The notes beneath the pieces are model-generated. The model was not told where the DNA came from, did no database searches, and worked only from the letters and a program-made list of their open reading frames with translations. A stretch of 64,000 nt of DNA from Halomarina pelagica. Its GTDB lineage: Archaea; Halobacteriota; Halobacteria; Halobacteriales; Haloarculaceae. The position numbers were made by a program, and so were the translations under genes. How positions within the stretch are numbered: position 1 is the stretch's first letter; every line of letters begins with the position of its first letter. The DNA lies in assembly GCF_024228315.1 (NCBI RefSeq), contig NZ_CP100454.1, positions 3,162,001 to 3,226,000 on the forward strand. The letters run 5' to 3'. Positions 1-64,000 of this stretch are shown piece by piece.

Positions 1-1
1 C

Positions 2-901
2 TACCCGGGGACGCGCTTCCGGCCCACCGGCGACGAGACGCTCTCCGGCCTCGGCGTGACGAGCTACGATCGGCGGGCGTTCACCGACACCCTCTCGCGG
101 GCCGCCGAGGGCGTCGAGACGGGCGACGCGACGGCCGCCGCGGTGCAGGCCCCCGACGGGAAGCTCCCCTACCGCGCGGCGGGCGCGCTCGGCGTCGAGC
201 GCGAGGCCGTGCGCGCCTGCGCGACCGTCCACGAACTCGGCGATACGGGCGCGGCGAGCGTTCCGCTGTCGCTCGCGCGGGCGCTCGAAGCGGGACACGA
301 GACGGTCGTCGCGGCGGCGTTCGGCAGCGGCGCGGGCGCGGACGTGCTCAGGATCGAGGTCGACGGCGGGGTGCCGGCCGACCTCGCGCTCGACGGGGGC
401 GAGGAGGTGTCCTACGCGCGGGCGCTCCGCCTGCGCGGCGAGATCACGGGCGAGGGACCGGGGACGGGCGCGGCGTACGTCTCGGTGCCGACGTGGCGGC
501 GCTCGATCCCCCAGCGCCACCGCCTCGTCGCCGGGCGCTGTCCCGACTGCGGCGCGCTCGCGTTCCCGCCCGAGGGTGCCTGCTCGGAGTGTGGCGCGCT
601 GGCCGAGTACGACCCCGTCGAACTCCCCCGCGAGGGGGTGATCGAGGCGGTGACCCGCATCGGGCGCGGCGGCGCGCCGCCGGAGTTCGCGGAGCAGCAG
701 GCCCGATCCGGCGGGTTCGGCGTCGCCATCGTCCGCTTCGAGGTCGACGGCGAGACGACCAGCCTGCCGGCGCAACTCGTCGGCGAGGCGGCGGTCGGCG
801 ACGCGGTCCGGGCGGTGATCCGCCGGATCTACACGCAGGAGGGGGTCACCCGCTACGGGGCGAAGTTCCGCCGCGCGGAGCGAGCGGCGTCTCCACCCTG
901 A
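2..901 (+). CDS. Thiolase/HMG-CoA synthase-like protein fused to DUF35 zinc-ribbon/OB domain (5' partial)
   Basis: The reading frame is open from the window edge, so the N-terminus is missing; an internal GTG at 56 is not the true start. The first ~130 codons look like the C-terminal half of a thiolase-fold acyl-CoA condensing enzyme (motif HELGDTGAAS followed by a helix). Then comes a four-cysteine zinc ribbon (CPDCG and CSECG, bases about 539-598) and an OB-like tail, the DUF35 arrangement. In many archaea the DUF35 protein is a separate partner of HMG-CoA synthase and thiolase; here the two are fused. Substrate cannot be told. The 3' end overlaps the convergent rtcA by 56 bp. Confidence 0.75.
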   Translation, partial: YPGTRFRPTGDETLSGLGVTSYDRRAFTDTLSRAAEGVETGDATAAAVQAPDGKLPYRAAGALGVEREAVRACATVHELGDTGAASVPLSLARALEAGHETVVAAAFGSGAGADVLRIEVDGGVPADLALDGGEEVSYARALRLRGEITGEGPGTGAAYVSVPTWRRSIPQRHRLVAGRCPDCGALAFPPEGACSECGALAEYDPVELPREGVIEAVTRIGRGGAPPEFAEQQARSGGFGVAIVRFEVDGETTSLPAQLVGEAAVGDAVRAVIRRIYTQEGVTRYGAKFRRAERAASPP

Positions 902-1907
902 CGCGCGCGGTGCCGTCCGGGCGCTCGTCGAGGATCGCCTCGCAGCCGAAGGCCCGGATCGCGGCGAGGTTCGTCCGAACGTGGTCGGTGACGCGCGGGA
1001 TCTCGAGCACCCCGCCCGAGAGCGCGAGCGCGACGAGCAGTTGATCCGCGAGGTGCGGGTCGACCACCGCACCCGCGTCGTGGAGCGCCTCGAACGCCGA
1101 CGCCGCGTCCGCCGCGACCGCCTCCGAGGGCTTGCCCCGCTCGCCCAGCGCGCTCGCGCCGACTCTCGTCCGCCCGTACTCCCCGACGAGGAGGATCGAG
1201 GAGCCGGGGGAGTCCGCCTCGACGTACTCGACCCGTTCGACCTCGACGGGGAGGGCCGACGCACCGAGGATCTCGGCCGCGGCGGTCGCCTGCCTGTCAG
1301 CGACCTCGGCGGCCGCGAGCGACGCCGACGCCTTCGAGTACACCCCGACCCGGCGGAGCGGTCCGCGCTCCGTGAGGCGGATCGGCGCGAGTGCCGAGGG
1401 GCGGAGTTCGAGCGTCGCCCGGCCGCCGCCCGCCGGGTAGAAGCCGGTCCGCTCGCAGTCGATCGACGCGTCGAGGCCGTACTCCCGGAGGAGGGGGAGT
1501 TTCACCCGGCGGGGGTACTCGATCGGCGGCGACCACGTCACGTCCGTCCCGCCGACCGCCTCGACGGTCAGGGGCGCGTCGAGAACCGCCGCGAGCGGCA
1601 GGAGCGCGTCGAACACCAGCGCGACGCTCCCCGCGGTCCCCACGTCGCCCGTGAGGTCGCCGCCGCGGACCGTCCGCGGCGCGAACGTCACCGTCCGCGA
1701 GTCGAGTTCCGCCCCCTCCACGTCGGCGTCGCAGGCGGCGGCGAGGAGGGCCACCGCGGCGAGGTGCTGGGGGCGCAGCCCCGGGTTCGGGCGCGCGCCG
1801 CGGACGTCCTCGACGCGCACGCGCCGACCCGTGACGGCGGCGAGCGAGAGCGCGGTCCTGACGACCTGCCCGCCCCCGTCCGCCCCGTCGATCTCCACCG
1901 TCGCCAT
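846..1907 (-). CDS. rtcA: RNA 3'-terminal phosphate cyclase
   Basis: 353 aa, the usual family length. It converts RNA 3'-phosphate ends to 2',3'-cyclic phosphates with ATP through an enzyme-AMP intermediate. Visible signatures are the N-terminal GGGQVVRTALSLAAVTG block, the RGARPNPGLRPQHL segment, and near the C-terminus DPHLADQL, which contains the histidine that becomes adenylated in characterised RtcA. It is transcribed leftwards; its last 56 bp overlap the convergent upstream gene. A universal stress gene lies 2 bp upstream on the same strand and may be cotranscribed. Confidence 0.95.
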   Translation of the reverse strand: MATVEIDGADGGGQVVRTALSLAAVTGRRVRVEDVRGARPNPGLRPQHLAAVALLAAACDADVEGAELDSRTVTFAPRTVRGGDLTGDVGTAGSVALVFDALLPLAAVLDAPLTVEAVGGTDVTWSPPIEYPRRVKLPLLREYGLDASIDCERTGFYPAGGGRATLELRPSALAPIRLTERGPLRRVGVYSKASASLAAAEVADRQATAAAEILGASALPVEVERVEYVEADSPGSSILLVGEYGRTRVGASALGERGKPSEAVAADAASAFEALHDAGAVVDPHLADQLLVALALSGGVLEIPRVTDHVRTNLAAIRAFGCEAILDERPDGTARVRVETPLAPRGGTSPRSG

Positions 1908-1909
1908 CG

Positions 1910-2359
1910 CTACCGCACGACGGTCACCGGGACGGTCGATCGCTCGACGAGCCCCGCCGCGACGCTCCCGACGAGTTCCTCGTACCGGGGGGTCATCCCG
2001 CGGTGACCGACGAACACGCAGTCGGCTCCCCGGCCCGAGGCGAACTCCGCGACGGACCCGACCGGATCGCCGTAGAGCAGTTCCGTCTCCACGTCGTGGC
2101 CGCGCTCCCGGGCGTACTCGCGCGCCCGGTCGAGGACGTACTCGCCGCGGGCTTCGGTGTCCGCCTCGTCCTCGACGACGAGGTAGTTCTCCGCGTCGGC
2201 GAAGCTAGCTACCGGCGCGTCGGCGGCGTACTCGCGGATCGCCGGATCCACGGCGTAGACGATCGCGACCGACGCGTCGGTCGCCCCGGCGAGGTCGAGG
2301 GCGTACTCCAGCGCTCGCTCGCTCTGTTCCGAGCCGTCGATTGCGACGATGAACTGCAT
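1910..2359 (-). CDS. Universal stress protein (UspA family)
   Basis: 149 aa from the ATG at 2359 (MQFIVAIDGSEQS). A longer in-frame start at 2434 would add 25 residues that look like translated intergenic DNA, so I reject it. The C-terminal FVGHRGMT...ELVGSVAAGL matches the ATP-binding G-2X-G-9X-G-S/T motif of the ATP-binding Usp class. It is probably cotranscribed with rtcA, whose start lies 2 bp downstream. Physiological role is not predictable from sequence. Confidence 0.88.
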   Translation of the reverse strand: MQFIVAIDGSEQSERALEYALDLAGATDASVAIVYAVDPAIREYAADAPVASFADAENYLVVEDEADTEARGEYVLDRAREYARERGHDVETELLYGDPVGSVAEFASGRGADCVFVGHRGMTPRYEELVGSVAAGLVERSTVPVTVVR

Positions 2360-2434
2360 GGTGTCTCCGTTCGACCTACGGGCGGTCGAGAGATGACGGT
2401 ACCGCCGAGGCCCGGCCGCCGGGCGCTTTAACAA

Positions 2435-2443
2435 CTATTTTAC
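2435..2443 (+). promoter_or_regulatory. TATA box for zinc protein/EF-1beta operon
   Basis: An AT-rich ctattttac stands about 28 nt before the ATG at 2467, the spacing expected for an almost leaderless haloarchaeal transcript. Confidence 0.55.
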
Positions 2444-2466
2444 GTCGCCGCCCGCTCTCCCCGTGT

Positions 2467-2643
2467 ATGAGCGCAGAACAGCGAGGTGCGCGCAAGTGCG
2501 TCTCCTGCGGGATCAACATCTCCGGGACGAACGCCGCCGCGTTCAAGTGCCCGGACTGTGGACGCCAGATCTACCGCTGCTCGAAGTGCCGCAAGCAGAG
2601 CAACCTCTATGAGTGCCCGCAGTGCGGGTTCACGGGTCCGTAG
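2467..2643 (+). CDS. Small double zinc-finger protein, HVO_2753-like
   Basis: 58 aa, starting [15 protein letters not shown]. Four CxxC knuckles are visible (CVSCG, CPDCG, CSKC, CPQCG), enough for two zinc sites, and the protein ends GFTGP. It strongly resembles the Haloferax volcanii small protein HVO_2753, which has two zinc fingers and whose loss affects swarming and biofilm formation. As in Haloferax it is followed at once (4 bp) by EF-1beta, so the two form one transcript. The molecular target is unknown; many such proteins touch RNA or protein complexes. Confidence 0.88.
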
Positions 2644-2647
2644 CACC

Positions 2648-2914
2648 ATGGGAAAAGTCGCAGCCCGGATGAAAGTCATGCCGCAGAGCCCCGAGGTCGA
2701 CCTCGACGACCTCCAGGACCGCCTGGAGGACTCGCTGCCCGAGGGCGCGAAGATCAACCGGGTCGACCGCGAGAACGTCGCGTTCGGTCTCATCGCGCTC
2801 ATGCCGACGGTCATCGTCCCCGACGACGCGGGCGGCACGGAGGCCATCGAGGAGGCCTTCTCCGGCGTCGAGGGCGTCGAGAGCGTCGCCGTCGACGAAG
2901 TCGGCCGCATCTGA
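2648..2914 (+). CDS. ef1B: Translation elongation factor 1-beta
   Basis: 88 aa. This is the archaeal guanine nucleotide exchange factor for EF-1alpha, a compact ferredoxin-like fold. Characteristic segments are [20 protein letters not shown] at the start, [15 protein letters not shown] in the middle and the C-terminal [15 protein letters not shown]. Length fits the family (about 88-92 aa). It is the second gene of a two-gene unit with the zinc protein. Confidence 0.95.
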
Positions 2915-3011
2915 ACGCCCGGAGTCGAACCGTTCGCTTTCTCCCGACCGCCGCGGTCGATCCGCGATCAGAACCCCCGGAGACGGATCGCCCGTCCGCG
3001 ATGCGCGCGGA

Positions 3012-3635
3012 TTAGCCGGTCTGCACCTCCCCGCGCATCGACTCCGGGTGGTACTCGCAGTAGTAGGCCGCCTCGTCGCCCGTCGCCTCGTAGGTCATCG
3101 ACACCGTCGCGCCCTTCTCCGAGGCGGACTCTGACGCGGCGAGTTCCTCGCCGTTCGCGTCCTCGACGATGAGTTCGTGTTTCGCCCCGTCGAGGTTCTC
3201 CCAGACGATCTCGTAGACGGTCCCGGGGACGAGGGTGAGCGTGGGGTTCGTCTGCCCCTCGATGCTCGCCGGGGCCCGACCGATCCAGCCCGCGGTCTCG
3301 CCGCCCAGTCGAACCTGCTCGCCCGCGCCGCCGCCCGTCGCGTTAGTCTGGTTAGTCGCGTTCGTCTGATTGGTCTGATTGGTCTGATTGGTCGCGTTAG
3401 TGGCGTTAGTCGCGTTAGTGGCGTTGGTCTGGTTAGTCTGGTTAGTCGCGTTCGTCGCGTTCCCGGTCTGGTTGGTCGCGTTGGTTACGTTCGTCTGATT
3501 GGTCGCGTTGGTCTCGTTCCCACCGCCACCGCCGCCCGGACTCGCGCAGCCGGCGAGTCCGACGACCGCACCGGTGAGAACTGCACCGCCCGCCCTGAGG
3601 ACGCTCCGCCGATCGTACGTATCATCTCGTGTCAT
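3012..3635 (-). CDS. Halocyanin-like blue copper lipoprotein with Asn-Xaa-Thr linker
   Basis: 207 aa from the ATG at 3635. The N-terminus has a Tat-type motif (YDRRSVLRAGG), a hydrophobic stretch and a lipobox (GLAGC), so it should be exported folded and lipid-anchored. Residues about 40-105 are an extraordinary run of 20 consecutive N-X-T triplets. The C-terminal cupredoxin domain shows type I copper ligands: His in AKHELIV, then Cys, His and Met in YYCEYHPESM. Halocyanins shuttle electrons at the outer membrane face. The longer frame to 3761 adds an unlikely basic leader. Confidence 0.9.
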   Translation of the reverse strand: MTRDDTYDRRSVLRAGGAVLTGAVVGLAGCASPGGGGGGNETNATNQTNVTNATNQTGNATNATNQTNQTNATNATNATNATNQTNQTNQTNATNQTNATGGGAGEQVRLGGETAGWIGRAPASIEGQTNPTLTLVPGTVYEIVWENLDGAKHELIVEDANGEELAASESASEKGATVSMTYEATGDEAAYYCEYHPESMRGEVQTG

Positions 3636-3762
3636 ACGCTCAACTAGAATGGGAGCCTTCGGACGGAGATATACGTGGCGGCGCGCCGCGCGGGAGGGTG
3701 ACGGCGGGACCTCGCGGACCGTCGCCGTGCTGTCGGTTCCCGGGGCGACCGTGGAACGCACC

Positions 3763-3771
3763 TTTTATAAC
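3763..3771 (+). promoter_or_regulatory. TATA box for rpl21e-rpo4
   Basis: A clear ttttataac lies 28 nt before the rpl21e ATG. Confidence 0.65.
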
Positions 3772-3794
3772 GCTGACCGGGAAAGGTACGGCAA

Positions 3795-4091
3795 ATGCCG
3801 AGTTCCAAGGGCCCTCTTCACGGAACCCGAGAGAAGCTGTCGAACGATCCTCGCGAGCGCGGGACGTCCCCGCCCCAGCGCGCCATCCAGCGATACGAGG
3901 TGGGCGAGAAGGTTCACCTGAAGATCGACCCCAGCGTCCCCGAGGGGCGATTCCACCCGCGGTTCAACGGACTCACGGGCGAAGTCGTCGGCGAGCAGGG
4001 GCGCGCCTTCAAGGTCGAGATCACCGACGGCGGCAAGCGCAAGACGCTCATCGCTCGCCCCGCGCACCTCCGCCGCCAGCGTAACGAATAG
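3795..4091 (+). CDS. rpl21e: 50S ribosomal protein L21e
   Basis: 98 aa, typical of archaeal L21e. Recognisable blocks are [20 protein letters not shown], the [20 protein letters not shown] segment and [13 protein letters not shown] near the end. It is a structural protein of the large subunit. It leads the conserved archaeal string L21e-Rpo4-DUF655-KsgA-PrmC; the rpo4 start codon follows the stop directly. Confidence 0.96.
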
Positions 4092-4448
4092 ATGACGATC
4101 TTCAAGGAGATCCTGGACGAAGAGTACCTCACCGTCTCCGAGGCGAAGGCGTTGCTCGCCGGCATCGAGACCGAGCGCGCCGCGGCCGAGGACCGCGAGA
4201 TGCGCTACGAACTCGCGCGCGCCATCGAGCACGTCAACCGCTTCGCGGAACTTAGCGCCGAGGACTCCCGCGCGCTCGTCGAGGACCTCACGGGGTTCGA
4301 GAAGGTCGACGACGAGACCGCTCACAAGATCGCGGATCTGCTCCCGCGCAACCGCGACGAACTGCGCGCCGTCTTCGCCCAGCAGCGCTACTCGCTCTCG
4401 GGCGACGAACTCGACGAGATCCTCAACGCGGTCGCGAAGTACGTCTGA
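4092..4448 (+). CDS. rpo4: RNA polymerase subunit Rpo4 (Rpb4/RpoF)
   Basis: 118 aa, a small acidic helical protein of the Rpb4 family. It pairs with Rpo7 to form the polymerase stalk, which helps open complex formation and binds emerging RNA. The start MTIFKEILDEEYLTVSEAKALL and the C-terminal HRDC-like half (DLLPRNRDELRAVFAQQR) fit the family. The start codon abuts the rpl21e stop, so translation is probably coupled. Confidence 0.93.
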   Translation: MTIFKEILDEEYLTVSEAKALLAGIETERAAAEDREMRYELARAIEHVNRFAELSAEDSRALVEDLTGFEKVDDETAHKIADLLPRNRDELRAVFAQQRYSLSGDELDEILNAVAKYV

Positions 4449-4607
4449 AACGGTTCGCCGCGCGTCACGACTCCTCCTCCCCGGGTCACACTTCGATCCG
4501 ACGGTGCCGATCGCCCGGACCGCCGCGCTCGATCCCGTCTCCCGCGTCGTCCGGCGGTGTCCGGTCGAGCGTTTCTCCCGAAACGGGGCACCGCGACCTA
4601 CACACCT

Positions 4608-4616
4608 GTTAAATAC
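4608..4616 (+). promoter_or_regulatory. TATA box for DUF655 gene
   Basis: gttaaatac is centred 26 nt before the ATG at 4638 and supports that start over the ATG at 4629. Confidence 0.55.
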
Positions 4617-4637
4617 GCGCTTCCCGTCATGGTACCT

Positions 4638-5186
4638 ATGACGGACCCCGACAGCGACGCAGTCGCCGTCGTCCTCGATTACCTGCCGCACGGGCGGGCG
4701 GACGACGACCGCCCCCAGTACCAGAAGCCGTCGCTCGCGCTCGCGCTCGGCGTCGCGGACTTTCGGCTCTACGAGTGCGTCCTCGCGGAGGGGGCCGACG
4801 TCTCCATCGGCGACCGGATCGCGCTCGACGACGACGACGTCGAGAACGTCCGCGAGATCGACTACGACGAACTCTCCGGCGGGGGCCGCTCCGAACTCGA
4901 GTACGCCGTCGAGGCCATCGTCGACGAGGACGAGCGGCGGTTCGTGGACCACTACAACGAGGCCCAGCCGATCACCCTCCGGCTCCACCAGCTGAACCTG
5001 CTCCCGGGGATCGGGAAGAAGCTCCGCAACTCCATCCTGGAGGAGCGAAAGCGCAAGCCCTTCGAGAGCTTCGAGGAACTCGACGAGCGGGTGAAGGGGC
5101 TGCACGACCCGCGCGGGATCCTCGTCGACCGGATCGTAGAGGAGATCCGCGACGAGGACCTGAAGTACCGTTCGTTCGCCAGGTGA
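4638..5186 (+). CDS. DUF655 family nucleic-acid-binding protein
   Basis: 182 aa from ATG 4638 (MTDPDSDAVAVVLDYLPHGR); ATG 4629 would add three residues. The first half looks like a small beta domain. The second half holds a helix-hairpin-helix-like LNLLPGIGKKLRNSILEER, typical of sequence-independent nucleic acid binding. DUF655 proteins sit between Rpo4 and KsgA in many archaea, which points to rRNA processing or ribosome assembly, but no activity is established. It has its own TATA box. Confidence 0.88.
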   Translation: MTDPDSDAVAVVLDYLPHGRADDDRPQYQKPSLALALGVADFRLYECVLAEGADVSIGDRIALDDDDVENVREIDYDELSGGGRSELEYAVEAIVDEDERRFVDHYNEAQPITLRLHQLNLLPGIGKKLRNSILEERKRKPFESFEELDERVKGLHDPRGILVDRIVEEIRDEDLKYRSFAR

Positions 5187-5266
5187 CCGCGACCGACTTT
5201 CTTTCATCGAACGTGACGGGGATCGTACAGCGCTAGGTCATCCCCGCTCGCGACCTCCTCTCACAC

Positions 5267-6697
5267 ATGAGTTCAGAGGAAGAGTACCTGCGGCGAACCG
5301 ACACCGAGTCGCGGTTCGAGTTCCGGAAGGAACAGCGCGCCGCCTTCCGCGCCGACCGGGGGTTGACCGAGGAGACGGTACGGCTCATCAGCGAGGACAA
5401 GGGCGAGCCCGAGTGGATGCTAGAGCGCCGCCTGCGTGCCCTCCGCATGTTCCACGAGATGCCGATGCCGACGGGCTGGCCGGGCCAGCCCGACCTCTCG
5501 GAGGTCGACGTCGACGAGATCGTCCCGTACATCCGCCCGGACGTGGAGGTGCGCGGGGGCGTCCGCGACTGGAACGACCTCCCGGAGGACATCAAGGACA
5601 CCTTCGACAAGCTGGGCATCCCCGAGGCCGAGCGCAACTCGCTGTCCGGCGTGGGCGCGCAGTACGAGTCGGAGATCGTCTACCAGAACATGCGCGCGGA
5701 GTGGGAGAGCGAGGGGGTGATCTTCATGGACATGGATCGCGCGGTCCGGGAACACCCGGAGATCGTCGAGGAGTACTTCATGACGAAGTGCGTCCCGCCG
5801 AGCGACAACAAGTTCGCCGCCCTCCACGGCGCGATCTGGTCCGGGGGGAGCTTCGTCTACGTCCCCGAAGGGGTGACGGTCCAGATGCCGATTCAGGCGT
5901 ACTTCCGGATGAACTCGGAGGGGATGGGCCAGTTCGAACACACCCTCATCATCGCCGAACCCGACTCCGAGGTCCACTACATCGAGGGCTGTTCCGCCCC
6001 GAAGTACGGCGTCTTCAACCTCCACTCGGGCGCGGTCGAGGTGTTCGTCAAGGAGGGGGCGCACGTCCAGTACTCGACGGTGCAGAACTGGTCGAAGAAC
6101 ACCTACAACCTCAACACCAAGCGCGCCATCGTGGAGGCGAACGGACGCATGGAGTGGATCTCCGGCTCGATGGGCTCGAAGGCGACCATGCTCTACCCGG
6201 CGACCATCCTCAAGGGGCCGGGCGCGAGCGACAACCACATCACGATCGCCTTCGCCGGGCGGGGCCAGAACATCGACACGGGCGCGAAGGTCTACCACAA
6301 CGCCCCCGACACCAAGTCCACGATCGTCTCGAAGTCGATCAGTAAGGACGGCGGGCGCACCAACTACCGCGGGCTGGTCCGCATCCCGCGCGGCGCGGTG
6401 AACGCGGCCTGCTCGGTCGAGTGCGACGCGCTCATGTTCGACAACGAGTCCGAATCCGACACGATGCCGCACATCGAGATCAACGAGAGCCGCGTGGACG
6501 TGGCCCACGAGGCGACCGTCGGGAAGATCGGCGACGAGGACGTCTTCTACCTCCAGTCGCGCGGACTGGACGACGACGAGGCGAAACAGCTCATCGTCAG
6601 CGGCTTCATCGAGCCGATCACGGAGGAGTTGCCGATCGAGTACGCCGTCGAACTCAACCGACTCGTCGAACTGGAGATGGAGGGTAGCCTCGGGTAG
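5267..6697 (+). CDS. sufB: Fe-S cluster assembly scaffold SufB
   Basis: 476 aa, full length for SufB. It carries the beta-helix core with landmarks such as YFMTKCVPPSDNKFAALHGA, VPEGVTVQMPIQAYFRMN and GRGQNIDTGAKVYHNAPDT. The C-terminal segment keeps the core cysteine block NAACSVECDALMFDNESESDT and a histidine-containing HEATVGKIG, the conserved SufB assembly residues. SufB normally works with the SufC ATPase and SufD to build Fe-S clusters. No sufC or sufD is next to it, and it interrupts the DUF655-ksgA neighbourhood. It may use partners encoded elsewhere or be a second copy. Confidence 0.95.
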   Translation: MSSEEEYLRRTDTESRFEFRKEQRAAFRADRGLTEETVRLISEDKGEPEWMLERRLRALRMFHEMPMPTGWPGQPDLSEVDVDEIVPYIRPDVEVRGGVRDWNDLPEDIKDTFDKLGIPEAERNSLSGVGAQYESEIVYQNMRAEWESEGVIFMDMDRAVREHPEIVEEYFMTKCVPPSDNKFAALHGAIWSGGSFVYVPEGVTVQMPIQAYFRMNSEGMGQFEHTLIIAEPDSEVHYIEGCSAPKYGVFNLHSGAVEVFVKEGAHVQYSTVQNWSKNTYNLNTKRAIVEANGRMEWISGSMGSKATMLYPATILKGPGASDNHITIAFAGRGQNIDTGAKVYHNAPDTKSTIVSKSISKDGGRTNYRGLVRIPRGAVNAACSVECDALMFDNESESDTMPHIEINESRVDVAHEATVGKIGDEDVFYLQSRGLDDDEAKQLIVSGFIEPITEELPIEYAVELNRLVELEMEGSLG

Positions 6698-6768
6698 TCG
6701 GACGATCGGGGCGGCTTCCCCGACCCGGATGACAAACGGTTTACCGCGCTCGTAGCGTATCGCCCCCA

Positions 6769-7641
6769 ATGACTGACCCCGCGAGCGCCCGCACGGGCGC
6801 GCGCGACCCCGACGCCCTGATCGCCCGCGCCGGCCTGCGCGGCGACCCGAACCGCGACCAGCACTTCCTCGTCGACGACCGCGTGCTCGACCGCCTGCCG
6901 GGCTACCTCCCGGAGGGAACCGACGCGAGTCACCTGCTGGAGATCGGGGCCGGGACGGGCGCGCTCACCGACCGGCTGCTCGCCGCCGCGGATCGCGTGA
7001 CGGCCGTGGAGCGCGACCCGCGGCTGGCGGCCTTCCTCCGCGAGGAGTTCGCCGACGAGATCGACGCGGGCCGGTTGACCGTGATCGAGGGCGACGCGCT
7101 CGACGTGGACCTTCCGGCGGACGCCACCGCCTCCGTCTCGAACCTCCCCTACGGCGTCTCCTCGGAGATCGCGTTCCGGCTCCTGCCGACGGGGATCCCC
7201 CTCGTGCTCATGTTCCAGCGGGAGTTCGCAGAGCGGATGGCCGCCGAGCCGGGGACGCCCGAGTACGGCCGCCTGTCGGTGACGGCGGGCCACTACGCCG
7301 ACGTGGCGGTGGTCGAGCCCGTCCCGAGGGGGGCGTTCGACCCCGCGCCGGCGGTCGAGAGCGCCGTCGTGCGCGCCGTTCCGCGCGATCCCGACTACGA
7401 CGTCCCGGACGACGAGTTCTTCCTGCGGTTCGTGACGGCGGCCTTCACCCAGCGCCGGAAGACGATGCGCAACGCGATCCGGAACACCGCCCACATCTCG
7501 AAGCTGGACGACCCCAGGGCGGTCGTCGCCGCCGCGGACGAGGCGCTGATGGGAAAGCGCGCGGGCGAGGTGACGCCCGCGGAGTTCGCGCACCTCTCCA
7601 GGCTCGCCTGGGACGTGGGCGAGCCGGCGGAGCGGGAATGA
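6769..7641 (+). CDS. ksgA: 16S rRNA dimethyladenosine transferase KsgA/RsmA
   Basis: 290 aa. This enzyme dimethylates two adjacent adenosines near the 3' end of 16S rRNA as a late step of small-subunit maturation. The N-terminal QHFLVDDRVLDR, SAM-binding LEIGAGTGALT and catalytic NLPYGVSS motifs are all present, and the C-terminal helical domain holds AFTQRRKTMRNAI. The stop overlaps the next start by 4 bp (ATGA), so the methyltransferase pair is translationally coupled. Confidence 0.96.
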   Translation: MTDPASARTGARDPDALIARAGLRGDPNRDQHFLVDDRVLDRLPGYLPEGTDASHLLEIGAGTGALTDRLLAAADRVTAVERDPRLAAFLREEFADEIDAGRLTVIEGDALDVDLPADATASVSNLPYGVSSEIAFRLLPTGIPLVLMFQREFAERMAAEPGTPEYGRLSVTAGHYADVAVVEPVPRGAFDPAPAVESAVVRAVPRDPDYDVPDDEFFLRFVTAAFTQRRKTMRNAIRNTAHISKLDDPRAVVAAADEALMGKRAGEVTPAEFAHLSRLAWDVGEPAERE

Positions 7642-8213
7642 CCGACCTGTACGAGCGGCGCGGCGGGGAGCAGGTCTACCAGCCCGCGGAGGACTCGGAC
7701 CTCCTCGCGCGGGCGGCCGCGCGGCGACTCGGCGGCGACGAGCGGGTCCTCGACGTGGGGACGGGGTCGGGGTACGTCGCGGCGACGGTCGCGGCGGCGA
7801 CCGGCGCGCGGGTGATCGGCGCGGACGTCAGCCCCCTCGCGGTCCGCGAGGCGCGCGAGCGCGGCGTTCCGGTCGTCCGCGCGGACCTCCTCGATCCGTT
7901 CCGGGACGGCGCGTTCGACGCGGTGCTGTTCAACCCGCCGTACCTCCCGACGGACCCCGCCCACGAGTGGGACGACTGGATGGAGCGCGCGCTGTCGGGC
8001 GGGCCGGACGGGCGGCGCGTCGTCGACCCGTTCCTTGCCGACGTGCGGCGCGTCCTCCGCCCAGACGGGCGCGTCTTCCTGCTCGTCAGTTCCCTCACCG
8101 ACGTCGAGACCGTCCGGGAGACCGGGCGCGAGAACGGCCTCGACGGCGAGGTGATCGCGGAGGAGTCGTTCCCGTTCGAACGGCTCGTGGTGCTCGAACT
8201 GCGCGCGGTCTGA
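7638..8213 (+). CDS. prmC: HemK/PrmC-type release-factor glutamine methyltransferase
   Basis: 191 aa, the short archaeal/eukaryotic form without the bacterial N-terminal domain. It has the SAM motif LDVGTGSGYVAATVAAATGA and the catalytic NPPY (FNPPYLPTD). By family it methylates the GGQ glutamine of peptide-chain release factor 1. Its position directly after ksgA is conserved in archaea. A wider N6-adenine methyltransferase role is possible but less likely. Confidence 0.9.
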   Translation: MTDLYERRGGEQVYQPAEDSDLLARAAARRLGGDERVLDVGTGSGYVAATVAAATGARVIGADVSPLAVREARERGVPVVRADLLDPFRDGAFDAVLFNPPYLPTDPAHEWDDWMERALSGGPDGRRVVDPFLADVRRVLRPDGRVFLLVSSLTDVETVRETGRENGLDGEVIAEESFPFERLVVLELRAV

Positions 8214-8252
8214 GTCGCCGTCGGCGATCGAGCGGACCGTACGCCGGATCTG

Positions 8253-8290
8253 ATTACTACTGCGCATTTGCAGAATAAGTAATTATTATC
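8253..8290 (+). promoter_or_regulatory. AT-rich promoter with nested inverted repeats upstream of methionine synthase pair
   Basis: An AT-rich patch holds the outer arms attact (8253-8258) and agtaat (8278-8283) around the inner arms ctgc (8260-8263) and gcag (8270-8273). A TATA-like aattattatc (8281-8290) follows about 30 nt before the ATG at 8316. The palindrome sits at the BRE/TATA position, where a regulator could act. No specific regulator is identified. Confidence 0.45.
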
Positions 8291-8315
8291 ACCGGGGATG
8301 CCGTAGCCGGGAGCG

Positions 8316-9317
8316 ATGACCGAGCGTATCGCGACGACGACGGGGCTGTATCCGCTCCCCGATCACGCGAAGTCGACGCTCTCGGACCTCAAGGGTCACC
8401 AGAAGGACGACCTGATATCGGGGGACGAGGGCGACGACATCGTCGAGGAGTACGACCGAATTCGAGCCGAGGTAGTAGAGCGCCAGCGGGCGGCGGGCTT
8501 AGACCGCATCGTGGAGGGGCAACTGCGCTGGGACGACATGCTCGCCCACCCGCTGTGCGTCCACGAGAACGTGGAGACGCGGGGCATCGTGCGCTACTAC
8601 GACAACAACAACTTCTACCGCGAGCCGGTGGTGCGCGGCGACCTCTCGTTCAGCGGCGACGTCGCGGCCGACCTCGAGAAGACCGCCGAGCTGGCGGGCG
8701 ACGAGGCGCTCCAGGCGGTCCTCCCCGGCCCGTACTCGCTCGCGGACCTCGCCACGGACGAGCACTACGGCGACGAGGCGGAGTTCCTCGACGCCGTGGC
8801 CGACTTCCTCGCTGGCGAGGTAGAGGCGTTCCCCGAGGTCGAGACGCTCCTCCTCCTCGAACCGTCGCTCGTCGAGCACGCGCCCGGTGACGGGGCGGAC
8901 GCCCGCGCGAGCGAGGCCGTAGACCGCGTCGCGGGCGCGACCGACGCGGACGTGATCGTCCACGCGTTCTACGGCGCGCTCACGGAGAAGGTCCACGCGC
9001 ACCTGCTCGACGCCGACGTCGACGCCGTGGGCTACGACTTCGTGAGCGACCACGACCGGAACCTCTACAACATCAACGAGTACGGCACCACGGACGACGT
9101 CGCCCTCGGGTTCGTCGACGGGCAGAACACGAAGGTGGAGTCGCCCGACCTCATCCGCGAGCGCGTCGAGTGGGTCGAGGAGAACACCCCCGGGGCGTCG
9201 TTCGAGCGGACCTACCTGCTGCCGAACACCGAGACGTTCTACCTGCCGGTGAACCGCTTCGAGGAGAAACTGGACGCCCTCGGCGCGGCCGTCGCCGAGG
9301 AGGAGGTGACCGCATGA
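8316..9317 (+). CDS. MetE-like methionine synthase, N-terminal-barrel-type protein
   Basis: 333 aa, a UROD/MetE-like TIM barrel (MTERIATTTGLYPLPDHAK, VLPGPYSLADLATDEHYGD). It resembles the first barrel of bacterial cobalamin-independent methionine synthase and lacks a clear zinc-binding Cys/His set. The next gene supplies the catalytic barrel and starts inside this stop codon (ATGA overlap), so the two proteins are probably made together. The split layout is common in haloarchaea and is not a frameshift. Its own contribution (folate or other methyl-donor handling) is inferred. Confidence 0.82.
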   Translation: MTERIATTTGLYPLPDHAKSTLSDLKGHQKDDLISGDEGDDIVEEYDRIRAEVVERQRAAGLDRIVEGQLRWDDMLAHPLCVHENVETRGIVRYYDNNNFYREPVVRGDLSFSGDVAADLEKTAELAGDEALQAVLPGPYSLADLATDEHYGDEAEFLDAVADFLAGEVEAFPEVETLLLLEPSLVEHAPGDGADARASEAVDRVAGATDADVIVHAFYGALTEKVHAHLLDADVDAVGYDFVSDHDRNLYNINEYGTTDDVALGFVDGQNTKVESPDLIRERVEWVEENTPGASFERTYLLPNTETFYLPVNRFEEKLDALGAAVAEEEVTA

Positions 9318-10438
9318 GTACGAACACGCGAGAGCAGTTCCGACCGCCGAACCACCCCCACGAGCACTTCATCCTGACGACGGTCGTCGGGAGCTACCCC
9401 AAGCCCAAGTGGCTGAACCGCGCCCGCGACCTCTACCACGGCGACCTCGACGTGACCGCCGCCGACCGCGCGAGCGACGAGCCCCGCGGGGGCTTCGACG
9501 TCGACGTGGACTTCGACGAGCGCAACTGGCAGGAGGCGAAGGACGACGCCTCGCGGCTCATCACGCTCGAACACGAGCGCGCGGGGCTCGACGCGGTCGT
9601 CGACGGCGAGATGCGGCGCAACGAGATGGTCGAGTACTTCGCCCACCGCATCGCCGGCTACGAGTTCAACGGTCCCGTCAAGGTGTGGGGGCACAACTAC
9701 TTCGACAAGCCGAGCGTCGTCGACGCGGTCGAGTACGACGAGACCTGGCTCGTAGACGAGTTCGAGTTCACGAACGAGGTCGCCTCGCGGCCGGTGAAGG
9801 TGCCCATCACCGGCCCGTACACGCTCGCCAACTGGTCGTTCAACGAGCACTACGACGACGGGGAGGCCCTCGCCTACGCGCTCGCGGAACTCGTCAACCT
9901 CGAGGTCGAGAAGCTGGTCGAGGCGGGCGCGCGGTACGTCCAGATCGACGAACCCGCCCTCGCGACGACGCCCGACGACCACGCCATCGTGGGTGAGTGT
10001 CTGGAACTCATCGCCGACGGCATCCCCGACGACGTGCGCCTCGGCCTGCACGTCTGTTACGGCGACTACTCGCGCATCTACCCCGAGATCCTCGACTACC
10101 CCATCCACGAGTTCGACGTCGAACTGTGCAATGGCGACTACGAGCAGATCGACGTGTTCACCGAACACGAGTTCACGAAGGACCTCGCGCTGGGCGTCGT
10201 GGACGCCCACGTCGCGGAGGTCGAACCCGTCTCGGAGATCAAGGAGAACGTGAAGCGCGGCTTCGAGGTCGTTCCCCCCGAGCGCCTCACCGTCTCGCCG
10301 GACTGCGGGCTGAAGCTCCTGCCCCGCGAGGTCGCCTACGGCAAGATGGAGAACATGGTGACGGCCACCCGCGAGGTCGAGGCGGAACTCGACGCGGGCC
10401 AGATCGAGGTCGGCGCGCCGGCCCGCGCGGACGACTAG
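9314..10438 (+). CDS. metE: MetE-like cobalamin-independent methionine synthase, catalytic barrel
   Basis: 374 aa from the ATG at 9314 that overlaps the previous stop. It is the zinc-dependent barrel that transfers a methyl group to homocysteine. Visible ligand candidates are His and Cys in GLHVCYGDYS and the late Cys in VSPDCGLKLLPRE, with the signature ITGPYTLANWSF and the acidic VQIDEPALAT. Archaeal enzymes of this type may use methylcobalamin or an unusual methyl carrier, so the donor is uncertain. It forms an operon with the preceding barrel protein. Confidence 0.87.
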   Translation: MSTNTREQFRPPNHPHEHFILTTVVGSYPKPKWLNRARDLYHGDLDVTAADRASDEPRGGFDVDVDFDERNWQEAKDDASRLITLEHERAGLDAVVDGEMRRNEMVEYFAHRIAGYEFNGPVKVWGHNYFDKPSVVDAVEYDETWLVDEFEFTNEVASRPVKVPITGPYTLANWSFNEHYDDGEALAYALAELVNLEVEKLVEAGARYVQIDEPALATTPDDHAIVGECLELIADGIPDDVRLGLHVCYGDYSRIYPEILDYPIHEFDVELCNGDYEQIDVFTEHEFTKDLALGVVDAHVAEVEPVSEIKENVKRGFEVVPPERLTVSPDCGLKLLPREVAYGKMENMVTATREVEAELDAGQIEVGAPARADD

Positions 10439-10494
10439 CTCGCGCGTCGGTTACTCGTCTCTCCTCCCGGATCACCACCGCCGACCGCCCGCTC

Positions 10495-10503
10495 GTTTTT
10501 ACC
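10495..10503 (+). promoter_or_regulatory. TATA box for ribose-1,5-bisphosphate isomerase
   Basis: gtttttacc is centred 27 nt before the ATG at 10526. Confidence 0.55.
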
Positions 10504-10525
10504 CCGCGCTCGCCAAACGCGTACC

Positions 10526-11491
10526 ATGGACTCCCAGGACCTCCACCCGGCCGTCGAGGCGGCCGCCGAGGACATCGCCTCGATGGAGATCCGCGGGGCG
10601 GCGGCCATCGCCGCGACCGCGGCGGCGGCGCTGCGCGAGCAGGCCGAGGCGAGCGACGCCGAGACGCCGGAGGCCTTCCGCGCGCAGCTGCTCGGCGCGG
10701 CGCGACGCCTCCACGAGACGCGGCCCACCGCGGTGAGCCTCCCCAACGCCATCCGGTACGTCGTGCGTCGGATGGAGGGGGACACCGTCCCCGCGCTCCG
10801 CGAGAGCGTCGTCGAGAGCACGACGGCGTTCGAAGCGCGCCTCGAACGCGCCCAGTCGGAACTCGGCCGCGTCGGGGCGAACCGCCTCCAGGACGGCGAC
10901 ACGATCATGACGCACTGTCACTCGACGGACGCGCTCGCGTGCGTCGAGGCCGCCGTCGAGCAGGGGAAGGAGCTGTCGGCGTTCGTGAAGGAGACGCGTC
11001 CGCGCCAGCAGGGACACATCACGGCCCGCGCGCTCGCCGAACTGGGCGTCTCCGTCACGCTCATCGTCGACAACGCCGCCCGCCGCTACCTCGACGACGC
11101 CGACCACGTCCTCGTCGGCGCGGACTCCATCGCCGCGGACGGGAGCGTCATCAACAAGATCGGCACGAGCGGCCTGGCGGTGAACGCCCGCGAGCGGGGC
11201 GTCCCCGTCGTGGTCGCCGCCCAGACGATCAAGCTCCACCCGGAGACGCTGACCGGCCACACGGTCGAGATCGAGACCCGCGACGAGCGGGAGGTGGTCG
11301 ACGACGAGACGCGCGCCGGGATCGGCGACGTGGCGGTCGCGAACCCCGCGTTCGACGTGACGCCCCCGCGGTACGTCGACGCGATCGTCACCGAGAGCGG
11401 CCAGTTCCCGCCGGAGAGCGTCGTGACGCTCATGCGGGAACTGTTCGGCGAGGAGCACCGCGACCCGTGGTTGAACGCGGGCGAACTGTAA
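10526..11491 (+). CDS. Ribose-1,5-bisphosphate isomerase (eIF-2B-related)
   Basis: 321 aa of the eIF-2B alpha/beta/delta-like superfamily. The family residues ETRPRQQGHITARALAELG, the NAA segment in LIVDNAARRYL and GADSIAADGSVINKIGTSGLA match archaeal R15P isomerases, which convert ribose 1,5-bisphosphate to ribulose 1,5-bisphosphate. The neighbours fit: a PfkB sugar kinase starts 40 bp downstream and a type III RuBisCO lies just beyond on the other strand. The older label translation initiation factor eIF-2B subunit is less likely here. Confidence 0.85.
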   Translation: MDSQDLHPAVEAAAEDIASMEIRGAAAIAATAAAALREQAEASDAETPEAFRAQLLGAARRLHETRPTAVSLPNAIRYVVRRMEGDTVPALRESVVESTTAFEARLERAQSELGRVGANRLQDGDTIMTHCHSTDALACVEAAVEQGKELSAFVKETRPRQQGHITARALAELGVSVTLIVDNAARRYLDDADHVLVGADSIAADGSVINKIGTSGLAVNARERGVPVVVAAQTIKLHPETLTGHTVEIETRDEREVVDDETRAGIGDVAVANPAFDVTPPRYVDAIVTESGQFPPESVVTLMRELFGEEHRDPWLNAGEL

Positions 11492-11531
11492 CCGGGAGAG
11501 GGTTTTTGTCGCTGGACGTCGCATGCTGGGC

Positions 11532-12410
11532 ATGCGTCGCGTTCTCTGCGCAGGTCACGTGAACTGGGACGTGACACTCCGCGTCGACGCCCTCCCCGAG
11601 CGCGACGGCGAGGCGCGCATCGAACAGCGCCGGCAGGCGGGCGGCGGGAGCGCCGCCAACGTCGCCTGCGCGCTCGCCGGACTCGGGATCGACGCGGCGC
11701 TCTTCGGGAGCGTCGGCGACGACGATCCGGGCCGTCTCGCCCGGCAGGAACTCGAGTCCGCCGGGGTGGACTGCCGGCACCTCGTGGAGACGGACGGATC
11801 CACCGCGGTCAAGTACCTCGTCGTCGACGGCGACGGCGAGGTGATGGTCCTCGGCAGCGACGGCGCGAACGAGGCGTTCGCGCCCGACGACCTCGCCCCG
11901 GGCGCGGTACGCGGGGTCGACCACCTCCACCTGACGGGTCAGCGCCCCGAGACCGCCGCCCGCCTCGCCGACAGGGCCCGCGAAGCGGACGCCACGGTCA
12001 GCTTCGACCCCGGGCGTCGATTCCGCGTGCGCGACTACTCGGCGACGCTCGAACGGGCCGACGTCGTCTTCCTGAACGAGCGCGAGGCGGACGCGCTCTC
12101 GCACGACGCGGGCGGCCGGCTCGACGCGACGGTCGTCGTCACGCACGGTGCCGGCGGCGCGCGGGTCCGGACGGCCGACGACCGCTATCGTCACTCGGGG
12201 TACGACGTCACCCCTGTCGACACGACGGGGGCCGGCGACGCCTTCGCCGCCGGGTTCCTCGCGGCGTGCGACGGCGGTCTCCCCGAGGACGGGCGGGGAT
12301 ACGAGCGGGCGCTGGCGGCGGCGAACGCCTGCGGCGCGCTCGCCTCGACGGTCACGGGCGCGCGCACCGACCTCTCGGCGGACGACGTCCGGACGCTCGT
12401 GGCGGGCTGA
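11532..12410 (+). CDS. PfkB-family sugar kinase, candidate ribose-1-phosphate kinase
   Basis: 292 aa from ATG 11532 (MRRVLCAGHVNWD); an ATG 9 bp upstream is also possible. The PfkB fold is clear: the N-terminal QAGGGSAANVACALAGLG sugar-binding block and the C-terminal DTTGAGDAFAAGFL catalytic-anion-hole motif. Between R15P isomerase and RuBisCO the natural substrate is ribose 1-phosphate released from nucleotides; halophilic archaea are reported to use such a kinase in a pentose bisphosphate pathway. Substrate is inferred from context only; ribokinase or another PfkB specificity cannot be excluded. Confidence 0.78.
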   Translation: MRRVLCAGHVNWDVTLRVDALPERDGEARIEQRRQAGGGSAANVACALAGLGIDAALFGSVGDDDPGRLARQELESAGVDCRHLVETDGSTAVKYLVVDGDGEVMVLGSDGANEAFAPDDLAPGAVRGVDHLHLTGQRPETAARLADRAREADATVSFDPGRRFRVRDYSATLERADVVFLNEREADALSHDAGGRLDATVVVTHGAGGARVRTADDRYRHSGYDVTPVDTTGAGDAFAAGFLAACDGGLPEDGRGYERALAAANACGALASTVTGARTDLSADDVRTLVAG

Positions 12411-12491
12411 CCCCGACGCGTGTCGCCCAGCGACCGTCGGCTCGACGGCTCCGACGGTCGCGAGCAGTCGCCGTGATCCGCCCCGGGACGC

Positions 12492-13739
12492 CTACCGCGG
12501 CGTCTCGGTCCCCCACTTCTCGATCGCGACGGCGAGTTCGGGGTGATCCTCCGCGTACTCCTCCAGCGGGGTCCCCTCGACGGTGGCGTCGATGGACTGC
12601 CGGAGGGCCTTCGCGCCCGCGGCCGTGCCGTCGGGGTGGCCGTGGACGCCGCCGCCGGCCTGGACGCAGATGTTCGTGCCGCAGCGCTCGACGAGTTCGG
12701 GGACGAGTCCGGGGTGGAGGCCGCCGGAGGCCGTCGGGAGCACGTCGTTCAGGCCGTAGAGGTCGCCGTAGAGCCACTCGTTGATCCCGACGGTGTCCTC
12801 GTTCTCCAGTTTGCCCAGGTCGGCGGTGCCGGTGTGGAGCTGATCCGCCCCGCAGAGGCGGGCGATCTGCGCGAGCACGCGCATCGAGACCCCGTGGCTG
12901 GGGACGCGGTCGAACGCGGCGTGCATCGCGCGGTGGGCGTGGATGGCGAGGCCGAGTTCAGCACAGCGCTCGCGGACGGTCTGGACGGCGGCCCAGCCGG
13001 TCGTGATCACGTCGACCATGACGTACTCGCCGCCCGCCTCCGCGACCGCGTCGGCGCGCTCGAGCATCGCGTTCGCGTCGGCGGTGACGTTCACGAGGTA
13101 GCTCTTTCGCTCGCCGGTCTCCTCCTCGGCGCGGTCGCGGGCGTCGAGGCTCCCCGTGAGCCGGTCGTGGAACGGGTTGAACGACTGGTCGGTGAGGTTC
13201 TCGTCGTCCTTCAGGAGGTCGATGCCGCCCACCCACGCGTCGTAGCCCACCTGCGCGTGCTGTTCGGTGGAGAGACCGACCTTCGGCTTCGGGACCGTCG
13301 CCGTGATCGGGCGGTCGGGCGCGTCGAAGATCTCCGTGCGGACGCTCGTGCCGAACTGCGGCCCCGGGAAGGAGGTGGCGAGCGGTTCGGGCCACTCGCA
13401 GTCGAGCAGGCGGATGCGCTCGACCGCCTTCATCCCCATGATGTTCCCCGCGATGCAGGAGAGTACCTGCGCCATGCTCCCCGGCTCGAACAGTTCCTCC
13501 GGGTAGGCGACGCGGATCTCGCTCCCCTCGATCGAGAAGGCCGTGGCGCTGAGGTCGGTGACCGACCCCTCCACCTGCAACTCGGCCCACGTTCCGTTCG
13601 AACTCTCGGAGGCGACGCGGCTCGCGGCCGCCTCCATCGACATGTCGGCGGCGGGTTCGACGCGGAACGCGCAGACGAGATCCGAGTCCGCGGGGTCGTA
13701 CTCCAGGTCGATGAAGTCCTCGTAGGTGATTCCCGGCAT
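12492..13739 (-). CDS. rbcL: Ribulose-1,5-bisphosphate carboxylase, type III
   Basis: 415 aa, full length for form III. Active-site blocks are intact: TVPKPKVGLS (catalytic lysine), GGIDLLKDDENL (the carbamylated lysine and acidic metal ligands), IHAHRAMHAAF, and the loop-6 HTGTADLGKLEN. Form III enzymes usually salvage nucleotide ribose, making 3-phosphoglycerate from RuBP, rather than running a Calvin cycle; no phosphoribulokinase is visible here. The gene is convergent with the kinase gene and has its own TATA box. Confidence 0.95.
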   Translation of the reverse strand: MPGITYEDFIDLEYDPADSDLVCAFRVEPAADMSMEAAASRVASESSNGTWAELQVEGSVTDLSATAFSIEGSEIRVAYPEELFEPGSMAQVLSCIAGNIMGMKAVERIRLLDCEWPEPLATSFPGPQFGTSVRTEIFDAPDRPITATVPKPKVGLSTEQHAQVGYDAWVGGIDLLKDDENLTDQSFNPFHDRLTGSLDARDRAEEETGERKSYLVNVTADANAMLERADAVAEAGGEYVMVDVITTGWAAVQTVRERCAELGLAIHAHRAMHAAFDRVPSHGVSMRVLAQIARLCGADQLHTGTADLGKLENEDTVGINEWLYGDLYGLNDVLPTASGGLHPGLVPELVERCGTNICVQAGGGVHGHPDGTAAGAKALRQSIDATVEGTPLEEYAEDHPELAVAIEKWGTETPR

Positions 13740-13761
13740 GCCCCGTGAGTTCGTCGGGCGG

Positions 13762-13772
13762 GGTTATAAAGT
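13762..13772 (-). promoter_or_regulatory. TATA box for RuBisCO
   Basis: ggttataaagt, read on the minus strand, is centred 28 nt upstream of the RuBisCO start. Confidence 0.6.
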
Positions 13773-13803
13773 TCAGAGGGGTGGGGTCGGTCGCGGCGGT
13801 GCG

Positions 13804-13846
13804 GTGGATGCAGCGGGCGCGGCGGGCGCGGCGGGCGCGGCGGGTA
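13804..13846. repeat. Short GGC/GGGCGC tandem repeat
   Basis: A run of about four units of gcgggcgcg-type 9-mers lies between RuBisCO and the molybdate-binding gene. It looks like simple-sequence slippage; no function is visible. Confidence 0.6.
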
Positions 13847-13861
13847 TTGCGAGCGCGACGG

Positions 13862-14065
13862 TCAGGTCGCGACCATCACGTCGCTCGCCTTCACGACGGC
13901 CGTCACCTCGTCGCCCTCCGCGATGCCGAGGCGCTCGACCGAGCCGCTGGTGATCGTCGCCGTCACCTCGTTCCCGTCGACGTCGACGACGACCTCCGCC
14001 ATCGGCCCCTGAGTGGTGATCGACCGGACGGTACCTCGCAGGCGGTTTCGGGCGCTGAGTGCCAT
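13862..14065 (-). CDS. Molbindin-like TOBE domain protein
   Basis: 67 aa, a single TOBE/Mop domain. The sequence reads as one molbindin unit (MALSARNRLRGTVRSITTQG, then EVTATITSGSVERLGIAEGD, ending AVVKASDVMVAT). Molbindins bind molybdate or tungstate as multimers and buffer the oxyanion in the cytoplasm. It stands alone; moaA lies far away in this window and no Mod transporter is adjacent. A fragment of a larger ModE-type regulator is unlikely because start and stop are clean. Confidence 0.85.
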   Translation of the reverse strand: MALSARNRLRGTVRSITTQGPMAEVVVDVDGNEVTATITSGSVERLGIAEGDEVTAVVKASDVMVAT

Positions 14066-14108
14066 TGCGAGGTTCGGGTACGCGGGCGGCGGTGAAAAGC
14101 GCTCGCGG

Positions 14109-14939
14109 CTACTCGGGTGACCGTGCCAGAAGCGAGAACGTGAGCGGCGGGTGGTTCGTCCCCTCGGGGAGCCACCACCGCCCCTCGTCGTCCACCTCCA
14201 TGCCGGGGAACTGCTCGAAGCAGGCGAAAGGGTGCTCGCGGAGGAACTCGACGTCCAGCCCCGAATCGAGCAGCGCGGTGACGATCTCGCCTAGTCCGTG
14301 GGCCCACTCGTGGGTCGTGGTGCTGTCGAGCGTCGCCGCCGGGGCGGCGTAGGTGCCGTCCTCCTCGTAGGTGCGCGCGCCGCCCCCGAAGTACGACCAG
14401 TCGGGGACGGGCCGTCCCGCCTCCAGTTCGAGGTCCATCAGCACGTGAGCGAACGGATGGATCTCGGCGACGTAGAACGTCCCCCCCGGCGCGAGGAAGC
14501 CCGCGACGACCTCGGCCCACCGCTCGACGTCGGGTAGCCAGTTGAGCACGCCGTAGGAGGTGAACACCACGTCGAACGCGCCCGCCTCGTCGAGCGTCGC
14601 CGGGAGGTCGTAGACGTCGCACTCGACGAACCGCGCCCGGTCGTCGAGTCCCGTTGCCGCCGCCAGGTCGCGGGCCGTCCCGATCGCCGTCCCGGAGAAG
14701 TCGACGCCCGTCACGACCGCCCCCTCGCGCGCCCACGAGAGCGTGTCCAGCCCGAAGTGACACTGCAGGTGGAGTATGCGTGTCCCCTCGCCCACGACGT
14801 CGCCCAGCTCCTCGCGTTCGAGCGGGAGGAGCGTGCTCTCACCGGCCAGGAAGGACTCGACGTCGTAGAAGTCCGTGCCCGGGTGGAGCGCCGCGAGTTC
14901 CTCCCAGTGGGCGCGGTTGTCCGCGAGGAAGTCGTCCAT
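14109..14939 (-). CDS. Class I SAM-dependent methyltransferase
   Basis: 276 aa. The SAM motif reads ILHLQCHFGLDTLSWAREGA with the acidic residue in VTGVDFSGTAI, followed by FDVVFTSYGVLNWLPD and a post-I motif GGTFYVAEIHPF. The LQCHFG variant marks a widespread small-molecule methyltransferase group whose substrate is unknown. It is a single gene between the molbindin and a 2Fe-2S ferredoxin, all leftward, with spacers of 43 and 103 bp. Confidence 0.85.
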   Translation of the reverse strand: MDDFLADNRAHWEELAALHPGTDFYDVESFLAGESTLLPLEREELGDVVGEGTRILHLQCHFGLDTLSWAREGAVVTGVDFSGTAIGTARDLAAATGLDDRARFVECDVYDLPATLDEAGAFDVVFTSYGVLNWLPDVERWAEVVAGFLAPGGTFYVAEIHPFAHVLMDLELEAGRPVPDWSYFGGGARTYEEDGTYAAPAATLDSTTTHEWAHGLGEIVTALLDSGLDVEFLREHPFACFEQFPGMEVDDEGRWWLPEGTNHPPLTFSLLARSPE

Positions 14940-15042
14940 GCGGGAGGGTCCGTCGCACCCGACAAGTCCCTTTTGGAGGCGTGCGGGGGCGCGTCGGGGC
15001 GTCCGTGTCAGGACATCTACCGGCGTTCGCGCCCCGAGGAAG

Positions 15043-15363
15043 TCACCTCCAGGGGTTCGAGACGAGTTCGCCGTGGACGTCGCTGCCGACGCGGAGCCGA
15101 CAGTCGCTCCGCGGTTCCGCGACGCACGCGAGGACGTAGCCGTCCTCCCGGTGGCGCGGCTTCAGCGCGCGCGGCTCCCGGCGGTGCTCGATCCGCCCGT
15201 CGAGCAGCCGCGCGGTGCAGGTGGCGCACGCGCCGGTGAGACAGCCGAAGGGGAGGGCGACGCCCGCGCGCTCGGCCGCCTCGATCACGGTCTCGTCGGG
15301 TTCGCTCTTGATGCTCTCGGTCCGTCCGTCGTTCCATTCGAGCGTGATACGGTAGGTTTCCAT
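15043..15363 (-). CDS. 2Fe-2S plant-type ferredoxin
   Basis: 106 aa. Four cysteines fit a plant-type [2Fe-2S] cluster: Cys41, Cys46 and Cys49 in GCLTGACATC and Cys80 in YVLACVAEP. It is smaller than the main haloarchaeal ferredoxin (about 128 aa) and lacks its acidic insertion, so it is a secondary electron carrier. A likely TATA (gttactacg read in reverse, about 15387-15395) precedes it. The SBP56 gene ends 100 bp upstream on the same strand. The redox partner is unknown. Confidence 0.9.
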   Translation of the reverse strand: METYRITLEWNDGRTESIKSEPDETVIEAAERAGVALPFGCLTGACATCTARLLDGRIEHRREPRALKPRHREDGYVLACVAEPRSDCRLRVGSDVHGELVSNPWR

Positions 15364-15462
15364 GGCCTCGTGGGTGCGCGCGGTCCGTTACTACGTCCCG
15401 GCGGACTGGAAGCCCTCGTCCCCCAGTTCGAGTCCGAATTGCACGATGATATTAATCCCTCG

Positions 15463-16860
15463 TCACAGCCAGACGTCGCTCGTGCAGTCGCCGTCGGGCC
15501 AGCGGATCTCGTGGGCGCGGGCGGGGCCGGCCGGCATGTCGCCGAAGTCCACCAGGAAGTCCCGGTCGAGTTCCATCGTCCCCTTTCGCGGGTTCACGTC
15601 CGCCTTCAGCATCACCGACCCCTCCTCGCCCTCCTCGGGGTAGAACTGCTCGTCCCACGTGGAGTAGAGCGACGTGGTCCAGTAGAGGCGCTCGCCGTCG
15701 AGGCTCAGCTGGAGCATCTGCGGGCCGCCGTGGACGGCGCGCTCGCCCTCGATGGGGTGGCGCGGGCCGAAGTGCCCGCCGGCCCAGATCCGATCGGCGA
15801 GCCGCGGGTTCGCCGGGTCCGAGACGTCGTACATGCGGACGTCGCCGTGGAGCCAGTTCGAGAAGAACAGGTAGCGATCGTCCATCGACACCAGCAGGTC
15901 GGTCACGAGGCCGGGGACGGGCATGTCCCAGCCGTCGTGCTCGCGGGGTTCGACGTCGATGACCTTGTCGGCGCGCCACTCACCGCCGTCCTCGCGGTGA
16001 AAGTGAAACACGTTCGAGGAGAGCGCCGCGCCGACGAACCCGTGGGTCGAGACCGGCGAGTGGAGGAATCGCACCTCGAGCGGGATCATCCCCTCCTCGC
16101 CGAGGTCGATGGTCTGCTCGACCGTCCGGTTCTCCCAGTCCCAGACGTGGAGCTTCCGGCCGTACTTGCCCGCCTCCACGTCCTCCAGGTCGAACCCGGG
16201 GTAGTAGGTCTTCGGCGCGGCCCACTCCGTGGAGATCATGACGTTGTGCCGGGGCTGGTACCAGTAGTCGTAGTTCATCTCGATCTCGCCCGGGGCGTCC
16301 CAGCGCCCCTCGACCTCGAAGTCGTCGTTGAGTTCGAGGAAGCCGCCCGGCAACTCGCCGTCCCTGTCGCCGAGCATGCTGATGAGGATCTTCCCGTCGG
16401 GGATGCAGTGGACGGTGTGGGGCGCGCTCAGGTCGTGCTCGAACACCTCCTCGGGCTCGATCACCTTCACGAGTTCGGGGTTCCGCCGGTCCTTCGTGTC
16501 GACGACGTGGAGGCGCGAGGAGCGCTGGCCCGGGACGATCAGGTGCTGGCGTTCGAGCCCCTCGACGTGGCACGAGGAGGAACAGGCGTTCCAGCCGAAG
16601 TGGTGGAGTTCGTCGCCCCTGTTGGGCATCTCGACGCGGTCGATCACCTCGCCGTAGGTAGAGGAGTCAGGATCCACGTCCACGACGCCGAGGAAGTCCG
16701 GCGCGTCCACGTCCGTGCCGACGTAGAGCCCGATGACGTAGGCGACCTCCTCCGGCTCGGACTCCTCGATGGCCGCCTGCGGGGTGACGTAGCCCGGTCC
16801 CTCGTGGTGGTGATGGTGGTGCTCGTGGGCGTCGGTTGCAGGGTTGTCAGCATCGCTCAT
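15463..16860 (-). CDS. Selenium-binding protein/methanethiol oxidase family (SBP56)
   Basis: 465 aa from the ATG at 16858-16860. The body is a beta-propeller of the SBP56 family (GWNACSSSCH, SRLHVVDTKDRRNPELVKVIEP, MLQLSLDGERLYWTTSLYSTWDEQFYPE), whose bacterial members oxidise methanethiol with copper. The N-terminus carries a natural metal-binding-looking run: His12, Glu13, then six consecutive histidines at residues 14-19. The longer frame to 16980 adds 40 residues of intergenic type. Reaction here is inferred from family; in archaea it is not established. Confidence 0.9.
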   Translation of the reverse strand: MSDADNPATDAHEHHHHHHEGPGYVTPQAAIEESEPEEVAYVIGLYVGTDVDAPDFLGVVDVDPDSSTYGEVIDRVEMPNRGDELHHFGWNACSSSCHVEGLERQHLIVPGQRSSRLHVVDTKDRRNPELVKVIEPEEVFEHDLSAPHTVHCIPDGKILISMLGDRDGELPGGFLELNDDFEVEGRWDAPGEIEMNYDYWYQPRHNVMISTEWAAPKTYYPGFDLEDVEAGKYGRKLHVWDWENRTVEQTIDLGEEGMIPLEVRFLHSPVSTHGFVGAALSSNVFHFHREDGGEWRADKVIDVEPREHDGWDMPVPGLVTDLLVSMDDRYLFFSNWLHGDVRMYDVSDPANPRLADRIWAGGHFGPRHPIEGERAVHGGPQMLQLSLDGERLYWTTSLYSTWDEQFYPEEGEEGSVMLKADVNPRKGTMELDRDFLVDFGDMPAGPARAHEIRWPDGDCTSDVWL

Positions 16861-17307
16861 GGTCGGTCGAGGTTTGGCGCACGAGGGGGTGAGGGGTGTG
16901 CTTTCGGCACGGATTGCCGGTACGTGGGGCGCTACGTCGCACAGCGGATCGCCCGAAACCGCGCGCTGCTCTCGTCCCACGGCGGAGGTCCGGCCGTCGA
17001 CCCACTGCCTCCCGATTCGGAGGAGGTGTCGGGTACCGTCGGTCGTGGCAAAGGTTTCCCCATTGCAGCGAACCCCGGGTGCGTAGCCCGTGAGGGCTTT
17101 CGAGGTGTCCTCGCCTTCGGTGTTGAGAGAATGGGGAACGGAAAGCCCTCGCGCTCTAAACTCCGGCGGCTCGCTGCGCGCCTCGCCTCACTCCGTTTGG
17201 CTCGGGCGCTTACACCGCCGAGGTTCGTTTAGAGCGCTCGCCCTTTCAGTCCGCCAGGACGCAGTCACTTGCGACCGGCGATAGGACGGAGACGAATTCC
17301 TCTTACG
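16861..17307. other. 447-bp gene-free spacer
   Basis: This stretch lies between the SBP56 start and the ndk stop. No frame in it looks coding. The left ~180 bp hold nothing I recognise beyond possible promoter DNA; the right ~200 bp hold the inverted repeats listed separately. Confidence 0.6.
17092..17240. repeat. Nested inverted-repeat intergenic element
   Basis: Two inverted repeats stand side by side. Arms gagggctttc (17092-17101) and gaaagccctc (17141-17150) pair over 10 bp around a loop containing its own small hairpin. Arms gcgctctaaac (17151-17161) and gtttagagcgc (17227-17237) pair over 11 bp, with cggcgg/ccgccg extending the stem inside. Elements with gaaagccctc and ccctttcagtccgcc flanks look like a dispersed haloarchaeal repeat family; I cannot confirm copy number from one window. 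Confidence 0.6.
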
Positions 17308-17769
17308 CTACTCGTACAGCCAGGTCTCGTCGCTTCGCTCGTAGTCGACGAGTTCGTCCTCGTCGAAGAAGAGGTCGATCTCGCGCTCGTTGGACCCCTC
17401 TTCGGTGTCCGAACCGTGGATGACGTTCCGACCGAGGTCGAGTCCGAAGTCGCCGCGGACGGTGCCCGGTGCGGACTCGGCGGGGTCGGTCTCGCCCATC
17501 ATCGTCCGGACCTGCGCGACCGCGTCCTTGCCCTCCCAGACCATCGCCATGACGGGCCCGGAGGTGATGAAGGAGACGAGGTCGTCGAAAAAGGGCTTGT
17601 CCTCGTGCTCGCCGTAGTGGCGCTCGGCGAGGTCGCGGTCGATCCGCACGAACTTCGCGCCGACGAGCTTCAGCCCGCGGTCCTCGAATCGGGAGACGAT
17701 CTCGCCGATCAGCCCGCGCTGGACGCCGTCGGGCTTGACCATCACGAAGGTGCGTTCGGTCTCCGTCAT
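17308..17769 (-). CDS. ndk: Nucleoside diphosphate kinase
   Basis: 153 aa, full length. It equalises nucleoside tri- and diphosphates through a phosphohistidine. The catalytic motif RNVIHGSD (His118) and the N-terminal [14 protein letters not shown] signature are intact. It is the last gene of the L7Ae-S28e-L24e-Ndk operon; its ATG overlaps the L24e stop by 4 bp. The acidic tail [19 protein letters not shown] is typical of halophilic enzymes. Confidence 0.97.
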
Positions 17770-18227
17770 TCCTCGACGTCCTCCCGCGCCTCTGCGGGCG
17801 ACTCGGTCTCGACGTCCGCCGTCTCGACGTCGGCGTCCGCCATCTCGTCGGCCGTCTCGGCCTCCTCCTCGCTGACGGCGTCCTCTGCGTCCTCGGCCAC
17901 TTCGAGGTCGGGCGCCCGGTCGACCTCCTCGGCGGTGTCCCGTGACATCCGATCTGTCGTCTCCGCCTCGGGTTCGGGGGCGACCTCGTCCTCGTCGACC
18001 TCCTCGACCTCGTCCTGGGAGCCGACGGTCTGCTGCTGGCGGGCGGCGTGTTCGCGCTGTCCCGCGGCGGTCCACTCCAGGTCGCGGGCCTCGCGACCCA
18101 TGAAGTAGTTCTTCTCGGCCTTCGAGTCCTTGAAGTGCAGCACGGTCCCGTCGTTACGGACGTACATGATGCCCGTTCCGGGCTCGATCTCCTCGCCGCT
18201 GAAATCGCAGGTACGCGTCCGGGGCAT
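17766..18227 (-). CDS. rpl24e: 50S ribosomal protein L24e with long acidic tail
   Basis: 153 aa from the ATG at 18225-18227. Residues 1-60 are a normal L24e with its zinc-finger remnant ([20 protein letters not shown], then [20 protein letters not shown]). The remaining ~90 residues are a low-complexity Glu/Asp/Ala tail; L24e in Haloarcula is only about 67 aa. The frame is continuous and ends in a 4-bp overlap with ndk, so the tail is real coding sequence. Its role is unknown. Confidence 0.93.
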
Positions 18228-18448
18228 CACTGACCTCCGATGGAGTCGGCCTCGCGGGCGGTCTCGCGCAGCTGGAGGACGTCGCCCACGCGGACCGGCC
18301 CGAGCACGTTTCGCGCGATGATGCGGCCCTGGTTCTCGCCGGATCGGATGCGACACTTGACCTGCATGGCCTCGCCGTGCATGCCGGTCTTGCCGACGAT
18401 CTCGATGACCTCGGCGGCGGTCGCACCGTCGTTACCCTCTGCGCTCAT
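18227..18448 (-). CDS. rps28e: 30S ribosomal protein S28e
   Basis: 73 aa, usual length. The OB-fold protein shows [24 protein letters not shown] and ends [12 protein letters not shown]. It sits near the mRNA exit of the small subunit. Its stop overlaps the L24e start by one base, and its start directly abuts the L7Ae stop. Confidence 0.96.
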
Positions 18449-18811
18449 CTACCTGAGCTCCGAGAGCTTGCCGGCGATGTCGTCCACGTCGCCGCTGGCC
18501 TCGCCGGCGTCGACGATGGCCGCGGCCGCGCTGCCGACCTCCAGCCCGGCGGCGTGGCCGATCTCGTCCTGCGTCTCGACGAACAGGAACGGGATCTCCT
18601 TCTCGTCGCACAGCTCGGGGAGGTGCATGACGACCTCCTCGGGCTGGACGTCCTCGGCGATGTAGACGAGCGCCGCGTTGCCTCGCTCGACGGCCTTGGT
18701 CGTCTCGTTGGTACCTTTCTTTACCGAACCGGTGTCCCGGGCGACCTCGAGCGCCTCGACGGCGTCGTCTTCGAGGTCCGCGGGAACGTCGAAATCAACG
18801 TATACTGGCAT
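18449..18811 (-). CDS. rpl7ae: 50S ribosomal protein L7Ae / kink-turn binding protein
   Basis: 120 aa. L7Ae binds kink-turns in 23S rRNA and in C/D and H/ACA guide RNAs and RNase P. The signature [24 protein letters not shown] and [21 protein letters not shown] are present. It opens the operon with S28e, L24e and Ndk. The nearest good TATA box lies about 170 nt upstream, implying an unusually long leader. Some archaeal L7Ae genes are controlled by a kink-turn in their own leader. Confidence 0.97.
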
Positions 18812-18955
18812 GATGGATCACGTCCCGCGCGTGGGCTCGCGCTCCCTCGCCTCGTGCGAGGCGGACGGCGTAGCGTCGTCCGATCGCCCTCGCACATACC
18901 GACGCGCGTCGGCCTGGGTCCCTGACTGGGAGCATCATCAACCCCACGCGGGCTG
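18812..18955 (-). promoter_or_regulatory. Candidate structured 5' leader of the L7Ae operon
   Basis: If transcription starts below the TATA box at 18977-18987, the leader is about 140 nt. It contains a C-box-like tgatga (plus-strand tcatca, 18935-18940) and two adjacent hairpins: cggacg/cgtccg arms at 18862-18882 and the palindrome cgcctcg-tg-cgaggcg at 18848-18863. These could serve feedback control by L7Ae. No complete kink-turn was found by hand. Confidence 0.4.
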
Positions 18956-18976
18956 TACACCGGAATACTGCCGCCC

Positions 18977-18987
18977 CACATTTAAGC
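18977..18987 (-). promoter_or_regulatory. TATA box for the L7Ae operon
   Basis: cacatttaagc, read on the minus strand as gcttaaatgtg, is the only good TATA match upstream of L7Ae. Confidence 0.5.
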
Positions 18988-19036
18988 GCTTCCGAACGCG
19001 TTCGACCCGTGGGACAGTGGCACAAGCGCTCTCGCC

Positions 19037-20056
19037 TCAGTTTTCGGGAGCCGTCACCCGAACCACTTGCTTGCCGATATTCACGCCGTCGAACAAACCC
19101 AGGAAGGCGTCGGGCGCGTTCTCTAGACCGTCGGTGACCGTCTCGCGGTACCGCACGACGTCGTCGGCCACCCAGCGCGCGAGGCGCTCGTTCGCCTCCT
19201 CGTATCGCTCGACGTAGTCCCGCACCAGTACGCCTTCGACGCGGGCGCGCTTGGTGATGAGTTCCCCGAGCTTCCGCGGTCCCGTCGGTCGCTCCTCGGC
19301 GTTGTAGAGGGAGATCTGTCCGCAGACGACGACCCGCGCCCTGACCGCGAGGTTGGCGAACGCGGCGTCCGTGATCGGCCCGCCGACGTTGTCGTAGTAG
19401 ACGTCGATGCCGTCCGGGCACGCCTCGGCCAGCGCGCCGCGCACGTCCTCCGTCTCGCGGTAGTCGATCGCCTCGTCGAACCCCAGTTCGTCGGTCAGCC
19501 AGCGAACCTTCTCCTCGGCACCGGCGATCCCGACGACGCGACAGCCGGCGTGCCTCGCGATCTGGCCGACGACGGAGCCGACGGCACCGGCGGCCCCCGA
19601 GACGACGACCGTGTCGCCCGGCTTCGGCTCCCCCACGTCGAGGAGGCCGAAGTAGGCCGTCCGCCCCGGCATCCCGAGCACGCCGAGCGCGGTCGAGATC
19701 GGCGCACGGTCGGGATCGACGGGAACGAGCGCGTCCTCGTCCGCCACGGCGTAGTCCGCCCACCTGAGGTTCCCGTTCACCACGTCCCCCTCCTCCCAGT
19801 GCGGGCTGTTCGACTCGACGACCTCGCCGACGACGCCCGCGTGCATCGCCTCGCCGACGTCCCACGGCTCGGCGTAGGACTCCGCGTCGCGCATCCGACC
19901 GCGCATGTACGGATCGACCGACATGTACCGCGTTCGGACCAGCACCTCCCGCGGACCGGGCTCCGGAACCTCGCGCTCGACCAGCTCGAAACAGTCCTCC
20001 GTCGGTCGCCCGTCGGGGCGCTCCGCCAACAGCCACTGCCGATTCGTCTCCGACAT
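19037..20056 (-). CDS. NADP-dependent zinc-free MDR oxidoreductase
   Basis: 339 aa from the ATG at 20054-20056. It is a medium-chain dehydrogenase/reductase of the leukotriene B4/2-alkenal reductase type: SVDPYMRGRM near the N-terminus, the NADP motif VSGAAGAVGSVVGQIA and YYDNVGGPITDAAFANL. The catalytic zinc cysteines of alcohol dehydrogenases are absent, as expected. Such enzymes reduce activated double bonds; the substrate here is unknown. A much longer overlapping frame on this strand is antisense to tmcA and is not real. Confidence 0.9.
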   Translation of the reverse strand: MSETNRQWLLAERPDGRPTEDCFELVEREVPEPGPREVLVRTRYMSVDPYMRGRMRDAESYAEPWDVGEAMHAGVVGEVVESNSPHWEEGDVVNGNLRWADYAVADEDALVPVDPDRAPISTALGVLGMPGRTAYFGLLDVGEPKPGDTVVVSGAAGAVGSVVGQIARHAGCRVVGIAGAEEKVRWLTDELGFDEAIDYRETEDVRGALAEACPDGIDVYYDNVGGPITDAAFANLAVRARVVVCGQISLYNAEERPTGPRKLGELITKRARVEGVLVRDYVERYEEANERLARWVADDVVRYRETVTDGLENAPDAFLGLFDGVNIGKQVVRVTAPEN

Positions 20057-20206
20057 GTCCCGCGAGAGGGACGGGGGGACCGTCACGTTGTCGACGGCGG
20101 GGGATACCGCCGCCGTTCGCGTCGGGGAGCGGCGTCGACGGAGAGCGACGGACTCGGTCTCCGGGCGACCGCAGGACGGATTATCGCCCGCCACGGACGG
20201 TCCTCC

Positions 20207-22537
20207 ATGCTCACCTCCCTCGTGCGCTCGCTCCGGGCCGAGGCGCGGCGGGCGAACGAGCGCCGCCTGCTCGCGCTCGCGGGCGAGCACGACGCCTGCC
20301 TCGACGCCCTCCCCGGCGTCCTCGACGCCGGCGCGATCGAGGACGCGGTCCTGATCGGTCACCGCGACGTTCGGGGGCTGACGCGCCACGAACCGCGGCG
20401 GGCCGACGAACTGCTCGGGACGACCCGCGAGTGCGTCGTCGTGGACGCCCACGATGAGTGTCGCCCCAACGCGCTCGGCCGCGCGGCGGGCGCGGTCGAC
20501 GGCGGCGGGCTGCTCGTCCTGCTCGCGCCGCCGCTCGACGCGTGGCCCGACCGGCGCGACCGCTTCGACGAGTCGCTCGCCGTCCCGCCGGACGCCCTCG
20601 ACGACGTGGCGGGGAACTTCCGCCGCCGGCTCGTCCGCCTCCTGCGCCAGCACCCCGGCATCGCGATCGCGGACCCGGAGACGGGAGCCGTCGAGCGCGA
20701 CGGCCTGACCGAGCCGTACCCGGCGCGCGAGCGGGGAACGCCCGACCCGCCGCCGCGCCACGGCTTCCCCGACGCCGCCTACCGCGCCTGCCTGACGGAC
20801 GACCAGGTCGCGGCCGTCCGGGCGTTCGAGACGCTCCGCGACCCCGACGCGGCGGTCGTCCTCGAAGCAGATCGGGGGCGGGGCAAGTCGAGCGCGGCGG
20901 GGCTGGCCGCCGGATCGCTCGCCGCGGTCGGGCGCGACGTGCTCGTCACCGCGCCGACGCGGGGGGGTGCCGTCGAACTCTTCGCCCGCGCCCGGGAACT
21001 GCTCGACGCGCTCGGTGTCCTCGCGTCGGCGGATGACGGCGACCTCGCGGCGACGGGCGGCGGGCGCGTCCGCTTCGAGCGCCCCGCCCGCGCGGCGAAC
21101 CTGCCGGGCGACCCGGACGCGGTGTTCGTCGACGAGGCGGCGGGCCTGTCGGTCGCCCTGCTCTCGTCGTTCCTCGACGGCCCGCCGGTCGGGTTCGCCA
21201 CGACGGTCCACGGCTACGAGGGCGCGGGGCGGGGGTTCTCCGTGCGCTTCCGCGAGCGCCTCGACGCGAGCGACCGCGACGTGACCGACTGCGTGATGCG
21301 CGCGCCGATCCGCTACGCCGCGAGCGACCCCATCGAGCCGTGGCTGTTCCGCGCGCTCCTGCTCGACGCCAACCCGCCGGTCGAACCGCTCGTCGAGGGG
21401 GCGACGCCCGAAACGGTCGCCTACGAGCGCCCGACGCCCGGGGACCTGCTCGCCGACGAGCACCGCCTCCGGGAACTGTTCGGCCTGCTCGTGCTCGCGC
21501 ACTACCGGACGGAGCCGAACGACCTCGCGCGCCTGCTCGACGCGCCGAACCTGACGGCGCGCGTCCTCGCGCACGACGGTCACGTCGTGGCGGTCGCCCT
21601 GCTCGCCCGCGAGGGTGGACTCCCGCCCGCGGTGCGCGAGCGGGCCTACCGGATCGGGCGCGTCCGGGGAAACATGCTCCCGGACCTCCTGATGGGCCAA
21701 CTGCGCGACCCGGCGGCGGGCGCGCCGGTCGGCCGACGGGTGGTCCGGATCGCCGTCCACCCCGCCGTCCGGTCGCGGGGTCTCGGCTCCCACCTGCTGG
21801 GTCGCGTCCACGCGGAGTTCGGCGACCGCCTCGACTGGTTCGGCGTCAGCTACGGCGCGACGCCGCGACTGCTGTCGTTCTGGCGGGCGAACGGCTACCG
21901 CGTCGTCCACCTCTCGACGACGCGCAACGAGACGAGCGGCGAGCGCTCTGCGGCCATGCTCCGGCCCGCTGGCGCGGAGGGCGCGGGGGGCACGAACGGC
22001 GCGGCGGACGCAGAAGACGCAGAAGACGCAGAAGACGCAAGTGACGCGGGTGGCGCGGTGGACGCGGCGGACGCGGCGGACGCGGCCGACGCCCTCCCCG
22101 ACCGCCACGCGCGCTGGTTCCGCGAGCGGATCGCGGGCGTCCTCTCGGATTCGCTCGCGGATCTCGACCCGGACGTGGTCCGCGCCGCGCTCGCCGCGAC
22201 CGGCGGTCGGGCGGCGCTCGACCTCGGCGACCGCGAGTGGCACCTCGTCGCGGCGGCCGCCTACGGGCCGGGGCAGTTCGACGTGCACCCCGAGCCGTTC
22301 CGCCGCCTCGTCGTGCGCGCGCTCACCGACCCCGACCCCGATCCGCCGCTCGACGCCGACGCGGAGCGCCTGCTCGTCCGGCGCGTCCTCCAGGCGCGCG
22401 GTTGGCGGACCGTGGCCGAGGAACTGGGGTTCCAGACGCCGAGCGGCGCGCGACGGGCGGCGGGCCGGGCGTTCCGCGCGCTCTGCGAGCGCTACGGCGG
22501 GAGCGCCGTCGCCGAGGAGCGGGGGCGATACGAGTGA
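20207..22537 (+). CDS. tmcA: tRNA(Met)/RNA cytidine acetyltransferase TmcA (Nat10-like)
   Basis: 776 aa from ATG 20207. Domains in order are an N-terminal DUF1726-like region, an ATPase/helicase-like module (Walker A ADRGRGKSS, Walker B VFVDEAAG), a GNAT acetyltransferase (RIAVHPAVRSRGLGSHLLGR), and a C-terminal tRNA-binding region. The family makes N4-acetylcytidine using acetyl-CoA and ATP. Between GNAT and C-terminal domains (about residues 588-630) lies a low-complexity Ala/Asp/Glu linker encoded by tandem repeats. The gene overlaps the next start by 4 bp. Confidence 0.93.
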   Translation: MLTSLVRSLRAEARRANERRLLALAGEHDACLDALPGVLDAGAIEDAVLIGHRDVRGLTRHEPRRADELLGTTRECVVVDAHDECRPNALGRAAGAVDGGGLLVLLAPPLDAWPDRRDRFDESLAVPPDALDDVAGNFRRRLVRLLRQHPGIAIADPETGAVERDGLTEPYPARERGTPDPPPRHGFPDAAYRACLTDDQVAAVRAFETLRDPDAAVVLEADRGRGKSSAAGLAAGSLAAVGRDVLVTAPTRGGAVELFARARELLDALGVLASADDGDLAATGGGRVRFERPARAANLPGDPDAVFVDEAAGLSVALLSSFLDGPPVGFATTVHGYEGAGRGFSVRFRERLDASDRDVTDCVMRAPIRYAASDPIEPWLFRALLLDANPPVEPLVEGATPETVAYERPTPGDLLADEHRLRELFGLLVLAHYRTEPNDLARLLDAPNLTARVLAHDGHVVAVALLAREGGLPPAVRERAYRIGRVRGNMLPDLLMGQLRDPAAGAPVGRRVVRIAVHPAVRSRGLGSHLLGRVHAEFGDRLDWFGVSYGATPRLLSFWRANGYRVVHLSTTRNETSGERSAAMLRPAGAEGAGGTNGAADAEDAEDAEDASDAGGAVDAADAADAADALPDRHARWFRERIAGVLSDSLADLDPDVVRAALAATGGRAALDLGDREWHLVAAAAYGPGQFDVHPEPFRRLVVRALTDPDPDPPLDADAERLLVRRVLQARGWRTVAEELGFQTPSGARRAAGRAFRALCERYGGSAVAEERGRYE
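21998..22090 (+). repeat. Tandem repeats inside tmcA
   Basis: Nine-base units (gcagaagac, then gcggacgcg-like) repeat three or more times each in frame and encode the AED and ADA runs of the TmcA linker. They look like slippage repeats and may vary in length between strains. Confidence 0.75.
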
Positions 22538-23016
22538 GCGAGGCGGTCCTGCTCGCCGCGTTCGCGCTGCTCGTCCTCGGGGTCGTCGGGACGGTCGTCC
22601 CCCTCCTCCCCGGCGCGCTCCTCTCGCTCGCGGGGGTGTACCTCTACTGGTGGGGGACGGGCTACGCCGACCCCGGTCCGGCGGTGCTCGCGGCGCTCAC
22701 GCTCGTCGGCGTCTTCGCGGTCGCCGTGGACTACTTCGGCGGGGCCATCGCCGCGCGATCCGGCGGCGCGTCGTGGTGGACGACCGCCCTCGCGGCGACC
22801 GCGGGCGTCCTCCTCCTGCTCGTCTCGGGGCCGCTGGGGCTGCTCGTCGGATGCGCCGGGACCGTCTTCCTGCTGGAGTACGGCCGCCACCGGAACCCCC
22901 GCGAGGGCGCGAAGACGGCGCTCTACGCGACCGTCGGCGTGCTGGCGTCGGCGGTCGTCCAGGCGCTGTTAGCCCTCTCGATACTCGCCGCGATGGTCGC
23001 CGTGGCGCTGTTCTGA
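22534..23016 (+). CDS. DUF456 family membrane protein
   Basis: 160 aa starting at GTG 22534 inside the tmcA stop (GTGA). The product is almost wholly hydrophobic with about four or five membrane spans; the first carries the family pattern VGTVVPLLPGALLSLAGVYLYWWG. DUF456 proteins are small glycine-zipper-like membrane proteins of unknown function. Its last 48 bp overlap the convergent metallophosphoesterase gene. Confidence 0.85.
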   Translation: MSEAVLLAAFALLVLGVVGTVVPLLPGALLSLAGVYLYWWGTGYADPGPAVLAALTLVGVFAVAVDYFGGAIAARSGGASWWTTALAATAGVLLLLVSGPLGLLVGCAGTVFLLEYGRHRNPREGAKTALYATVGVLASAVVQALLALSILAAMVAVALF

Positions 23017-24327
23017 GGCGACGGGCCGCCCCGGGAGCACCGTCCGCTCGGGGATCGGCTCCTCCGCCGGCGCTCGCTTCGCGACGAGCCGCTGGAGCCA
23101 CGACAGGCGCTCGGTCGGCTCCTTCTCGATGCGCTCGTACTCGACGACGACGTCGCCGTCGGCCTCCGCGATGCGGAAGTAGTTGAGCCGGAACGACGGG
23201 CGGTAGACCGACGGGAGCCGGCCGAGCCGCGCCGGGACGCGGATCAGTCGCTTCAGCCACGTGCCGGTGTTGACGACCACCCGGTCGTCCCAGCGGAGCA
23301 GCGACGCGCGGTGGGTGTGGCCGTAGACGAACGCCGCCGCGTCGGGGTGCTCGGCGAAGACCCGGCGCGCGGCCGCCAGGAACGGTTCGTCGCCCTGCCC
23401 GACCTGGAGGCCGGTCGTCAGCAGGCCGAACCGGCGGACGGTCTTCCGCACGTCGCGGTCGAACAGCAGCAGCGGGACCGAGACGACCGCGAGGACGACG
23501 AGGAGGACGGCGTTGACCGCGACGAGGAGTTCGAGGAAGACGCCCGCGACGCCGAGGTCGCGGGCCAGAAGCGACGGCTCGAAGATCCGCGTCGGGAGCA
23601 CGCCGACCGCCTCCAGGACCGCGCCGACCAGGTAGAGGGCGGTCAGGTTGAACAGGAGGAGCAGCGGCGCGACGACGAACCGGAGGTACGGGCTCATCTC
23701 CCGGTAGAAGTAGTTCGAGAGGACCCACCGCGGGATCTCCTCCATCGGGGCGACCGACTGGATGTCCCGGGGCCAGTTGTACCGGCTCCGCCCCGAGAGC
23801 CGGCCCGCCTGCGCGACGATCCTCCGCACCACGAAGTAGCCGACGGGGTTCGCGTGGGGGTTACCGAAGTCCGGCATCCGGTTGTTCGGGTCGTGCTGCA
23901 TGCCGTGCTCGATCCAGATCGTCCGGCCCGCGACCTCGCGCGTGACGTGTACCTCCTGTTCGAGTTCGACGTTGTACTCGCGCAGGCGCTCCACGTACTC
24001 GGGGTAACACGCCAGTTCGTAGTCGTGGTTCCCGGGGATGACCGTGATCCGGACGTCCTCGCCGGTCTCGCGCAACTGCTCGAACAGCCACGGGTGGTTC
24101 TCGACGAGGCGGTCGAACTTCGCGAGCCCCTCGACCTCCGTGAACTCCCAGAGCCCGAACAGGTCACCCAGAACGATCAGCTCGGCGTCGTCGCGTCCCT
24201 CCAGTCCGCGCAGGAACTCGGTGAACTCCTCCTCGAAGTCGCACTGCTGGAGCTGCTCGTCGCCGCCGATGTGGAGGTCGCTCACGAAGTAGTAGTCCGT
24301 CGTCCCGTCGTCGCGGCGGTCGGTCAC
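22969..24327 (-). CDS. Membrane-anchored calcineurin-like metallophosphoesterase
   Basis: 452 aa. The metal-binding motifs are complete: DLHIGG, GDLFGLWE, GNHDYEL, a central HGMQHDPNN and the late GHTHRASL. Between the phosphoesterase halves (about residues 215-295) lies an insertion with two long hydrophobic segments (FVVAPLLLLFNLTALYLVGA and FLELLVAVNAVLLVVLAVVS), so the enzyme should sit in the membrane. Substrate is unknown. The start overlaps the upstream stress gene stop by 4 bp; the tail overlaps the convergent DUF456 gene. Confidence 0.87.
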   Translation of the reverse strand: MTDRRDDGTTDYYFVSDLHIGGDEQLQQCDFEEEFTEFLRGLEGRDDAELIVLGDLFGLWEFTEVEGLAKFDRLVENHPWLFEQLRETGEDVRITVIPGNHDYELACYPEYVERLREYNVELEQEVHVTREVAGRTIWIEHGMQHDPNNRMPDFGNPHANPVGYFVVRRIVAQAGRLSGRSRYNWPRDIQSVAPMEEIPRWVLSNYFYREMSPYLRFVVAPLLLLFNLTALYLVGAVLEAVGVLPTRIFEPSLLARDLGVAGVFLELLVAVNAVLLVVLAVVSVPLLLFDRDVRKTVRRFGLLTTGLQVGQGDEPFLAAARRVFAEHPDAAAFVYGHTHRASLLRWDDRVVVNTGTWLKRLIRVPARLGRLPSVYRPSFRLNYFRIAEADGDVVVEYERIEKEPTERLSWLQRLVAKRAPAEEPIPERTVLPGRPVASEQRHGDHRGEYREG

Positions 24328-24767
24328 CGGACCAGCGTGACGCGCACCGGCGCGCGGAACGCGACGGCCTCGGTCACGCTCCCGAGCGCGACGTGCGTGT
24401 CGAGGTCGCGCCCGTGGCTCCCCATGACGACGTGATCGACGCCGTTGGCAACGGCGTAGTCGACGATCTCGCGCGACGGCCGACCGACGACGCTCGCCGT
24501 CTCGATCCCGCTATCGTGGTCCGCCGCGACCTCGCGCGCGGTCTCGAACAGCTCGCGCTCGTACGCGTCGGCGCGCTCGTACCACGCCTCGGAGCCGTGG
24601 CGCGGCTCCTCGCGGAGGTCGACGTCCTCGCCGTAGTAGCTGTACCCCGGTTCGGTCGGGTCGATGACGTGCAGGACGGTGACGTCCCCGCGCTCCGCCA
24701 GCGCGAGTTCCAGCGCCCGCACCGACAGGGGCGATCCGTCCATCGGCACGAGTATCCGCTCGGTCAT
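24324..24767 (-). CDS. Universal stress protein (UspA family)
   Basis: 147 aa. It starts MTERILVPMDGSPLSVRALE and ends with the ATP-binding VMGSHGRDLDTHVALGSVTEAV pattern. It overlaps the metallophosphoesterase start by 4 bp, so the two are coupled; a nucleotide-binding sensor with a membrane phosphoesterase is a plausible pair, but this is inference. Confidence 0.88.
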   Translation of the reverse strand: MTERILVPMDGSPLSVRALELALAERGDVTVLHVIDPTEPGYSYYGEDVDLREEPRHGSEAWYERADAYERELFETAREVAADHDSGIETASVVGRPSREIVDYAVANGVDHVVMGSHGRDLDTHVALGSVTEAVAFRAPVRVTLVR

Positions 24768-24909
24768 GGATCGTCGTACGACGGACCGCCACTAAATGTC
24801 TCTGTAGTCACACGTTCCGGCAGGTCGTCGGGGCGTGACCGTTCGGCGGGGGAGTGCGTCACGTCGCTCGGACGGAAGGACTGATACCGGCGCGGGCGTA
24901 GTCGACGGT

Positions 24910-25074
24910 ATGGCAGCGTGCGCCGAGGACGGCTGCGAGAACGAGGCGGCGGTCCGGCTCTACGTCCCGTGGGCCGAGGACAGGGACGTCTGTCCGGCCC
25001 ACGCTCGCGCGCTCGTCCAGCGCGACGGCGTCGTCGCGGAGCCGCTCCCGGGGGCCGAGGAGCGCTGGCGGTGA
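24910..25074 (+). CDS. Small zinc-binding-type protein, unknown function
   Basis: 54 aa from ATG 24910 (MAACAEDGCENEAAVRLYVP). The cysteines and histidine (CAEDGC, then VCPAHARAL) form a C-x4-C...C-x2-H pattern able to bind one zinc. Small proteins like this are common in haloarchaea and rarely annotated. Codon use is GC-rich like its neighbours. It ends 13 bp before the convergent GNAT gene. No function can be assigned. Confidence 0.72.
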   Translation: MAACAEDGCENEAAVRLYVPWAEDRDVCPAHARALVQRDGVVAEPLPGAEERWR

Positions 25075-25087
25075 GCAGAGTTCGAGA

Positions 25088-25819
25088 TCACGGCCAGACG
25101 GCCATCATCACCTCGTCTACGTACTCGCCCTCGATCCTGTAGTGCTTCGCGCGGACGGCCTCGGTCTCCCACCCGCGGGAGTCGAGGAACTCGATCGCCG
25201 CCTCGTTCGTCGAGGGGACGCTGTTGTAGACCTTCTCGTAGCCGTGCTCCTTCGCCCACTCCAGGCCGCGTTCGAGCAGGTGGCTCCCGATGCCGTGACC
25301 GCGGTACTCGTCGAGGACGCCGACGGTGAGTTCCGCCGTGTGGCTGAGCTTCTCGATCTCCGGCGCGTTGAGGTGGACCCAGCCGACGACGTCGTCGTTC
25401 ACCGTGGCGACGAAGAAGATGCGGGACTCGATGCTGTCGTGCCACAGCAACACGTGCTCGTGGTCGACGATCTCCGCGATGCTCTCGGCCTCGATGTACG
25501 TCCGTTCCTCGCTGACCGACCGGATCGCCCCGACGAGGCCCGTGAGGTCCGTCTCGCGGGCCTGTCGGATGACGTACTCGACGCCGTCCTCGGAGAACTC
25601 CTCCTCCTCGCCGCCGTCGAGGTTCACCCGGAGGGAACCGTCGAGTCGCTCTATCAGCCCGTCGCGCTTCAGGATCGTGACGTGGTGGCCGAACGCCGTC
25701 GGGTCCATGTTGAGCGCCTCGCGGGCCTCGTCGTAGTCTACCACGCCGTGGTGCTCGATGTACTCGAAGACGTCCCGCCGGTCGTTGTGGCCGAACTCGA
25801 GTTCGTCAGTGAACCTCAT
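25088..25819 (-). CDS. Winged-helix/GNAT acetyltransferase fusion
   Basis: 243 aa from ATG 25819 (MRFTDELEFGHNDRRDVFEY). Residues 1-70 look like a winged-helix domain (EALNMDPTAFGHHVTILKRD), and residues 80-243 form a GNAT domain with the acetyl-CoA loop VGVLDEYRGHGIGSHLLERG. It could acetylate a protein or small molecule and be tied to DNA or RNA by its N-terminus. The upstream AT-rich tggtatcaactcgcattatcttaac probably holds its promoter. Confidence 0.85.
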   Translation of the reverse strand: MRFTDELEFGHNDRRDVFEYIEHHGVVDYDEAREALNMDPTAFGHHVTILKRDGLIERLDGSLRVNLDGGEEEEFSEDGVEYVIRQARETDLTGLVGAIRSVSEERTYIEAESIAEIVDHEHVLLWHDSIESRIFFVATVNDDVVGWVHLNAPEIEKLSHTAELTVGVLDEYRGHGIGSHLLERGLEWAKEHGYEKVYNSVPSTNEAAIEFLDSRGWETEAVRAKHYRIEGEYVDEVMMAVWP

Positions 25820-25951
25820 GACCAATGGTATCAACTCGCATTATCTTAACGGTTGTCACCGGGGTACCGGTCGGACGGTCCGCCGATCGGATCGGTCACC
25901 ACGGGGGCGTTCCAGGGGTCCTCGGGCCGGGACCGGGGACTCCCGCGGATC

Positions 25952-26338
25952 TCAGCGGTTCCCCTCCCCCCGGGGCGGCACGCGCGTGAGGACGCGCGCC
26001 GTGTCGCGAACGTCGTGGGTCTCGACGAGCAGCGTCGCGGCCTCGCGGACGGTGAAGTCGGCGTCGAGCGTCGTCCCGTAGCACGCGGCGTACAGGTCGA
26101 GCCAGTCGTTCATCGCGCGCTCGAGCGCCGCGAACTCGTCGGGGTGGAACGCGACCGGCGGCCCGTCGCCCGTCCGGGCCTCCACGTACAGCGCGACGGT
26201 GGGGCCGAGCCCCTCCCGGAGGTAGCCCACGGCCCGCCGCTCGTCCGGCGGGTCGGGGGGCGGTTCGAACGCCTCGCGTGCGCGCGCCGCGTGCGCGGCG
26301 AGCACGTCGATCCGATCGGCGTACGACGAGTCGGTCAT
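25952..26338 (-). CDS. Hypothetical haloarchaeal protein downstream of FixCX
   Basis: 128 aa from ATG 26338 (MTDSSYADRIDVLAAHAARA). It overlaps the FixCX stop by 4 bp, so it belongs to the ETF operon. It is soluble, with an acidic middle part (VALYVEARTGDGPPVAFHPDEF) and one cysteine (YAACYG). It has no recognisable cofactor motif. A helper or regulatory role for the electron-transfer complex is guessed from position only. Confidence 0.75.
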   Translation of the reverse strand: MTDSSYADRIDVLAAHAARAREAFEPPPDPPDERRAVGYLREGLGPTVALYVEARTGDGPPVAFHPDEFAALERAMNDWLDLYAACYGTTLDADFTVREAATLLVETHDVRDTARVLTRVPPRGEGNR

Positions 26339-28002
26339 CCCTGCTTGAACTCGACGCCCTTCCCGCCGCGCGGATGCTCCCACTCGGTGTCGGCGACGAC
26401 GGCGCAGGTGCCGCACTCGACGCAGGGCTGGGTGTCGAGGCTGACGACCCGCTCCTCGCTCCCGTTCGTCTCGATCGTCTCCTCGCGGTAGCAGCCGCCG
26501 CCGAAGTCGAGCGCGCTGACCGGACACGCCGTGACGGCCGCGCCGCTCGCCGCCCAGGAGTTGTCGAGAACGCGGATGTGCGGGTTACCCACGTCCGTGT
26601 CGTAGGTGAGGTCGCCGATGCGGTCGGCCAGGCTCGGCGGCTCGACCTCGTTCTCGTCGGTGATCTCCTCGCCGAGTTCCTCCGCGATCACGGTCGGCAG
26701 CGTCACGTAGGGCGTCCGCGTGTCGGGGACGGTCATCGCCATGAACGGCGAGCTGTACAGGCGTTCGAGCCGCCCCCGCGCGGCGCGCAACCCGAGGCGA
26801 CCGACCGGCGACCGCAGGACGGTGTCCAGCGTGTCGGTCACCGCGTCGCGCTCGCCGAGCGCGCTCGCCGCCCGGTAGCGCCGCGGCCTGAGCTTGTCCA
26901 TCAGCCCCGTGTCGTGGAGCTTCTCCTCGTACCGCGCGCCCGCCGTCTCCGGCCGACCGCGGAGCTTGGCCTCGGCGAACGCCTCCGCGGCCAGCGCGCC
27001 CGCGGTCACGGCGTGGTTCATGCCCTTGATGATCGGTCCCTGGGCCTGCATCTGCCCGCCGGCGTCGCCGACCAGCACGAGCCGATCGCGGTGCGGTGCC
27101 GGGTGCGCGACCTTCTTCGAGTCGGGCACGAGCTTCGCCGAGTACTCCAGTTCGCGGTAGTCGTCACCCAGCCACCGGGCGAGCAGCGGGTGGGTGAGCA
27201 GGTTGTCGAGCAGTTCGTGGGGCTCCGCGCGCTCCTCTACGAGGCTGTCGAGGTGGAACACCGTCCCGATCGACAGCGACTCGGCGTTCGTGTAGAGGAA
27301 CCCGCCGCCGCGCACGTCGTCGAAGAGGCTGCCCGAGAAGAGGTGGGCGACGCCCTCGTCCTCGCGCACGTCGAACCGCTCTGCGATGACCTCCGCGGGC
27401 ATCTCCGCGACGGCCTTCACGCCCTGGAACCACTCCGAGGGGTCCTCCCAGTCCATCAGGCCGGCGTCGCGCGCGAGTTCGCTGTTCACGCCGTCCGCGG
27501 CGACGACGAAGTCGGCCGTGATCGGCTCGATCTCGTCGCAGGTCACGCCGACGACCTTCCCGTCCTCGCGGAGCAGGCCGTTGACCCGCACGTCCGTCAG
27601 CAGGCCGCCGCCCGTCTCGCGGGTCCGCTCGTGGACGCGGTCGGCCAGCCACGAGTCCATGGGCCGCCGGAGCACCGCGTCGCACCACTCCGTGTCGTGC
27701 TCGTGGAGCGACGTGAGATCGAAGGTCTTGACCTTGCGCCCCGAGACGTTGTGGAGGTAGTACTCCGTGACGGGGCGCTCCGCGGCCGCCTCCCGGAAGT
27801 CGGGGAAGATCTCGTCGACGGTGTACGGCGCGGACCGCTCGGCGTAGATGAGCCCGCCTGAGACGTTCTTCGACCCCGCCTCGACGCCGCGCTCCAGCAC
27901 GAGCGTCTCGACGCCCGCGTCCGCCAGCTTCGCCGCGGCCGCGGCACCGCCCGGACCGGCACCGACCACGACCGCCTCGTAGTGCTCGTAGTCGTCAGTC
28001 AT
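26335..28002 (-). CDS. fixCX: ETF:quinone oxidoreductase-like FixC-FixX fusion
   Basis: 555 aa from the ATG at 28000-28002; a GTG at 28011 is less likely. The N-terminus has the FAD-binding AVVVGAGPGGAAAAAKLADAG, and a second FAD motif reads LVLVGDAGGQMQAQGPIIKG. The last ~85 residues are a FixX-like ferredoxin with cysteines in TACPVSALDF and PCVECGTC and the terminal PRGGKGVEF. In the family, electrons pass from ETF via FAD and a 4Fe-4S cluster to quinone. It overlaps the etfA stop by 8 bp. Confidence 0.93.
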   Translation of the reverse strand: MTDDYEHYEAVVVGAGPGGAAAAAKLADAGVETLVLERGVEAGSKNVSGGLIYAERSAPYTVDEIFPDFREAAAERPVTEYYLHNVSGRKVKTFDLTSLHEHDTEWCDAVLRRPMDSWLADRVHERTRETGGGLLTDVRVNGLLREDGKVVGVTCDEIEPITADFVVAADGVNSELARDAGLMDWEDPSEWFQGVKAVAEMPAEVIAERFDVREDEGVAHLFSGSLFDDVRGGGFLYTNAESLSIGTVFHLDSLVEERAEPHELLDNLLTHPLLARWLGDDYRELEYSAKLVPDSKKVAHPAPHRDRLVLVGDAGGQMQAQGPIIKGMNHAVTAGALAAEAFAEAKLRGRPETAGARYEEKLHDTGLMDKLRPRRYRAASALGERDAVTDTLDTVLRSPVGRLGLRAARGRLERLYSSPFMAMTVPDTRTPYVTLPTVIAEELGEEITDENEVEPPSLADRIGDLTYDTDVGNPHIRVLDNSWAASGAAVTACPVSALDFGGGCYREETIETNGSEERVVSLDTQPCVECGTCAVVADTEWEHPRGGKGVEFKQG

Positions 28003-29680
28003 CGCGACCACCCCCGTCGGCCGCGGCCGCGACGTCCAGTCGCCCGGACTCGACCGCCTCGGTCAGCCGCGGGAGCACCTCGAACAGGTCGCCCTCGATG
28101 AAGTAGTCCGAGAACTCCCGGATGCGGGCGTCCGGGTCGGTGTTGATCGCGACGATCGTCTCCGACTCGTCCATCCCGACCTTGTGCTGGACCGCCCCCG
28201 AGATGCCCGCCGCGACGTACAGCTTCGGCGCGACCACCTGGCCGGTCTCGCCGATCTGTCGCTCCTCGCGGGTGTACTGCTCGACGTGCCCGTCGAAGTC
28301 GTAGGAGCCGGTGACGATACCGCGCGAGACGCCGACCCCCGCGTCCTCGAACGCGTCCGCGAGGTCGACCGCGAGTTCGATGCCGCGGGTCGGGTCGTCC
28401 CCGATCCCTCTCCCCACGGCGACGATGACCTCGTGGCCGGTGAGGTCGACCCCCTCCTCCAGTCGGTCGTGGTCGGTCACCCGGACGCGGAGCCAGTCCT
28501 CGTCGAGGGGGAGGTCGTGGGCCACGATCTCGCCCTCGCGCTCGGGGTCCGGCTCCGGTACGTCGAAGCTCCCCGGGATCACCGAGGCACCCTGCGGGTG
28601 GAACTCCCGGTTGGGGTTGTCCAGACAGAGGATCGTCGAGTACTCGAACCCGGAGAAGTCGGGGCGCTTCATGTGGAGGACGGCCTCGAACTCCTTCTTC
28701 TCGCCCGCCACGCCGGTCTTCGCGGGGTTCGAGATGACGGTGTCCTCGATGTACAGCCCCGAGCAGTCGCTCGCCAGCCCGGAGTCGAGTTCGGCCTGCA
28801 CCTGCGCCGAGAGGTCGCGCCCGTTGTTCGTCGCCGGGAACAGGACGTAGCGCGGTTCGTCGTAGTCGCGCCACTCCTCCGCCGGGCGGTCCTCGCGCCC
28901 GTGGGGGTGGCCCGCCCCCCGCGCCATGTCGCAGAAGATCTCCGCGTACGGCTTGTGCTGGAACCGGGCCAGCCGCTCGTCCTCGTAGTGGACGACCACG
29001 TCCGCTCCGAGCGCGACGCACTCCTCGGCGTGCTCGCTCACGCCGTCGCCGATGAGCACCGCGACGACCCGCTCGGACTCGGCGTCGGACCCGTCCGCGA
29101 GGTACGTCTCGTTGTAGCCGTCCATCAGCTCCCGCGCCTTCCCGAGCATCTCGCGGGAGACGTCGACGAGCGCGCCCGCCTGCGTCTCGCAGTAGACCCA
29201 CGTGTCGCGGTAGACGCCGCCTTCGAGCGCCCGGACGTGCCGCTTGTCGGCCGTGGGGTGGTCGAGTTCCGGGTACTTCTCCTCGGGCGTCTGCTCGACG
29301 GCCTCCTCGGCCTCCTCGTCCTCCTCGCTTCCCGCGATCGAGTCGATGCGGCGCTGGACGAGTCGCTTCACGCTGTCGCGGTCCTGTCCGTCCTGCTCCT
29401 CCTCGAGCAACCCCTCGAGGGTCTCCACGTCGTCGATGGACTGGAGCGCGTTGCCCACGTCGGCGGCGCTCATCTCCGCGAGGTCGAGGTCGCCCGCGTC
29501 GGCCTCCTCGTCCCCCTCGTACTTCTCGACGCGGCTCTCGATGAGCGCGACGGCCGCGGGGCGGTTCTGCCCCTCCCGCTCCGCGTCGAGGATGGCCTTC
29601 AGTTCGACCACGTCCTCCACGTCCTTGATCGCCGGCCCGAGTTCCTGGATGTCGTACTCGCCGGGGTCGAGGTTCGCCAC
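27995..29680 (-). CDS. etfA: Electron transfer flavoprotein alpha subunit with extra N-terminal repeats
   Basis: 561 aa, about 240 longer than a usual EtfA. The C-terminal FAD domain is clear: VGRGIGDDP, GVSRGIVTGSYDFDGHVEQYT, QIGETGQVVAPKLYVAAGISGAVQH and ETIVAINTDPDARI. Residues 1-140 add two copies of a ~35-residue helical repeat (about 18-52 and 80-114) sharing the pattern DVEDVxxLxxxLxxExxGQxR. With EtfB it forms the FAD-carrying heterodimer that feeds FixCX. It starts 2 bp after the etfB stop. Confidence 0.93.
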   Translation of the reverse strand: MANLDPGEYDIQELGPAIKDVEDVVELKAILDAEREGQNRPAAVALIESRVEKYEGDEEADAGDLDLAEMSAADVGNALQSIDDVETLEGLLEEEQDGQDRDSVKRLVQRRIDSIAGSEEDEEAEEAVEQTPEEKYPELDHPTADKRHVRALEGGVYRDTWVYCETQAGALVDVSREMLGKARELMDGYNETYLADGSDAESERVVAVLIGDGVSEHAEECVALGADVVVHYEDERLARFQHKPYAEIFCDMARGAGHPHGREDRPAEEWRDYDEPRYVLFPATNNGRDLSAQVQAELDSGLASDCSGLYIEDTVISNPAKTGVAGEKKEFEAVLHMKRPDFSGFEYSTILCLDNPNREFHPQGASVIPGSFDVPEPDPEREGEIVAHDLPLDEDWLRVRVTDHDRLEEGVDLTGHEVIVAVGRGIGDDPTRGIELAVDLADAFEDAGVGVSRGIVTGSYDFDGHVEQYTREERQIGETGQVVAPKLYVAAGISGAVQHKVGMDESETIVAINTDPDARIREFSDYFIEGDLFEVLPRLTEAVESGRLDVAAAADGGGRDD

Positions 29681-29682
29681 GG

Positions 29683-30561
29683 TCAGTCACCCCCGGCTTC
29701 CGCGGTACCGCCCGCGCCGGCGGCGAACGGGCGCGCTACGTCGAGTACCTCCCGCATCCCCGCCTCGTCGTCGGGGTCGACCATCGTCGCCTCCCGCTCG
29801 GCCGGGGGCTTCGGGATGGGATCGACCGAGGAGACGATCGTGGGCGAGCCATCCAGCCCGATGTAGTCCGGATCGAGGTTCAGGTCCACGTGGTCCCACG
29901 TCGTGAGGTACTCCTCGTAGTCCCTCGCGCGCTCCCGCGTCTCGGCCCGGAGGTCCTTGAGCGTGAGCCGCTCGCCCGCCGTCCGATAGGACGGCTCGAA
30001 CTCGGGGTCGGTGACGACGAACGCCGGGAGCGGCGCTTCGACCGTCTCGATCTCCGCGATGTCGCCCTCGACCAGCCGCTTCGCGCGCACCAGGCGCTCG
30101 TCCTCATCGACATCGAGCGCGATCACGTGCGTGATGATCGGAACGTCCAGACACCAGCAGGTCTGCGGCCCGGTGTGACCCGTCTCCCCGTCGGCGGTCT
30201 TGAACCCCGCGAACACGAGGTCGGGCATCCCGAGCTTTTCGAGCGCCGTGCCGAGCGTGATCGACGTCGCCCACGTGTCGGAGGCGGCGAGTTCGCGGTC
30301 CGACAGCAGGTAGAGGTCGTCGGCGTACACCGACTCCATCCCCTCCTGCAGTACCTCGCCGTATCCGGGCGGTCCCATGCTCATCAGCGTCACGTTCCCC
30401 CCGTGGCGTACCTTCGTCTGGAGCGCCGCGCGGAGCGCGTGCTTGTCGTTCGGGTTCATCACCGTCGGCGTCTTCCCACGTTCGAGGTGTCCGTCCTCGT
30501 CGAACGACACCTGCCCCTCGCGGAAGTCCGGGACGCCCTTCGTGAGTGCTACTATGTTCAT
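29683..30561 (-). CDS. etfB: Electron transfer flavoprotein beta subunit
   Basis: 292 aa. The beginning MNIVALTKGVPDFREGQVSF and the family blocks MNPNDKHALRAALQTK, DLVFAGFKTADGETGHTGPQ and PAFVVTDPEFEPSYRT identify EtfB/FixA. It opens the operon etfB-etfA-fixCX-hypothetical. EtfABCX-type complexes elsewhere can bifurcate electrons from NADH to quinone and ferredoxin; whether this one does is not decidable from the sequence. A separate zinc-ferredoxin lies just upstream. Confidence 0.93.
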   Translation of the reverse strand: MNIVALTKGVPDFREGQVSFDEDGHLERGKTPTVMNPNDKHALRAALQTKVRHGGNVTLMSMGPPGYGEVLQEGMESVYADDLYLLSDRELAASDTWATSITLGTALEKLGMPDLVFAGFKTADGETGHTGPQTCWCLDVPIITHVIALDVDEDERLVRAKRLVEGDIAEIETVEAPLPAFVVTDPEFEPSYRTAGERLTLKDLRAETRERARDYEEYLTTWDHVDLNLDPDYIGLDGSPTIVSSVDPIPKPPAEREATMVDPDDEAGMREVLDVARPFAAGAGGTAEAGGD

Positions 30562-30587
30562 TGATACCGCTCACCTATGTAGTATCA
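30562..30587 (-). promoter_or_regulatory. Operator-like inverted repeat at the etf transcription start
   Basis: TGATAC (30562-30567) and GTATCA (30582-30587) are perfect inverted arms 14 nt apart. They lie between the etfB start and its TATA box and cover the predicted start site, a typical place for a repressor to bind. Confidence 0.5.
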
Positions 30588-30599
30588 CTGCCACCTGTT

Positions 30600-30608
30600 C
30601 TTAATAGT
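30600..30608 (-). promoter_or_regulatory. TATA box for the etf operon
   Basis: cttaatagt (minus strand actattaag) lies about 43 nt before the etfB start. The same nine bases occur upstream of the zinc-ferredoxin gene. Confidence 0.55.
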
Positions 30609-30796
30609 TCCTTAGGCGAATGCGAATCAGTGTCACGGTTTCGCCACCGGCGAGGGGAGGTGGTGGGGCGGTGACCCGCGTCCATCGGCGGTGGAGAACG
30701 GGGGAGACGAGCGCGACGGGGCTGGCGGGAGCGAGGCGGGGACGGTGACGGGCAGGGAGGAAGCGGGACGACGTCGGACGGGAGGGGGTGCGGAAC

Positions 30797-31132
<336 letters not shown>

Positions 31133-31154
31133 CTATGGACAGTGCACGCACGGA

Positions 31155-31163
31155 CTTAATAGT
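31155..31163 (-). promoter_or_regulatory. TATA box for the zinc ferredoxin
   Basis: cttaatagt is identical over nine bases to the etf operon box and lies about 33 nt upstream of the ferredoxin start. Confidence 0.55.
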
Positions 31164-31230
31164 ATCCTCGCTGTCGGTTCGGGCCGCTCCGGGGGCGGAG
31201 CGGCCCCTGCGATCCGGTTCCGTCGCCGTC

Positions 31231-31917
31231 TCATCCGACGACGAGCATCTCGTTCGCCCCGCGCTGGAACTCGAAGGGGACCGTCCTCGTCTCGACCGCG
31301 TGCCCGTCCGCCCGGAGGGCGTCCACCACGACCGCCACCAACTTGGACCGTTCGGCGTCGAAGCCGTGGAGCGGGAACACGCGGACCTCCTCGCCGACCC
31401 GCAGGAGTTCTCGGACCGTGTCGAGGTGGAACTCCGGGGAGAGCCGATCGTCGTAGAGAAACAGGAGGTGTGCCGAGAGGACCGTCTCGAAGGCGTCGTC
31501 CGGAAACGGCAACTCGGGAAGCGTCGCGCCGACGTACCGCCCGCCGTGGCGGGCGTAGTCGCGGAGGAACCGCGACGCCGCACGGTGGCGATACGTTTCG
31601 AGTTCGGCGACGTCCTCGTAGAACTCCCACCGATAGAGGTCCTCGACGCCGTCGAGGGCGGCCGTCGCGCGCGCCGCGTCCTCGGTCGCGAGCCGTGCCA
31701 GTGCGGCCGGCGAGCGACCGTACATCGCGTCGACGCCGACCGCGCGGACGCCGCGGTCGCGGGCCTCCGCCACGAACGAACACGGCCCCGCGGGGCAGTC
31801 GAGGACGCGCCGGCCGGCCAGCGCCTCGACGTCGAGGTCGAACATCCGTCGGTACTCGGCGAGCGTCCGCCCGACGAACGCGAAGTCGTCGATCTCGTAC
31901 CGTCTCTGCGGCGTCAT
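31231..31917 (-). CDS. SAM-dependent methyltransferase-like protein
   Basis: 228 aa. The SAM fold is suggested by RRVLDCPAGPCSFVAEARDRG with VRAVGVDAMYG after it, and ETVLSAHLLFLYDDRL in the catalytic half. The glycine-poor motif I (DCPAGPCSF) is a known variant group in haloarchaea. It starts MTPQRRYEIDDFAFVGRTLA. Substrate is unknown. An AT-rich upstream stretch provides its promoter. Confidence 0.8.
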   Translation of the reverse strand: MTPQRRYEIDDFAFVGRTLAEYRRMFDLDVEALAGRRVLDCPAGPCSFVAEARDRGVRAVGVDAMYGRSPAALARLATEDAARATAALDGVEDLYRWEFYEDVAELETYRHRAASRFLRDYARHGGRYVGATLPELPFPDDAFETVLSAHLLFLYDDRLSPEFHLDTVRELLRVGEEVRVFPLHGFDAERSKLVAVVVDALRADGHAVETRTVPFEFQRGANEMLVVG

Positions 31918-31942
31918 TCGCTTATCTACTACCCTATACGGA

Positions 31943-31960
31943 CATTAATGTATAATTTTA
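31943..31960 (-). promoter_or_regulatory. AT-rich promoter upstream of the methyltransferase
   Basis: attaatgtataatttta stands about 26-43 nt before the start at 31917 and includes the palindrome cattaatg. Confidence 0.5.
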
Positions 31961-32101
31961 CCCGTTATTGGCCACTTATGTTCGCTACTTGCGCCGTCCG
32001 ACGATCATCCAGTGACGAGCACGGTTGACTTCGACGACCTCCTAACCGGCCGTCTCAGTGGAGGACGGTGGCTCGGGTGGAATCTCGCTCCCACGACACC
32101 T

Positions 32102-32434
32102 CTATCGGGTACCCCCCTCGATCTCCGCGGACTCGAAGGACGCGAAGTTGACGACGACGAACGCGACCAGCAGGAACGCGGCGAGCCCGGCGAACGCCAG
32201 CGACAGCCTGCGCCGATCCACCGCCGAGAGGCCGAAGCGGTCGCCGGCCCACTCGGTCGCGAACATCCCCGAGAGCAGCAGTGAGAGGCCGACGGCGGCG
32301 ATCCAGGCACCCCCTATCAACGACTGCGGGGCGAGCAGGAGGCCGTAGCCGACTATCGCCGCTCCGAGGAGGACGGCCAGAATGGTCACGACGCCGAACG
32401 ACCCGCCCGACGCGGAGGTGGTACTGGTAGTCAC
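32102..32434 (-). CDS. Small three-span membrane protein, unknown function
   Basis: 110 aa if started at GTG 32434 (VTTSTTSASGGSFGVVTILA); a frame to an ATG at 32527 would add 31 residues of basic, non-membrane sequence. Three hydrophobic spans are visible: VVTILAVLLGAAIVGYGLLL, LIGGAWIAAVGLSLLLSGMF and LAFAGLAAFLLVAFVVVNFA. A short acidic tail follows. No family is recognised. It lies alone between GluRS and the methyltransferase. Confidence 0.62.
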   Translation of the reverse strand: MTTSTTSASGGSFGVVTILAVLLGAAIVGYGLLLAPQSLIGGAWIAAVGLSLLLSGMFATEWAGDRFGLSAVDRRRLSLAFAGLAAFLLVAFVVVNFASFESAEIEGGTR

Positions 32435-32623
32435 GACGACGGGAAGGACTCGAAGGGCGATAACCGTTGCGCGGCCGGCGTCGTGCCGCGTCGCCGACCG
32501 ACCGCTCGCCGCCCGATACGCGCGCACCGGAATGTGTCCGGGGTCGGAGAGGTCCGCGGTACGTCTCCGTGACTGGTTCCGGAGGATGAGGGATCGGCCG
32601 ATCCCCGCCTCCGCGTCGCGGAC

Positions 32624-34369
32624 CTACGGGTGGGCGTAGTACGCCACCACGCGCTCCCCGTCCGACGGTTCCGCGTCGCCCCCTGCCACGCCGTCGATCC
32701 GGGCGAACCCGACGCGCTCGAACTGCACCACGTCGTCGGGTTCGTACCCCTGGATGCCGGGTTCGGCGCGCCCCGTCACGTCGCCCTCCATCGTGCGGAG
32801 GGTGACGGGCACGCTCCCGTCGGCGGGGACCCAGTGGACGACGGGGACGCCCTCCTCGCGCACGGCGTCGATGTCGTCGCCGGTGAACTCGAAGGCGTCG
32901 CGCGTGTGCCGGACGCAGCCGAAGCCCTTCAGCCAGACGCGCTCCCCGTTGGCCGGCACGTCGTCGGGTTCGACGAGGACGCTCCCCTCGACGGGGATGC
33001 GCCGCGTCCCCCGCTCGGGGTGGTCCGGGTGGACCGGCGGCTCGCCCGCCTCCGGTCCACCGACGACCTGCTTCTCCACCCCGTCGCGCACGAGAAAGCG
33101 GCGGTCGGCCTCGTCGTCGATCAGCTCGCGGTTCCGGGCGTAGATGGCCGACATGGCGAGGTCCACGTCGCTCGTGGAGGTGCCGAGTTCGACGAGGGCG
33201 TCCACGACCGCTCGCCCGCGGATCCCGCGCCGGCGCACGCTGGCGAGCGTCGGCGCGCGCGGGTCGTCCCAGCCGTCGAGTTCGCCCCGCTCGATCAGCT
33301 CTTTGATCGTGGAGGTGGACATCTTCACGTCGTAGGCGTCGAGCTGGATCTTCCCCCAGTGGATGACCTCGGGGTACTCCCAGCCGAAGTAGTCGTAGAC
33401 GAACCGCTGACGCTTTGCGGAGTCCTGCAGGTCGATCCCGCGGACGATGTGGGTGATGCCGGTCAGGTGATCGTCGATCCCGGACTGGAAGTCGAGCATC
33501 GGCCAGCACCGGTAGTCTGCCGCCTCCGGGCGCGGGTGGGGCGTGTCGACGATTCGGAACGCCACCCAGTCGCGCAGCGCGGGGTTCCTGTGCTCGACGT
33601 CGGTCTTCACGCGCAGGACCATCTCGCCCGCGCGGTACTCGCCGTCGACCATCGCCTCGAACTCCGAGCGGACGGTCTCTGCGTCCTTCTCCCGGTGGGG
33701 ACAGGGTTCGCCCGCGTTCTTGAGATCGGAGAACGCCTCTGCGGAACAGGAGCAGGTGTACGCCCCGCCCAGTTCGACGAGTTCGCGGGCGTGGTCGTAG
33801 TAGGTCTCCAGGCGGTCGCTCGCCCGGATCACCTCGTCCGGCTCGAACCCGAGGTAGTCGACGGCGTCGAGGATAGCGTCGTAGGCGTCGAGGTCGGGGC
33901 GCTTCGTCTCCGGGTCGGTGTCGTCGAACCGACAGAGCATCCAGCCGTCGTAGCGGTCCTTGTACGTCCCGATGACGGCGGGCATGCGGGCGTTGCCGAG
34001 GTGCCACGGCCCGTTCGGGTTCGGCGCGAGGCGCATGCGGATCTCCTCGTACTCCGCCGCGTTCGGGAGGTCGGGAAGCGCTCGCTCGTCCTCATCACCC
34101 TCCTCCTCGGCCTCGAGTTCCGCCAGCGCGTCGGGGTCGAGTTCCGCCAGGCGCTCGCGGCGCTCCGCCGCCGAGAGGCCGTTGACGCGCTCGACGACGG
34201 GCGCGACGACGCCCGGCACCTCGCTCCCGTGCTCGCGGAACTCGGGGTTCGCGCCCATCAGCGGTCCCATGATCGCGCCCACCTGTGCGTCGCTGTCGTG
34301 CTTGAGCGCGTTGTAGAGCGCGCTCCGCTCGGCCGCGCGCTCGACGCGCGCTCGGAGGTCGTCGTCCAT
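32624..34369 (-). CDS. gltX: Glutamyl-tRNA synthetase (archaeal type)
   Basis: 581 aa. The class I signatures are visible: the HIGH equivalent in APNPNGPWHLGNAR and the KMSKS equivalent in VKMSTSTIKEL. A CSCS...CPH cluster in the insertion resembles a zinc site. The C-terminal beta-barrel anticodon domain is of GlnRS-like archaeal form. Archaea generally lack GlnRS, so this enzyme likely also charges tRNA-Gln with Glu for later amidation. It is a single gene. Confidence 0.96.
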   Translation of the reverse strand: MDDDLRARVERAAERSALYNALKHDSDAQVGAIMGPLMGANPEFREHGSEVPGVVAPVVERVNGLSAAERRERLAELDPDALAELEAEEEGDEDERALPDLPNAAEYEEIRMRLAPNPNGPWHLGNARMPAVIGTYKDRYDGWMLCRFDDTDPETKRPDLDAYDAILDAVDYLGFEPDEVIRASDRLETYYDHARELVELGGAYTCSCSAEAFSDLKNAGEPCPHREKDAETVRSEFEAMVDGEYRAGEMVLRVKTDVEHRNPALRDWVAFRIVDTPHPRPEAADYRCWPMLDFQSGIDDHLTGITHIVRGIDLQDSAKRQRFVYDYFGWEYPEVIHWGKIQLDAYDVKMSTSTIKELIERGELDGWDDPRAPTLASVRRRGIRGRAVVDALVELGTSTSDVDLAMSAIYARNRELIDDEADRRFLVRDGVEKQVVGGPEAGEPPVHPDHPERGTRRIPVEGSVLVEPDDVPANGERVWLKGFGCVRHTRDAFEFTGDDIDAVREEGVPVVHWVPADGSVPVTLRTMEGDVTGRAEPGIQGYEPDDVVQFERVGFARIDGVAGGDAEPSDGERVVAYYAHP

Positions 34370-34430
34370 TACCGGTACGGTTCGCGCGAGGGATCAAAAC
34401 GGGCGTGGATTCTCCCGCGACGAGGCGGGG

Positions 34431-35732
34431 TCACCCCCACAGCCGGAGGCCGTCGTCGGTCCCCACGCCCACGACGATGCGACCGTCGCCGCCGCGGACG
34501 CCCGCGAGGTTCGTCCGGACGGCCCCGCCCACGGGGAGCGTCCACGCCTCCCTGACGCCGTCCCCCGTCCGACGGAGCGCGGCGAGCGCCGTGCGGTCCC
34601 CCGTCGGCAGGAGGAGTTCGATCCGTCCGTCCCCGTCGAAGTCGCCCGCGAGCGCCCCGTCCAGGTTCCGGGAGCCGATGATGTGGGTCCCGTAGCGCTC
34701 GGCGGTGGCGACCACCGACAACCGATCGCCGCGGGCGCGGTAGAACTCCGCCACGCCGCCGACGTGCGGCGTTCTGACGACGGCGAGTTCGGGGACCGCG
34801 TCCGGTGCGAACGGCGCGACGGCGAGCTGGTGCCGCCAGCGAAACCCCGTCCCGATCGGTTCGCCCGCGGCGAGGCGCGTCCCGTCCGCGGCGTACGCCG
34901 CGACCCGCGCTCCCCGGTCGGCGTCGCTCTCGGTGACGATCACGTCCGGGCGACCGTCGCCGGTCACGTCCGCGAGGATGGAGGCGATCCCCTCGACGAC
35001 CGCCGGAGGACCGACCTCGATGCGCGTTCGGAGTTCCAGCCCCTCGCTCGCGTCGACGACGGCGACGCTCCCCGCCTCCGTTCCGTCGCCGAGGACGCCG
35101 TGGTCGTAGCGGTCGGTCGCCCCCGCGAGGACCGCCACGACGTCGCCGCTCTGTACGATCCGGGCGTCGGGGAGCGCGTCGATCGGGAGGCGCACCTCGG
35201 CGTCGGCGTCGCGCCGGACGAGGTCGCCGTCCGCGACGAACAGCAGCGCCCCGCCCTCGAGACGGACCGGGTGGCCGAGCGCGGACGCGCCCTCCGGCGG
35301 CACGAGGAGCGTCGGCTCGCCGCCGTCGAGCGCCAGCGCCGGAGGCGTTCCGGGGTCGAGGCGGGCGGGCGACACCGCCCGGTCGCGGCGATCGCCGCCC
35401 CGGACCTCGAAGCCCCGTGCCCGGCCGTCGTCGGCGACGACGACCCACAGGCTCCCGCGCTCGGTCGGGGCGGCGACCAGCCACGCCGGGGTCCCGTCGA
35501 ACGGCACCGCCCGCGGCGTCGCGTCGGGCACCGACCCCGTCCCGTCGAGTACTCGATTCCCGGACGGACGGACGTGCGTGTACGCGAGGTCGTCGCTCGT
35601 GCCGGCGGGCGTCACGGCCGAGGGCGGGTCGGTTCGACGGCGTTCACGGTCCCCCCGGTCCCCACGGTCACCGCAACCCGCCAGCGCGAGCGTCCCCGCC
35701 AGCGCGAGCAGTCGGCGGCGCGGAACGTGCAT
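34431..35732 (-). CDS. FG-GAP/beta-propeller surface lipoprotein
   Basis: 433 aa from ATG 35732 (MHVPRRRLLALAGTLALAGCG). The RRR motif, hydrophobic core and LAGC lipobox mark an exported lipoprotein, possibly by Tat. The rest is a repeat-rich propeller with calcium-binding-like DVTGDGRPDVIVTES and DFDGDGRIELLLP of the FG-GAP type. Such proteins often bind ligands or the cell surface. It has no partner gene nearby; a pilin-like gene diverges from it. Confidence 0.8.
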   Translation of the reverse strand: MHVPRRRLLALAGTLALAGCGDRGDRGDRERRRTDPPSAVTPAGTSDDLAYTHVRPSGNRVLDGTGSVPDATPRAVPFDGTPAWLVAAPTERGSLWVVVADDGRARGFEVRGGDRRDRAVSPARLDPGTPPALALDGGEPTLLVPPEGASALGHPVRLEGGALLFVADGDLVRRDADAEVRLPIDALPDARIVQSGDVVAVLAGATDRYDHGVLGDGTEAGSVAVVDASEGLELRTRIEVGPPAVVEGIASILADVTGDGRPDVIVTESDADRGARVAAYAADGTRLAAGEPIGTGFRWRHQLAVAPFAPDAVPELAVVRTPHVGGVAEFYRARGDRLSVVATAERYGTHIIGSRNLDGALAGDFDGDGRIELLLPTGDRTALAALRRTGDGVREAWTLPVGGAVRTNLAGVRGGDGRIVVGVGTDDGLRLWG

Positions 35733-35862
35733 ACCCCCGGTGGGGTCCGCTTCGGAATGACGGTTCCGCACTAGGGCGTGAGGGGCGAACGGCCACTCGT
35801 CCCTCGGCGACGCGACCGCGGTGACGCGGAGTTAACCGCCGTGAAACCGCTCCTCCCGGTTT

Positions 35863-36924
35863 ATGCCTCCGCGGCACTTCACGCCGGTCGTGACCTCCCG
35901 CGACCGCGCGCTCTCCCCGCTCGTCGGCGGCGTCCTCGTCGTCGGGATCGTCGTCCTCCTCGCGGCAGTCGTCGCCACGATGGCGCTCGGCTTCGAGGAC
36001 GCGCTCGTCGATCCGGGCCCGACGGTCGCCTCCGGCAACACCGTCCGGGTCGAACTCAGCGGGGGAGAGGTCGACCACTCCCTCGCGCTCCTCCACCGCG
36101 CCGGCGCGACCGTCGACGCCGACGCCCTCACCGTTCGCGTCGGCTCCGGCGACGCGAGCGTCGAGTACCCCCTCTCGTCGATCGACTCCCCCGCGCTCGC
36201 CGACGGCCGGTGGGGCCCCGGCGAGCGCGTCGCCCTCGACCTCGACGCCGAGACGGTGTGCGCCGGCGGCGGCGAGACGGCGCACGTCTCGGTCGTCCAC
36301 GACGCCGGACGGCAGTCGTTCCTCGTGAGCCACCGCGAGGTGCCCATCGAGCGCGGGCAGTTCGTCGTCCGCGACACCGAGGTCGTCCCGACGGCGCGGT
36401 ACACCGCCGCGGTGACCTTCGTCGGGACGGCGTGGTCGTCGCCCTACTACGACCCGCCGGTGACCGTCCGGGTGACCGTCGGCGACGAACCCGTCCACTC
36501 GTGGACGGGCGTCCACGACGCCCAGTCGACGGTGGGAACGTACGACGTGTCCACCCGCGAGGCGGGGACGAGTCTCGCGGTGTCGGCGAGCGGCTACGAC
36601 GGGTGGGACTGGCGGAACGTCAGCGAGTCCCGCCACCCGTCACACATGCGCGTCCTCCGCGACGGCGACCCCGTCCCCAACCTCGACGCCGGCGACGGCC
36701 AGCAGTCGGTCGCCGGGTACGTCTCGCCCTACGTCAAGGGCGATCGCGTCTCGCTCGCCGACAACCAGGCGATCTTCCTGTTCGACTTCAACACGAACAC
36801 GCCGGCCTCGGCGGTCGACTACCAGGACGCGGTCGTGCTCGTCTCCTTCTTCACGCAGGAGGAGACGGTGCAGTTCCGCGAGAACCGTCGCGGGGAGGAC
36901 GTCGTCGTCTGCCCCGGTGGGTGA
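35863..36924 (+). CDS. Archaeal type IV pilin-like protein
   Basis: 353 aa from ATG 35863; a GTG at 35890 is an alternative start. The N-terminal SRDRALSPLVGGVLVVGIVV is the class III-type prepilin signal: a positively charged stretch, then a hydrophobic helix that is normally cleaved by PibD and packs into a fibre. The large C-terminal part is a beta-rich globular domain, much bigger than a major pilin, so it is probably a minor pilin or a pilin-anchored binding protein. Confidence 0.8.
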   Translation: MPPRHFTPVVTSRDRALSPLVGGVLVVGIVVLLAAVVATMALGFEDALVDPGPTVASGNTVRVELSGGEVDHSLALLHRAGATVDADALTVRVGSGDASVEYPLSSIDSPALADGRWGPGERVALDLDAETVCAGGGETAHVSVVHDAGRQSFLVSHREVPIERGQFVVRDTEVVPTARYTAAVTFVGTAWSSPYYDPPVTVRVTVGDEPVHSWTGVHDAQSTVGTYDVSTREAGTSLAVSASGYDGWDWRNVSESRHPSHMRVLRDGDPVPNLDAGDGQQSVAGYVSPYVKGDRVSLADNQAIFLFDFNTNTPASAVDYQDAVVLVSFFTQEETVQFRENRRGEDVVVCPGG

Positions 36925-36935
36925 GATGCCTCCTC

Positions 36936-38000
36936 TCAGCGCTGGGAGTCGCGCAGGATGAGCGGACCGATGGCGAGGGTTCGCTTCGCGATGGTGACGA
37001 CGCGGATCACGTAGGCGATGAACAGGAGAAACGGGACGACCGTGACGGTGAACGCGGCCGCGGTCACCCACAGGAGGTCCGTGACGCCGAGGGTCGCCCC
37101 CGTGAACGTGGCCGTGTCCACAAACGTCGCCATGATGGCCGCGACGACGAGCGCGGGGACCGCCGCGTAGACGATGAGCTGCGAGAGGTCGATGAGCGCC
37201 CACTGGAAGTAGAGCGTCTTCACGTGCTCGCGGGCGGGGCCGAACATCGCGAGCGACGTGTGGAGGTCGTCGAGGGCCTGTCGGGTGTCGCCGTCGATGT
37301 CGTCCGCGTACACGTCGCGGAGCCGCTCGGTCTGGAACATCTTCCAGGCGTAGTTGTAGTCGAGCGCCGCGTAGAGGACGTCGAACGAACCGAAGGTCGC
37401 TCCGTCCAGGCGGTCGCGGACGAGGTCCGCGTTCTCGACGAGACTGTCGACGAACTCGTCTACCTCCCGCTCCAGGTCGTCCTCGGCGTCCGACCCCGCG
37501 TCGAGATCGTCGACCAGCTCGCGGACCTTCTTCGCGCGCTTCGCGGACGCTTCGACGATGGCCGCGAGGAACGCCGACGGGTCGGCCGGCGCCGTCGTCC
37601 CGATGAGTTCGCCCGCGTACGTGCGGAAGTCGAGCGCGTTGCTCATCCGTTCGCGCTGGTCGCCGAGCGGCCCGTTCTCCTGGGAGATGACGAGCTGGCT
37701 GATCGTGACGACCAGCGTCACGCCCGTGATGAGGGCGCTTATCATCGTGGTGAACAGCGTATCGAGGATATCCCCGCTCGCGACGGTCTGCGTGAACGGC
37801 GGGAGGAAGAACACCCCCGCGAGGAGGAACGCGACGAACACCAGCGCCGCCAGGACGCCGGTGACGAGGAGCCGGTTCGCGCCGAGCAACAGCCAGAGCT
37901 TGAGTCGGTTCTCCCCGGCGCGCGCCCGCATCGTGTTCTCGGTGCTGACGTCCGACTCCCGTCCCGCCGACCGCTCGGAGCCGAGGGCCGTCTCACTCAT
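36936..38000 (-). CDS. Haloarchaeal four-span membrane protein
   Basis: 354 aa. Hydrophobic spans appear near residues 35-65, 85-110, 265-290 and 300-325. Between spans two and three lies a long, acidic, probably cytoplasmic region (DDLDAGSDAEDDLEREVDEF). Such an arrangement resembles haloarchaeal membrane proteins of unknown function, with no transport or enzymatic motif. It converges with the pilin-like gene, and its first 8 bp overlap the end of the DUF4177 gene. Confidence 0.78.
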   Translation of the reverse strand: MSETALGSERSAGRESDVSTENTMRARAGENRLKLWLLLGANRLLVTGVLAALVFVAFLLAGVFFLPPFTQTVASGDILDTLFTTMISALITGVTLVVTISQLVISQENGPLGDQRERMSNALDFRTYAGELIGTTAPADPSAFLAAIVEASAKRAKKVRELVDDLDAGSDAEDDLEREVDEFVDSLVENADLVRDRLDGATFGSFDVLYAALDYNYAWKMFQTERLRDVYADDIDGDTRQALDDLHTSLAMFGPAREHVKTLYFQWALIDLSQLIVYAAVPALVVAAIMATFVDTATFTGATLGVTDLLWVTAAAFTVTVVPFLLFIAYVIRVVTIAKRTLAIGPLILRDSQR

Positions 38001-38184
38001 CGGTCAGGGGGCGCTTGAGGACGAGGTACTTCGTCCCGCCGCCGGCGTAGTCGACGGAGCAGACGAGCTCCCACCCCTCGGTGCCGAGCTCGTTCAGCGC
38101 CTCCTTCGGATCCGCCGCCTCGTGTTTCGTCGCCTCCCGCGGCGGTCGGAGCGTCTCGTACTCCCAGCGATGGGGGTCGTTCAT
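37993..38184 (-). CDS. DUF4177 family small protein
   Basis: 63 aa from ATG 38184 (MNDPHRWEYETLRPPREATK). The core WEYETL...LNELGTEGWELVCSVD...YLVLKRPL is the DUF4177 pattern, a small beta protein with no known function. The longer frame to 38391 is antisense to idsA coding DNA and is rejected. It overlaps the membrane protein gene by 8 bp, so the two are cotranscribed. Confidence 0.82.
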   Translation of the reverse strand: MNDPHRWEYETLRPPREATKHEAADPKEALNELGTEGWELVCSVDYAGGGTKYLVLKRPLTDE

Positions 38185-38245
38185 CGTACGCTGTTGGACT
38201 CGTCGCGGGGGTAAAAACCTGACCGCGGCAGGGCGATCCGGCCGG

Positions 38246-39277
38246 TCAGTAGGTGCGGTCGACGAGGTAGTCCGCGATGCCCGCGAGCGTCGTCCGGGCT
38301 TCGGACTCGGGGAGGACGTCGAGGCGCTCCTTCCCCCGGGCGACGAGGTCCCGCGCCGTTCCGCGGGCGTACTCGATGCTCCCGACCGCATCGAGGCGCT
38401 CGACCGCGGCCTCGATGTCCGCTTCGGTGACGTCGTCTGGGCGCTCCGCGTCGACGAGCGCGTCCACGTCGACGCCCCGCTCTGCGGCGTGCAGGGTGAC
38501 GATGGTTCGCTTGCCCTCTACGAGGTCGCTCCCCCGCGTCTTGCCGAGCGTCTCGCTCGGGACGGTGAGGTCGAGGAGGTCGTCCTGGATCTGGAACGCC
38601 CGGCCGACGTCGAGCCCGTAGCCGCAGAGCGCGTCGACGACCGCCTCGTCCGCGCCGAGCAGGATCGCGGGGATGGCCGCGGCGGCGGCGTACAGCACCG
38701 CGGTCTTGTGCTCGATCATCTCGAGGTACTCGTCGGTCGTCACGTCGTCGCGCCCCTCGAAGTCCACGTCGAGGGCCTGCCCCTCGCAGATCTTCGTGCA
38801 GGTGGTGGCGAGCGTGTCGAGCGCGCGCACCGACCGATCGGCCGGCGCGCCGGTCTCGAGCATGCACTCGAACGCCTTCGAGTAGAGGGTGTCTCCCGCG
38901 AGGATGGCGGTCTCCGTGTCGTACTCCCGGTGGACCGACGGGACGCCGCGACGGAGGTCGTCGTCGTCCATGATGTCGTCGTGGATGAGCGTGAACGACT
39001 GGATGACCTCGACGGAGACGGCGGCGGCCATGACGTCGAGTTCGTTCGGACCGAACGCGCGGTAGTCGTCGGCTCGCGGTTCCGTATCGGTGACCGCCTC
39101 CGCGGCGAGCAGGAGCATCGTCGGGCGCAGTCGCTTGCCGCCCGCGTCGAGCAGGTATCGGGACGCCTCGTAGAGGCGCTCCGGACGCTTGACGGGGAGC
39201 ATCTCCGCGATGGCGTCGTTGACCTCCCCGCGGCGGTCCTCGATGGCCGCCTCGACGCGCGCTCTCCCGGCGCTCAT
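38246..39277 (-). CDS. idsA: Polyprenyl diphosphate synthase (GGPP/FPP synthase)
   Basis: 343 aa. Both aspartate-rich motifs are present: [17 protein letters not shown] and [12 protein letters not shown], plus [12 protein letters not shown] near the N-terminus. It condenses isopentenyl diphosphate with allylic diphosphates to give the C15/C20 chains used for archaeol lipids and carotenoids. It overlaps the RNase J stop by 4 bp. Chain length is not settled by eye. It completes the mevalonate kinase-IPK-IdsA set in this region. Confidence 0.94.
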
Positions 39278-40626
39278 TCCGTCAGCTGGATCATGTTCCC
39301 GTTTCGCGTGACGTGCAGGTCGCGGCCGAGCTTGTAGCCCTGGCCGGCCGCGAGGTCCGTGTAGGGCGCGAAGCCCTTCATGTCCTGGTGGGCCGGGATG
39401 ACGTGCTGGGGCTGGAGCGCCCGGAGCATCTCGTAGTGGCCCTCCTCGCGGAGGTGCCCGGAGACGTGGACGTCGTCGTAGATGCGCGCGCCCTGCATCT
39501 TCAGCAGCTTCTCGGACTGGTAGCGCTGGCCCTCGTTGGTCGGCTCGGGGATCACCCGCGCGCTGAAGATGACCTTGTCGCCGTCCTCGAGGTCGTAGGG
39601 CGTCTCCCCCCGCCCCATCCGGGTGAGCATGGCGCGCGGTTCGCCCTGGTGGCCCGTCACGATGGGCAGGTAGTTCTCCTTGCCCTCGTTCATGATGCGC
39701 TTGAACGTCCGGTCGACGGACTTGCGGTGGCCGTACATCCCGAGGTCCTCGGGGAAGTCGACGAAGTTCAGCCGCTCTGCGGTGCCCGAGTACTTCTCCA
39801 TCGAGCGTCCGAGCAGGACCGGCTGGCGGCCGATGTCCTTCGCGAACTCGACGAGGCTCGTCACGCGGGCGATGTGACTCGAGAACGTCGTGGCGACGAT
39901 GCCGCCGTCGTAGTCCTCGACGCTCGTCAGCACGTCCTTCAGGTGGCGTCGCGCGACGGCCTCGCTCGGGGTGCGACCCTTCCGACCCGCGTTCGTGCAG
40001 TCCTCGATGTAGCAGAGGACGCCGTTGCCCTCGCGGCCGATCTCGCGGAAGCGCGGCATGTCGATGGGGTCGCCCAGCACCGGCGTGTGGTCCATGCGCT
40101 TGTCCAGCCCGTAGACGACCGCCCCCTCGGGCGTGTGGAGGACGGGGTTGATCGCGTCGATGATCGAGTGGGTGACGTTGACGAACTCCAGTTCGACCTG
40201 GCCCGTGTCGCCGATGCGCATCGTCTCGCCCGCCTCCATCGGGACGAGGTCGTTCTGGACGCCGAACTTCTCCTCGCTCTGGATCTGCTGCTTGACGAGT
40301 TCGATGGTGAACGGCGTCGCCACGATGGGCGCGTCGTAGCGGTGGGCGAGCTTCGAGAGCGCGCCGATGTGGTCGAGGTGACCGTGTGTCGGCACGATGG
40401 CCTGCACGTCGCCCTCCAGGTCGGACATGACGCGGTCGTCCGGGATCGCGCCCATGTCGATCAGGTCGAGGCTGTGCAGCCGCTCGGTCTCGAGGTTGTC
40501 GTGAATCAGTACCTGCGAGAGGTTGAGACCCATGTCGAAGACGACGACGTCGTCCCCGGCACGGACGGCCGTCATCTGCCGGCCGACCTCTTCGTAACCG
40601 CCGATCGTTGCGATTTCGACTTCCAT
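39274..40626 (-). CDS. rnj: Ribonuclease J (archaeal)
   Basis: 450 aa from ATG 40626 ([20 protein letters not shown]); a GTG 9 bp upstream is less likely. It has the metallo-beta-lactamase motif THGHLDHIG, the beta-CASP region and a late [10 protein letters not shown]...IPAHQD. Archaeal RNase J is a 5'-3' exoribonuclease of RNA turnover, essential in Haloferax. The fixed position between IPK and idsA is conserved in archaea. A likely promoter lies about 190 nt upstream. Confidence 0.95.
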
Positions 40627-40929
40627 AGTTTCCACTCCGAGAGGAGTCGCCCGGGGAGCGCGGCCCGCGCGCGCGACCGGCGAAGACGTACCGCTGGCAC
40701 TCCAGAGGCCCGCGTGATCCGGACGAATCGAGAGACCGCGCCCGGATCCCGCCGGTCGCCCGCCCGCGTTCTCGGGGCGACCGTATGCTCGGTTATCGCG
40801 TCCTACAAGCCGCGGTGTTAAAAACTACGTGGCTTGCTCCCCAGAATGTGACTCCGTGTCGAGGGCAGAATCCAGCGTTCGGCGAGCGCCGCGCGCGAGG
40901 CCGCGCTCCCCGGTCGAACGCACCGCCCG
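40627..40929. other. 303-bp spacer between IPK and RNase J with probable promoter
   Basis: No plausible gene is present. The main feature is the TATA-like element at 40817-40827 on the minus strand, which implies a leader of about 170 nt before rnj. The leader is very GC-rich; I could not define a specific structure. Confidence 0.5.
40817..40827 (-). promoter_or_regulatory. TATA box for rnj-idsA
   Basis: gttaaaaacta reads tagtttttaac on the minus strand and is the only strong TATA match between IPK and rnj. Confidence 0.5.
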
Positions 40930-41661
40930 CTACCCGACGCGCGTCCCCGGATCGTCGCCCGCGAGAAACGCCTCCACCTCGTCGAGTTCGAAGACGAACG
41001 CGGGGACGGAAAGCGATAGCAGTTCGCGCACCTTCGCGGCCATCCCGCCGGTGACGTCCGTCGAGTCGCTCCCGCCGATCGCACCCCCGATCTGTTCGAG
41101 CGACTCGACGCGCTCGATCACCTCGCCGTCCTCGTCGTAGACGCCCGGGACGGCCGAACAGAGGCCGACGCGGTCGGCGTCGAGGTGGTCCGCGAGTTCG
41201 ACGACCAGTTCGTCGCCGCTGACGACGGTCGCGCCCTTGCCCTCGTGGGCGATGACGTCGCCGTGGACGACGGGGACGAACCCCTCCCGGACGAGCACCC
41301 GGACCTGTCCGGTCGGGAGCACGAGGTCGCTCACCGCGTTGCGAAAACCCGCCGAGAACGGGTGGACCGGGACGGCCGGCACGTCCTGGGCGTGGAACGC
41401 GTCGAGGACCGTGTCGTTGAGGCGCTTCATCGCGGCGTGGACCGCGACCACGCCCTCGTAGTCGTGGGTCCCCCGCGTCCGACTGATGCCGTGCTCGCTC
41501 GCGTGGTGGTGGCCGAACGACCCGCCGCCGTGGACCAGCACGAGGTCGTCGTCCGCCGCCGAGACCGCGGCCGCGATCCGGTCGAGCGCCGCCGCGTCGA
41601 CCGTCTCCGGCGTGTCCTTGTCCGTGACGACGCTCCCGCCGAGTTTCAGTATCGTGGTCAT
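40930..41661 (-). CDS. Isopentenyl phosphate kinase
   Basis: 243 aa from the ATG at 41659-41661. It belongs to the amino-acid-kinase fold: MTTILKLGGSVVTDKDTPET, the histidine-rich HGGGSFGHHHASEHG holding the catalytic His of IPK, and SGDELVVELADHLDADRVG. It makes isopentenyl diphosphate in the archaeal mevalonate pathway. The start overlaps the mevalonate kinase stop by 4 bp. Confidence 0.94.
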   Translation of the reverse strand: MTTILKLGGSVVTDKDTPETVDAAALDRIAAAVSAADDDLVLVHGGGSFGHHHASEHGISRTRGTHDYEGVVAVHAAMKRLNDTVLDAFHAQDVPAVPVHPFSAGFRNAVSDLVLPTGQVRVLVREGFVPVVHGDVIAHEGKGATVVSGDELVVELADHLDADRVGLCSAVPGVYDEDGEVIERVESLEQIGGAIGGSDSTDVTGGMAAKVRELLSLSVPAFVFELDEVEAFLAGDDPGTRVG

Positions 41662-42647
41662 CCCTCGGCGCGCACCCCCTCGCGGTCGAGTTCGGCGCGG
41701 AACGCGTCCTCGCAGCCGGGCGTGTAGCGCAACGCCGTCTGCGCGCCTGCCGTCTCGTCGAGCGCGACGATACACCCGCCCCCGCCCGCGCCGGTCAGCT
41801 TCGCCCCGAGCGCGTCCGCGTCGCGGGCGGCCCACACCATCGCGTCGAGCGAGCGCGAGGAGACGCCGAGCGCCGAGAGCAGGCCGTGGTTGAAGTCCAT
41901 CAGGCGGCCGACCTCCTCGACGTCGTCCTCGGCCAGCGCGCGCTCGCCCTGACGGACCACGTCGCCGATCGCCCCCACCGTGTCGGCGGCGAAGTCGTAC
42001 TCCTCGCGGAGCGCGCGCACCCCGGCGACGAGGTCGCCGGTGTCGCCCGCGCCGCCGTCGTAGCCGACGACGAGCGGCAGGTCCGGGATGTCCTCGATAC
42101 GCTCGCAGTCGTCGCCCTCGACCCGGACGGCCCCGCCCACCGTCGAGCAGAACGTGTCGGTGCGGGACGCCTGGCCGTCCTGTACGTCGTGTTCGACTCG
42201 ATACGCGCGGTCGGCCAGTTCCTCGGACGACAGTTCGACGCCGAGTTCGCGGGCCGCGGCGTCGATGGTCGCGACGATGACGGCCGCCGACGAACTCAAC
42301 CCCGCCCCCAGCGGGATCTCGCTCTCGACGATCAGGTCGAGGCCGGCGTCCGGGGCGGCGGCGGCCTCGCGGGCCTGCTCGACGGCCCCGTCGACGTAGC
42401 CCATCGCCGCCTCCACGAGCGGCGTGGGCACGTTCACGTCCAACTGGTCGTTCGCGCCGCCGCTGTACTCGACGGTGAACCCGTCGAGAGTCAGGTCGCG
42501 GGCCTCCACCTGGAGGCGGTCGTCATCGCGGCGATGGGCGGTCACCCGCGCCCGACGGTCGATAGCACAGCCGACCGCCGGCTCGCCGTAGACGACGGCG
42601 TGCTCGCCGAAGAGGTATAGTTTGCCCGGCGCGCTCGAAACGGTCAT
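41658..42647 (-). CDS. mvk: Mevalonate kinase
   Basis: 329 aa, a GHMP kinase. Motifs are APGKLYLFGEHAVVYGEPAV, the ATP-binding IPLGAGLSSSAAVIVATID and the C-terminal GAKLTGAGGGGCIVAL. It phosphorylates mevalonate, feeding isopentenyl phosphate and IPK. It leads a two-gene unit with IPK and has a clear TATA box 28 nt upstream of its start. Confidence 0.96.
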   Translation of the reverse strand: MTVSSAPGKLYLFGEHAVVYGEPAVGCAIDRRARVTAHRRDDDRLQVEARDLTLDGFTVEYSGGANDQLDVNVPTPLVEAAMGYVDGAVEQAREAAAAPDAGLDLIVESEIPLGAGLSSSAAVIVATIDAAARELGVELSSEELADRAYRVEHDVQDGQASRTDTFCSTVGGAVRVEGDDCERIEDIPDLPLVVGYDGGAGDTGDLVAGVRALREEYDFAADTVGAIGDVVRQGERALAEDDVEEVGRLMDFNHGLLSALGVSSRSLDAMVWAARDADALGAKLTGAGGGGCIVALDETAGAQTALRYTPGCEDAFRAELDREGVRAEG

Positions 42648-42670
42648 ACCCGCCCGTAACCGGACCGCCC

Positions 42671-42680
42671 GTTTAAGCGT
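42671..42680 (-). promoter_or_regulatory. TATA box for mvk-ipk
   Basis: gtttaagcgt, minus strand acgcttaaac, is centred 28 nt upstream of the mvk start. Confidence 0.6.
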
Positions 42681-42740
42681 ATCCGAACGGTTCCGGTGGA
42701 CGGACGGTCGCGAGCAGGTCGCGAACAGTGGGGGGAGGGA

Positions 42741-42750
42741 GTATATTAGG
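42741..42750 (+). promoter_or_regulatory. TATA box for the winged-helix gene
   Basis: gtatattagg is centred 28 nt before the ATG at 42773; it diverges from the mvk promoter about 65 bp away. Confidence 0.6.
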
Positions 42751-42772
42751 GGGGAGTCGCAACCGGTAGCCG

Positions 42773-43054
42773 ATGGAGACGGCCCTCTGGTACATGCTGG
42801 CCGGCGCTCGCGGCGGGCCGAACCGCATCCGCATCGTTCGTGCGCTGAGAGAGCGCCCGCGGAACGCCAACCAGCTCGCGGAGGACCTCGGCCTCGATTA
42901 CACGACGATTCGCTACCACCTCGACGTGCTCATGGACCACGACGTGGTCAGGAACAGCGGCGGCGGGTACGGGACGGTGTACCTGCTGACCGATCGGATC
43001 GAGCGCAACTGGACGACCGTCGAGTCCGTCATCGACACGCTGGAGGACGCATGA
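42773..43054 (+). CDS. ArsR-like winged-helix transcription regulator
   Basis: 93 aa. The winged-helix pattern is NANQLAEDLGLDYTTIRYHLDVLMDHDVVRNS, preceded by a short helical N-terminus. It is shorter than full ArsR repressors and has no obvious metal site. A small membrane protein gene follows 53 bp downstream; this pairing recurs in haloarchaea, so it may sense or regulate something membrane-related. It interrupts the mevalonate/translation cluster. Confidence 0.85.
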   Translation: METALWYMLAGARGGPNRIRIVRALRERPRNANQLAEDLGLDYTTIRYHLDVLMDHDVVRNSGGGYGTVYLLTDRIERNWTTVESVIDTLEDA

Positions 43055-43107
43055 CATGATTCAAGAGAGACGCACCCCGTACCCGATAGCGCGGAGGAAC
43101 GGATAAG

Positions 43108-43410
43108 ATGGCCCTCTGGTTCGACGTCACGCGGCTCGCGACCGCGCTCAACCTCGTCCTCCTCGGAGGACTGTGCTACGTCTGGGTCCGCAACTACCTC
43201 CGGTTGCGGACGCCGTTCACCCTCGGTCTCCTGGTCTTCGGCGCGTTCCTGCTCGTACAGAACGGCTTCGCGCTCTACATCTACGTCCTCGATCCGACGA
43301 CGAGCGACTGGTTCGGCGCGATCCCCGAACGCTACAACGTCGCCATCATGACGCTCACCGTCCTGCAGTTCGGGGCCGTCCTCGCGCTGACCTGGATCAC
43401 CCGAAAGTAG
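43108..43410 (+). CDS. Small haloarchaeal membrane protein
   Basis: 100 aa with three spans: ATALNLVLLGGLCYVWVRNY, FTLGLLVFGAFLLVQNGFAL and a C-terminal IMTLTVLQFGAVLALTWIT. There is no catalytic motif. Its position directly after the winged-helix gene, seen also in other haloarchaea, suggests they act together, for example a membrane component controlling the regulator. Function is unknown. Confidence 0.8.
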   Translation: MALWFDVTRLATALNLVLLGGLCYVWVRNYLRLRTPFTLGLLVFGAFLLVQNGFALYIYVLDPTTSDWFGAIPERYNVAIMTLTVLQFGAVLALTWITRK

Positions 43411-43495
43411 CCCCGCACCGCCGACTCTTTGGACGGAGTTTGGAGAGACTTCGGAAAACGCCCTTCGTCGGCCGTCGCGAACGTACCGACTCGTG

Positions 43496-44182
43496 ATGAA
43501 ACGACGAACGCTCATCAGGGGTGCGGTCGCGACCGGCGGTGTCGCTTCCTTCGGCGCACTCGCGGGGTGTGCACGGACCGGCGACGACGGTGGCGACGGC
43601 GCAACCGGCGGAACGAACGAGACGACCGACACCGGCGACACGGCGAACGACAGCGACGACACGACGACCGACACCGGCGACGGCGACGGCGACGGTGGAA
43701 CGGCCACGGCGACGGTTCGAACGGCGACGGTGGATCCCTACGGCGAGATACTGACCGACGCCGAGGGGATGACGTTGTACCTGTTCACGAAGGACGAGGG
43801 CGGAGCCAGCGTCTGTTACGACGACTGTGCGACGGCCTGGCCGCCGTTGACCGCGAGCGGGCAGCCCAGCGCGGGAACGGGCGTGACGGCACGGCTCGGA
43901 ACCGCCGAACGGACGGACGGCTCCACGCAGGTCACGGCGGCGGGTCACCCGCTCTACTATTACGAACCGGACGAGGCCCCCGGCGACGCGAAGGGGCAGG
44001 GCGTCGGCGGCGTCTGGTTCGTCGTCGGTCCGGATGGAACGCGGGTGACGGAAGGTGCCACCGGTGGTACCGATACCCCTGGCGAGAACGACACGTCGAG
44101 CGACGACGGTACGTCGGGCGGTGGTGCCGACGGCGGGAACGGGAGCGGGAGCGACGGAGGAAGCGGCGGCGGGTACTACTGA
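43496..44182 (+). CDS. Tat lipoprotein with secreted repeat (COG4315-type) domain
   Basis: 228 aa from ATG 43496 (MKRRTLIRGAVATGGVASFG); an ATG one codon upstream is equivalent. KRRTLIRG and LAGC mark a Tat lipoprotein. A 50-residue Thr/Asp/Gly-rich linker follows, then a COG4315-type unit: DPYGEILTDAEGMTLYLFTK, CYDDCATAWPPLTA and the later AAGHPLYYYEPDEAPGD. The tail is Gly/Ser/Asp-rich and ends in GGGYY. The role at the cell surface is unknown. Confidence 0.85.
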   Translation: MKRRTLIRGAVATGGVASFGALAGCARTGDDGGDGATGGTNETTDTGDTANDSDDTTTDTGDGDGDGGTATATVRTATVDPYGEILTDAEGMTLYLFTKDEGGASVCYDDCATAWPPLTASGQPSAGTGVTARLGTAERTDGSTQVTAAGHPLYYYEPDEAPGDAKGQGVGGVWFVVGPDGTRVTEGATGGTDTPGENDTSSDDGTSGGGADGGNGSGSDGGSGGGYY

Positions 44183-44233
44183 CGGCGCGGCCGCTCTCAC
44201 CTGCGTCGGGACGAACCGAAAAGGTCTGGCGTC

Positions 44234-45058
44234 TCAGATACCGGCTTCGAAGTCCTCGAGCGCGTAGGCCGGTTCCGCGCCGCGGTTGTCGAGCGTCTCG
44301 TTCGCGAGCAGCCAGTAGACGACCGACAGCGCCTTGCGCCCCTTGTTGTTCGTCGGGACGACGATGTCGACGTTGCTCGTCTGGTTGTTCGAGTCGCACA
44401 TCGCCACGACTGGGATGCCGACGGTGATCGCCTCCTTCACGGCCTGGCTGTCGCCGATGGGATCGGTGACGACGACCACGTCGGGTTCGATGTAACCCGC
44501 GTACTGCGGGTTCGTCAGCGTGCCGGGGATGAAGCGCCCGGTGCGGGCGCGCGCGCCGACGGCGTCGGCGAACTTCTCCGCCGGGAAGCGACCGTACTGG
44601 CGCGAGGAGGCGACGAGGATCTGCTCGGGCTGGTAGTTCGCGAGGAACTTCGCCGCCGTGCGGATGCGCTCGTCGGTCTGGCTCACGTCGAGCACGTACA
44701 GCCCGTCGGTGCGGACGCGGTGGATGAACCGCTCCATGTCCTTCGTCTTCTGCTGGGTCCCGATGTGGACGCCGGCAGCGAGGTAGTCCTCGACCGGGAT
44801 CAGGAGGTCCGCCTCCTCGTCGGGCATGACGTCCTCGTCGAAGGCGGGTCCCGACTCCTCCTCCTCCGGTTCGGGGTCGGAATCGGGGTTCGCCCCCGCC
44901 TCGTCCGAGGGTGCGTCCTCGGTCTCCGGTTCGGCCGCCTCGTCGGCGGCGGGCGTCTCTGCGTCGGTGGACTCCTCTCGGTCCTCGCTCTCGGGGGCGT
45001 CCGCAGCGGCGGCCTCCTCGTCGGCGAGTTCCTCGAGTCCTTCTTCGTTGTCGCTCAT
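44234..45058 (-). CDS. rps2: 30S ribosomal protein S2 with acidic N-terminal extension
   Basis: 274 aa. Residues from about 85 on are a normal S2 ([60 protein letters not shown]). The first ~80 residues are an almost pure Glu/Asp/Ala/Pro extension not needed for the fold. Acidic S2 extensions are known in haloarchaea. Its start overlaps the enolase stop by 4 bp. Confidence 0.95.
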
Positions 45059-46251
45059 GCGTTTTCCTCGATTCGAATGAGTTCGTTGAGTTTCGCGGTT
45101 CGCTCGCCGCCGACCGCCCCCGTCTTGATGAAGGGAGCCGCGGTCGCCACGGCCAGGTGTGCTATCGTCGTGTCCTCCGTCTCGCCGCTACGGTGGGAGA
45201 CCACCGGCGCGTAGCCGTTCTCCACCGCGAGTTCGATCGCGTCGAAGGCGTCGGTCAGCGTCCCGATCTGGTTCGGTTTCACCAGGATGCTGTTGGCCGC
45301 CCCGCGTTCTATCCCCGTCGTGAGCCGCTCCGTGTTGGTGACGAAGAGGTCGTCGCCGCAGATCAGCGCCTCGCTGCCCACGCGCTCGGTCAGCGCGGCG
45401 AAGCCGTCGAAGTCGTCCTCGTCGAGCGGGTCCTCGACGTAGACGAGGTCGTACTCCTCGACCAGGTCGGCGACGTAGTCGATCTGCTCGTCGGGCGTGC
45501 GCTCGACGTCGGCGTACTGATAGACGTCGCCGTCGAACAGTTCCGAGGCGGCCACGTCCAGCCCGATGCCGATCTCGAAACCGACGTCGTCCTCGACGGT
45601 CGAGACGGCCTCGGCGACCACCTCGAACGCCTCGGCGTCGTCGATGGCGGGGGCCCACGCGCCCTCGTCGCCCTTCGCCGCGGGGACGCCGCGTTCGGCG
45701 AGGACGTCGCTGACCTCGCCGTGGACGGCCGCGTTGGCGAAGACGGCGTCGGCGACGCTCGGCGCGCCGACGGGCGCGGCGAGGAACTCCTGGATGTCCG
45801 TCGCGTCCGCGGCGTGCTCGCCGCCGCCGATGACGTTGCCGAGCGGCGTCGGGAACTCGTTCCCGCGGAACGCGCCCCCGAGGTGCTGGTAGAGCGGCGC
45901 GCCGAGCATGTCCGCCCCGGCCTTCGCGGCGGCCATGCTGATCGCGACGGCGCTGTTCGCGCCGATCTCGCCGAAGTTCTCCGTCCCGTCCGCCTCCCGG
46001 AGCACCCGGTCGACCGACCGCTGGTCGCCCGCGTAGACCTGCCCCTCCAGCCGGGGGACCGCGAGTTCGCGCGCCCTGGCGATGGCCTCCTCGGCGGGGA
46101 GTTCGATGGCCTCGTACTCGCCCGTCGAGGCACCGCTCGGGGCGGCACCGCGCCCGAACCCGCCGCTCTCGGTGGTGACCTCCGCCTCGACCGTCGGGTT
46201 GCCCCGCGAGTCGAGGATTCGGCGGAGCCGGATCTCGGTGATGAGCGTCAC
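45055..46251 (-). CDS. eno: Enolase
   Basis: 398 aa, full length. It interconverts 2-phosphoglycerate and phosphoenolpyruvate. Seen are [31 protein letters not shown], the catalytic acid region [11 protein letters not shown], the magnesium ligands in [10 protein letters not shown] and [10 protein letters not shown], and [19 protein letters not shown]. Its start overlaps the rpoK stop by 4 bp; it sits in the ribosomal string, as in most archaea. Confidence 0.97.
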
Positions 46252-46433
46252 GCGTTCTTCCCCCCTCGGTGGACGGTGAACGGCAGTACCCCCGCGTCGT
46301 ACTCCTCGGCGGCGATCAGGATGGGTTCCGTCTGCTCAGAATCCACCAGCACCGGCGCGCCGTAGGAGACCTGCAGCGCTCGCGCGCCGATAATGCGGGC
46401 TTTCTCGTACCGATTGTGTCGTTGTTGTGCCAT
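46248..46433 (-). CDS. rpoK: RNA polymerase subunit Rpo6 (RpoK)
   Basis: 61 aa ([20 protein letters not shown]). It is the Rpb6/omega homologue that helps assemble the largest subunit; [20 protein letters not shown] is the core motif. Its start overlaps the rpoN stop by one base and its stop overlaps eno by 4 bp. Confidence 0.95.
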
Positions 46434-46627
46434 CACTGGTACGGGGAGACGATGTCGACGAGGTCCTTGTGCGAGACGAGCATCCGTCGGCAGCACGCGC
46501 GTTCGACGCCGAGGTCGTCGAGCACCGCCGCCGCCGGCTCGCCCTCCTCCTCGGTCCGACGCTCGTACTCGTCCCAGTACTCGCCGACGACCTTGCCGCA
46601 CGTGAAACACCGGACGGGTATCATCAT
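46433..46627 (-). CDS. rpoN: RNA polymerase subunit Rpo10 (RpoN)
   Basis: 64 aa ([20 protein letters not shown]); a second ATG at 46624 is equally possible. The zinc motif CFTCG and the following CCRRM pair are complete. It is the Rpb10 homologue and helps hold Rpo3/Rpo11 to the second-largest subunit. It lies 12 bp after the S9 stop. Confidence 0.95.
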
Positions 46628-46639
46628 GGGTGGATCACC

Positions 46640-47038
46640 TCAGCGGTAGGATTTCTGGTACCGCGCTCGCGCGCCGGGACCGCCCCACTTCTTCGACTCG
46701 GACTGGCGCACGTCGTTCACCAGCAGCGAGCGGTCGAACGTCATGTACGCGTCGCGCAGCTCCGCGTCGTTCGAGTGCTCGACCAGCCCCCGCGCGATGG
46801 CGGTGCGGACGGCGTCGGCCTGTCCGGTGATGCCGCCGCCGGAGACGCTCACCTCCACGTCCACGCCGTCGCGGAGGTTCTCGCTCGCGATGCGGAACGG
46901 TTCGAGCATCTTCAGCCGAGCCATCTCCGGCTCGACGAGTTCGACGGGCTGTGCGTTGATTCGCACCCGGCCCTGGCCCTCGCGGACCGTGGCGCGGGCG
47001 ACGGCGGTCTTCTTCTTGCCGCTCGTGTTGGTTACCAT
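46640..47038 (-). CDS. rps9: 30S ribosomal protein S9
   Basis: 132 aa. [20 protein letters not shown] at the start and [14 protein letters not shown] at the end are diagnostic, the last residues reaching the decoding P-site. It overlaps the L13 stop by 7 bp. Confidence 0.97.
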
Positions 47039-47469
47039 GTGACGTTCGCCCCCAGCTGTTCGCTGATCTCGCCCAGCGAGACGAATTTGATGTTCGATAG
47101 TCGGTCGAGGGAGGTGTCCTCGAGCACCTCGGCGTCGTCCTCCAGCGGATCGCCGACGTACACCCGGACGTTCTCGAACGCCTCGCGACCGCGGGGCGTC
47201 TTGTACGGGAGCATCCCGCGGACCGAGCGCTTGAGGATGCGGTCGGGACGCTTCGGGTAGTACGGTCCCTGATCGGACCCGACGTCGACGCGCTTGCGGA
47301 AGACGCTCATGACGTCGTCCTCGTTGCCCGTGATCACCGCGTGCTCCGCGTTCACGATCGCGACGCGCTCGCCGTCGAGCGCACGCTGGGCCACGTTGCT
47401 CGCCACGCGCCCGAGGATGCAGTCGCGGGCGTCGACGACGAGGTCGGCGTCGAACTCGGCGAGGCTCAT
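47032..47469 (-). CDS. rpl13: 50S ribosomal protein L13
   Basis: 145 aa. The core [40 protein letters not shown] and [13 protein letters not shown] match archaeal L13. Its start overlaps the L18e stop by 4 bp. Confidence 0.97.
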
Positions 47470-47813
47470 CGGATCACCCGCACGTTCGCGCCGTCGGGGT
47501 TCTGTTCGAGTGCCTGTTCGAGGTCGATGGCCTCACCGACCTGACTGATCTTCGTGCGGGCCGTCCCGGAGAAGTCGACGGCGGCGACGGTCACGTCCTT
47601 GCGGAGCGCGCCGCTGCCGAGGACCTTGCCGGGGATGATGACGGTCTCCTCTTCCCTGGCGTACCGCTCGATACGCCCGAGGTTGACCTCCGCGTGCGTG
47701 CGCCGGGGCTTCTCGAGCCGCTCGGCGACGTCGCCCCACACGGCCGCCCCGCTGCGCGCGGCGGCCTTACAGTCGGCGATGAGACTCTGGAGTCTCGGGT
47801 TCGTCTTGTTCAT
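47466..47813 (-). CDS. rpl18e: 50S ribosomal protein L18e
   Basis: 115 aa. [40 protein letters not shown] and [19 protein letters not shown] identify L18e. It is the first protein gene after tRNA-Leu, an order known for the Haloarcula S9 operon. Confidence 0.97.
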
Positions 47814-47834
47814 TATTGTGACACCTGAGAGAAG

Positions 47835-47919
47835 TGCAGGGAGCAGGATTTGAACCTGCGGACCTCTACAGGACAGCGCCCTGAACGCTGCGCCGTTGGC
47901 CAGACTTGGCTATCCCTGC
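47835..47919 (-). tRNA. tRNA-Leu (anticodon CAG)
   Basis: On the minus strand the acceptor gcaggga pairs with tccctgc, with discriminator A. The D-arm GCC/GGC, anticodon arm cagcg-ttcaggg-cgctg (CAG in the middle), a long class II variable arm and T-arm gcagg-ttcaaat-cctgc are all present. CAG reads CUG Leu codons. It lies between rpoD and rpl18e; no intron is evident. Confidence 0.95.
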
Positions 47920-48055
47920 TCGCAGTTTCGTGTACTTCGAGACCCCACATACCACTTTCGATGCCTCGCGGGCACCGGGTTCGCGTCACAGGGGTGGTAG
48001 TGGGGGTCATGGTGTGGTCGTGGTGTGTCCGTGTTCGTCTGTCGTTCTCGCGTCT

Positions 48056-48799
48056 CTACAGCTGGACCGCCCGGACCAGCTCGTCGGCCCGGTCGTACAG
48101 GGAGTCGACGGCCGCGAGGACGAGTTCCTCGACGCTCATCGACCCGTCCGTCTCGACGTGGAACACGAACGCGTTCGGAACGTCGTGCACCTCGACCTCC
48201 TCGTCCGGGTACCGCTCTCGGAGGTCGTTGTCGAACGTCTCCGTCGGGACGAGTTCGCCGTCCTCCTCGACGACGCCCCGTACGATCTGGGGCTCGTCGT
48301 CGGCGAACTCGGCGCGATCGCCGACGACCTCGACGCGCTGGAGGTGGCGGTACCCGATGGCGACGCCGCCCTGGAACTTCGCGTGTTCCTTGCCGCGGTC
48401 GAGCGTGGCTTCGGCCTCCACTTCGAGGCGCTGGTTCTCCTTCAGGTCGATGATGGGTACGTTCCCGTCCGCGGGTTTCACCAGCCCGTCGCTGGAGACG
48501 AGGTCGCCCGAGTAGGCCGTCGCCGGTCCCTCGACGTCGAGCGCCAGCGTCACCGTCTCGCCCAGTTCGTACTCGCCCGGCGGCGTCGTCAGGGGAACCA
48601 GCCCCAGCCGCAGGCCGATCATCTCGTCGAACATCACCGACGAGTTCTCGATGACGCGCACGGTGTCGATGGACATCGTGGGCACGTCCGCGAGCATCGC
48701 CCGGCGGATGCCGTTGGCGAACGCCGGGGTCACCCCCCGTACGAGGAACCGCGCCTCGCGTTCGCCGCGGTCGATGAACTCCACGTCGAAGTCGCTCAT
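48056..48799 (-). CDS. rpoD: RNA polymerase subunit Rpo3 (RpoD)
   Basis: 247 aa, alpha-subunit-like (Rpb3). Its N-terminal part ([40 protein letters not shown]) forms the dimer platform with Rpo11. There is no ferredoxin-like iron-sulphur insertion with a CxxC set, unlike some archaeal Rpo3; haloarchaeal forms often lack it. It starts 4 bp after the rps11 stop. Confidence 0.96.
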
Positions 48800-48803
48800 G
48801 ATG

Positions 48804-49193
48804 TTAGAACCCGCTGTTCTTCGGCGGGCGCGTTCCGTCGTGCGGGATGGGCGTGACGTCCTCGATGCGGCCGATCTCCAGTCCGGCGCGTGCGAGCGCG
48901 CGGATCGTCGCCTGCGCCCCCGGGCCGGGGTTCTTCTGCAGGTTGCCGCCGGGGCCGCGGACGCGGACGTGGACGCCGGTGATGCCCTGCGCCATGACGT
49001 CCTCCGCGACGCGGTCTGCCATCTGCATGGCGGCGTACGGCGACGCCTCGTCCCGGTTCTGCTTCACGACCGACCCGCCGGAGGACTTCGCGAGCGTCTC
49101 CGCGCCCGTCTCGTCCGTGACGGTGATGATCGTGTTGTTGAACGATGCGTGCACGTGAGCGATGGCCCATCGCCCGTCTGATTCCTGACTCAT
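48804..49193 (-). CDS. rps11: 30S ribosomal protein S11
   Basis: 129 aa. [40 protein letters not shown] and ending [11 protein letters not shown] are diagnostic. Its start abuts the S4 stop. Confidence 0.97.
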
Positions 49194-49721
49194 TTACTCT
49201 TGACCCTCCGCCCGGGCGGGGTGCAGATCGTCCGCCAGCGGGCTCGTCTCGTCGAACGTGATGCCGTCCTCCTCCTCGACGAGGACGGTGTACGACGGGG
49301 TGGTGACGCGGTGACCGTCGACGGTGACGTGACCGTGGACGATGAACTGTCGCGCCTGCTGCGGCGTGCTCGCCAGTCCCTTTCGGTACGCGACGGTCTG
49401 GAGGCGGCGCTCCAGCACGTCCGTGATGTCGAGGCTCAGGACGTCGTCGAGGCCGTCCTCGCCGCCGAGGATGCCCTTGCGCTTCAGGCTCTCGAGGAAC
49501 TCGCTCGCCTCCTCGCCCGCGGCCTCGGGGTCGCCCATCGTCCGACCGAGCAGGCTCCGGGCCTCGCGGCGGTAGTCGCGCAGCTGCGACTGGCTCCGCC
49601 AGAGTTCCTCCTTGTTCTTCAGGCCGTAGCGCCCGACGAGACCGGCCTCCTCGGCGATGCGCTCGCCCTGGAAGGGGTGATTCGGCGTCTCGTAGCGCTT
49701 GGTGTTCTGTCCGAGCGCCAT
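49194..49721 (-). CDS. rps4: 30S ribosomal protein S4
   Basis: 175 aa. It has the S4 RNA-binding domain (RRLQTVAYRKGLASTPQQAR, then QFIVHGHVTVDGHRVTTPSY). The acidic C-terminus is typical for haloarchaea. It starts one base after the S13 stop. Confidence 0.97.
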   Translation of the reverse strand: MALGQNTKRYETPNHPFQGERIAEEAGLVGRYGLKNKEELWRSQSQLRDYRREARSLLGRTMGDPEAAGEEASEFLESLKRKGILGGEDGLDDVLSLDITDVLERRLQTVAYRKGLASTPQQARQFIVHGHVTVDGHRVTTPSYTVLVEEEDGITFDETSPLADDLHPARAEGQE

Positions 49722-49722
49722 C

Positions 49723-50214
49723 TTACTCGGCCTCCTCCTCCTTGATCGCCTCGACGTTCACGCCGACCGTGCCCTCGGTGCGACCCGTGGACTTCGTGCG
49801 CTGACCGCGGACCTTCTGGCCGCGCTTGTGGCGCACGCCCTTGTAGGAGTTGATCATCTTCATGCGATTGACGTCCTGCCGACGGAGCATCGAGAGGTCG
49901 TTGCCGACCTCGTGCACCGTCTCGCCGGAGAAGTAGCCGCGCTGGTGGTTCGTGAGCCACTCGGGTACCTCGTCGGCGTAGCTCTCGACGGCCTCGACGA
50001 CGGCGTCGATGTCCTCGTCGTCGAGACGGCCGAACGTGGCCGTGCGGTCGACGCCGGCCGACTCGCAGACGAGCCGGGCCGTCCGGCGACCGATGCCGTT
50101 CATCTCGATGAGCGCACGCTCGACGCTCTTGGTCCCGTCGAGGTCCGTCTGTCCGATGCGGACGAAGTATCGGATGTCGTCCTCCCCTTCGCCCTCAGGT
50201 TGTTCCGTACTCAT
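49723..50214 (-). CDS. rps13: 30S ribosomal protein S13
   Basis: 163 aa from the ATG at 50212-50214 (MSTEQPEGEGEDDIRYFVRI). The helix-two-turn-helix core IEMNGIGRRTARLVCESAGV and the basic C-terminal VRHKRGQKVRGQRTKSTGRT are present. A longer frame to 50319 runs through the tRNA-Ser gene and is rejected. The gene opens the S13-S4-S11-Rpo3 set. Confidence 0.97.
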   Translation of the reverse strand: MSTEQPEGEGEDDIRYFVRIGQTDLDGTKSVERALIEMNGIGRRTARLVCESAGVDRTATFGRLDDEDIDAVVEAVESYADEVPEWLTNHQRGYFSGETVHEVGNDLSMLRRQDVNRMKMINSYKGVRHKRGQKVRGQRTKSTGRTEGTVGVNVEAIKEEEAE

Positions 50215-50237
50215 GGTGTGGTGGTGTGGTGATCGAA

Positions 50238-50322
50238 CGTTGTGGCGGGGATTCGAACCCCGGAGGCTTGACGCCACTGAGTTAGCAACCCAGCGCCTTG
50301 GGCCAGGCTTGGCTACCACAAC
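50238..50322 (-). tRNA. tRNA-Ser (anticodon GCT)
   Basis: On the minus strand the acceptor gttgtgg pairs with ccacaac with discriminator G, as expected for Ser. The anticodon arm ctggg-ttgctaa-ctcag has GCT, the T-arm is cgggg-ttcgaat-ccccg, and the long variable arm is class II. GCT reads AGC/AGU. It precedes rps13 by 23 bp and probably shares its transcript. Confidence 0.95.
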
Positions 50323-50400
50323 TCGCGTACACTCGCGCCCTGTTCGGACTCGGGAGCCGGACTCCCTACACTGATTGCATTCTGATCAAACCCGGCGGCC

Positions 50401-50410
50401 CTACTTAAGC
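50401..50410 (-). promoter_or_regulatory. TATA box for tRNA-Ser/S13 operon
   Basis: ctacttaagc (minus gcttaagtag) lies about 80 nt upstream of the tRNA 5' end. The leader would be processed by RNase P. Confidence 0.45.
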
Positions 50411-50482
50411 GCACCGGATTCACGAGCGGCTGAGAGTCGTACGCAGACGCGTAGAGGGTTCGTCGGAGCGGACCCGTGCGGC

Positions 50483-51460
50483 TCAGTCGGAGTACGACAC
50501 CGGCGCGCCGATGTACTCCTCGTTGATCGTCCACTCGCCGTCGTCGTCCCGGACGAGGTACTCGCCGTAGTACGGCACCCGGTTGTGCACGACGTCGACG
50601 AACGCCTCTCGGATCTCCTCGCGGGACATCTCTCCCATCGGACGCAGGTCGTCGTTGCGGTTGAGACAGCCCTTCAGGTACCCCTCGTGCGTCACGCGCA
50701 CGCGGTGGCAGTTCGCGCAGAAGTCCTCGTTCCCGACCGGGTCCACCACCTCGACCATCCCGCCGCCGATCCAGTAGCGCCGCCGGTCGTGCATGTCGCG
50801 CTGTTCGATCCGGTCGGCCTGCTCGGCGAGCCAGTCGTGCACGCGGCCGATGTCGATGGCCCAGTCGGGCCGCCCCGCGAGTTCGGGCATGTACTCGATG
50901 AGCTGGAGCTGGAGGCCGTCGTTCGAGGCGACGTGCTCGACCATCTCGGGGACGTATCCCGCGGTCGCCTCGAAGACGACCATGTTGAGCTTCACCGGCG
51001 TCAGCCCCGCGTCGACCGCAGCCAGCACGCCCTCGATGACCCGGTCGTACGAGCCGCTCTTGGTCACCTCGCGGAACGCCTTCGGGTCGAGCGCGTCCTG
51101 CGAGACGTTCACCCGGTCGAGTCCGGCCGCCGCGAGCGCTTCGGCCCGCTCGGGCAGGAACGTCCCGTTCGTCGTCAGCGACGTCTCCATCGAGTCCGGC
51201 GTCCGTTCGATGATCTCCTCCAGGTCCTCCCGAAGCATCGGTTCCCCGCCGGTGAACTTCACCTTCCGGACGTCGAACTCCTCGCACACCTCGAGAAAGC
51301 GCACCACGTCGTCCGTGGTCATCTCGTTGTCCCCGGCCTCCATCGGTCCCCGCGTGTCGCCCAGCCCCTCGTTGTGACAGTAGACGCAGTCGAAGTTACA
51401 CCGGTCCGTCAGCGAGATTCGAACGCCGGTGACCTCGCGGCCGAACCCGTCTACGAGCAT
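50483..51460 (-). CDS. moaA: GTP 3',8-cyclase MoaA
   Basis: 325 aa. It is the radical-SAM enzyme that starts molybdopterin synthesis from GTP. The N-terminal cluster is CNFDCVYC, the SAM motif FTGGEPMLR, and the C-terminal second cluster is CANCHRVR...LKGC. All cysteines for two 4Fe-4S clusters are visible. It is a single gene divergent from mrp with a TATA at 51481-51490. Confidence 0.96.
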
Positions 51461-51480
51461 ACCCGAACCTGTCCGTCAGC

Positions 51481-51490
51481 GCGCTTAAAC
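51481..51490 (-). promoter_or_regulatory. TATA box for moaA
   Basis: gcgcttaaac read on the minus strand is centred 26 nt upstream of the moaA start. Confidence 0.55.
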
Positions 51491-51614
51491 TCGTGGGGTG
51501 ATCCGGCGCGGATGTAACCGGTATCAGTTACCTACCCTCGCGGTCGTGCGTCCGAGTAGCTACATCCCGTCCCGATCCGGCGGACTGAACGCTCTCCGAC
51601 CGACTGCTCCACAA

Positions 51615-51623
51615 CCCTTATCG
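51615..51623 (+). promoter_or_regulatory. TATA box for mrp
   Basis: cccttatcg is centred 28 nt before the ATG at 51647. Confidence 0.5.
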
Positions 51624-51646
51624 GCCGGTGCCGTCCACTCTCCCGT

Positions 51647-52720
51647 ATGAATAGAGAGGACGTCCTCGATCGCCTCCGGAGCGTCGACGATCCCGACCTC
51701 GGCGACGACATCGTCTCGCTCGGGCTGGTCAACGACGTTACGGTCGACGACGGCTCCGCCCGCGTCTCGCTCGCGCTCGGCGCGCCCTACTCGCCGACGG
51801 AGACCGCCATCGCGAACGAGGTGCGCGAGGCGCTCGCGGACACCGGTCTCGACCTGGAACTCACGGCCGACGTCGACCGCGGCGTCTCGCCGGAGGAACA
51901 GGTCCTTCCCGGCGTGAAGAACATCGTCGCCGTCGCCTCCGGGAAGGGCGGCGTCGGAAAGAGCACCGCGGCGGTGAACCTCGCCGCGGGACTCGCCGAT
52001 ATGGGCGCTCGGGTCGGCCTCTTCGACGCGGACATCTACGGGCCGAACGTCCCCCGGATGGTCAGCGCCGACGAACGGCCGCGCGCGACGGAAGACGAGA
52101 CCCTCATTCCGCCGGAGCGTTTCGGCGTGAAGCTGATGAGCATGGCGTTCCTCGTCGGCGAGGACGATCCCGTCATCTGGCGCGGACCGATGGTCCACAA
52201 GATCATCACGCAGCTCTGGGACGACGTCGAGTGGGGCGACCTCGACTACATGGTCGTGGACCTCCCGCCCGGGACGGGCGACACGCAACTCACGCTCCTC
52301 CAGAGCGTCCCGCTCGCGGGTGCCGTCATCGTCACGACGCCCCAGGAGGTCGCGCTCGACGACGCCCGCAAAGCGCTGCGCATGTTCGGCAAACACGACA
52401 CCGCCGTCCTCGGCGTCCTCGAGAACATGAGTTCGTTCCGATGTCCCGACTGCGGCAGTACCCATCCCATCTTCGGCGAGGGGGGCGGGCGGCGCTTCGC
52501 CGACGAGGTCGACATGCCCTTCCTCGGCGAGGTCCCCCTCGATCCCGCCGTCCGCGAGGGCGGCGATTCCGGCGCGCCGGTCGTCCTCGACGAGGACAGC
52601 GAGACCGGTGCCGCGTTCCGACGGTTCGTCGAACGGACCGCGAACAACGTCGGCATCGTCCACCGCCGCCGGACCAGTCAGGCGAATCAGGCCCACCAGT
52701 TCGATCAGCCCCAGCGATGA
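51647..52720 (+). CDS. apbC: Mrp/NBP35-family Fe-S carrier ATPase
   Basis: 357 aa. An N-terminal MIP18/DUF59 domain (MNREDVLDRLRSVDDPDLGD) precedes the P-loop SGKGGVGKST; then DLPPGTGDTQLTLLQS and MSSFRCPDCG, the CxxC that binds a transferable 4Fe-4S cluster between two subunits. It loads Fe-S apoproteins. The C-terminal ~25 residues are a poorly conserved Gln/Arg-rich tail. Translation of the next gene is coupled by a 4-bp ATGA overlap. Confidence 0.95.
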   Translation: MNREDVLDRLRSVDDPDLGDDIVSLGLVNDVTVDDGSARVSLALGAPYSPTETAIANEVREALADTGLDLELTADVDRGVSPEEQVLPGVKNIVAVASGKGGVGKSTAAVNLAAGLADMGARVGLFDADIYGPNVPRMVSADERPRATEDETLIPPERFGVKLMSMAFLVGEDDPVIWRGPMVHKIITQLWDDVEWGDLDYMVVDLPPGTGDTQLTLLQSVPLAGAVIVTTPQEVALDDARKALRMFGKHDTAVLGVLENMSSFRCPDCGSTHPIFGEGGGRRFADEVDMPFLGEVPLDPAVREGGDSGAPVVLDEDSETGAAFRRFVERTANNVGIVHRRRTSQANQAHQFDQPQR

Positions 52721-52932
52721 CCGTCGAGGACGACCCCGAGACGGCGGAACGCCTCCGCGAGATCGCGGCGGACGTGCGCGACGGGAGTTCCGAGGCCTCG
52801 CAACTCGCCGCGATCCTCTACCGCGTGAGTGACCTGTATCACCCCGACGAGGAGACGACCCCGCAGGAGATCTATCTGAACGTGAAGTACATCCTCGGGA
52901 TCAAGGAGCAGGGCGGGATCGAACGGCGGTAG
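52717..52932 (+). CDS. Small haloarchaeal protein cotranscribed with mrp
   Basis: 71 aa from ATG 52717 (MTVEDDPETAERLREIAADV). It is acidic and helical, with YRVSDLYHPDEETTPQEIYL and the C-terminal LGIKEQGGIERR. No cysteines are present, so it does not itself bind a cluster. Coupled translation with the Mrp ATPase suggests a partner or regulator. No family function is known to me. Confidence 0.78.
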   Translation: MTVEDDPETAERLREIAADVRDGSSEASQLAAILYRVSDLYHPDEETTPQEIYLNVKYILGIKEQGGIERR

Positions 52933-52948
52933 GGGATACGTTACCCGT

Positions 52949-53893
52949 TCAGCCCATTCGCCACACGACGAACCCGCCCGCCAGGAGCGCGACGATCGGG
53001 AGGGCGATCGGCACGCCGCCGACTTCGACGCCGCCGCTCGCCCGCTCTGCGAGCGTATCCGTCGGATCGATCGAGGCGTTGTGATACTCGTACGGGTCGT
53101 CGCTCCAGGGCGCGGCGACCGGCTCGAACGACTCGTTCCACATCGTCGTCGTTCCACCGGCACGCCCGACGAATCCCACCTGGTGGATGCCACCTTCGGA
53201 ATCGTTGAAATCGCCGGTGTAGAGGCGCGCTTCGCCGGCGATCTCGATGTTCTGTTCGTCGAGGAGTTCGACGGTGATAGTTTCGCTACCACCTGGGGGA
53301 GGAGTTGGAAAGTAGAGGCTTCCATCCGTCCCCTCCGTGTGAACCATGAGCTTCATAGGATACCTCTGAATAGACGGATTTACTACCGTTACGTTGACCA
53401 CGGACGAGGACTGCCCCTCGATCATCGCGTTTCCGACCGAAATGTCAGTGATCCGGGGTACTTTGACCCCGTTGGGGTGCTCTGGATCGATGTCGTAGGT
53501 GAACGTGAATGCCGTGTAGTCCCCGAAGGTGGACACGATGACGGTGTGTCGATCTTCGAGCGCGTCGAGTTCTGTGTGGAACTGATACTCACTCTTCCAC
53601 GAATGGTCCGGACGAAGCTTGATTTCGGTCGAATTCAAGCGCATTCCGTCGACTTCGACCACTACTCCAGCGTATACCGTTCGTTCTGTCGGATTTTCTC
53701 CTTTAATCCACAAGGTATGAGACGACGTGTTCAGCCAGATCTCATATTCAGCACCGGTGCTGGCAGTCAGTACCCGTTCGACTGTCTCCGAGTGCTCCGT
53801 TGTTTGCGTGGATGCATCTACCGTTCCACCTGCTAGCGTAATCACACCCAACACCATAGCAGTCAGTACAAACATTCTAACACTCATTCGCAT
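52949..53893 (-). CDS. Secreted surface protein with C-terminal membrane anchor
   Basis: 314 aa. The start MRMSVRMFVLTAMVLGVITL is a Sec signal. The middle is beta-rich with two Ig/CARDB-like units (EIWLNTSSHTLWIKGENPTE; VVNVTVVNPSIQRYPMKLMV). The C-terminus has a span GVPIALPIVALLAGGFVVWR followed by a short MG, so the protein should be held outside. GC is visibly lower than the surrounding genome. It lies 50 bp downstream of the large PKD gene, same strand. No family name can be given. Confidence 0.72.
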   Translation of the reverse strand: MRMSVRMFVLTAMVLGVITLAGGTVDASTQTTEHSETVERVLTASTGAEYEIWLNTSSHTLWIKGENPTERTVYAGVVVEVDGMRLNSTEIKLRPDHSWKSEYQFHTELDALEDRHTVIVSTFGDYTAFTFTYDIDPEHPNGVKVPRITDISVGNAMIEGQSSSVVNVTVVNPSIQRYPMKLMVHTEGTDGSLYFPTPPPGGSETITVELLDEQNIEIAGEARLYTGDFNDSEGGIHQVGFVGRAGGTTTMWNESFEPVAAPWSDDPYEYHNASIDPTDTLAERASGGVEVGGVPIALPIVALLAGGFVVWRMG

Positions 53894-53943
53894 GAATATT
53901 CAAATATGATACTCTTTCAAATACTTTACCTTTCGAATACTGT

Positions 53944-56900
53944 TCAAGGCTCGTATGAGTCGTAGTTCCGGCGGATTCGGTCCTTGATCTCCTCCTTCGA
54001 GAGGAGGCCATCGCCCGTGAATTTCGTCTCGAACGAATCGATCACCTCGCGGGTCAGATCCGGGTCGGTATCGCTCGTGTGGTACCGAACGATCACGCCG
54101 CGGACGGTGGCGCGCGTTTCTCTCACCGTCATCGGGTCCTCGTACGCGGGTCTCACCACTCGTTCGTGTCCCTCTCGAACCAGTATCCACGTTCGATCCC
54201 GGACGGTACCGCCGATCCGGAAGTTCTCCTGGTTCTTCACGAGTCGCCACGCCATGCGATCACTCGAGACAGTTCGATACGCCCGCCACTCGTATTTCGC
54301 TCCGTGAACCAGTTCACGCGATACTGCCTTGTATCGCGTATCGGAGACGGTACGCCATCTCGTATACTCGTGTTCGTACTCCGTGACGTATTCGGCAGGT
54401 CGCAGGAGGTGGCGTCGAGTTCGACCCGTGGGGTCGTGCGAGTACGACCGCGGAGCGATCGACCAGTACGTGTGCTGCTCTTCCCACGATACGCGCCTGG
54501 TGGTCGTGACCGTGTAGCAACCGATCCAGGGGAGACACTGCCTGCTGTCGACCTCTCGAACCGCAGTTTCCGTCGTCCAGTACTCATACTGTCGCTCTGT
54601 GATATAGATCGCGGGGGACTCCTGAACGCGTCGAGTGTCCCCCGTGAACGCATCACCGCGAGTGCGTCGCCACTCGATATCGGTGTACGGTTCTCTCCAC
54701 GTCAGCGTCTCCGCTCCGGCTACACTCCATTCCGGATGTTCGTCGACGAACAGCCGACGCTGCCAACGCTGGTCGAACAGTTTCTCCCGCGTCTCGTACT
54801 TCGCGTCCCGTACCTTCACCCGCCGCTCGATCTGATATTCGCTCACGTCCGTCGTAACATCCTCCACGGTAAACCCGTAGGACCGGAGCCGCCGCGCTTC
54901 ATCGCGGCTCTCCGCCAGTATCCGGGCTTCGATGGGCTTTTCGATCACGTAGCTCAGTTTCGAGACCCACAACTCCTCGCGGCGCGTCTCGTTGAGATGC
55001 GTCACCGAAACGGTGGGGAGACGATATCGTTCGCGGACGTACCCCGGCCGCGCCTCGTTGAACAGAACCAGCGTCGGTCGCAGTCCCCGGGCGGCCAGAT
55101 CGCCCGCTTCAATCTCGATCACGCCCTCGTAGTACACGGCGTTCTCACCGCCTGGATCATCGCCAGGGGCACCCCTCATTGCCACGAACGGCACCTCGCG
55201 CCATTCTACGATCTCCCCCGCTGAACCGTCCAGTTTCGCACCGATCGATATGTCCGCCGTCTCCCGACGGAGATGAACGGGTTCCGTTTGTACGCGAACG
55301 CGGAGTTTCGTAAACGGAGCGTATGGTTCGTATCGATCGCGATACGTAGTGCGCCACTGTACGGGAATCGACCGTACACGGGTCTCACTGTCGAGTATTT
55401 CGGGGACAAGTCCGGCGTGTGCGCTCCACGTCTGGATCGCTGTTTGACCTTGGCCGTCCTTTAATACAAGTTGCCCATTATCCCAGAAGCTCAATACCGC
55501 CGTCGTATTGTCAGGGGTTATCGGCTTAGCGCCCAATTTCCATCCGAACCTGAGATCACTCCCATCCGGATCGAACGAACCGCTCGCGTCGATCTTGATC
55601 GGCTCGACGTACCCTCCGCTCGTTCCATCGTTCAACGTCCGGAATCTGATCTCGGGGGGACTCGGTGTCACAGAGAATTCCGACAGATCGTCAGACGAAC
55701 GCACCGTTTCGTCGTAACCGTAGTAATCGAAATTGGAGATGACAGTGTAATCACCCGGTTCGAGCCCTGCCCAATACGAATGAACCTCGAGAATTCCGTC
55801 TTCGACGACCTCCTTCTTTCGGGTGACCGTAAATACCTTAGTCGAAGCTTTAGCTCGTAGGTCCACGTACACCCGATCCGGATCCGCCCCGTTCAACGCG
55901 ATCTTCACGACGTGGTGTGCCGTGTACCGCCCCGGATCGATCCGATCGTGGTACGAATCGACCGGTCCGTTCACGAACTCCGCGGAGACGAGTTCGGGGG
56001 TTCCTACCGGCGAGAGCGTTCGGGTCACCGTCGCCGTCTGCCCGCGGGCGTCGATCGCCGTCGCGGTCAGCGTGTAGTTCCGCTTCGGATCGTACTCGCT
56101 CCAGTCGAACGAGAGCGAGTACGAGTCGCTCTCTCGGGCTCGAACGTCGCTCGGGTTCATCGTCGCCGTCTCCGTCCCGAGGCGAGTCACCGTCACCTGG
56201 ACGCGTTCGAGATTACCGAACCCGTCGCTCGCGTCTGCGGTCCCGGAGATTGCCCCCATACGACGGAGGTTCGGGAGCGAGAGCGTCGGTTTCGGATCGG
56301 CGACGACGTCGGTCGTTCCGTCGGGGAAGCGTGCCGTCGTCGTCGAACCGTCGACGTAGGTGACGACGGCACGGAGTTGGTGGAGCCCCGGTTCCCAGGC
56401 GCGCGTACGCTGGCGTCCCGAACCGACCGTCCGTCCGTCGACGATCCAGCGGACGGCGTCGATCGCACCCCAGCCGCCGTCCACGTCTAACTCGTAGCTC
56501 CCCCGGAGCGGTCGCGCGCCGGTGACGAGCGTCGGGCCATCGATCGTCGGCTCACGACCCGCCGCGATCGGCGGGCTCGTCGGCGGATCGGACGCCGGGG
56601 GAGCGGGCGACGGTGGCGTGGCGGACGGCGGGCCGGACGAGGGAGGCCGAGGCGTCGGTGGCGTGGGCGGAGCGGACGGTGCTTCGCTCACGTAGACGTA
56701 GAGCGTGTCGGAGGCGTCGTTTCCGTCGTCGTCGGTGACGGTCACTGTCACCTCGTACCGACCAGTTTCACTCGCTACGAACGTGGTGCGTGGATCCGTC
56801 GGATCCCTCGGTTCGACGCTCCGGTTCGACGGGGTTCGTATCGCCCACTCGTACCGGTCGATGTGGCCGCCAGGATCGCGCGACCCCGTCGCGTCGAGGA

Positions 56901-57045
56901 TGACGGTCGCTCCCCGTTCGACTCGCTGGTCGAGCCCGGCGTCGGCCAGGGGTCGTTCGTCCGGTGCGAGTCCGACGGCGGGTGTGACAGATAGTGACAG
57001 TACGGAGGCGAGGATCAGGAGACGTCGAGCGGTGAGTCCAACCAT
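53944..57045 (-). CDS. Large secreted PKD-domain protein with aromatic/arginine-rich tail
   Basis: 1033 aa. Signal peptide residues 1-26; PKD domain about 30-120 (ADAGLDQRVERGATVILDAT, then YEVTVTVTDDDGND); Pro/Ser/Thr linker 121-165; several Ig-like units to about 680. The last ~300 residues are unusual: Tyr, Trp, Arg and Glu alternate in hairpin-like units (YVTEYEHEYTRWRTV; YKAVSRELVHGAKYEWRAYR), with a tight C-x5-C pair (QCLPWIGCY). No membrane span or sorting motif ends it. GC is visibly lower than in neighbours. A role as a stalk or binding rod is inferred. Confidence 0.75.
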   Translation of the reverse strand: MVGLTARRLLILASVLSLSVTPAVGLAPDERPLADAGLDQRVERGATVILDATGSRDPGGHIDRYEWAIRTPSNRSVEPRDPTDPRTTFVASETGRYEVTVTVTDDDGNDASDTLYVYVSEAPSAPPTPPTPRPPSSGPPSATPPSPAPPASDPPTSPPIAAGREPTIDGPTLVTGARPLRGSYELDVDGGWGAIDAVRWIVDGRTVGSGRQRTRAWEPGLHQLRAVVTYVDGSTTTARFPDGTTDVVADPKPTLSLPNLRRMGAISGTADASDGFGNLERVQVTVTRLGTETATMNPSDVRARESDSYSLSFDWSEYDPKRNYTLTATAIDARGQTATVTRTLSPVGTPELVSAEFVNGPVDSYHDRIDPGRYTAHHVVKIALNGADPDRVYVDLRAKASTKVFTVTRKKEVVEDGILEVHSYWAGLEPGDYTVISNFDYYGYDETVRSSDDLSEFSVTPSPPEIRFRTLNDGTSGGYVEPIKIDASGSFDPDGSDLRFGWKLGAKPITPDNTTAVLSFWDNGQLVLKDGQGQTAIQTWSAHAGLVPEILDSETRVRSIPVQWRTTYRDRYEPYAPFTKLRVRVQTEPVHLRRETADISIGAKLDGSAGEIVEWREVPFVAMRGAPGDDPGGENAVYYEGVIEIEAGDLAARGLRPTLVLFNEARPGYVRERYRLPTVSVTHLNETRREELWVSKLSYVIEKPIEARILAESRDEARRLRSYGFTVEDVTTDVSEYQIERRVKVRDAKYETREKLFDQRWQRRLFVDEHPEWSVAGAETLTWREPYTDIEWRRTRGDAFTGDTRRVQESPAIYITERQYEYWTTETAVREVDSRQCLPWIGCYTVTTTRRVSWEEQHTYWSIAPRSYSHDPTGRTRRHLLRPAEYVTEYEHEYTRWRTVSDTRYKAVSRELVHGAKYEWRAYRTVSSDRMAWRLVKNQENFRIGGTVRDRTWILVREGHERVVRPAYEDPMTVRETRATVRGVIVRYHTSDTDPDLTREVIDSFETKFTGDGLLSKEEIKDRIRRNYDSYEP

Positions 57046-57078
57046 GAGTCCAATACCGAGACGTTCAGGAAATATTAC

Positions 57079-57087
57079 TTATAAAAT
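57079..57087 (-). promoter_or_regulatory. TATA box for the secreted PKD gene
   Basis: ttataaaat, within an AT-rich patch, lies about 38 nt upstream of the start at 57045. Confidence 0.55.
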
Positions 57088-57155
57088 TTCGTAATTGTTC
57101 GAGAGGAAGACTTGCGGCGGGGATCGTGCCGTGACCCCCTAGCCATGTAGCGAAT

Positions 57156-57164
57156 CACTTATCC
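57156..57164 (+). promoter_or_regulatory. TATA box for tyrS
   Basis: cacttatcc is centred 27 nt upstream of the ATG at 57187. Confidence 0.5.
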
Positions 57165-57186
57165 GCGAAAGCGCGGAAGCGAGGCT

Positions 57187-58221
57187 ATGGACACGGCCGA
57201 GCGGCGGGAGCTGGTCACCCGCTACACCGAGGAGGTCGTCACGGAGGAGGAGTTAGCCGAGGTGCTCTCGCGGGAGGAGCCGCGCGCGTACATCGGGTAC
57301 GCGCCGACCGGCGAGATGCACATCGGTCACTTCACGACCATCCGGAAGCTGGCCGACTTCCTCCGGGCGGGCGTGGACGTGACGGTGCTCGTCGCGGACC
57401 TGCACGCCCACCTCGACGACGAGAAGAGCCCGTTCGACCTGCTCGACGCCCGCGCGGAGTACTACCGGGTCGCCATCGAGGCGATGATCGACGCGGCGGG
57501 CGCGGACGGCGAGGAGATCGAGTTCGTGCAGGGCCGAGAGTTCGAACTCGATCGACCGTACACGCTCGACCTCTACCGGATGATCGCGGACACGACCATC
57601 AGCCGCGCACAGCGCGCGGGCAGCGAGGTCGTCCGGCAGTCTGACAACCCGAAGCTCGGCGGACTCGTCTACACGCTGATGCAGAGCCTCGACGTGGCGG
57701 CGCTCGACGCCGACATCGCCTACGGTGGTATCGACCAGCGCGGCATCTACATGCTCGCCCGCGAGCTGCTCCCGAACTACGGCTACGACAAGCCGGTGTG
57801 CGTGTTCGCGCCGCTCCTCTCGGGGCTCTCGGGCGGGAAGATGAGCGCGTCCGAGGCGGGGTCGAAGATCTCGCTCACCGACGACGCCGAGGCGATCCAC
57901 GAGAAGCTCCAGGGGGCGTACTGCCCCGCGGGCGAGGTCGAGGACAACGGCGTCCTCGAGTACGTCCGGTTCCTCGTCTTCCCCATCCTCGGTCAGCGCG
58001 GCGAGGAGTTCGTGGTCGAGCGCCCGGAGAAGTTCGGCGGCGATCTCGTCTACGAGACGTACGACGACCTCGAAGCCGACTTCGTGAGCGAGGAACTGCA
58101 CCCGCTCGACCTGAAGAACGCCGCCGCCGACGCTATCGACCGCGTCGTCGCGCCGATCCGCGAGCGCATACTCGCGGATCCCGACCTCCTGCGGACGGCG
58201 TACCCCGACCTGTACGACTGA
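57187..58221 (+). CDS. tyrS: Tyrosyl-tRNA synthetase
   Basis: 344 aa, short archaeal/eukaryotic form. Class I motifs are YIGYAPTGEMHIGHF and GGKMSASEAGSKI. The tyrosine pocket shows LMQSLDVAALDADIAYGGID, a pattern of the archaeal enzyme. It is monocistronic between the secreted gene pair and a regulator. Confidence 0.95.
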   Translation: MDTAERRELVTRYTEEVVTEEELAEVLSREEPRAYIGYAPTGEMHIGHFTTIRKLADFLRAGVDVTVLVADLHAHLDDEKSPFDLLDARAEYYRVAIEAMIDAAGADGEEIEFVQGREFELDRPYTLDLYRMIADTTISRAQRAGSEVVRQSDNPKLGGLVYTLMQSLDVAALDADIAYGGIDQRGIYMLARELLPNYGYDKPVCVFAPLLSGLSGGKMSASEAGSKISLTDDAEAIHEKLQGAYCPAGEVEDNGVLEYVRFLVFPILGQRGEEFVVERPEKFGGDLVYETYDDLEADFVSEELHPLDLKNAAADAIDRVVAPIRERILADPDLLRTAYPDLYD

Positions 58222-58564
58222 GCGTCCTTGCCTGGGAAAGGTGAATCGATTAGTACGCGTCCCCGAATGTCGTAGTCGGTGGGCGCTCGCGTCCGCGACT
58301 GGACGCCCGCCGAATCGTCAGCGCCCGCCGAACCGTCGAAAGCCACGACGCACGGGAGCGTAGCGACACCAGCGGACGATCCCGGGGGGAGATCTGGGGA
58401 ACTCCTTCCGGGGTCGGCAGTGGTTACCGCCGAACGCGTTTCCGTCGGACGCGTTTCCGTCCGAGTAGCGCGTCGTATTCGGATTTTCGGACGCCGACAC
58501 CGGCGTTCGCGGGCGATCGAGTGGATAGGTTTACCACCCCCTCGGTCGCCAGTAGGAGTGACTC
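58222..58564. other. 343-bp gene-free spacer
   Basis: No credible ORF is found. It holds two direct copies of acgcgtttccgtc (58434-58446 and 58449-58461) and a TATA-like ggtttacca at 58528-58536 before the regulator gene. Nothing else is recognised. Confidence 0.55.
58434..58461. repeat. Direct repeat of acgcgtttccgtc
   Basis: Two exact 13-nt copies lie 15 nt apart (58434-58446 and 58449-58461), about 100 nt upstream of the regulator gene. They may be a binding-site pair or slippage. Confidence 0.6.
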
Positions 58565-59227
58565 ATGGCGACGGTCACGAGGGCGAAGATCCCTGCACAG
58601 GAGTTCGCACTGTACGAAACGCTCCGTGCGGTTCCCGACGTCGAGTTCGAGTGCGAGCGACTCGTGGAGAGCGGGGAGGGAGTCGTGATGCCGCTCCTCT
58701 GGGCGCGAGGGGCCGACCCGGAGACGCTGAACGAGGCGTTCGAAACGGATCCGAGCGTGAGCAACGTCAGGCTCGTCGGGGAGTTCGACGAGGAACTCCT
58801 CTACCGGATGAACTGGATCGAGCAGGTCCACCTGGTGCTCCAGATGCTGACGACGCTCCACGCGACCGTGATGGACGCGTACGGGGACGACCAGTGGTGG
58901 CACCTGCGCGTCCTCTTTCCCGATCGCGCCGCGCTCTCCCGGACGAACGACTTCTGCGAGTCGCGGGGTCTCACGTTCGAGGTCGTCCACGTCCGCGAGA
59001 TGCGCGACGACCCGGTCGGTCGCTTCGGCCTGACGAACGAGCAGTACGAGGCGCTGACGATGGCGTGCGAACGCGGCTACTTCCGGGTACCGCGGGAGAC
59101 GGGGCTCGACGCGCTGGCCGACGACCTCGACATCTCCCACCAGGCGCTCTCCGAGCGACTCCGTCGGGGCACCGAGGCCCTCGTCGAGGAGACCCTTCTG
59201 ATCAGCCCGCTCACGGGGCGACGGTAG
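58565..59227 (+). CDS. Bat-type HTH_10 transcription regulator
   Basis: 220 aa. The C-terminal helix-turn-helix LDALADDLDISHQALSERLRRG is the HTH_10 type of haloarchaeal bacterio-opsin activator-like regulators. The N-terminal part (MATVTRAKIPAQEFALYETL...DVEFECERLV) is the usual Bat sensory fold. The signal is unknown. It stands just before a flavin reductase-like gene and 2-4 kb from the divergent SRPBCC/aldo-keto reductase pair, which it might control; this is inference. Confidence 0.88.
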   Translation: MATVTRAKIPAQEFALYETLRAVPDVEFECERLVESGEGVVMPLLWARGADPETLNEAFETDPSVSNVRLVGEFDEELLYRMNWIEQVHLVLQMLTTLHATVMDAYGDDQWWHLRVLFPDRAALSRTNDFCESRGLTFEVVHVREMRDDPVGRFGLTNEQYEALTMACERGYFRVPRETGLDALADDLDISHQALSERLRRGTEALVEETLLISPLTGRR

Positions 59228-59383
59228 CGCGACGCCGCGGCTTTGCACCGCCGCAACTCCCCGACGACGTTCGACCGCCGATGTCCGCTCGCGTCAGCGT
59301 GAGGATCCGAGCGTCGTACGGTTACGAACGATCGAGAACGCTGCACTGATCGTCGTCGCCGTTTCAGTGGGAGGAGAGATCCG

Positions 59384-59968
59384 ATGGAGATCGACCCGAG
59401 CCGAACGCAGTCGATGTACCGGACGCTGTCGGGCGCGGTCGTACCGCGGCCCATCGCGTGGGTGAGCACGACGAGCGAGGACGGCGTGGACAACCTCGCG
59501 CCGTACAGTTTCTTCAACGTGGTGAGCAGCGCACCGCCGACGCTCCTGTTCGCCCCGGGCGATCGGCCGGGGGGATACACCGACACCGCCCGCAACGCGA
59601 TCGACACGGGCGAGTTCGTGGTGAACGTCGTCGATCGCGCGATGGCCGAGGCGATGAACGCGACGAGCGCGACCCTCCGACGGGGCGAGAGCGAGTTCGA
59701 GCACGCGGGCGTCGAGGCCGCCCCCTCGACCCGCGTGCGACCGCCCCGGGTGGCGGCCTCGCCCGTCTCCTTCGAGTGCGAGCTGACCGACTTCGTCGAG
59801 ATCGGCACCGGGAACGCCGTCTTCGGAGAAGTCGTCTACGCCCACGTGGACGACGCGGTCACGACCGACGGGAAACTCGACGTGACGAAACTCGACGCGG
59901 TCGGCCGCCTCGCGGGGAGCTACTACTGCACCACGCGCGACCGCTTCCGCATGGTTCGGCCCGACTGA
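59384..59968 (+). CDS. Flavin reductase-like FMN-binding protein
   Basis: 194 aa. The split-barrel FMN fold is indicated by LSGAVVPRPIAWVSTTSEDG, APYSFFNVVSSAPPTLLF and GEFVVNVVDRAMAEAMNATS. Members reduce or bind FMN; in haloarchaea the group is poorly characterised. The C-terminal LDAVGRLAGSYYCTTRDRFR is typical. It is monocistronic. Confidence 0.85.
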   Translation: MEIDPSRTQSMYRTLSGAVVPRPIAWVSTTSEDGVDNLAPYSFFNVVSSAPPTLLFAPGDRPGGYTDTARNAIDTGEFVVNVVDRAMAEAMNATSATLRRGESEFEHAGVEAAPSTRVRPPRVAASPVSFECELTDFVEIGTGNAVFGEVVYAHVDDAVTTDGKLDVTKLDAVGRLAGSYYCTTRDRFRMVRPD

Positions 59969-60050
59969 GCGGAAACCCCTCGACGGCGTAGGGGCGCCTC
60001 GAGGATCCGCCGAATTCGACTGCGACAAGCGTTCACACACCAGTTTGCGG

Positions 60051-60063
60051 TATTATTATATTT
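60051..60063 (+). promoter_or_regulatory. TATA box for the zinc-finger gene
   Basis: tattattatattt is centred about 28 nt upstream of the ATG at 60085 and supports that start. Confidence 0.6.
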
Positions 60064-60084
60064 CAAGACGGCTCAGTGGTAGGC

Positions 60085-60321
60085 ATGGTGCACACCTGCC
60101 GGAACTGCAAGCGGACCTTCGACACGGAACTCGAACTCGAACTCCACCAGGACACCTGTTCGGACGCGCAACTGTTCTGCCGGAAGTGCGGCACGCGGTT
60201 CGCGGAGCGACGCGCCACCCGCGACGGCTGGCACTACGCCTGCCCGACCGACGACTGCGACGGCGAGGGCATCGGCGAGGACCTCCTCCGGGTACGGGAC
60301 GCCCTCACGGTCGCCCGCTGA
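60085..60321 (+). CDS. C2H2-like/rubredoxin-like zinc protein
   Basis: 78 aa from ATG 60085 (MVHTCRNCKRTFDTELELEL). Residues 5-25 form a C2H2-like finger (CRNCKRTFDTELELELHQDTC), and a CRKCG...CPTDDC four-cysteine site follows. A GTG 9 bp upstream is a weaker start. Such double zinc proteins are frequent in haloarchaea and are probably nucleic acid- or protein-binding; no target is known. Confidence 0.75.
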   Translation: MVHTCRNCKRTFDTELELELHQDTCSDAQLFCRKCGTRFAERRATRDGWHYACPTDDCDGEGIGEDLLRVRDALTVAR

Positions 60322-60376
60322 GGTCGGTCCCGTCGCCCGCAACGCGGCTCGCTACCCTCGCAGGTGTGCTCGTCGT

Positions 60377-60838
60377 TCACGTCGCCGCTCGCGCCATCTC
60401 CTCTAGCGTCGCGAGCGCACGCCGACAGACGACCGCGTAGCCCGCCGCGAGCGGCGGCACTTCGAAGACGACCCGACAGCCCCCGCCGACGGGTTCGACG
60501 CGGTGTCCCGTCGCCGGCACGGTCGGCGAGAGGTCGAGGACGTTCCGAACGAGGGCGACCGTCGGCGCGCCCACTTCCCACGTCCAGCGGTAGTCGGCGC
60601 AGGAGGTGACCACGAACGGCACCCAGACGCCGCCGGCCGCCTCGGTCACCTGCACGCGTCCGCGCGTCCCCGCCTCGACGTACCGCCGGTCGCACTCGAC
60701 CGCCCGCACGGACGGCCCCCACTCCGGCCAGCGGGTCGTGTCAGTCAGCAGGTCCCAGAGTACGTCCGGCGGCGCGTCCATCCGGCGGCTCACCTCCAGG
60801 CGGTAGCCGTCGGGCGTGTTCCGGAAGGCCAGTCCCAT
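60377..60838 (-). CDS. SRPBCC-family polyketide cyclase/dehydrase-like protein
   Basis: 153 aa. The helix-grip pattern is clear: VSRRMDAPPDVLWDLLTDTTRWPEWGPSVR near the start, then a central beta core and a long C-terminal helix (AVVCRRALATLEEMARAAT). Such proteins bind lipids or hydrophobic small molecules. It diverges from the aldo-keto reductase across a 15-bp perfect palindrome and is probably controlled with it. Confidence 0.83.
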   Translation of the reverse strand: MGLAFRNTPDGYRLEVSRRMDAPPDVLWDLLTDTTRWPEWGPSVRAVECDRRYVEAGTRGRVQVTEAAGGVWVPFVVTSCADYRWTWEVGAPTVALVRNVLDLSPTVPATGHRVEPVGGGCRVVFEVPPLAAGYAVVCRRALATLEEMARAAT

Positions 60839-60861
60839 GTCCGGGGAGAGGAACGCGAACG

Positions 60862-60908
60862 GGATAAAGCGTTCACGGGGATCACCCCGCCCCGTGAACG
60901 CTTTTGCC
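60862..60908. promoter_or_regulatory. Symmetric divergent promoter with 15-bp perfect inverted repeat
   Basis: Perfect arms 60866-60880 and 60890-60904 (aaagcgttcacgggg and its complement) flank a 9-nt spacer. Minus-strand gctttatcc (60862-60870) is 28 nt from the SRPBCC start, and plus-strand gcttttgcc (60900-60908) is about 26 nt from the reductase start. Both TATA boxes therefore overlap the outer ends of the palindrome. Confidence 0.7.
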
Positions 60909-60928
60909 TCCCGACGAGAGGCGGGAGC

Positions 60929-61903
60929 ATGGAGTACACCACGCTGGGCGACACGGGCGTCACCGTCAGCAGGATCTGTCTCGGCTGCATGAGCTTCGGT
61001 AGCTCCGACTGGCGCGACTGGGTGCTCGACGAGGAGGCGGGCGTCGAACTCGTCGAGCGGGCGATCGACCTCGGGATCAACTTCTTCGACACGGCGAACA
61101 TGTACTCGCTGGGCGAGTCAGAGCGCGTCCTCGGGGAGGCGCTCGAGGGGCGGCGCGAGGAGAGCGTCGTCGCGACGAAGGGCTTCTTCCGGATGGACGA
61201 GGACGACCCCAACTCCGGCGGTCTGTCGCGCAAGGCGATCGAGCAGGAACTCGACGCCTCCCTCGACCGGCTCGGGATGGACGCGATCGACCTCTATCAG
61301 ATCCACCGCTGGGACGACGACACGCCGATCGAGACGACCCTCCGGGCGCTCGACGACGCCGTCCGTCGGGGAAAGGTGCGCTACGTCGGAGCCTCCTCGA
61401 TGTGGACCCACCAGTTCGCGGAGGCGTTGCACACCTCCGACCGGCTCGGCCTCGAGCGGTTCGTCACCATGCAGAACCACTACAACCTGCTCTACCGCGA
61501 GGAGGAGCGCGAGATGCTCCCCTACTGTCGCGAGCGGGGGATCGGGGTCATCCCGTGGTCGCCGCTGGCCCGCGGCTACCTGACCCGGCCGCACGAGGAG
61601 TTCGACGCGACCACGCGCGGCAAGACCGACTCCCACGCCCAGCGCCACCCGTACTTCGAGGGGGGCGGGCGGGAGATCAACGAGCGCGTGCGGGAACTGG
61701 CGGACGAGGAGGACGCGACGATGGCACAGATCGCTCTCGCGTGGATGCTCACGAAGGAGTGGGTCGACGCCCCCATCGTCGGGACGACGAGCGTCGAGCA
61801 CCTCGAAGACGCGGTCGCCGCGCTCGACATCTCCCTCGCCGATAGCGACGTCGAGTACCTCGAAGAACCGTACGAACCGGTGCCCATCTCCGGGCACGAG
61901 TGA
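60929..61903 (+). CDS. Aldo/keto reductase
   Basis: 324 aa from ATG 60929 (MEYTTLGDTGVTVSRICLGC). The catalytic tetrad is visible: Asp and Tyr in NFFDTANMYSLGESE, Lys in VVATKGFF and His in DLYQIHRWDDD. NADP is bound through the C-terminal part (IVGTTSVEHLEDAVAAL). Substrate is unknown. It diverges from the SRPBCC gene and shares the palindromic promoter. Confidence 0.9.
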   Translation: MEYTTLGDTGVTVSRICLGCMSFGSSDWRDWVLDEEAGVELVERAIDLGINFFDTANMYSLGESERVLGEALEGRREESVVATKGFFRMDEDDPNSGGLSRKAIEQELDASLDRLGMDAIDLYQIHRWDDDTPIETTLRALDDAVRRGKVRYVGASSMWTHQFAEALHTSDRLGLERFVTMQNHYNLLYREEEREMLPYCRERGIGVIPWSPLARGYLTRPHEEFDATTRGKTDSHAQRHPYFEGGGREINERVRELADEEDATMAQIALAWMLTKEWVDAPIVGTTSVEHLEDAVAALDISLADSDVEYLEEPYEPVPISGHE

Positions 61904-61940
61904 GGGCCGCGACGCTTCGCGGGCTCCCCGTCGTTCGCGT

Positions 61941-62345
61941 CTACGTCGACGTTCGGCGTCCCGTCGGGAGGTCCGGCTCGAACGTCGCGAGGAAGGCGTC
62001 GAAGGCGTCCTCTGCCGGCGGTTCGGACCGTCCCTTCGTTCGAACTCCCCCGTCGTCGAGTTCCTCCTCGTCGTTGAGTTCCTCCTCGTCGTCGAGTTCC
62101 CTCACCTCGTCGAGTTCGATTACGACGGGTTCCCGTCGCACCGTCGGTGCCAGTCGGGTTCCGCCTCGGTACATCGCCGCCACCTGTCGCATGGCGATCG
62201 CCCCCTGGTGGTTCAGCCAGCGCTGCTCGCCGGCGAGCGTCTGCACGGCGTCGTAGACGGCGCGCTGTCCGGAGACCGCCGCGGTCGTCAGCGGTTGCGC
62301 CGTCACGTCCGTCCGCCCCTCGGTCTGTGCGGAGTCTGAACTCAT
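61941..62345 (-). CDS. Hypothetical acidic haloarchaeal protein
   Basis: 134 aa from ATG 62345 ([20 protein letters not shown]). A 45-residue helical block ([20 protein letters not shown]) recalls small coat or phasin-like helices, without firm identity. An acidic stretch repeats the pattern [14 protein letters not shown]. The frame's longer start at 62531 is implausible. Function unknown; only the upstream motif shared with the reductase promoter gives a hint. Confidence 0.65.
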
Positions 62346-62377
62346 AGTGTGCGTGACAGTGGCGGTCGCGCCACCAC

Positions 62378-62405
62378 CTGCCATCCCCACGCGGGGGGAC
62401 GGCAG
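62378..62405. repeat. Imperfect 11-bp inverted repeat
   Basis: ctgccatcccc (62378-62388) and ggggacggcag (62395-62405) pair except for one position, around a 6-nt spacer, in the spacer before the hypothetical gene. Confidence 0.5.
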
Positions 62406-62477
62406 AGCGGCGCAAAAGCGTTCCGTCGGTCGCTCTCCCGGACAGTCTCCGGGGGCATCGCTCGCCTGTCGCCGATT

Positions 62478-62505
62478 GTCGGTTGCCGGTCGTCGGTTGC
62501 CGGTC
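62478..62505. repeat. Tandem duplication of a 14-mer
   Basis: gtcggttgccggtc occurs twice in direct contact in the spacer between the hypothetical gene and the DUF2071 gene. Confidence 0.65.
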
Positions 62506-62572
62506 GCCGCTCGGCGTTCGTACCCGTTCACGCGGCGACAGCCCGATACCCGCGTCGCCCGTACCGTTCGCT

Positions 62573-63247
62573 ATGTCCGTGCTCACGATGCGCTGGCGGG
62601 ACACCCTCTTCGCCCACTGGCCCGTCGCGCCCGAGGTGGTGGCCGAGCGCCTGCCGGACGCGCTCTCGCTCGACACCTACGACGGACGGGCGTGGCTCGG
62701 CGTGGTCGGGTTCCTGATGGAGGACGTCGGTCCGCGCGGGGTTCCGTTCGGCCTCACCTTCCCGGAACTCAACCTGCGAACGTACGTGACCCGCGGCGGC
62801 GAGCCGGGGGTCTACTTCTTCAACCTCGACGCCGGCGACCGGCTGAGCGTCGCGATCGCACGTCGGTTCTTTCGGCTTCCGTACTACCGCGCCGAGATGC
62901 GGTTCGAGCGTCGCGGCCGGGGGGTGACGCTCCGCAGCCGTCGGCTCCACCCCGGCGCGTACCCGCTCGGGTTCGAGGCCACCTACGGTCCGACGAGCGG
63001 GGGCGTGAGGGACCGCGAACGGGCCGACTTCCTCACCGAGCGCTACCGCTTCTACACGGAGAGCGACGACGGGCGGCTCTACGCCGGCGACGTCGAGCAC
63101 GACCCGTGGCCGCTCCGCCGCGGGCAGGCGACGTTCGAGCGCAACGACTGCTTCGCGGCGAACGACTTCGACCACCCGACGGGCGACCCCGTGCTGTACT
63201 ACTGCCCACGTCTCGACGTGCGCGCCGGTCGCCTCCGACGCGCGTGA
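62573..63247 (+). CDS. DUF2071 (YqjF-like) protein
   Basis: 224 aa from ATG 62573 ([20 protein letters not shown]). The DUF2071 family pattern is present: [40 protein letters not shown] and [20 protein letters not shown]. The family is widespread with unknown biochemical activity; it resembles acetoacetate decarboxylase-like folds. A longer start at 62483 would add a run of intergenic residues. Confidence 0.85.
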
Positions 63248-63321
63248 TCCGTCCCCCGGCGAGCGCCCGGGGGTCGCCGGTTCCGCCCAGCTATTTAGCG
63301 CTCCCGGCCGACCTCCCGCCA

Positions 63322-63822
63322 ATGGAGGCTGCCGAACAGGACGTCTCGTCGCTGACCGGTCCCGACCGGTCGCTCGATCCCCGCGTGCGGTTCGTCTGGG
63401 TGGGACAGTCGCTCGTGAGCGCGGCCGTGCTCGCGGCGGTGGTCGGCGCGGCCGCCGTCCTCACCCGCGGACTCCTCTGGCCGGGCGTCGTCGCGTTTCT
63501 CCTCCTCGCGGCCGTCGGCGTCGCGCACGCCCTGCTCCGGTACCGCACGTGGCGCTACCGCGTCCGCGAGGACTCGCTCTACCTCGAACGCGGCGTCCTC
63601 ACGCGCGTGACGACGGTCGTCCCCTACGTCCGGGTCCAGCACATTGACACGAGCCGGGGACCGCTCGAGCGGTCGATCGGCCTCGCGACGCTCGTCGTCT
63701 ACACCGCCGGGTCGCGGGGTGCGGACGTCACCGTCCCGGGCCTCACCCCCGAGGACGCGGAGGACCTGCAGGCGCGCCTGAAGCGCCTCGCCATCGCGGC
63801 GGAGGGCGAGGAGGCCGTCTGA
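63322..63822 (+). CDS. PH-domain (YdbS-like) membrane protein
   Basis: 166 aa. Two hydrophobic segments ([40 protein letters not shown]) precede a bacterial PH2 domain ([39 protein letters not shown]). In bacteria and archaea this family forms a YdbS-YdbT pair. The partner gene starts at once after this stop. Confidence 0.85.
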
Positions 63823-64000
63823 ATGCGTCTCGACCCCCGGTCGGTGGTCTATCGCACGGCGAGAGCCACCGTGCGGTTCCTCTGGGCGATCGTCATCCTC
63901 GTCGTCAGCTCGCAGTTCGACGACGGTCGCGGCGGGCTGCTCGTCGGTGGCGTCGCCCTCCTGCTCGTCGCCGTCGCGCTCTACCAGGTGGCGTACTACC
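63823..64000 (+). CDS. PH-domain (YdbT-like) membrane protein (3' partial)
   Basis: The ATG lies directly after the stop of the YdbS-like gene. The first ~59 codons (MRLDPRSVVYRTARATVRFL, then a hydrophobic FLWAIVILVVSS) match the N-terminal membrane region expected of a YdbT-like partner. The gene continues past the window end, so its PH repeats cannot be seen. Confidence 0.65.
   Translation, partial: MRLDPRSVVYRTARATVRFLWAIVILVVSSQFDDGRGGLLVGGVALLLVAVALYQVAYY

Follow-up and report, generated by a model that had tools for sequence, protein, structure and literature searches.

The linker of a 207-residue lipoprotein encoded in our window, a 64,000-nucleotide stretch of the Halomarina pelagica genome, contains 20 N-X-T sequons within 61 residues, and comparable arrays occur in unrelated exported and membrane proteins of the same genome and genus. 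From the comparisons described below, we consider it probable that the linker carries N-glycans and forms a bristle to which a type-1 copper domain is tethered. The genome- and genus-wide pattern is a larger and more interesting result than the single protein.

A lipoprotein with a linker of sequons

The gene runs on the minus strand from an ATG at position 3635 to a stop codon at 3014..3012. Its product opens with MTRDDTYDRRSVLR and consists, in this order, of a twin-arginine signal, a lipobox, a glycine spacer, the sequons and a C-terminal domain (Table 1). The twin arginines and the lipobox cysteine, both identified by eye, mark the product as a predicted Tat-exported lipoprotein; the Pfam model TAT_signal scored 10.5 bits, below its cut-off of 22.7. 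An open reading frame on the opposite strand (3177-3647), which consists of Leu/Val/Ser repeats, was judged to be spurious. About 36 bases 5' of the ATG, a TATAT noticed by eye (3670-3675, minus strand) might be an archaeal TATA box, and a transcript from it would possibly be nearly leaderless; a scan for sigma-type promoters, whose coverage does not extend to archaeal promoters, gave no match.

Table 1. Features of the copper lipoprotein gene (window coordinates) and proteins of the genome that carry sequon arrays.
Feature	Position	Strand	Details	Basis
Whole gene (predicted Tat lipoprotein; linker of sequons; cupredoxin domain)	3012..3635	minus	207 aa	
Putative signal peptide to lipobox	3546..3635	minus	R9-R10 (DRRSVLR); LAGC with Cys30 at 3548..3546	by eye
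Array block 1	3465..3518	minus	six NxT sequons, residues 40-57	
Gly58	3462..3464	minus	single residue breaking the array	
Array block 2	3336..3461	minus	fourteen contiguous NxT sequons, residues 59-100	
Predicted cupredoxin (type-1 copper) domain	3015..3335	minus	residues 101-207; ligands His153, Cys193, His196, Met200	homologue alignment and profile
Array locus, 207-aa copper lipoprotein			linker	
Array locus, plastocyanin-type lipoprotein			linker	
Array loci, CoxB (two)			C-tails	
Array locus, SecD			loop	
Array locus, NuoH			N-terminus	
Array locus, DUF4397 protein			48 sequons	
Array locus, trypsin/PDZ lipoprotein				
Array locus, nuclease lipoprotein				
Array locus, 97-residue lipoprotein			23 sequons	
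Array locus, another lipoprotein				
Array loci, TM proteins (three)				

The array covers residues 40-100 (3518..3336, minus strand). An earlier note on this DNA had described twenty consecutive N-X-T sequons; the number is correct, but a lone glycine (3464..3462) divides them into a run of six and a run of fourteen. The units are 10 NAT, 8 NQT, one NET and one NVT, in agreement with the same note's account of a linker built from these triplets between the lipobox and the cupredoxin domain. Proline is found at X in none of the 20 sequons, the third position is threonine in all of them, and all 20 asparagines of the linker lie inside sequons. Within the window, the pattern (NxT)3 has 16 overlapping matches, every one in the array, and none appeared in 100 dinucleotide-preserving shuffles of the window. 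Shuffling the residues of the linker 5000 times gave 5.3 sequons on average and 11 at most, compared to the 20 observed.

At the DNA level, the asparagine and threonine codons of the array vary at position 3 in 15 of 40 cases and at positions 1 and 2 in none of 80 (p about 1e-8, assuming independence of the repeat units, which may not hold). Threonine is encoded by ACT in 7 of 20 cases and asparagine by AAT in 4 of 20, against 0.9% and 2.5%, respectively, in the reference genes of the window, and glutamine occupies X in 8 of the 20 units but in 0 of 187 in the arrays of 13 other proteins of this genome. Since its codons and X residues differ from those of the other 13 proteins, the array may have another origin, such as the acquisition of its gene from elsewhere; diversification of its codons may also be the cause. 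The GC content at third codon positions is 0.67 for residues 1-39, 0.80 for the array and 0.93 for the domain, possibly reflecting a foreign origin. Acidic residues are scarce, with 2 in the 77 residues of the linker segment tested, compared to 12-22 in the linkers of five homologues, and lysine and arginine are absent from the linker.

Assignment of the copper domain

The NCBIfam halocyanin model TIGR03102 scored 21.5 bits on the 207-residue protein, far under its cut-off of 93.8, which rules out a plain halocyanin label, and a Pfam scan of the protein yielded no family above cut-off. A profile built from 19 homologues matched a nitrite reductase in its cupredoxin domain (2dv6, 2.6e-6), plastocyanin (2plt, 7.6e-5) and also amicyanin. 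PF00127 was found in 18 of the 19 profile members but was absent from the isolated domain of the lipoprotein. The His, Cys, His and Met ligands of type-1 copper are invariant in all 19 aligned homologues. A single-sequence AlphaFold model (pLDDT 62, pTM 0.56) was too weak for use, and a Foldseek search with it gave no cupredoxin among the 50 matches listed. On the evidence of the profile and the ligands, we call the domain a predicted cupredoxin, not a halocyanin. The part of PMC12153357 considered here makes no mention of cupredoxins.

The protein shares with blue copper proteins of the halocyanin/plastocyanin type (TIGR03102, PF00127) the membrane tether, the small size, the His/Cys/His/Met ligands and the haloarchaeal origin. 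Unlike halocyanins, it has a C-x2-H-x3-M ligand loop and a linker of sequons, besides its low score to their model.

Homologues of the lipoprotein

Searches with the domain gave matches in 74 of 145 relatives. The closest full-length relatives are small lipoproteins from another family (G138, G132 and G112, with 66%, 61% and 60% identity). Among the eight genomes of the genus, the gene is located between the genes for EF-1 beta and L21e only in H. pelagica and its sister G004. The sister copy is broken: it has lost the reading frame, the lipobox cysteine and a portion of the domain, and its short linker has one sequon. A few of the assemblies compared have high contamination, with 11% in G004. 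The copy in G003 is located elsewhere in its genome and contains a stop. The gene is thus dispensable in the sister species and, with the G003 stop also considered, so is the protein.

Linker sequons number 7 in G138, 9 in G132, 3 in G003 and none in G112 and G001, showing that sequon content in the linkers of this family is prone to change. In G138 and G132 they exceed the counts in shuffles of the same linkers and have different X residues and both serine and threonine at the third position. The length of the array differs between species, each represented by one genome, from 20 sequons here to one in the broken sister copy, and among the copies seen, the intact version with 20 sites is particular to this species.

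Arrays in unrelated membrane and exported proteins

Across the genome, we counted 68 matches to (NxT)3, overlaps included, which fall at 15 loci, and none to the reversed pattern (TxN); as further controls, (DxT)3 gave 4 matches at 2 loci and (NxS)3 with TCN codons one match. At 14 of the 15 loci, the array lies in frame within an exported or membrane protein, unrelated to the others (Table 1); the fifteenth, L104, is without an open frame of at least 60 residues. Judged by signal peptide, known family topology and the charge around the transmembrane segment, the array is on the outward part in all 14 proteins.

In 14 segments of this genome, whose borders were set by eye, sequons exceeded those of composition shuffles in every case (p <= 0.002), and they did so in 6 of 7 segments of G004, the seventh being the broken copy (p = 0.13). 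As the segments were chosen for holding arrays, this comparison shows order over composition, not how frequent arrays are.

Two of these proteins deserve a description of their own. The mature chain of the 97-residue lipoprotein (L096:1997-2287) is almost entirely sequons and has no folded domain; it shows a weak similarity to DUF7537, under the cut-off. The DUF4397 Tat protein (L102:2400-3752, L237) has 48 sequons in the sister as well, arranged differently.

Residue exchange in sequon-dense segments

NuoH was identified in seven genomes of the genus, H. pelagica included, and its N-terminus contains 5-9 sequons in every one, which mix NAT, NAS, NSS and NGT. For 50 NuoH proteins of other genera, we counted no sequon in 42, one in four, two in two, three in one and eight in one. 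Second NuoH copies in G009, G090, G008, G013 and G027, and an incomplete copy in G098, are outside these counts. The highest numbers outside the genus were 8 in G089, which belongs to another family, 3 in G034 and 2 each in G015 and G033, and they weaken the notion of the NuoH array as a trait of the genus alone; the array of G089 looks like an independent gain. NuoH extensions with sequons were recorded at L100:1794-2963, L245-L251, L301 and L297; besides those of the genus, these include seemingly independent ones in a genome of another family and in genus g9.

The C-tail of CoxB likewise has 4-16 sequons in all seven genomes of the genus that were parsed, again with H. pelagica included; the main CoxB of G007 and the second-type tails of G001 and G003 were outside this comparison, in which segment borders were again set by eye. 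The tails are all NxT in H. pelagica (16), G004 (11) and G005 (12), and nearly all NxS, in a GNAS rhythm, in G006 (5), G001 (11), G002 (5) and G003 (4). In both the CoxB and the NuoH segments, sequons are kept while NAT changes to NAS and the spacing shifts. The retention of dense sequons through these changes is as predicted by selection for oligosaccharyltransferase sites, and not by slippage or mere low complexity. An origin of the arrays from chance low complexity rich in asparagine and threonine is ruled out by the reversed pattern, the shuffles and this turnover between NAT and NAS.

Distribution among haloarchaea and the oligosaccharyltransferase

The pattern (NxT)3 is present in 50 of the 145 relatives, with 68 matches in H. 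pelagica, 36 in G004, 13 in G118 and at most 8 in any of the others. In 391 haloarchaeal genomes sampled from the class, exclusive of G004, 44 had (NxT)4, and H. pelagica ranked first with 40 matches, followed by genomes with 16, 9, 8 and 6, the first of which has 10 in its own control. As matches overlap, these counts reflect the length of the arrays as well as their number. A scan of a genome collection with (NxT)7, whose listed matches were mostly bacterial and in any frame, was left unused. G118, an unrelated haloarchaeon, encodes a secreted repeat protein (L242:1116-2963) with 71 sequons and NAT/NGT runs of up to eight. A literature search, chiefly of open-access papers, found contiguous sequon arrays described neither for haloarchaea nor on respiratory and export proteins, which is weak evidence of their absence from the literature.

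The genome encodes the oligosaccharyltransferase AglB about 29 kb upstream of the window (G000:C1:3130030-3132654), with a WWDYG motif and a score of 837.7 bits to TIGR04154 (cut-off 450). AglB was found in 142 of the 145 relatives; being near-universal while long arrays are rare, its presence does not explain which genomes have arrays, and we rejected it as an explanation. The C-tail of AglB itself has 7 sequons in H. pelagica, without a run of three, and runs of three or more in G004 and G073. As recorded at L241 and L238, the tail is sequon-rich in this species, and the one of the sister contains a run of four.

According to the part of PMC8241124 considered here, CoxB1, SecD, AglB and several lipobox proteins of Haloferax volcanii bear AglB-dependent N-glycans, no N-glycopeptides were identified after deletion of aglB, and an N-glycan of this species contains uronic acids. 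AglB acts there as a member of the same oligosaccharyltransferase family, with the same N-X-S/T rule, as in H. pelagica, and three of our sequon-rich proteins (CoxB, SecD, AglB) fall in families that are proven substrates. The difference lies in density: Table 1 of that paper gives 1-5 mapped sites per protein, except for SLG with 6 and HVO_2160 with 19, whereas we find contiguous runs on tails and linkers, and sequon arrays are not described in the part considered (PMC8241124).

Alternative explanations

For the linker of the copper lipoprotein, we found sequons in 20 of 20 units, a predicted exported segment and an AglB in the same genome, as would be expected of an AglB substrate. Several observations nevertheless argue against a glycan bristle. 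Sequons placed back to back, three residues apart, may be filled poorly; a single-subunit oligosaccharyltransferase filled three closely spaced sequons to >95% in the part of PMC12796225 considered, but the enzyme in that case comes from a trypanosome and had three sites to fill. Some homologous linkers lack sequons altogether (G112, G001), the broken copy in G004 and the stop in G003 indicate that the protein is dispensable, and the codons and the glutamines at X set this array apart from the other 13. If any hydrophilic disorder may do, as the homologous linkers without sequons suggest, the linker could be a neutral polar spacer with asparagine and threonine for solubility and flexibility and no useful glycosylation. 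Linkers of Gly, Asp, Glu and Thr without sequons do occur at the same place in L003 and L027. We consider such a spacer unlikely, given the 68-to-0 bias of NxT over TxN, the confinement of every linker asparagine to a sequon, the failure of shuffled linkers ever to reach 20, and the persistence of sequons through NAT/NAS exchange in CoxB and NuoH.

The earlier note had proposed a heavily glycosylated stalk whose DNA can change length by slippage. The stalk is the best supported part of this proposal, by the sequon excess, the orientation, the recurrence of arrays, the NxT/NxS exchange and AglB, and remains a prediction from sequence; the slippage part found no support in the comparison of units at different lags. 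A short NxT seed could in principle have been expanded into the array, mainly by slippage or unequal crossing-over, to a length that is near neutral and may vary between strains, and Tandem Repeats Finder periods of 9, 18 and 54, the far shorter linker of the sister's decayed copy and the related codons of all units, many with ACT, would fit this. Yet the identity of adjacent units is 0.754, compared to 0.737 after shuffling (p = 0.32; p = 0.15 at lag 6). Neighboring units thus resemble each other no more than units farther apart do, which gives no indication that slippage occurred recently and argues against it as the main cause. The array is moreover imperfect in its DNA, with asparagine and threonine codons differing at silent positions only, similar arrays with other codons and X residues lie in frame at 14 exported places, and NuoH arrays seem to have arisen independently in other genera. 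Overall, we regard an origin mainly by slippage as improbable. Still less credible is that threonine, not asparagine, is the target, making the linker an O-glycosylated Thr-rich stalk. The stalks of haloarchaeal S-layer glycoproteins are O-glycosylated and Thr-rich, and the array offers 20 threonines; likely O-glycoproteins are also discussed in the part of the Hfx. volcanii glycoproteome paper considered (PMC8241124). O-glycosylation has no need of asparagine at -2, though, while the Asn-to-Thr spacing is conserved; NxT/NxS exchange would preserve O-sites as well, but leaves the constant asparagine unexplained.

A predicted glycan bristle and its implications

Under the preferred reading of an N-glycosylated bristle, AglB would modify many, probably not all, of the 20 linker sites after export, making the linker a stiff, extended and hydrophilic chain. 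This would keep the copper domain, as an electron carrier, at a distance from its lipid anchor and below the S-layer, perhaps so that it can reach partners or resist proteases in brine. Mucins extend by about 0.25 nm per residue, and a bristle of 60-70 residues might span 15-20 nm.

Mucin-like and other glycan-bristle stalks are disordered chains with dense attachment sites, stiffened by their sugars, and best known with O-glycans on serine and threonine. The linker resembles them as a densely lined disordered chain; its predicted glycans would be N-linked and its sites are contiguous. In archaea, N-glycosylation at many closely placed sites is a known property of S-layer proteins and of large secreted proteins. 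Engineered thioredoxin constructs, as given in the part of PMC12796225 considered, likewise have close sequons on a folded domain that are filled by a single-subunit oligosaccharyltransferase, but these are synthetic, with three sites and a trypanosome enzyme, whereas the present linker is natural and has twenty.

The linker is one of at least 14 arrays in the genome, which occupy outward-facing linkers, tails or loops in membrane proteins unrelated to one another, and in this lineage selection for the attachment of glycans probably accounts for both the gain and the retention of such segments. The pattern points to the evolution of sugar-coated tails and tethers on membrane proteins of this lineage. 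Halophile linkers are usually acidic. We speculate, by analogy with the uronic acids of an Hfx. volcanii N-glycan, that sugars could supply the charge absent from the linker. More tentatively, glycan bristles might occur genus-wide on the respiratory chain (NuoH, two CoxB, copper proteins), SecD, AglB and the small lipoprotein that is mostly sequons, forming a layer of charged sugars along the face of the membrane in place of acidic linkers, with selection keeping the sequons while their letters turn over from NAT to NAS.

If the arrays on respiratory and export proteins are real, they would be natural substrates for finding the smallest spacing at which an oligosaccharyltransferase works, and could serve directly as tethers in the glycoengineering of halophilic hosts. 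The acidity of halophile linkers would become testable as charge on protein versus charge on sugar, and the retention of sequons under changing letters would be an evolutionary signature that N-glycans on CoxB, NuoH and copper carriers matter.

Follow-up and report, generated by a model that had tools for sequence, protein, structure and literature searches.

A perfect palindrome between divergent SRPBCC and aldo-keto reductase genes of Halomarina pelagica: a probable inverted duplication of a core promoter

Results

Two divergent genes border the site within the window, i.e. the whole stretch of 64,000 nucleotides of Halomarina pelagica (contig NZ_CP100454.1) that was analysed. The left one is an open reading frame on the minus strand (60380-60838, ATG at 60838, stop codon just under 60380) for an SRPBCC protein (polyketide cyclase/dehydrase-like, 153 aa; Pfam Polyketide_cyc2 PF10604, E 2.2e-12), and the right one, on the plus strand (60929-61903, ATG at 60929), encodes an aldo-keto reductase (AKR, 324 aa; Pfam PF00248, E 2.6e-75). 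Orthologues of the SRPBCC gene were found in all seven other Halomarina genomes, while those of the AKR are spread across Halobacteria, with 92% identity to H. halobia; H. halobia and H. oriensis were the named congeners among the matches. The solved structures nearest to the AKR are generic aldo-keto reductases (PDB), its nearest NCBIfam model, methylglyoxal reductase, scored far under the cut-off, and four paralogues are present in the same genome.

At least 12 relatives from five genera retain the divergent pair (60380-61903) despite freely changing sequence and length (71-240 nt) of the DNA between the genes, which suggests a functional link between SRPBCC and AKR. A literature search on this gene pair returned nothing relevant. 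Also nearby, 60086-60319 encodes a small, zinc-finger-like protein of 78 aa that contains several CxxC pairs and has no match in Pfam or NCBIfam. The minus strand further carries two AACGCTT elements in intergenic DNA: TGTGAACGCTTG (60026-60037) has no obvious gene downstream, and GGAACGCTTTTG (62411-62420) is followed by a minus-strand ATG after ca. 70 nt.

The gap of 90 nt between the two ATGs holds a perfect inverted repeat with 15 of 15 positions complementary, consisting of a left arm AAAGCGTTCACGGGG (60866-60880), a spacer of 9 nt ATCACCCCG (60881-60889), and a right arm CCCCGTGAACGCTTT (60890-60904). The repeat search thereby reproduced the arms and spacer described in the first-pass annotation, whose assignment of the flanking genes was likewise confirmed by open reading frames and Pfam. 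The palindrome is present as a single copy in the genome and is not a chance match: 864 kb of the H. pelagica genome, the sample on which all repeat statistics are based, contained eight perfect inverted repeats with arms of 15 nt or more (spacer up to 30 nt), versus ca. 0.2 expected from a first-order Markov model. It is also nothing exceptional for this genome, because these eight equally long repeats amount to a density of ca. 9 per Mb. One perfect hairpin of 16 bp (CTTTTACAGGGCGGGC-GAA-GCCCGCCCTGTAAAAG, C1:2048828-2048940) is part of a dispersed repeat of ca. 110 nt, which has no match in Rfam and recurs as numerous partial copies, in either orientation, in H. pelagica and in other Halomarina genomes. 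For another perfect repeat of H. pelagica, no orthologous region was found in relatives.

A matrix for BRE/TATA elements was trained on 461 upstream regions from H. pelagica, based on crude gene calls and including the window itself as a negligible share. The resulting motif reads (C/G)GGAACG-TTWT, and the upstream regions are enriched in A+T at -30 to -26 with A-rich positions at -35 to -32, as is known for leaderless genes of haloarchaea. The right arm contains the putative BRE/TATA of the AKR, GTGAACGCTTTTGC (score 11.87 at -35; full element GTGAACGCTTTT), and the left arm, read on the minus strand, that of SRPBCC, GTGAACGCTTTATC (score 10.86 at -38). Scores this high are reached in just 0.1-0.2% of random 60-mers, and the match starts ca. 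35-38 nt before the start codon on both sides, as in haloarchaeal leaderless core promoters. Each arm is thus predicted to supply one gene with its BRE/TATA at the position of a leaderless promoter. At the outer edges, the TATA-like TTTATC (60868-60863, minus strand) and TTTT (60902-60905, plus strand) are centred ca. 26-28 nt from the ATGs, in agreement with the earlier claim of a TATA box for one divergent gene at each edge. In 65 of 80 AKR orthologues, -36 or -37 is the position of the best motif site, and the SRPBCC promoters of five congeners scored 4.3, 3.0, 0.25, -0.76, and -2.22 compared to 10.86 in H. pelagica.

The palindrome itself was absent from each of the 12 relatives that retain the pair (six Halomarina, one Halocatena, two Natronorubrum, one Halostagnicola, and two Halococcus), where the longest perfect inverted repeat in the intergenic region was 8 bp (spacer up to 40 nt). 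Likewise, no inverted repeat of 13 bp or longer was detected in the 150 bp upstream of the 80 AKR orthologues. The exact 15-mer half-site has no further copy in H. pelagica and none in 391 other genomes of the order, and it was not seen upstream of the four AKR paralogues. Among the near matches listed for the half-site in the H. pelagica genome (one or two mismatches), most fall inside open frames of coding-like composition. One such match in the window, with a single mismatch (ATGCGTTCACGGGG, 54640-54653, minus strand), falls within a large ORF (53944-57045) and is probably due to chance.

An alignment of this region with those of the two closest relatives (G004 and G005), anchored in coding sequence, separated old from new portions of the palindrome. 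The SRPBCC TATA core GGGATAA (60861-60867; TTATCCC on the minus strand, to which the element belongs) forms invariant columns and, since it is common to both relatives, predates the palindrome. The AKR BRE/TATA core GAACGCTTTT is invariant in all three genomes as well. By contrast, the stretch AGCGTTCACGGGGATCA (60868-60884, approximate borders) is absent from the relatives, creates the palindrome, and places the left arm mostly inside a lineage-specific insertion. What these alignments show as conserved is the core promoter only, not the palindrome. A deletion in G004 is a less likely source of the difference, conceivable because congeners differ widely in the length of this intergenic region (71-159 nt), although G005 also has GGGATAA followed by CCCC.

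Discussion

This site is best read as two divergent core promoters of the ordinary kind whose symmetry stems from a recent inverted duplication. We consider it probable (roughly 0.75) that the palindrome arose as a recent local inverted copy of the core promoter, providing SRPBCC with a promoter nearly identical to that of the AKR. The symmetry would be explained by a right arm that is a core promoter and a left arm that is a lineage-specific inverted copy thereof. In this scenario, the right arm corresponds to a haloarchaeal BRE/TATA of the ordinary type that belongs to the AKR gene, and a strand was probably copied back on itself during replication or repair in an event of the template-switch type, which would have set an inverted copy of ca. 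22 nt beside the pre-existing SRPBCC TATA core GGGATAA. The outcome would be near-identical elements for TBP/TFB binding (GTGAACGCTTTT and GTGAACGCTTTA), each ca. 36 nt before a start codon, with two initiation complexes facing outwards and no dedicated dimeric regulator required.

When a 22-nt ancestral piece is inserted as its reverse complement, the promoter core of 49 nt is reproduced with two differences, both of which are transitions located in the spacer. The ancestor used in this model (CGGGATAATCCCCGTGAACGCTTTTGCC) is partly inferred, and the closest relative, which comes near to it, has GGGGGATAATCCCCCACGAACGCTTTTGC at this place. The spacer matches the reverse complement of the SRPBCC TATA region (CGGGATAAT) at 7 of 9 positions (P ca. 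0.001-0.002 in shuffles), a match that was noticed post hoc and in G+C-rich sequence. The insertion is derived relative to the outgroups and corresponds to the reverse complement of adjacent DNA, as expected for a template-switch inverted duplication, as far as the partly reconstructed ancestor allows; the mechanism and the exact ancestor are what we infer from this comparison. A stronger, AKR-like SRPBCC promoter is the likely consequence, and transcription of SRPBCC might have been raised or matched to that of AKR.

The main rival is a neutral scar, i.e. an inverted duplication that is a mutational by-product without effect next to a SRPBCC TATA box that was already working. The older age of GGGATAA fits such a scenario, and so does the density of perfect repeats in the genome sample, where repeats of this length are not rare. 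On the other hand, the copy lies exactly in register to serve as the SRPBCC BRE and coincides with a rise in score from at most 4.3 in relatives to 10.9, so that we regard an origin without any effect as unlikely.

The first-pass annotation had combined the divergent promoters with a possible operator, at which a dimeric regulator bound to the palindrome would control both genes jointly. The promoter part of this interpretation stands with one BRE/TATA per arm, while the operator part falls with the absence of the palindrome from 12 of 12 relatives, the very observation, lack of the palindrome where the pair is kept, that had been named beforehand as speaking against it. A perfect 15-bp dyad does span both promoters, and a divergent pair kept in 12 relatives makes co-regulation conceivable. 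However, an operator should be conserved as a dyad in orthologous intergenic regions and recur at further sites of a regulon, and neither was found: the dyad is also missing from the 80 AKR upstream regions, the portion of the half-site that is conserved corresponds to the BRE/TATA core only, and the paralogues lack the half-site. The search for the half-site in haloarchaeal genomes, which the same annotation had proposed, gave no exact match in the 391 others. An operator with a regulon was rejected, given that no exact half-site exists elsewhere in 392 genomes and that the near matches listed for the H. pelagica genome lie mostly in likely coding sequence. A species-specific, selected operator finds no support in these comparisons either, and joint control by a dedicated dimeric factor seems very improbable to us.

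Even less credible is a function as RNA, be it a terminator, an attenuator, or a structured leader. The strand does fold into a stable hairpin of 15 bp (z -4.2), but both genes are directed away from it so that no transcript ends there, the promoter positions imply leaderless transcripts with starts outside the palindrome, and Rfam gave no match. The folded hairpin is probably not transcribed, as both starts are expected outside of it, and if the genes are leaderless, the palindrome would lie upstream of both start sites, so that any effect it has would be exerted as DNA rather than as an RNA hairpin. A terminator was rejected, as it is excluded by gene orientation. Perfect inverted repeats are typical of mobile or REP-like elements, yet a dispersed element of this kind is already refuted by the single genomic copy and a half-site unique among 392 genomes, and its probability is negligible.

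Returning to the inverted duplication of a core promoter, a further-reaching version can be proposed, namely that one such event put a strong archaeal promoter on a divergent neighbour and instantly created a matched bidirectional pair in a single species, so that the birth of an archaeal promoter through template switching would have been caught in the act. We put this forward tentatively, as a possibility that falls well short of an even chance. If the change in expression is real, the site would offer a compact natural example of a divergent promoter pair matched in one mutational step. More generally, palindromes at divergent promoters should not be taken as operators before relatives have been checked.

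Comparable elements are known from several systems. In Haloferax volcanii, promoters consist of a BRE (CGAAA) and a TATA element (TTWT), and 72% of transcripts are leaderless (PMC4983044). The putative elements GTGAACGCTTTT and GTGAACGCTTTATC at -35 and -38 correspond to this core promoter and fit the motif learned from the H. pelagica genome. Unlike in Haloferax volcanii, two near-identical copies face away from each other and form a perfect inverted repeat, and this exclusively in the present species. Bidirectional promoters from symmetric TATA/BRE elements have been described in Pyrococcus furiosus, where one TATA element served both directions (PMC6640164). The site in H. pelagica similarly has symmetric promoter elements pointing in opposite directions, but differs by two separate TATA boxes ca. 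39 bp apart, one per gene. Finally, quasi-palindrome or template-switch mutations in yeast render the arms of inverted repeats identical (PMC8604942, PMC3820800), in one of these studies within coding DNA (PMC8604942). Short inverted copies are a hallmark of template-switch mutations known from other organisms, and by analogy, the short, perfect, lineage-specific inverted copy near its source in H. pelagica, with outgroups lacking it, would belong to the same class. In contrast to the yeast cases, the affected sequence here is an archaeal promoter, and the mechanism is deduced from one comparison.
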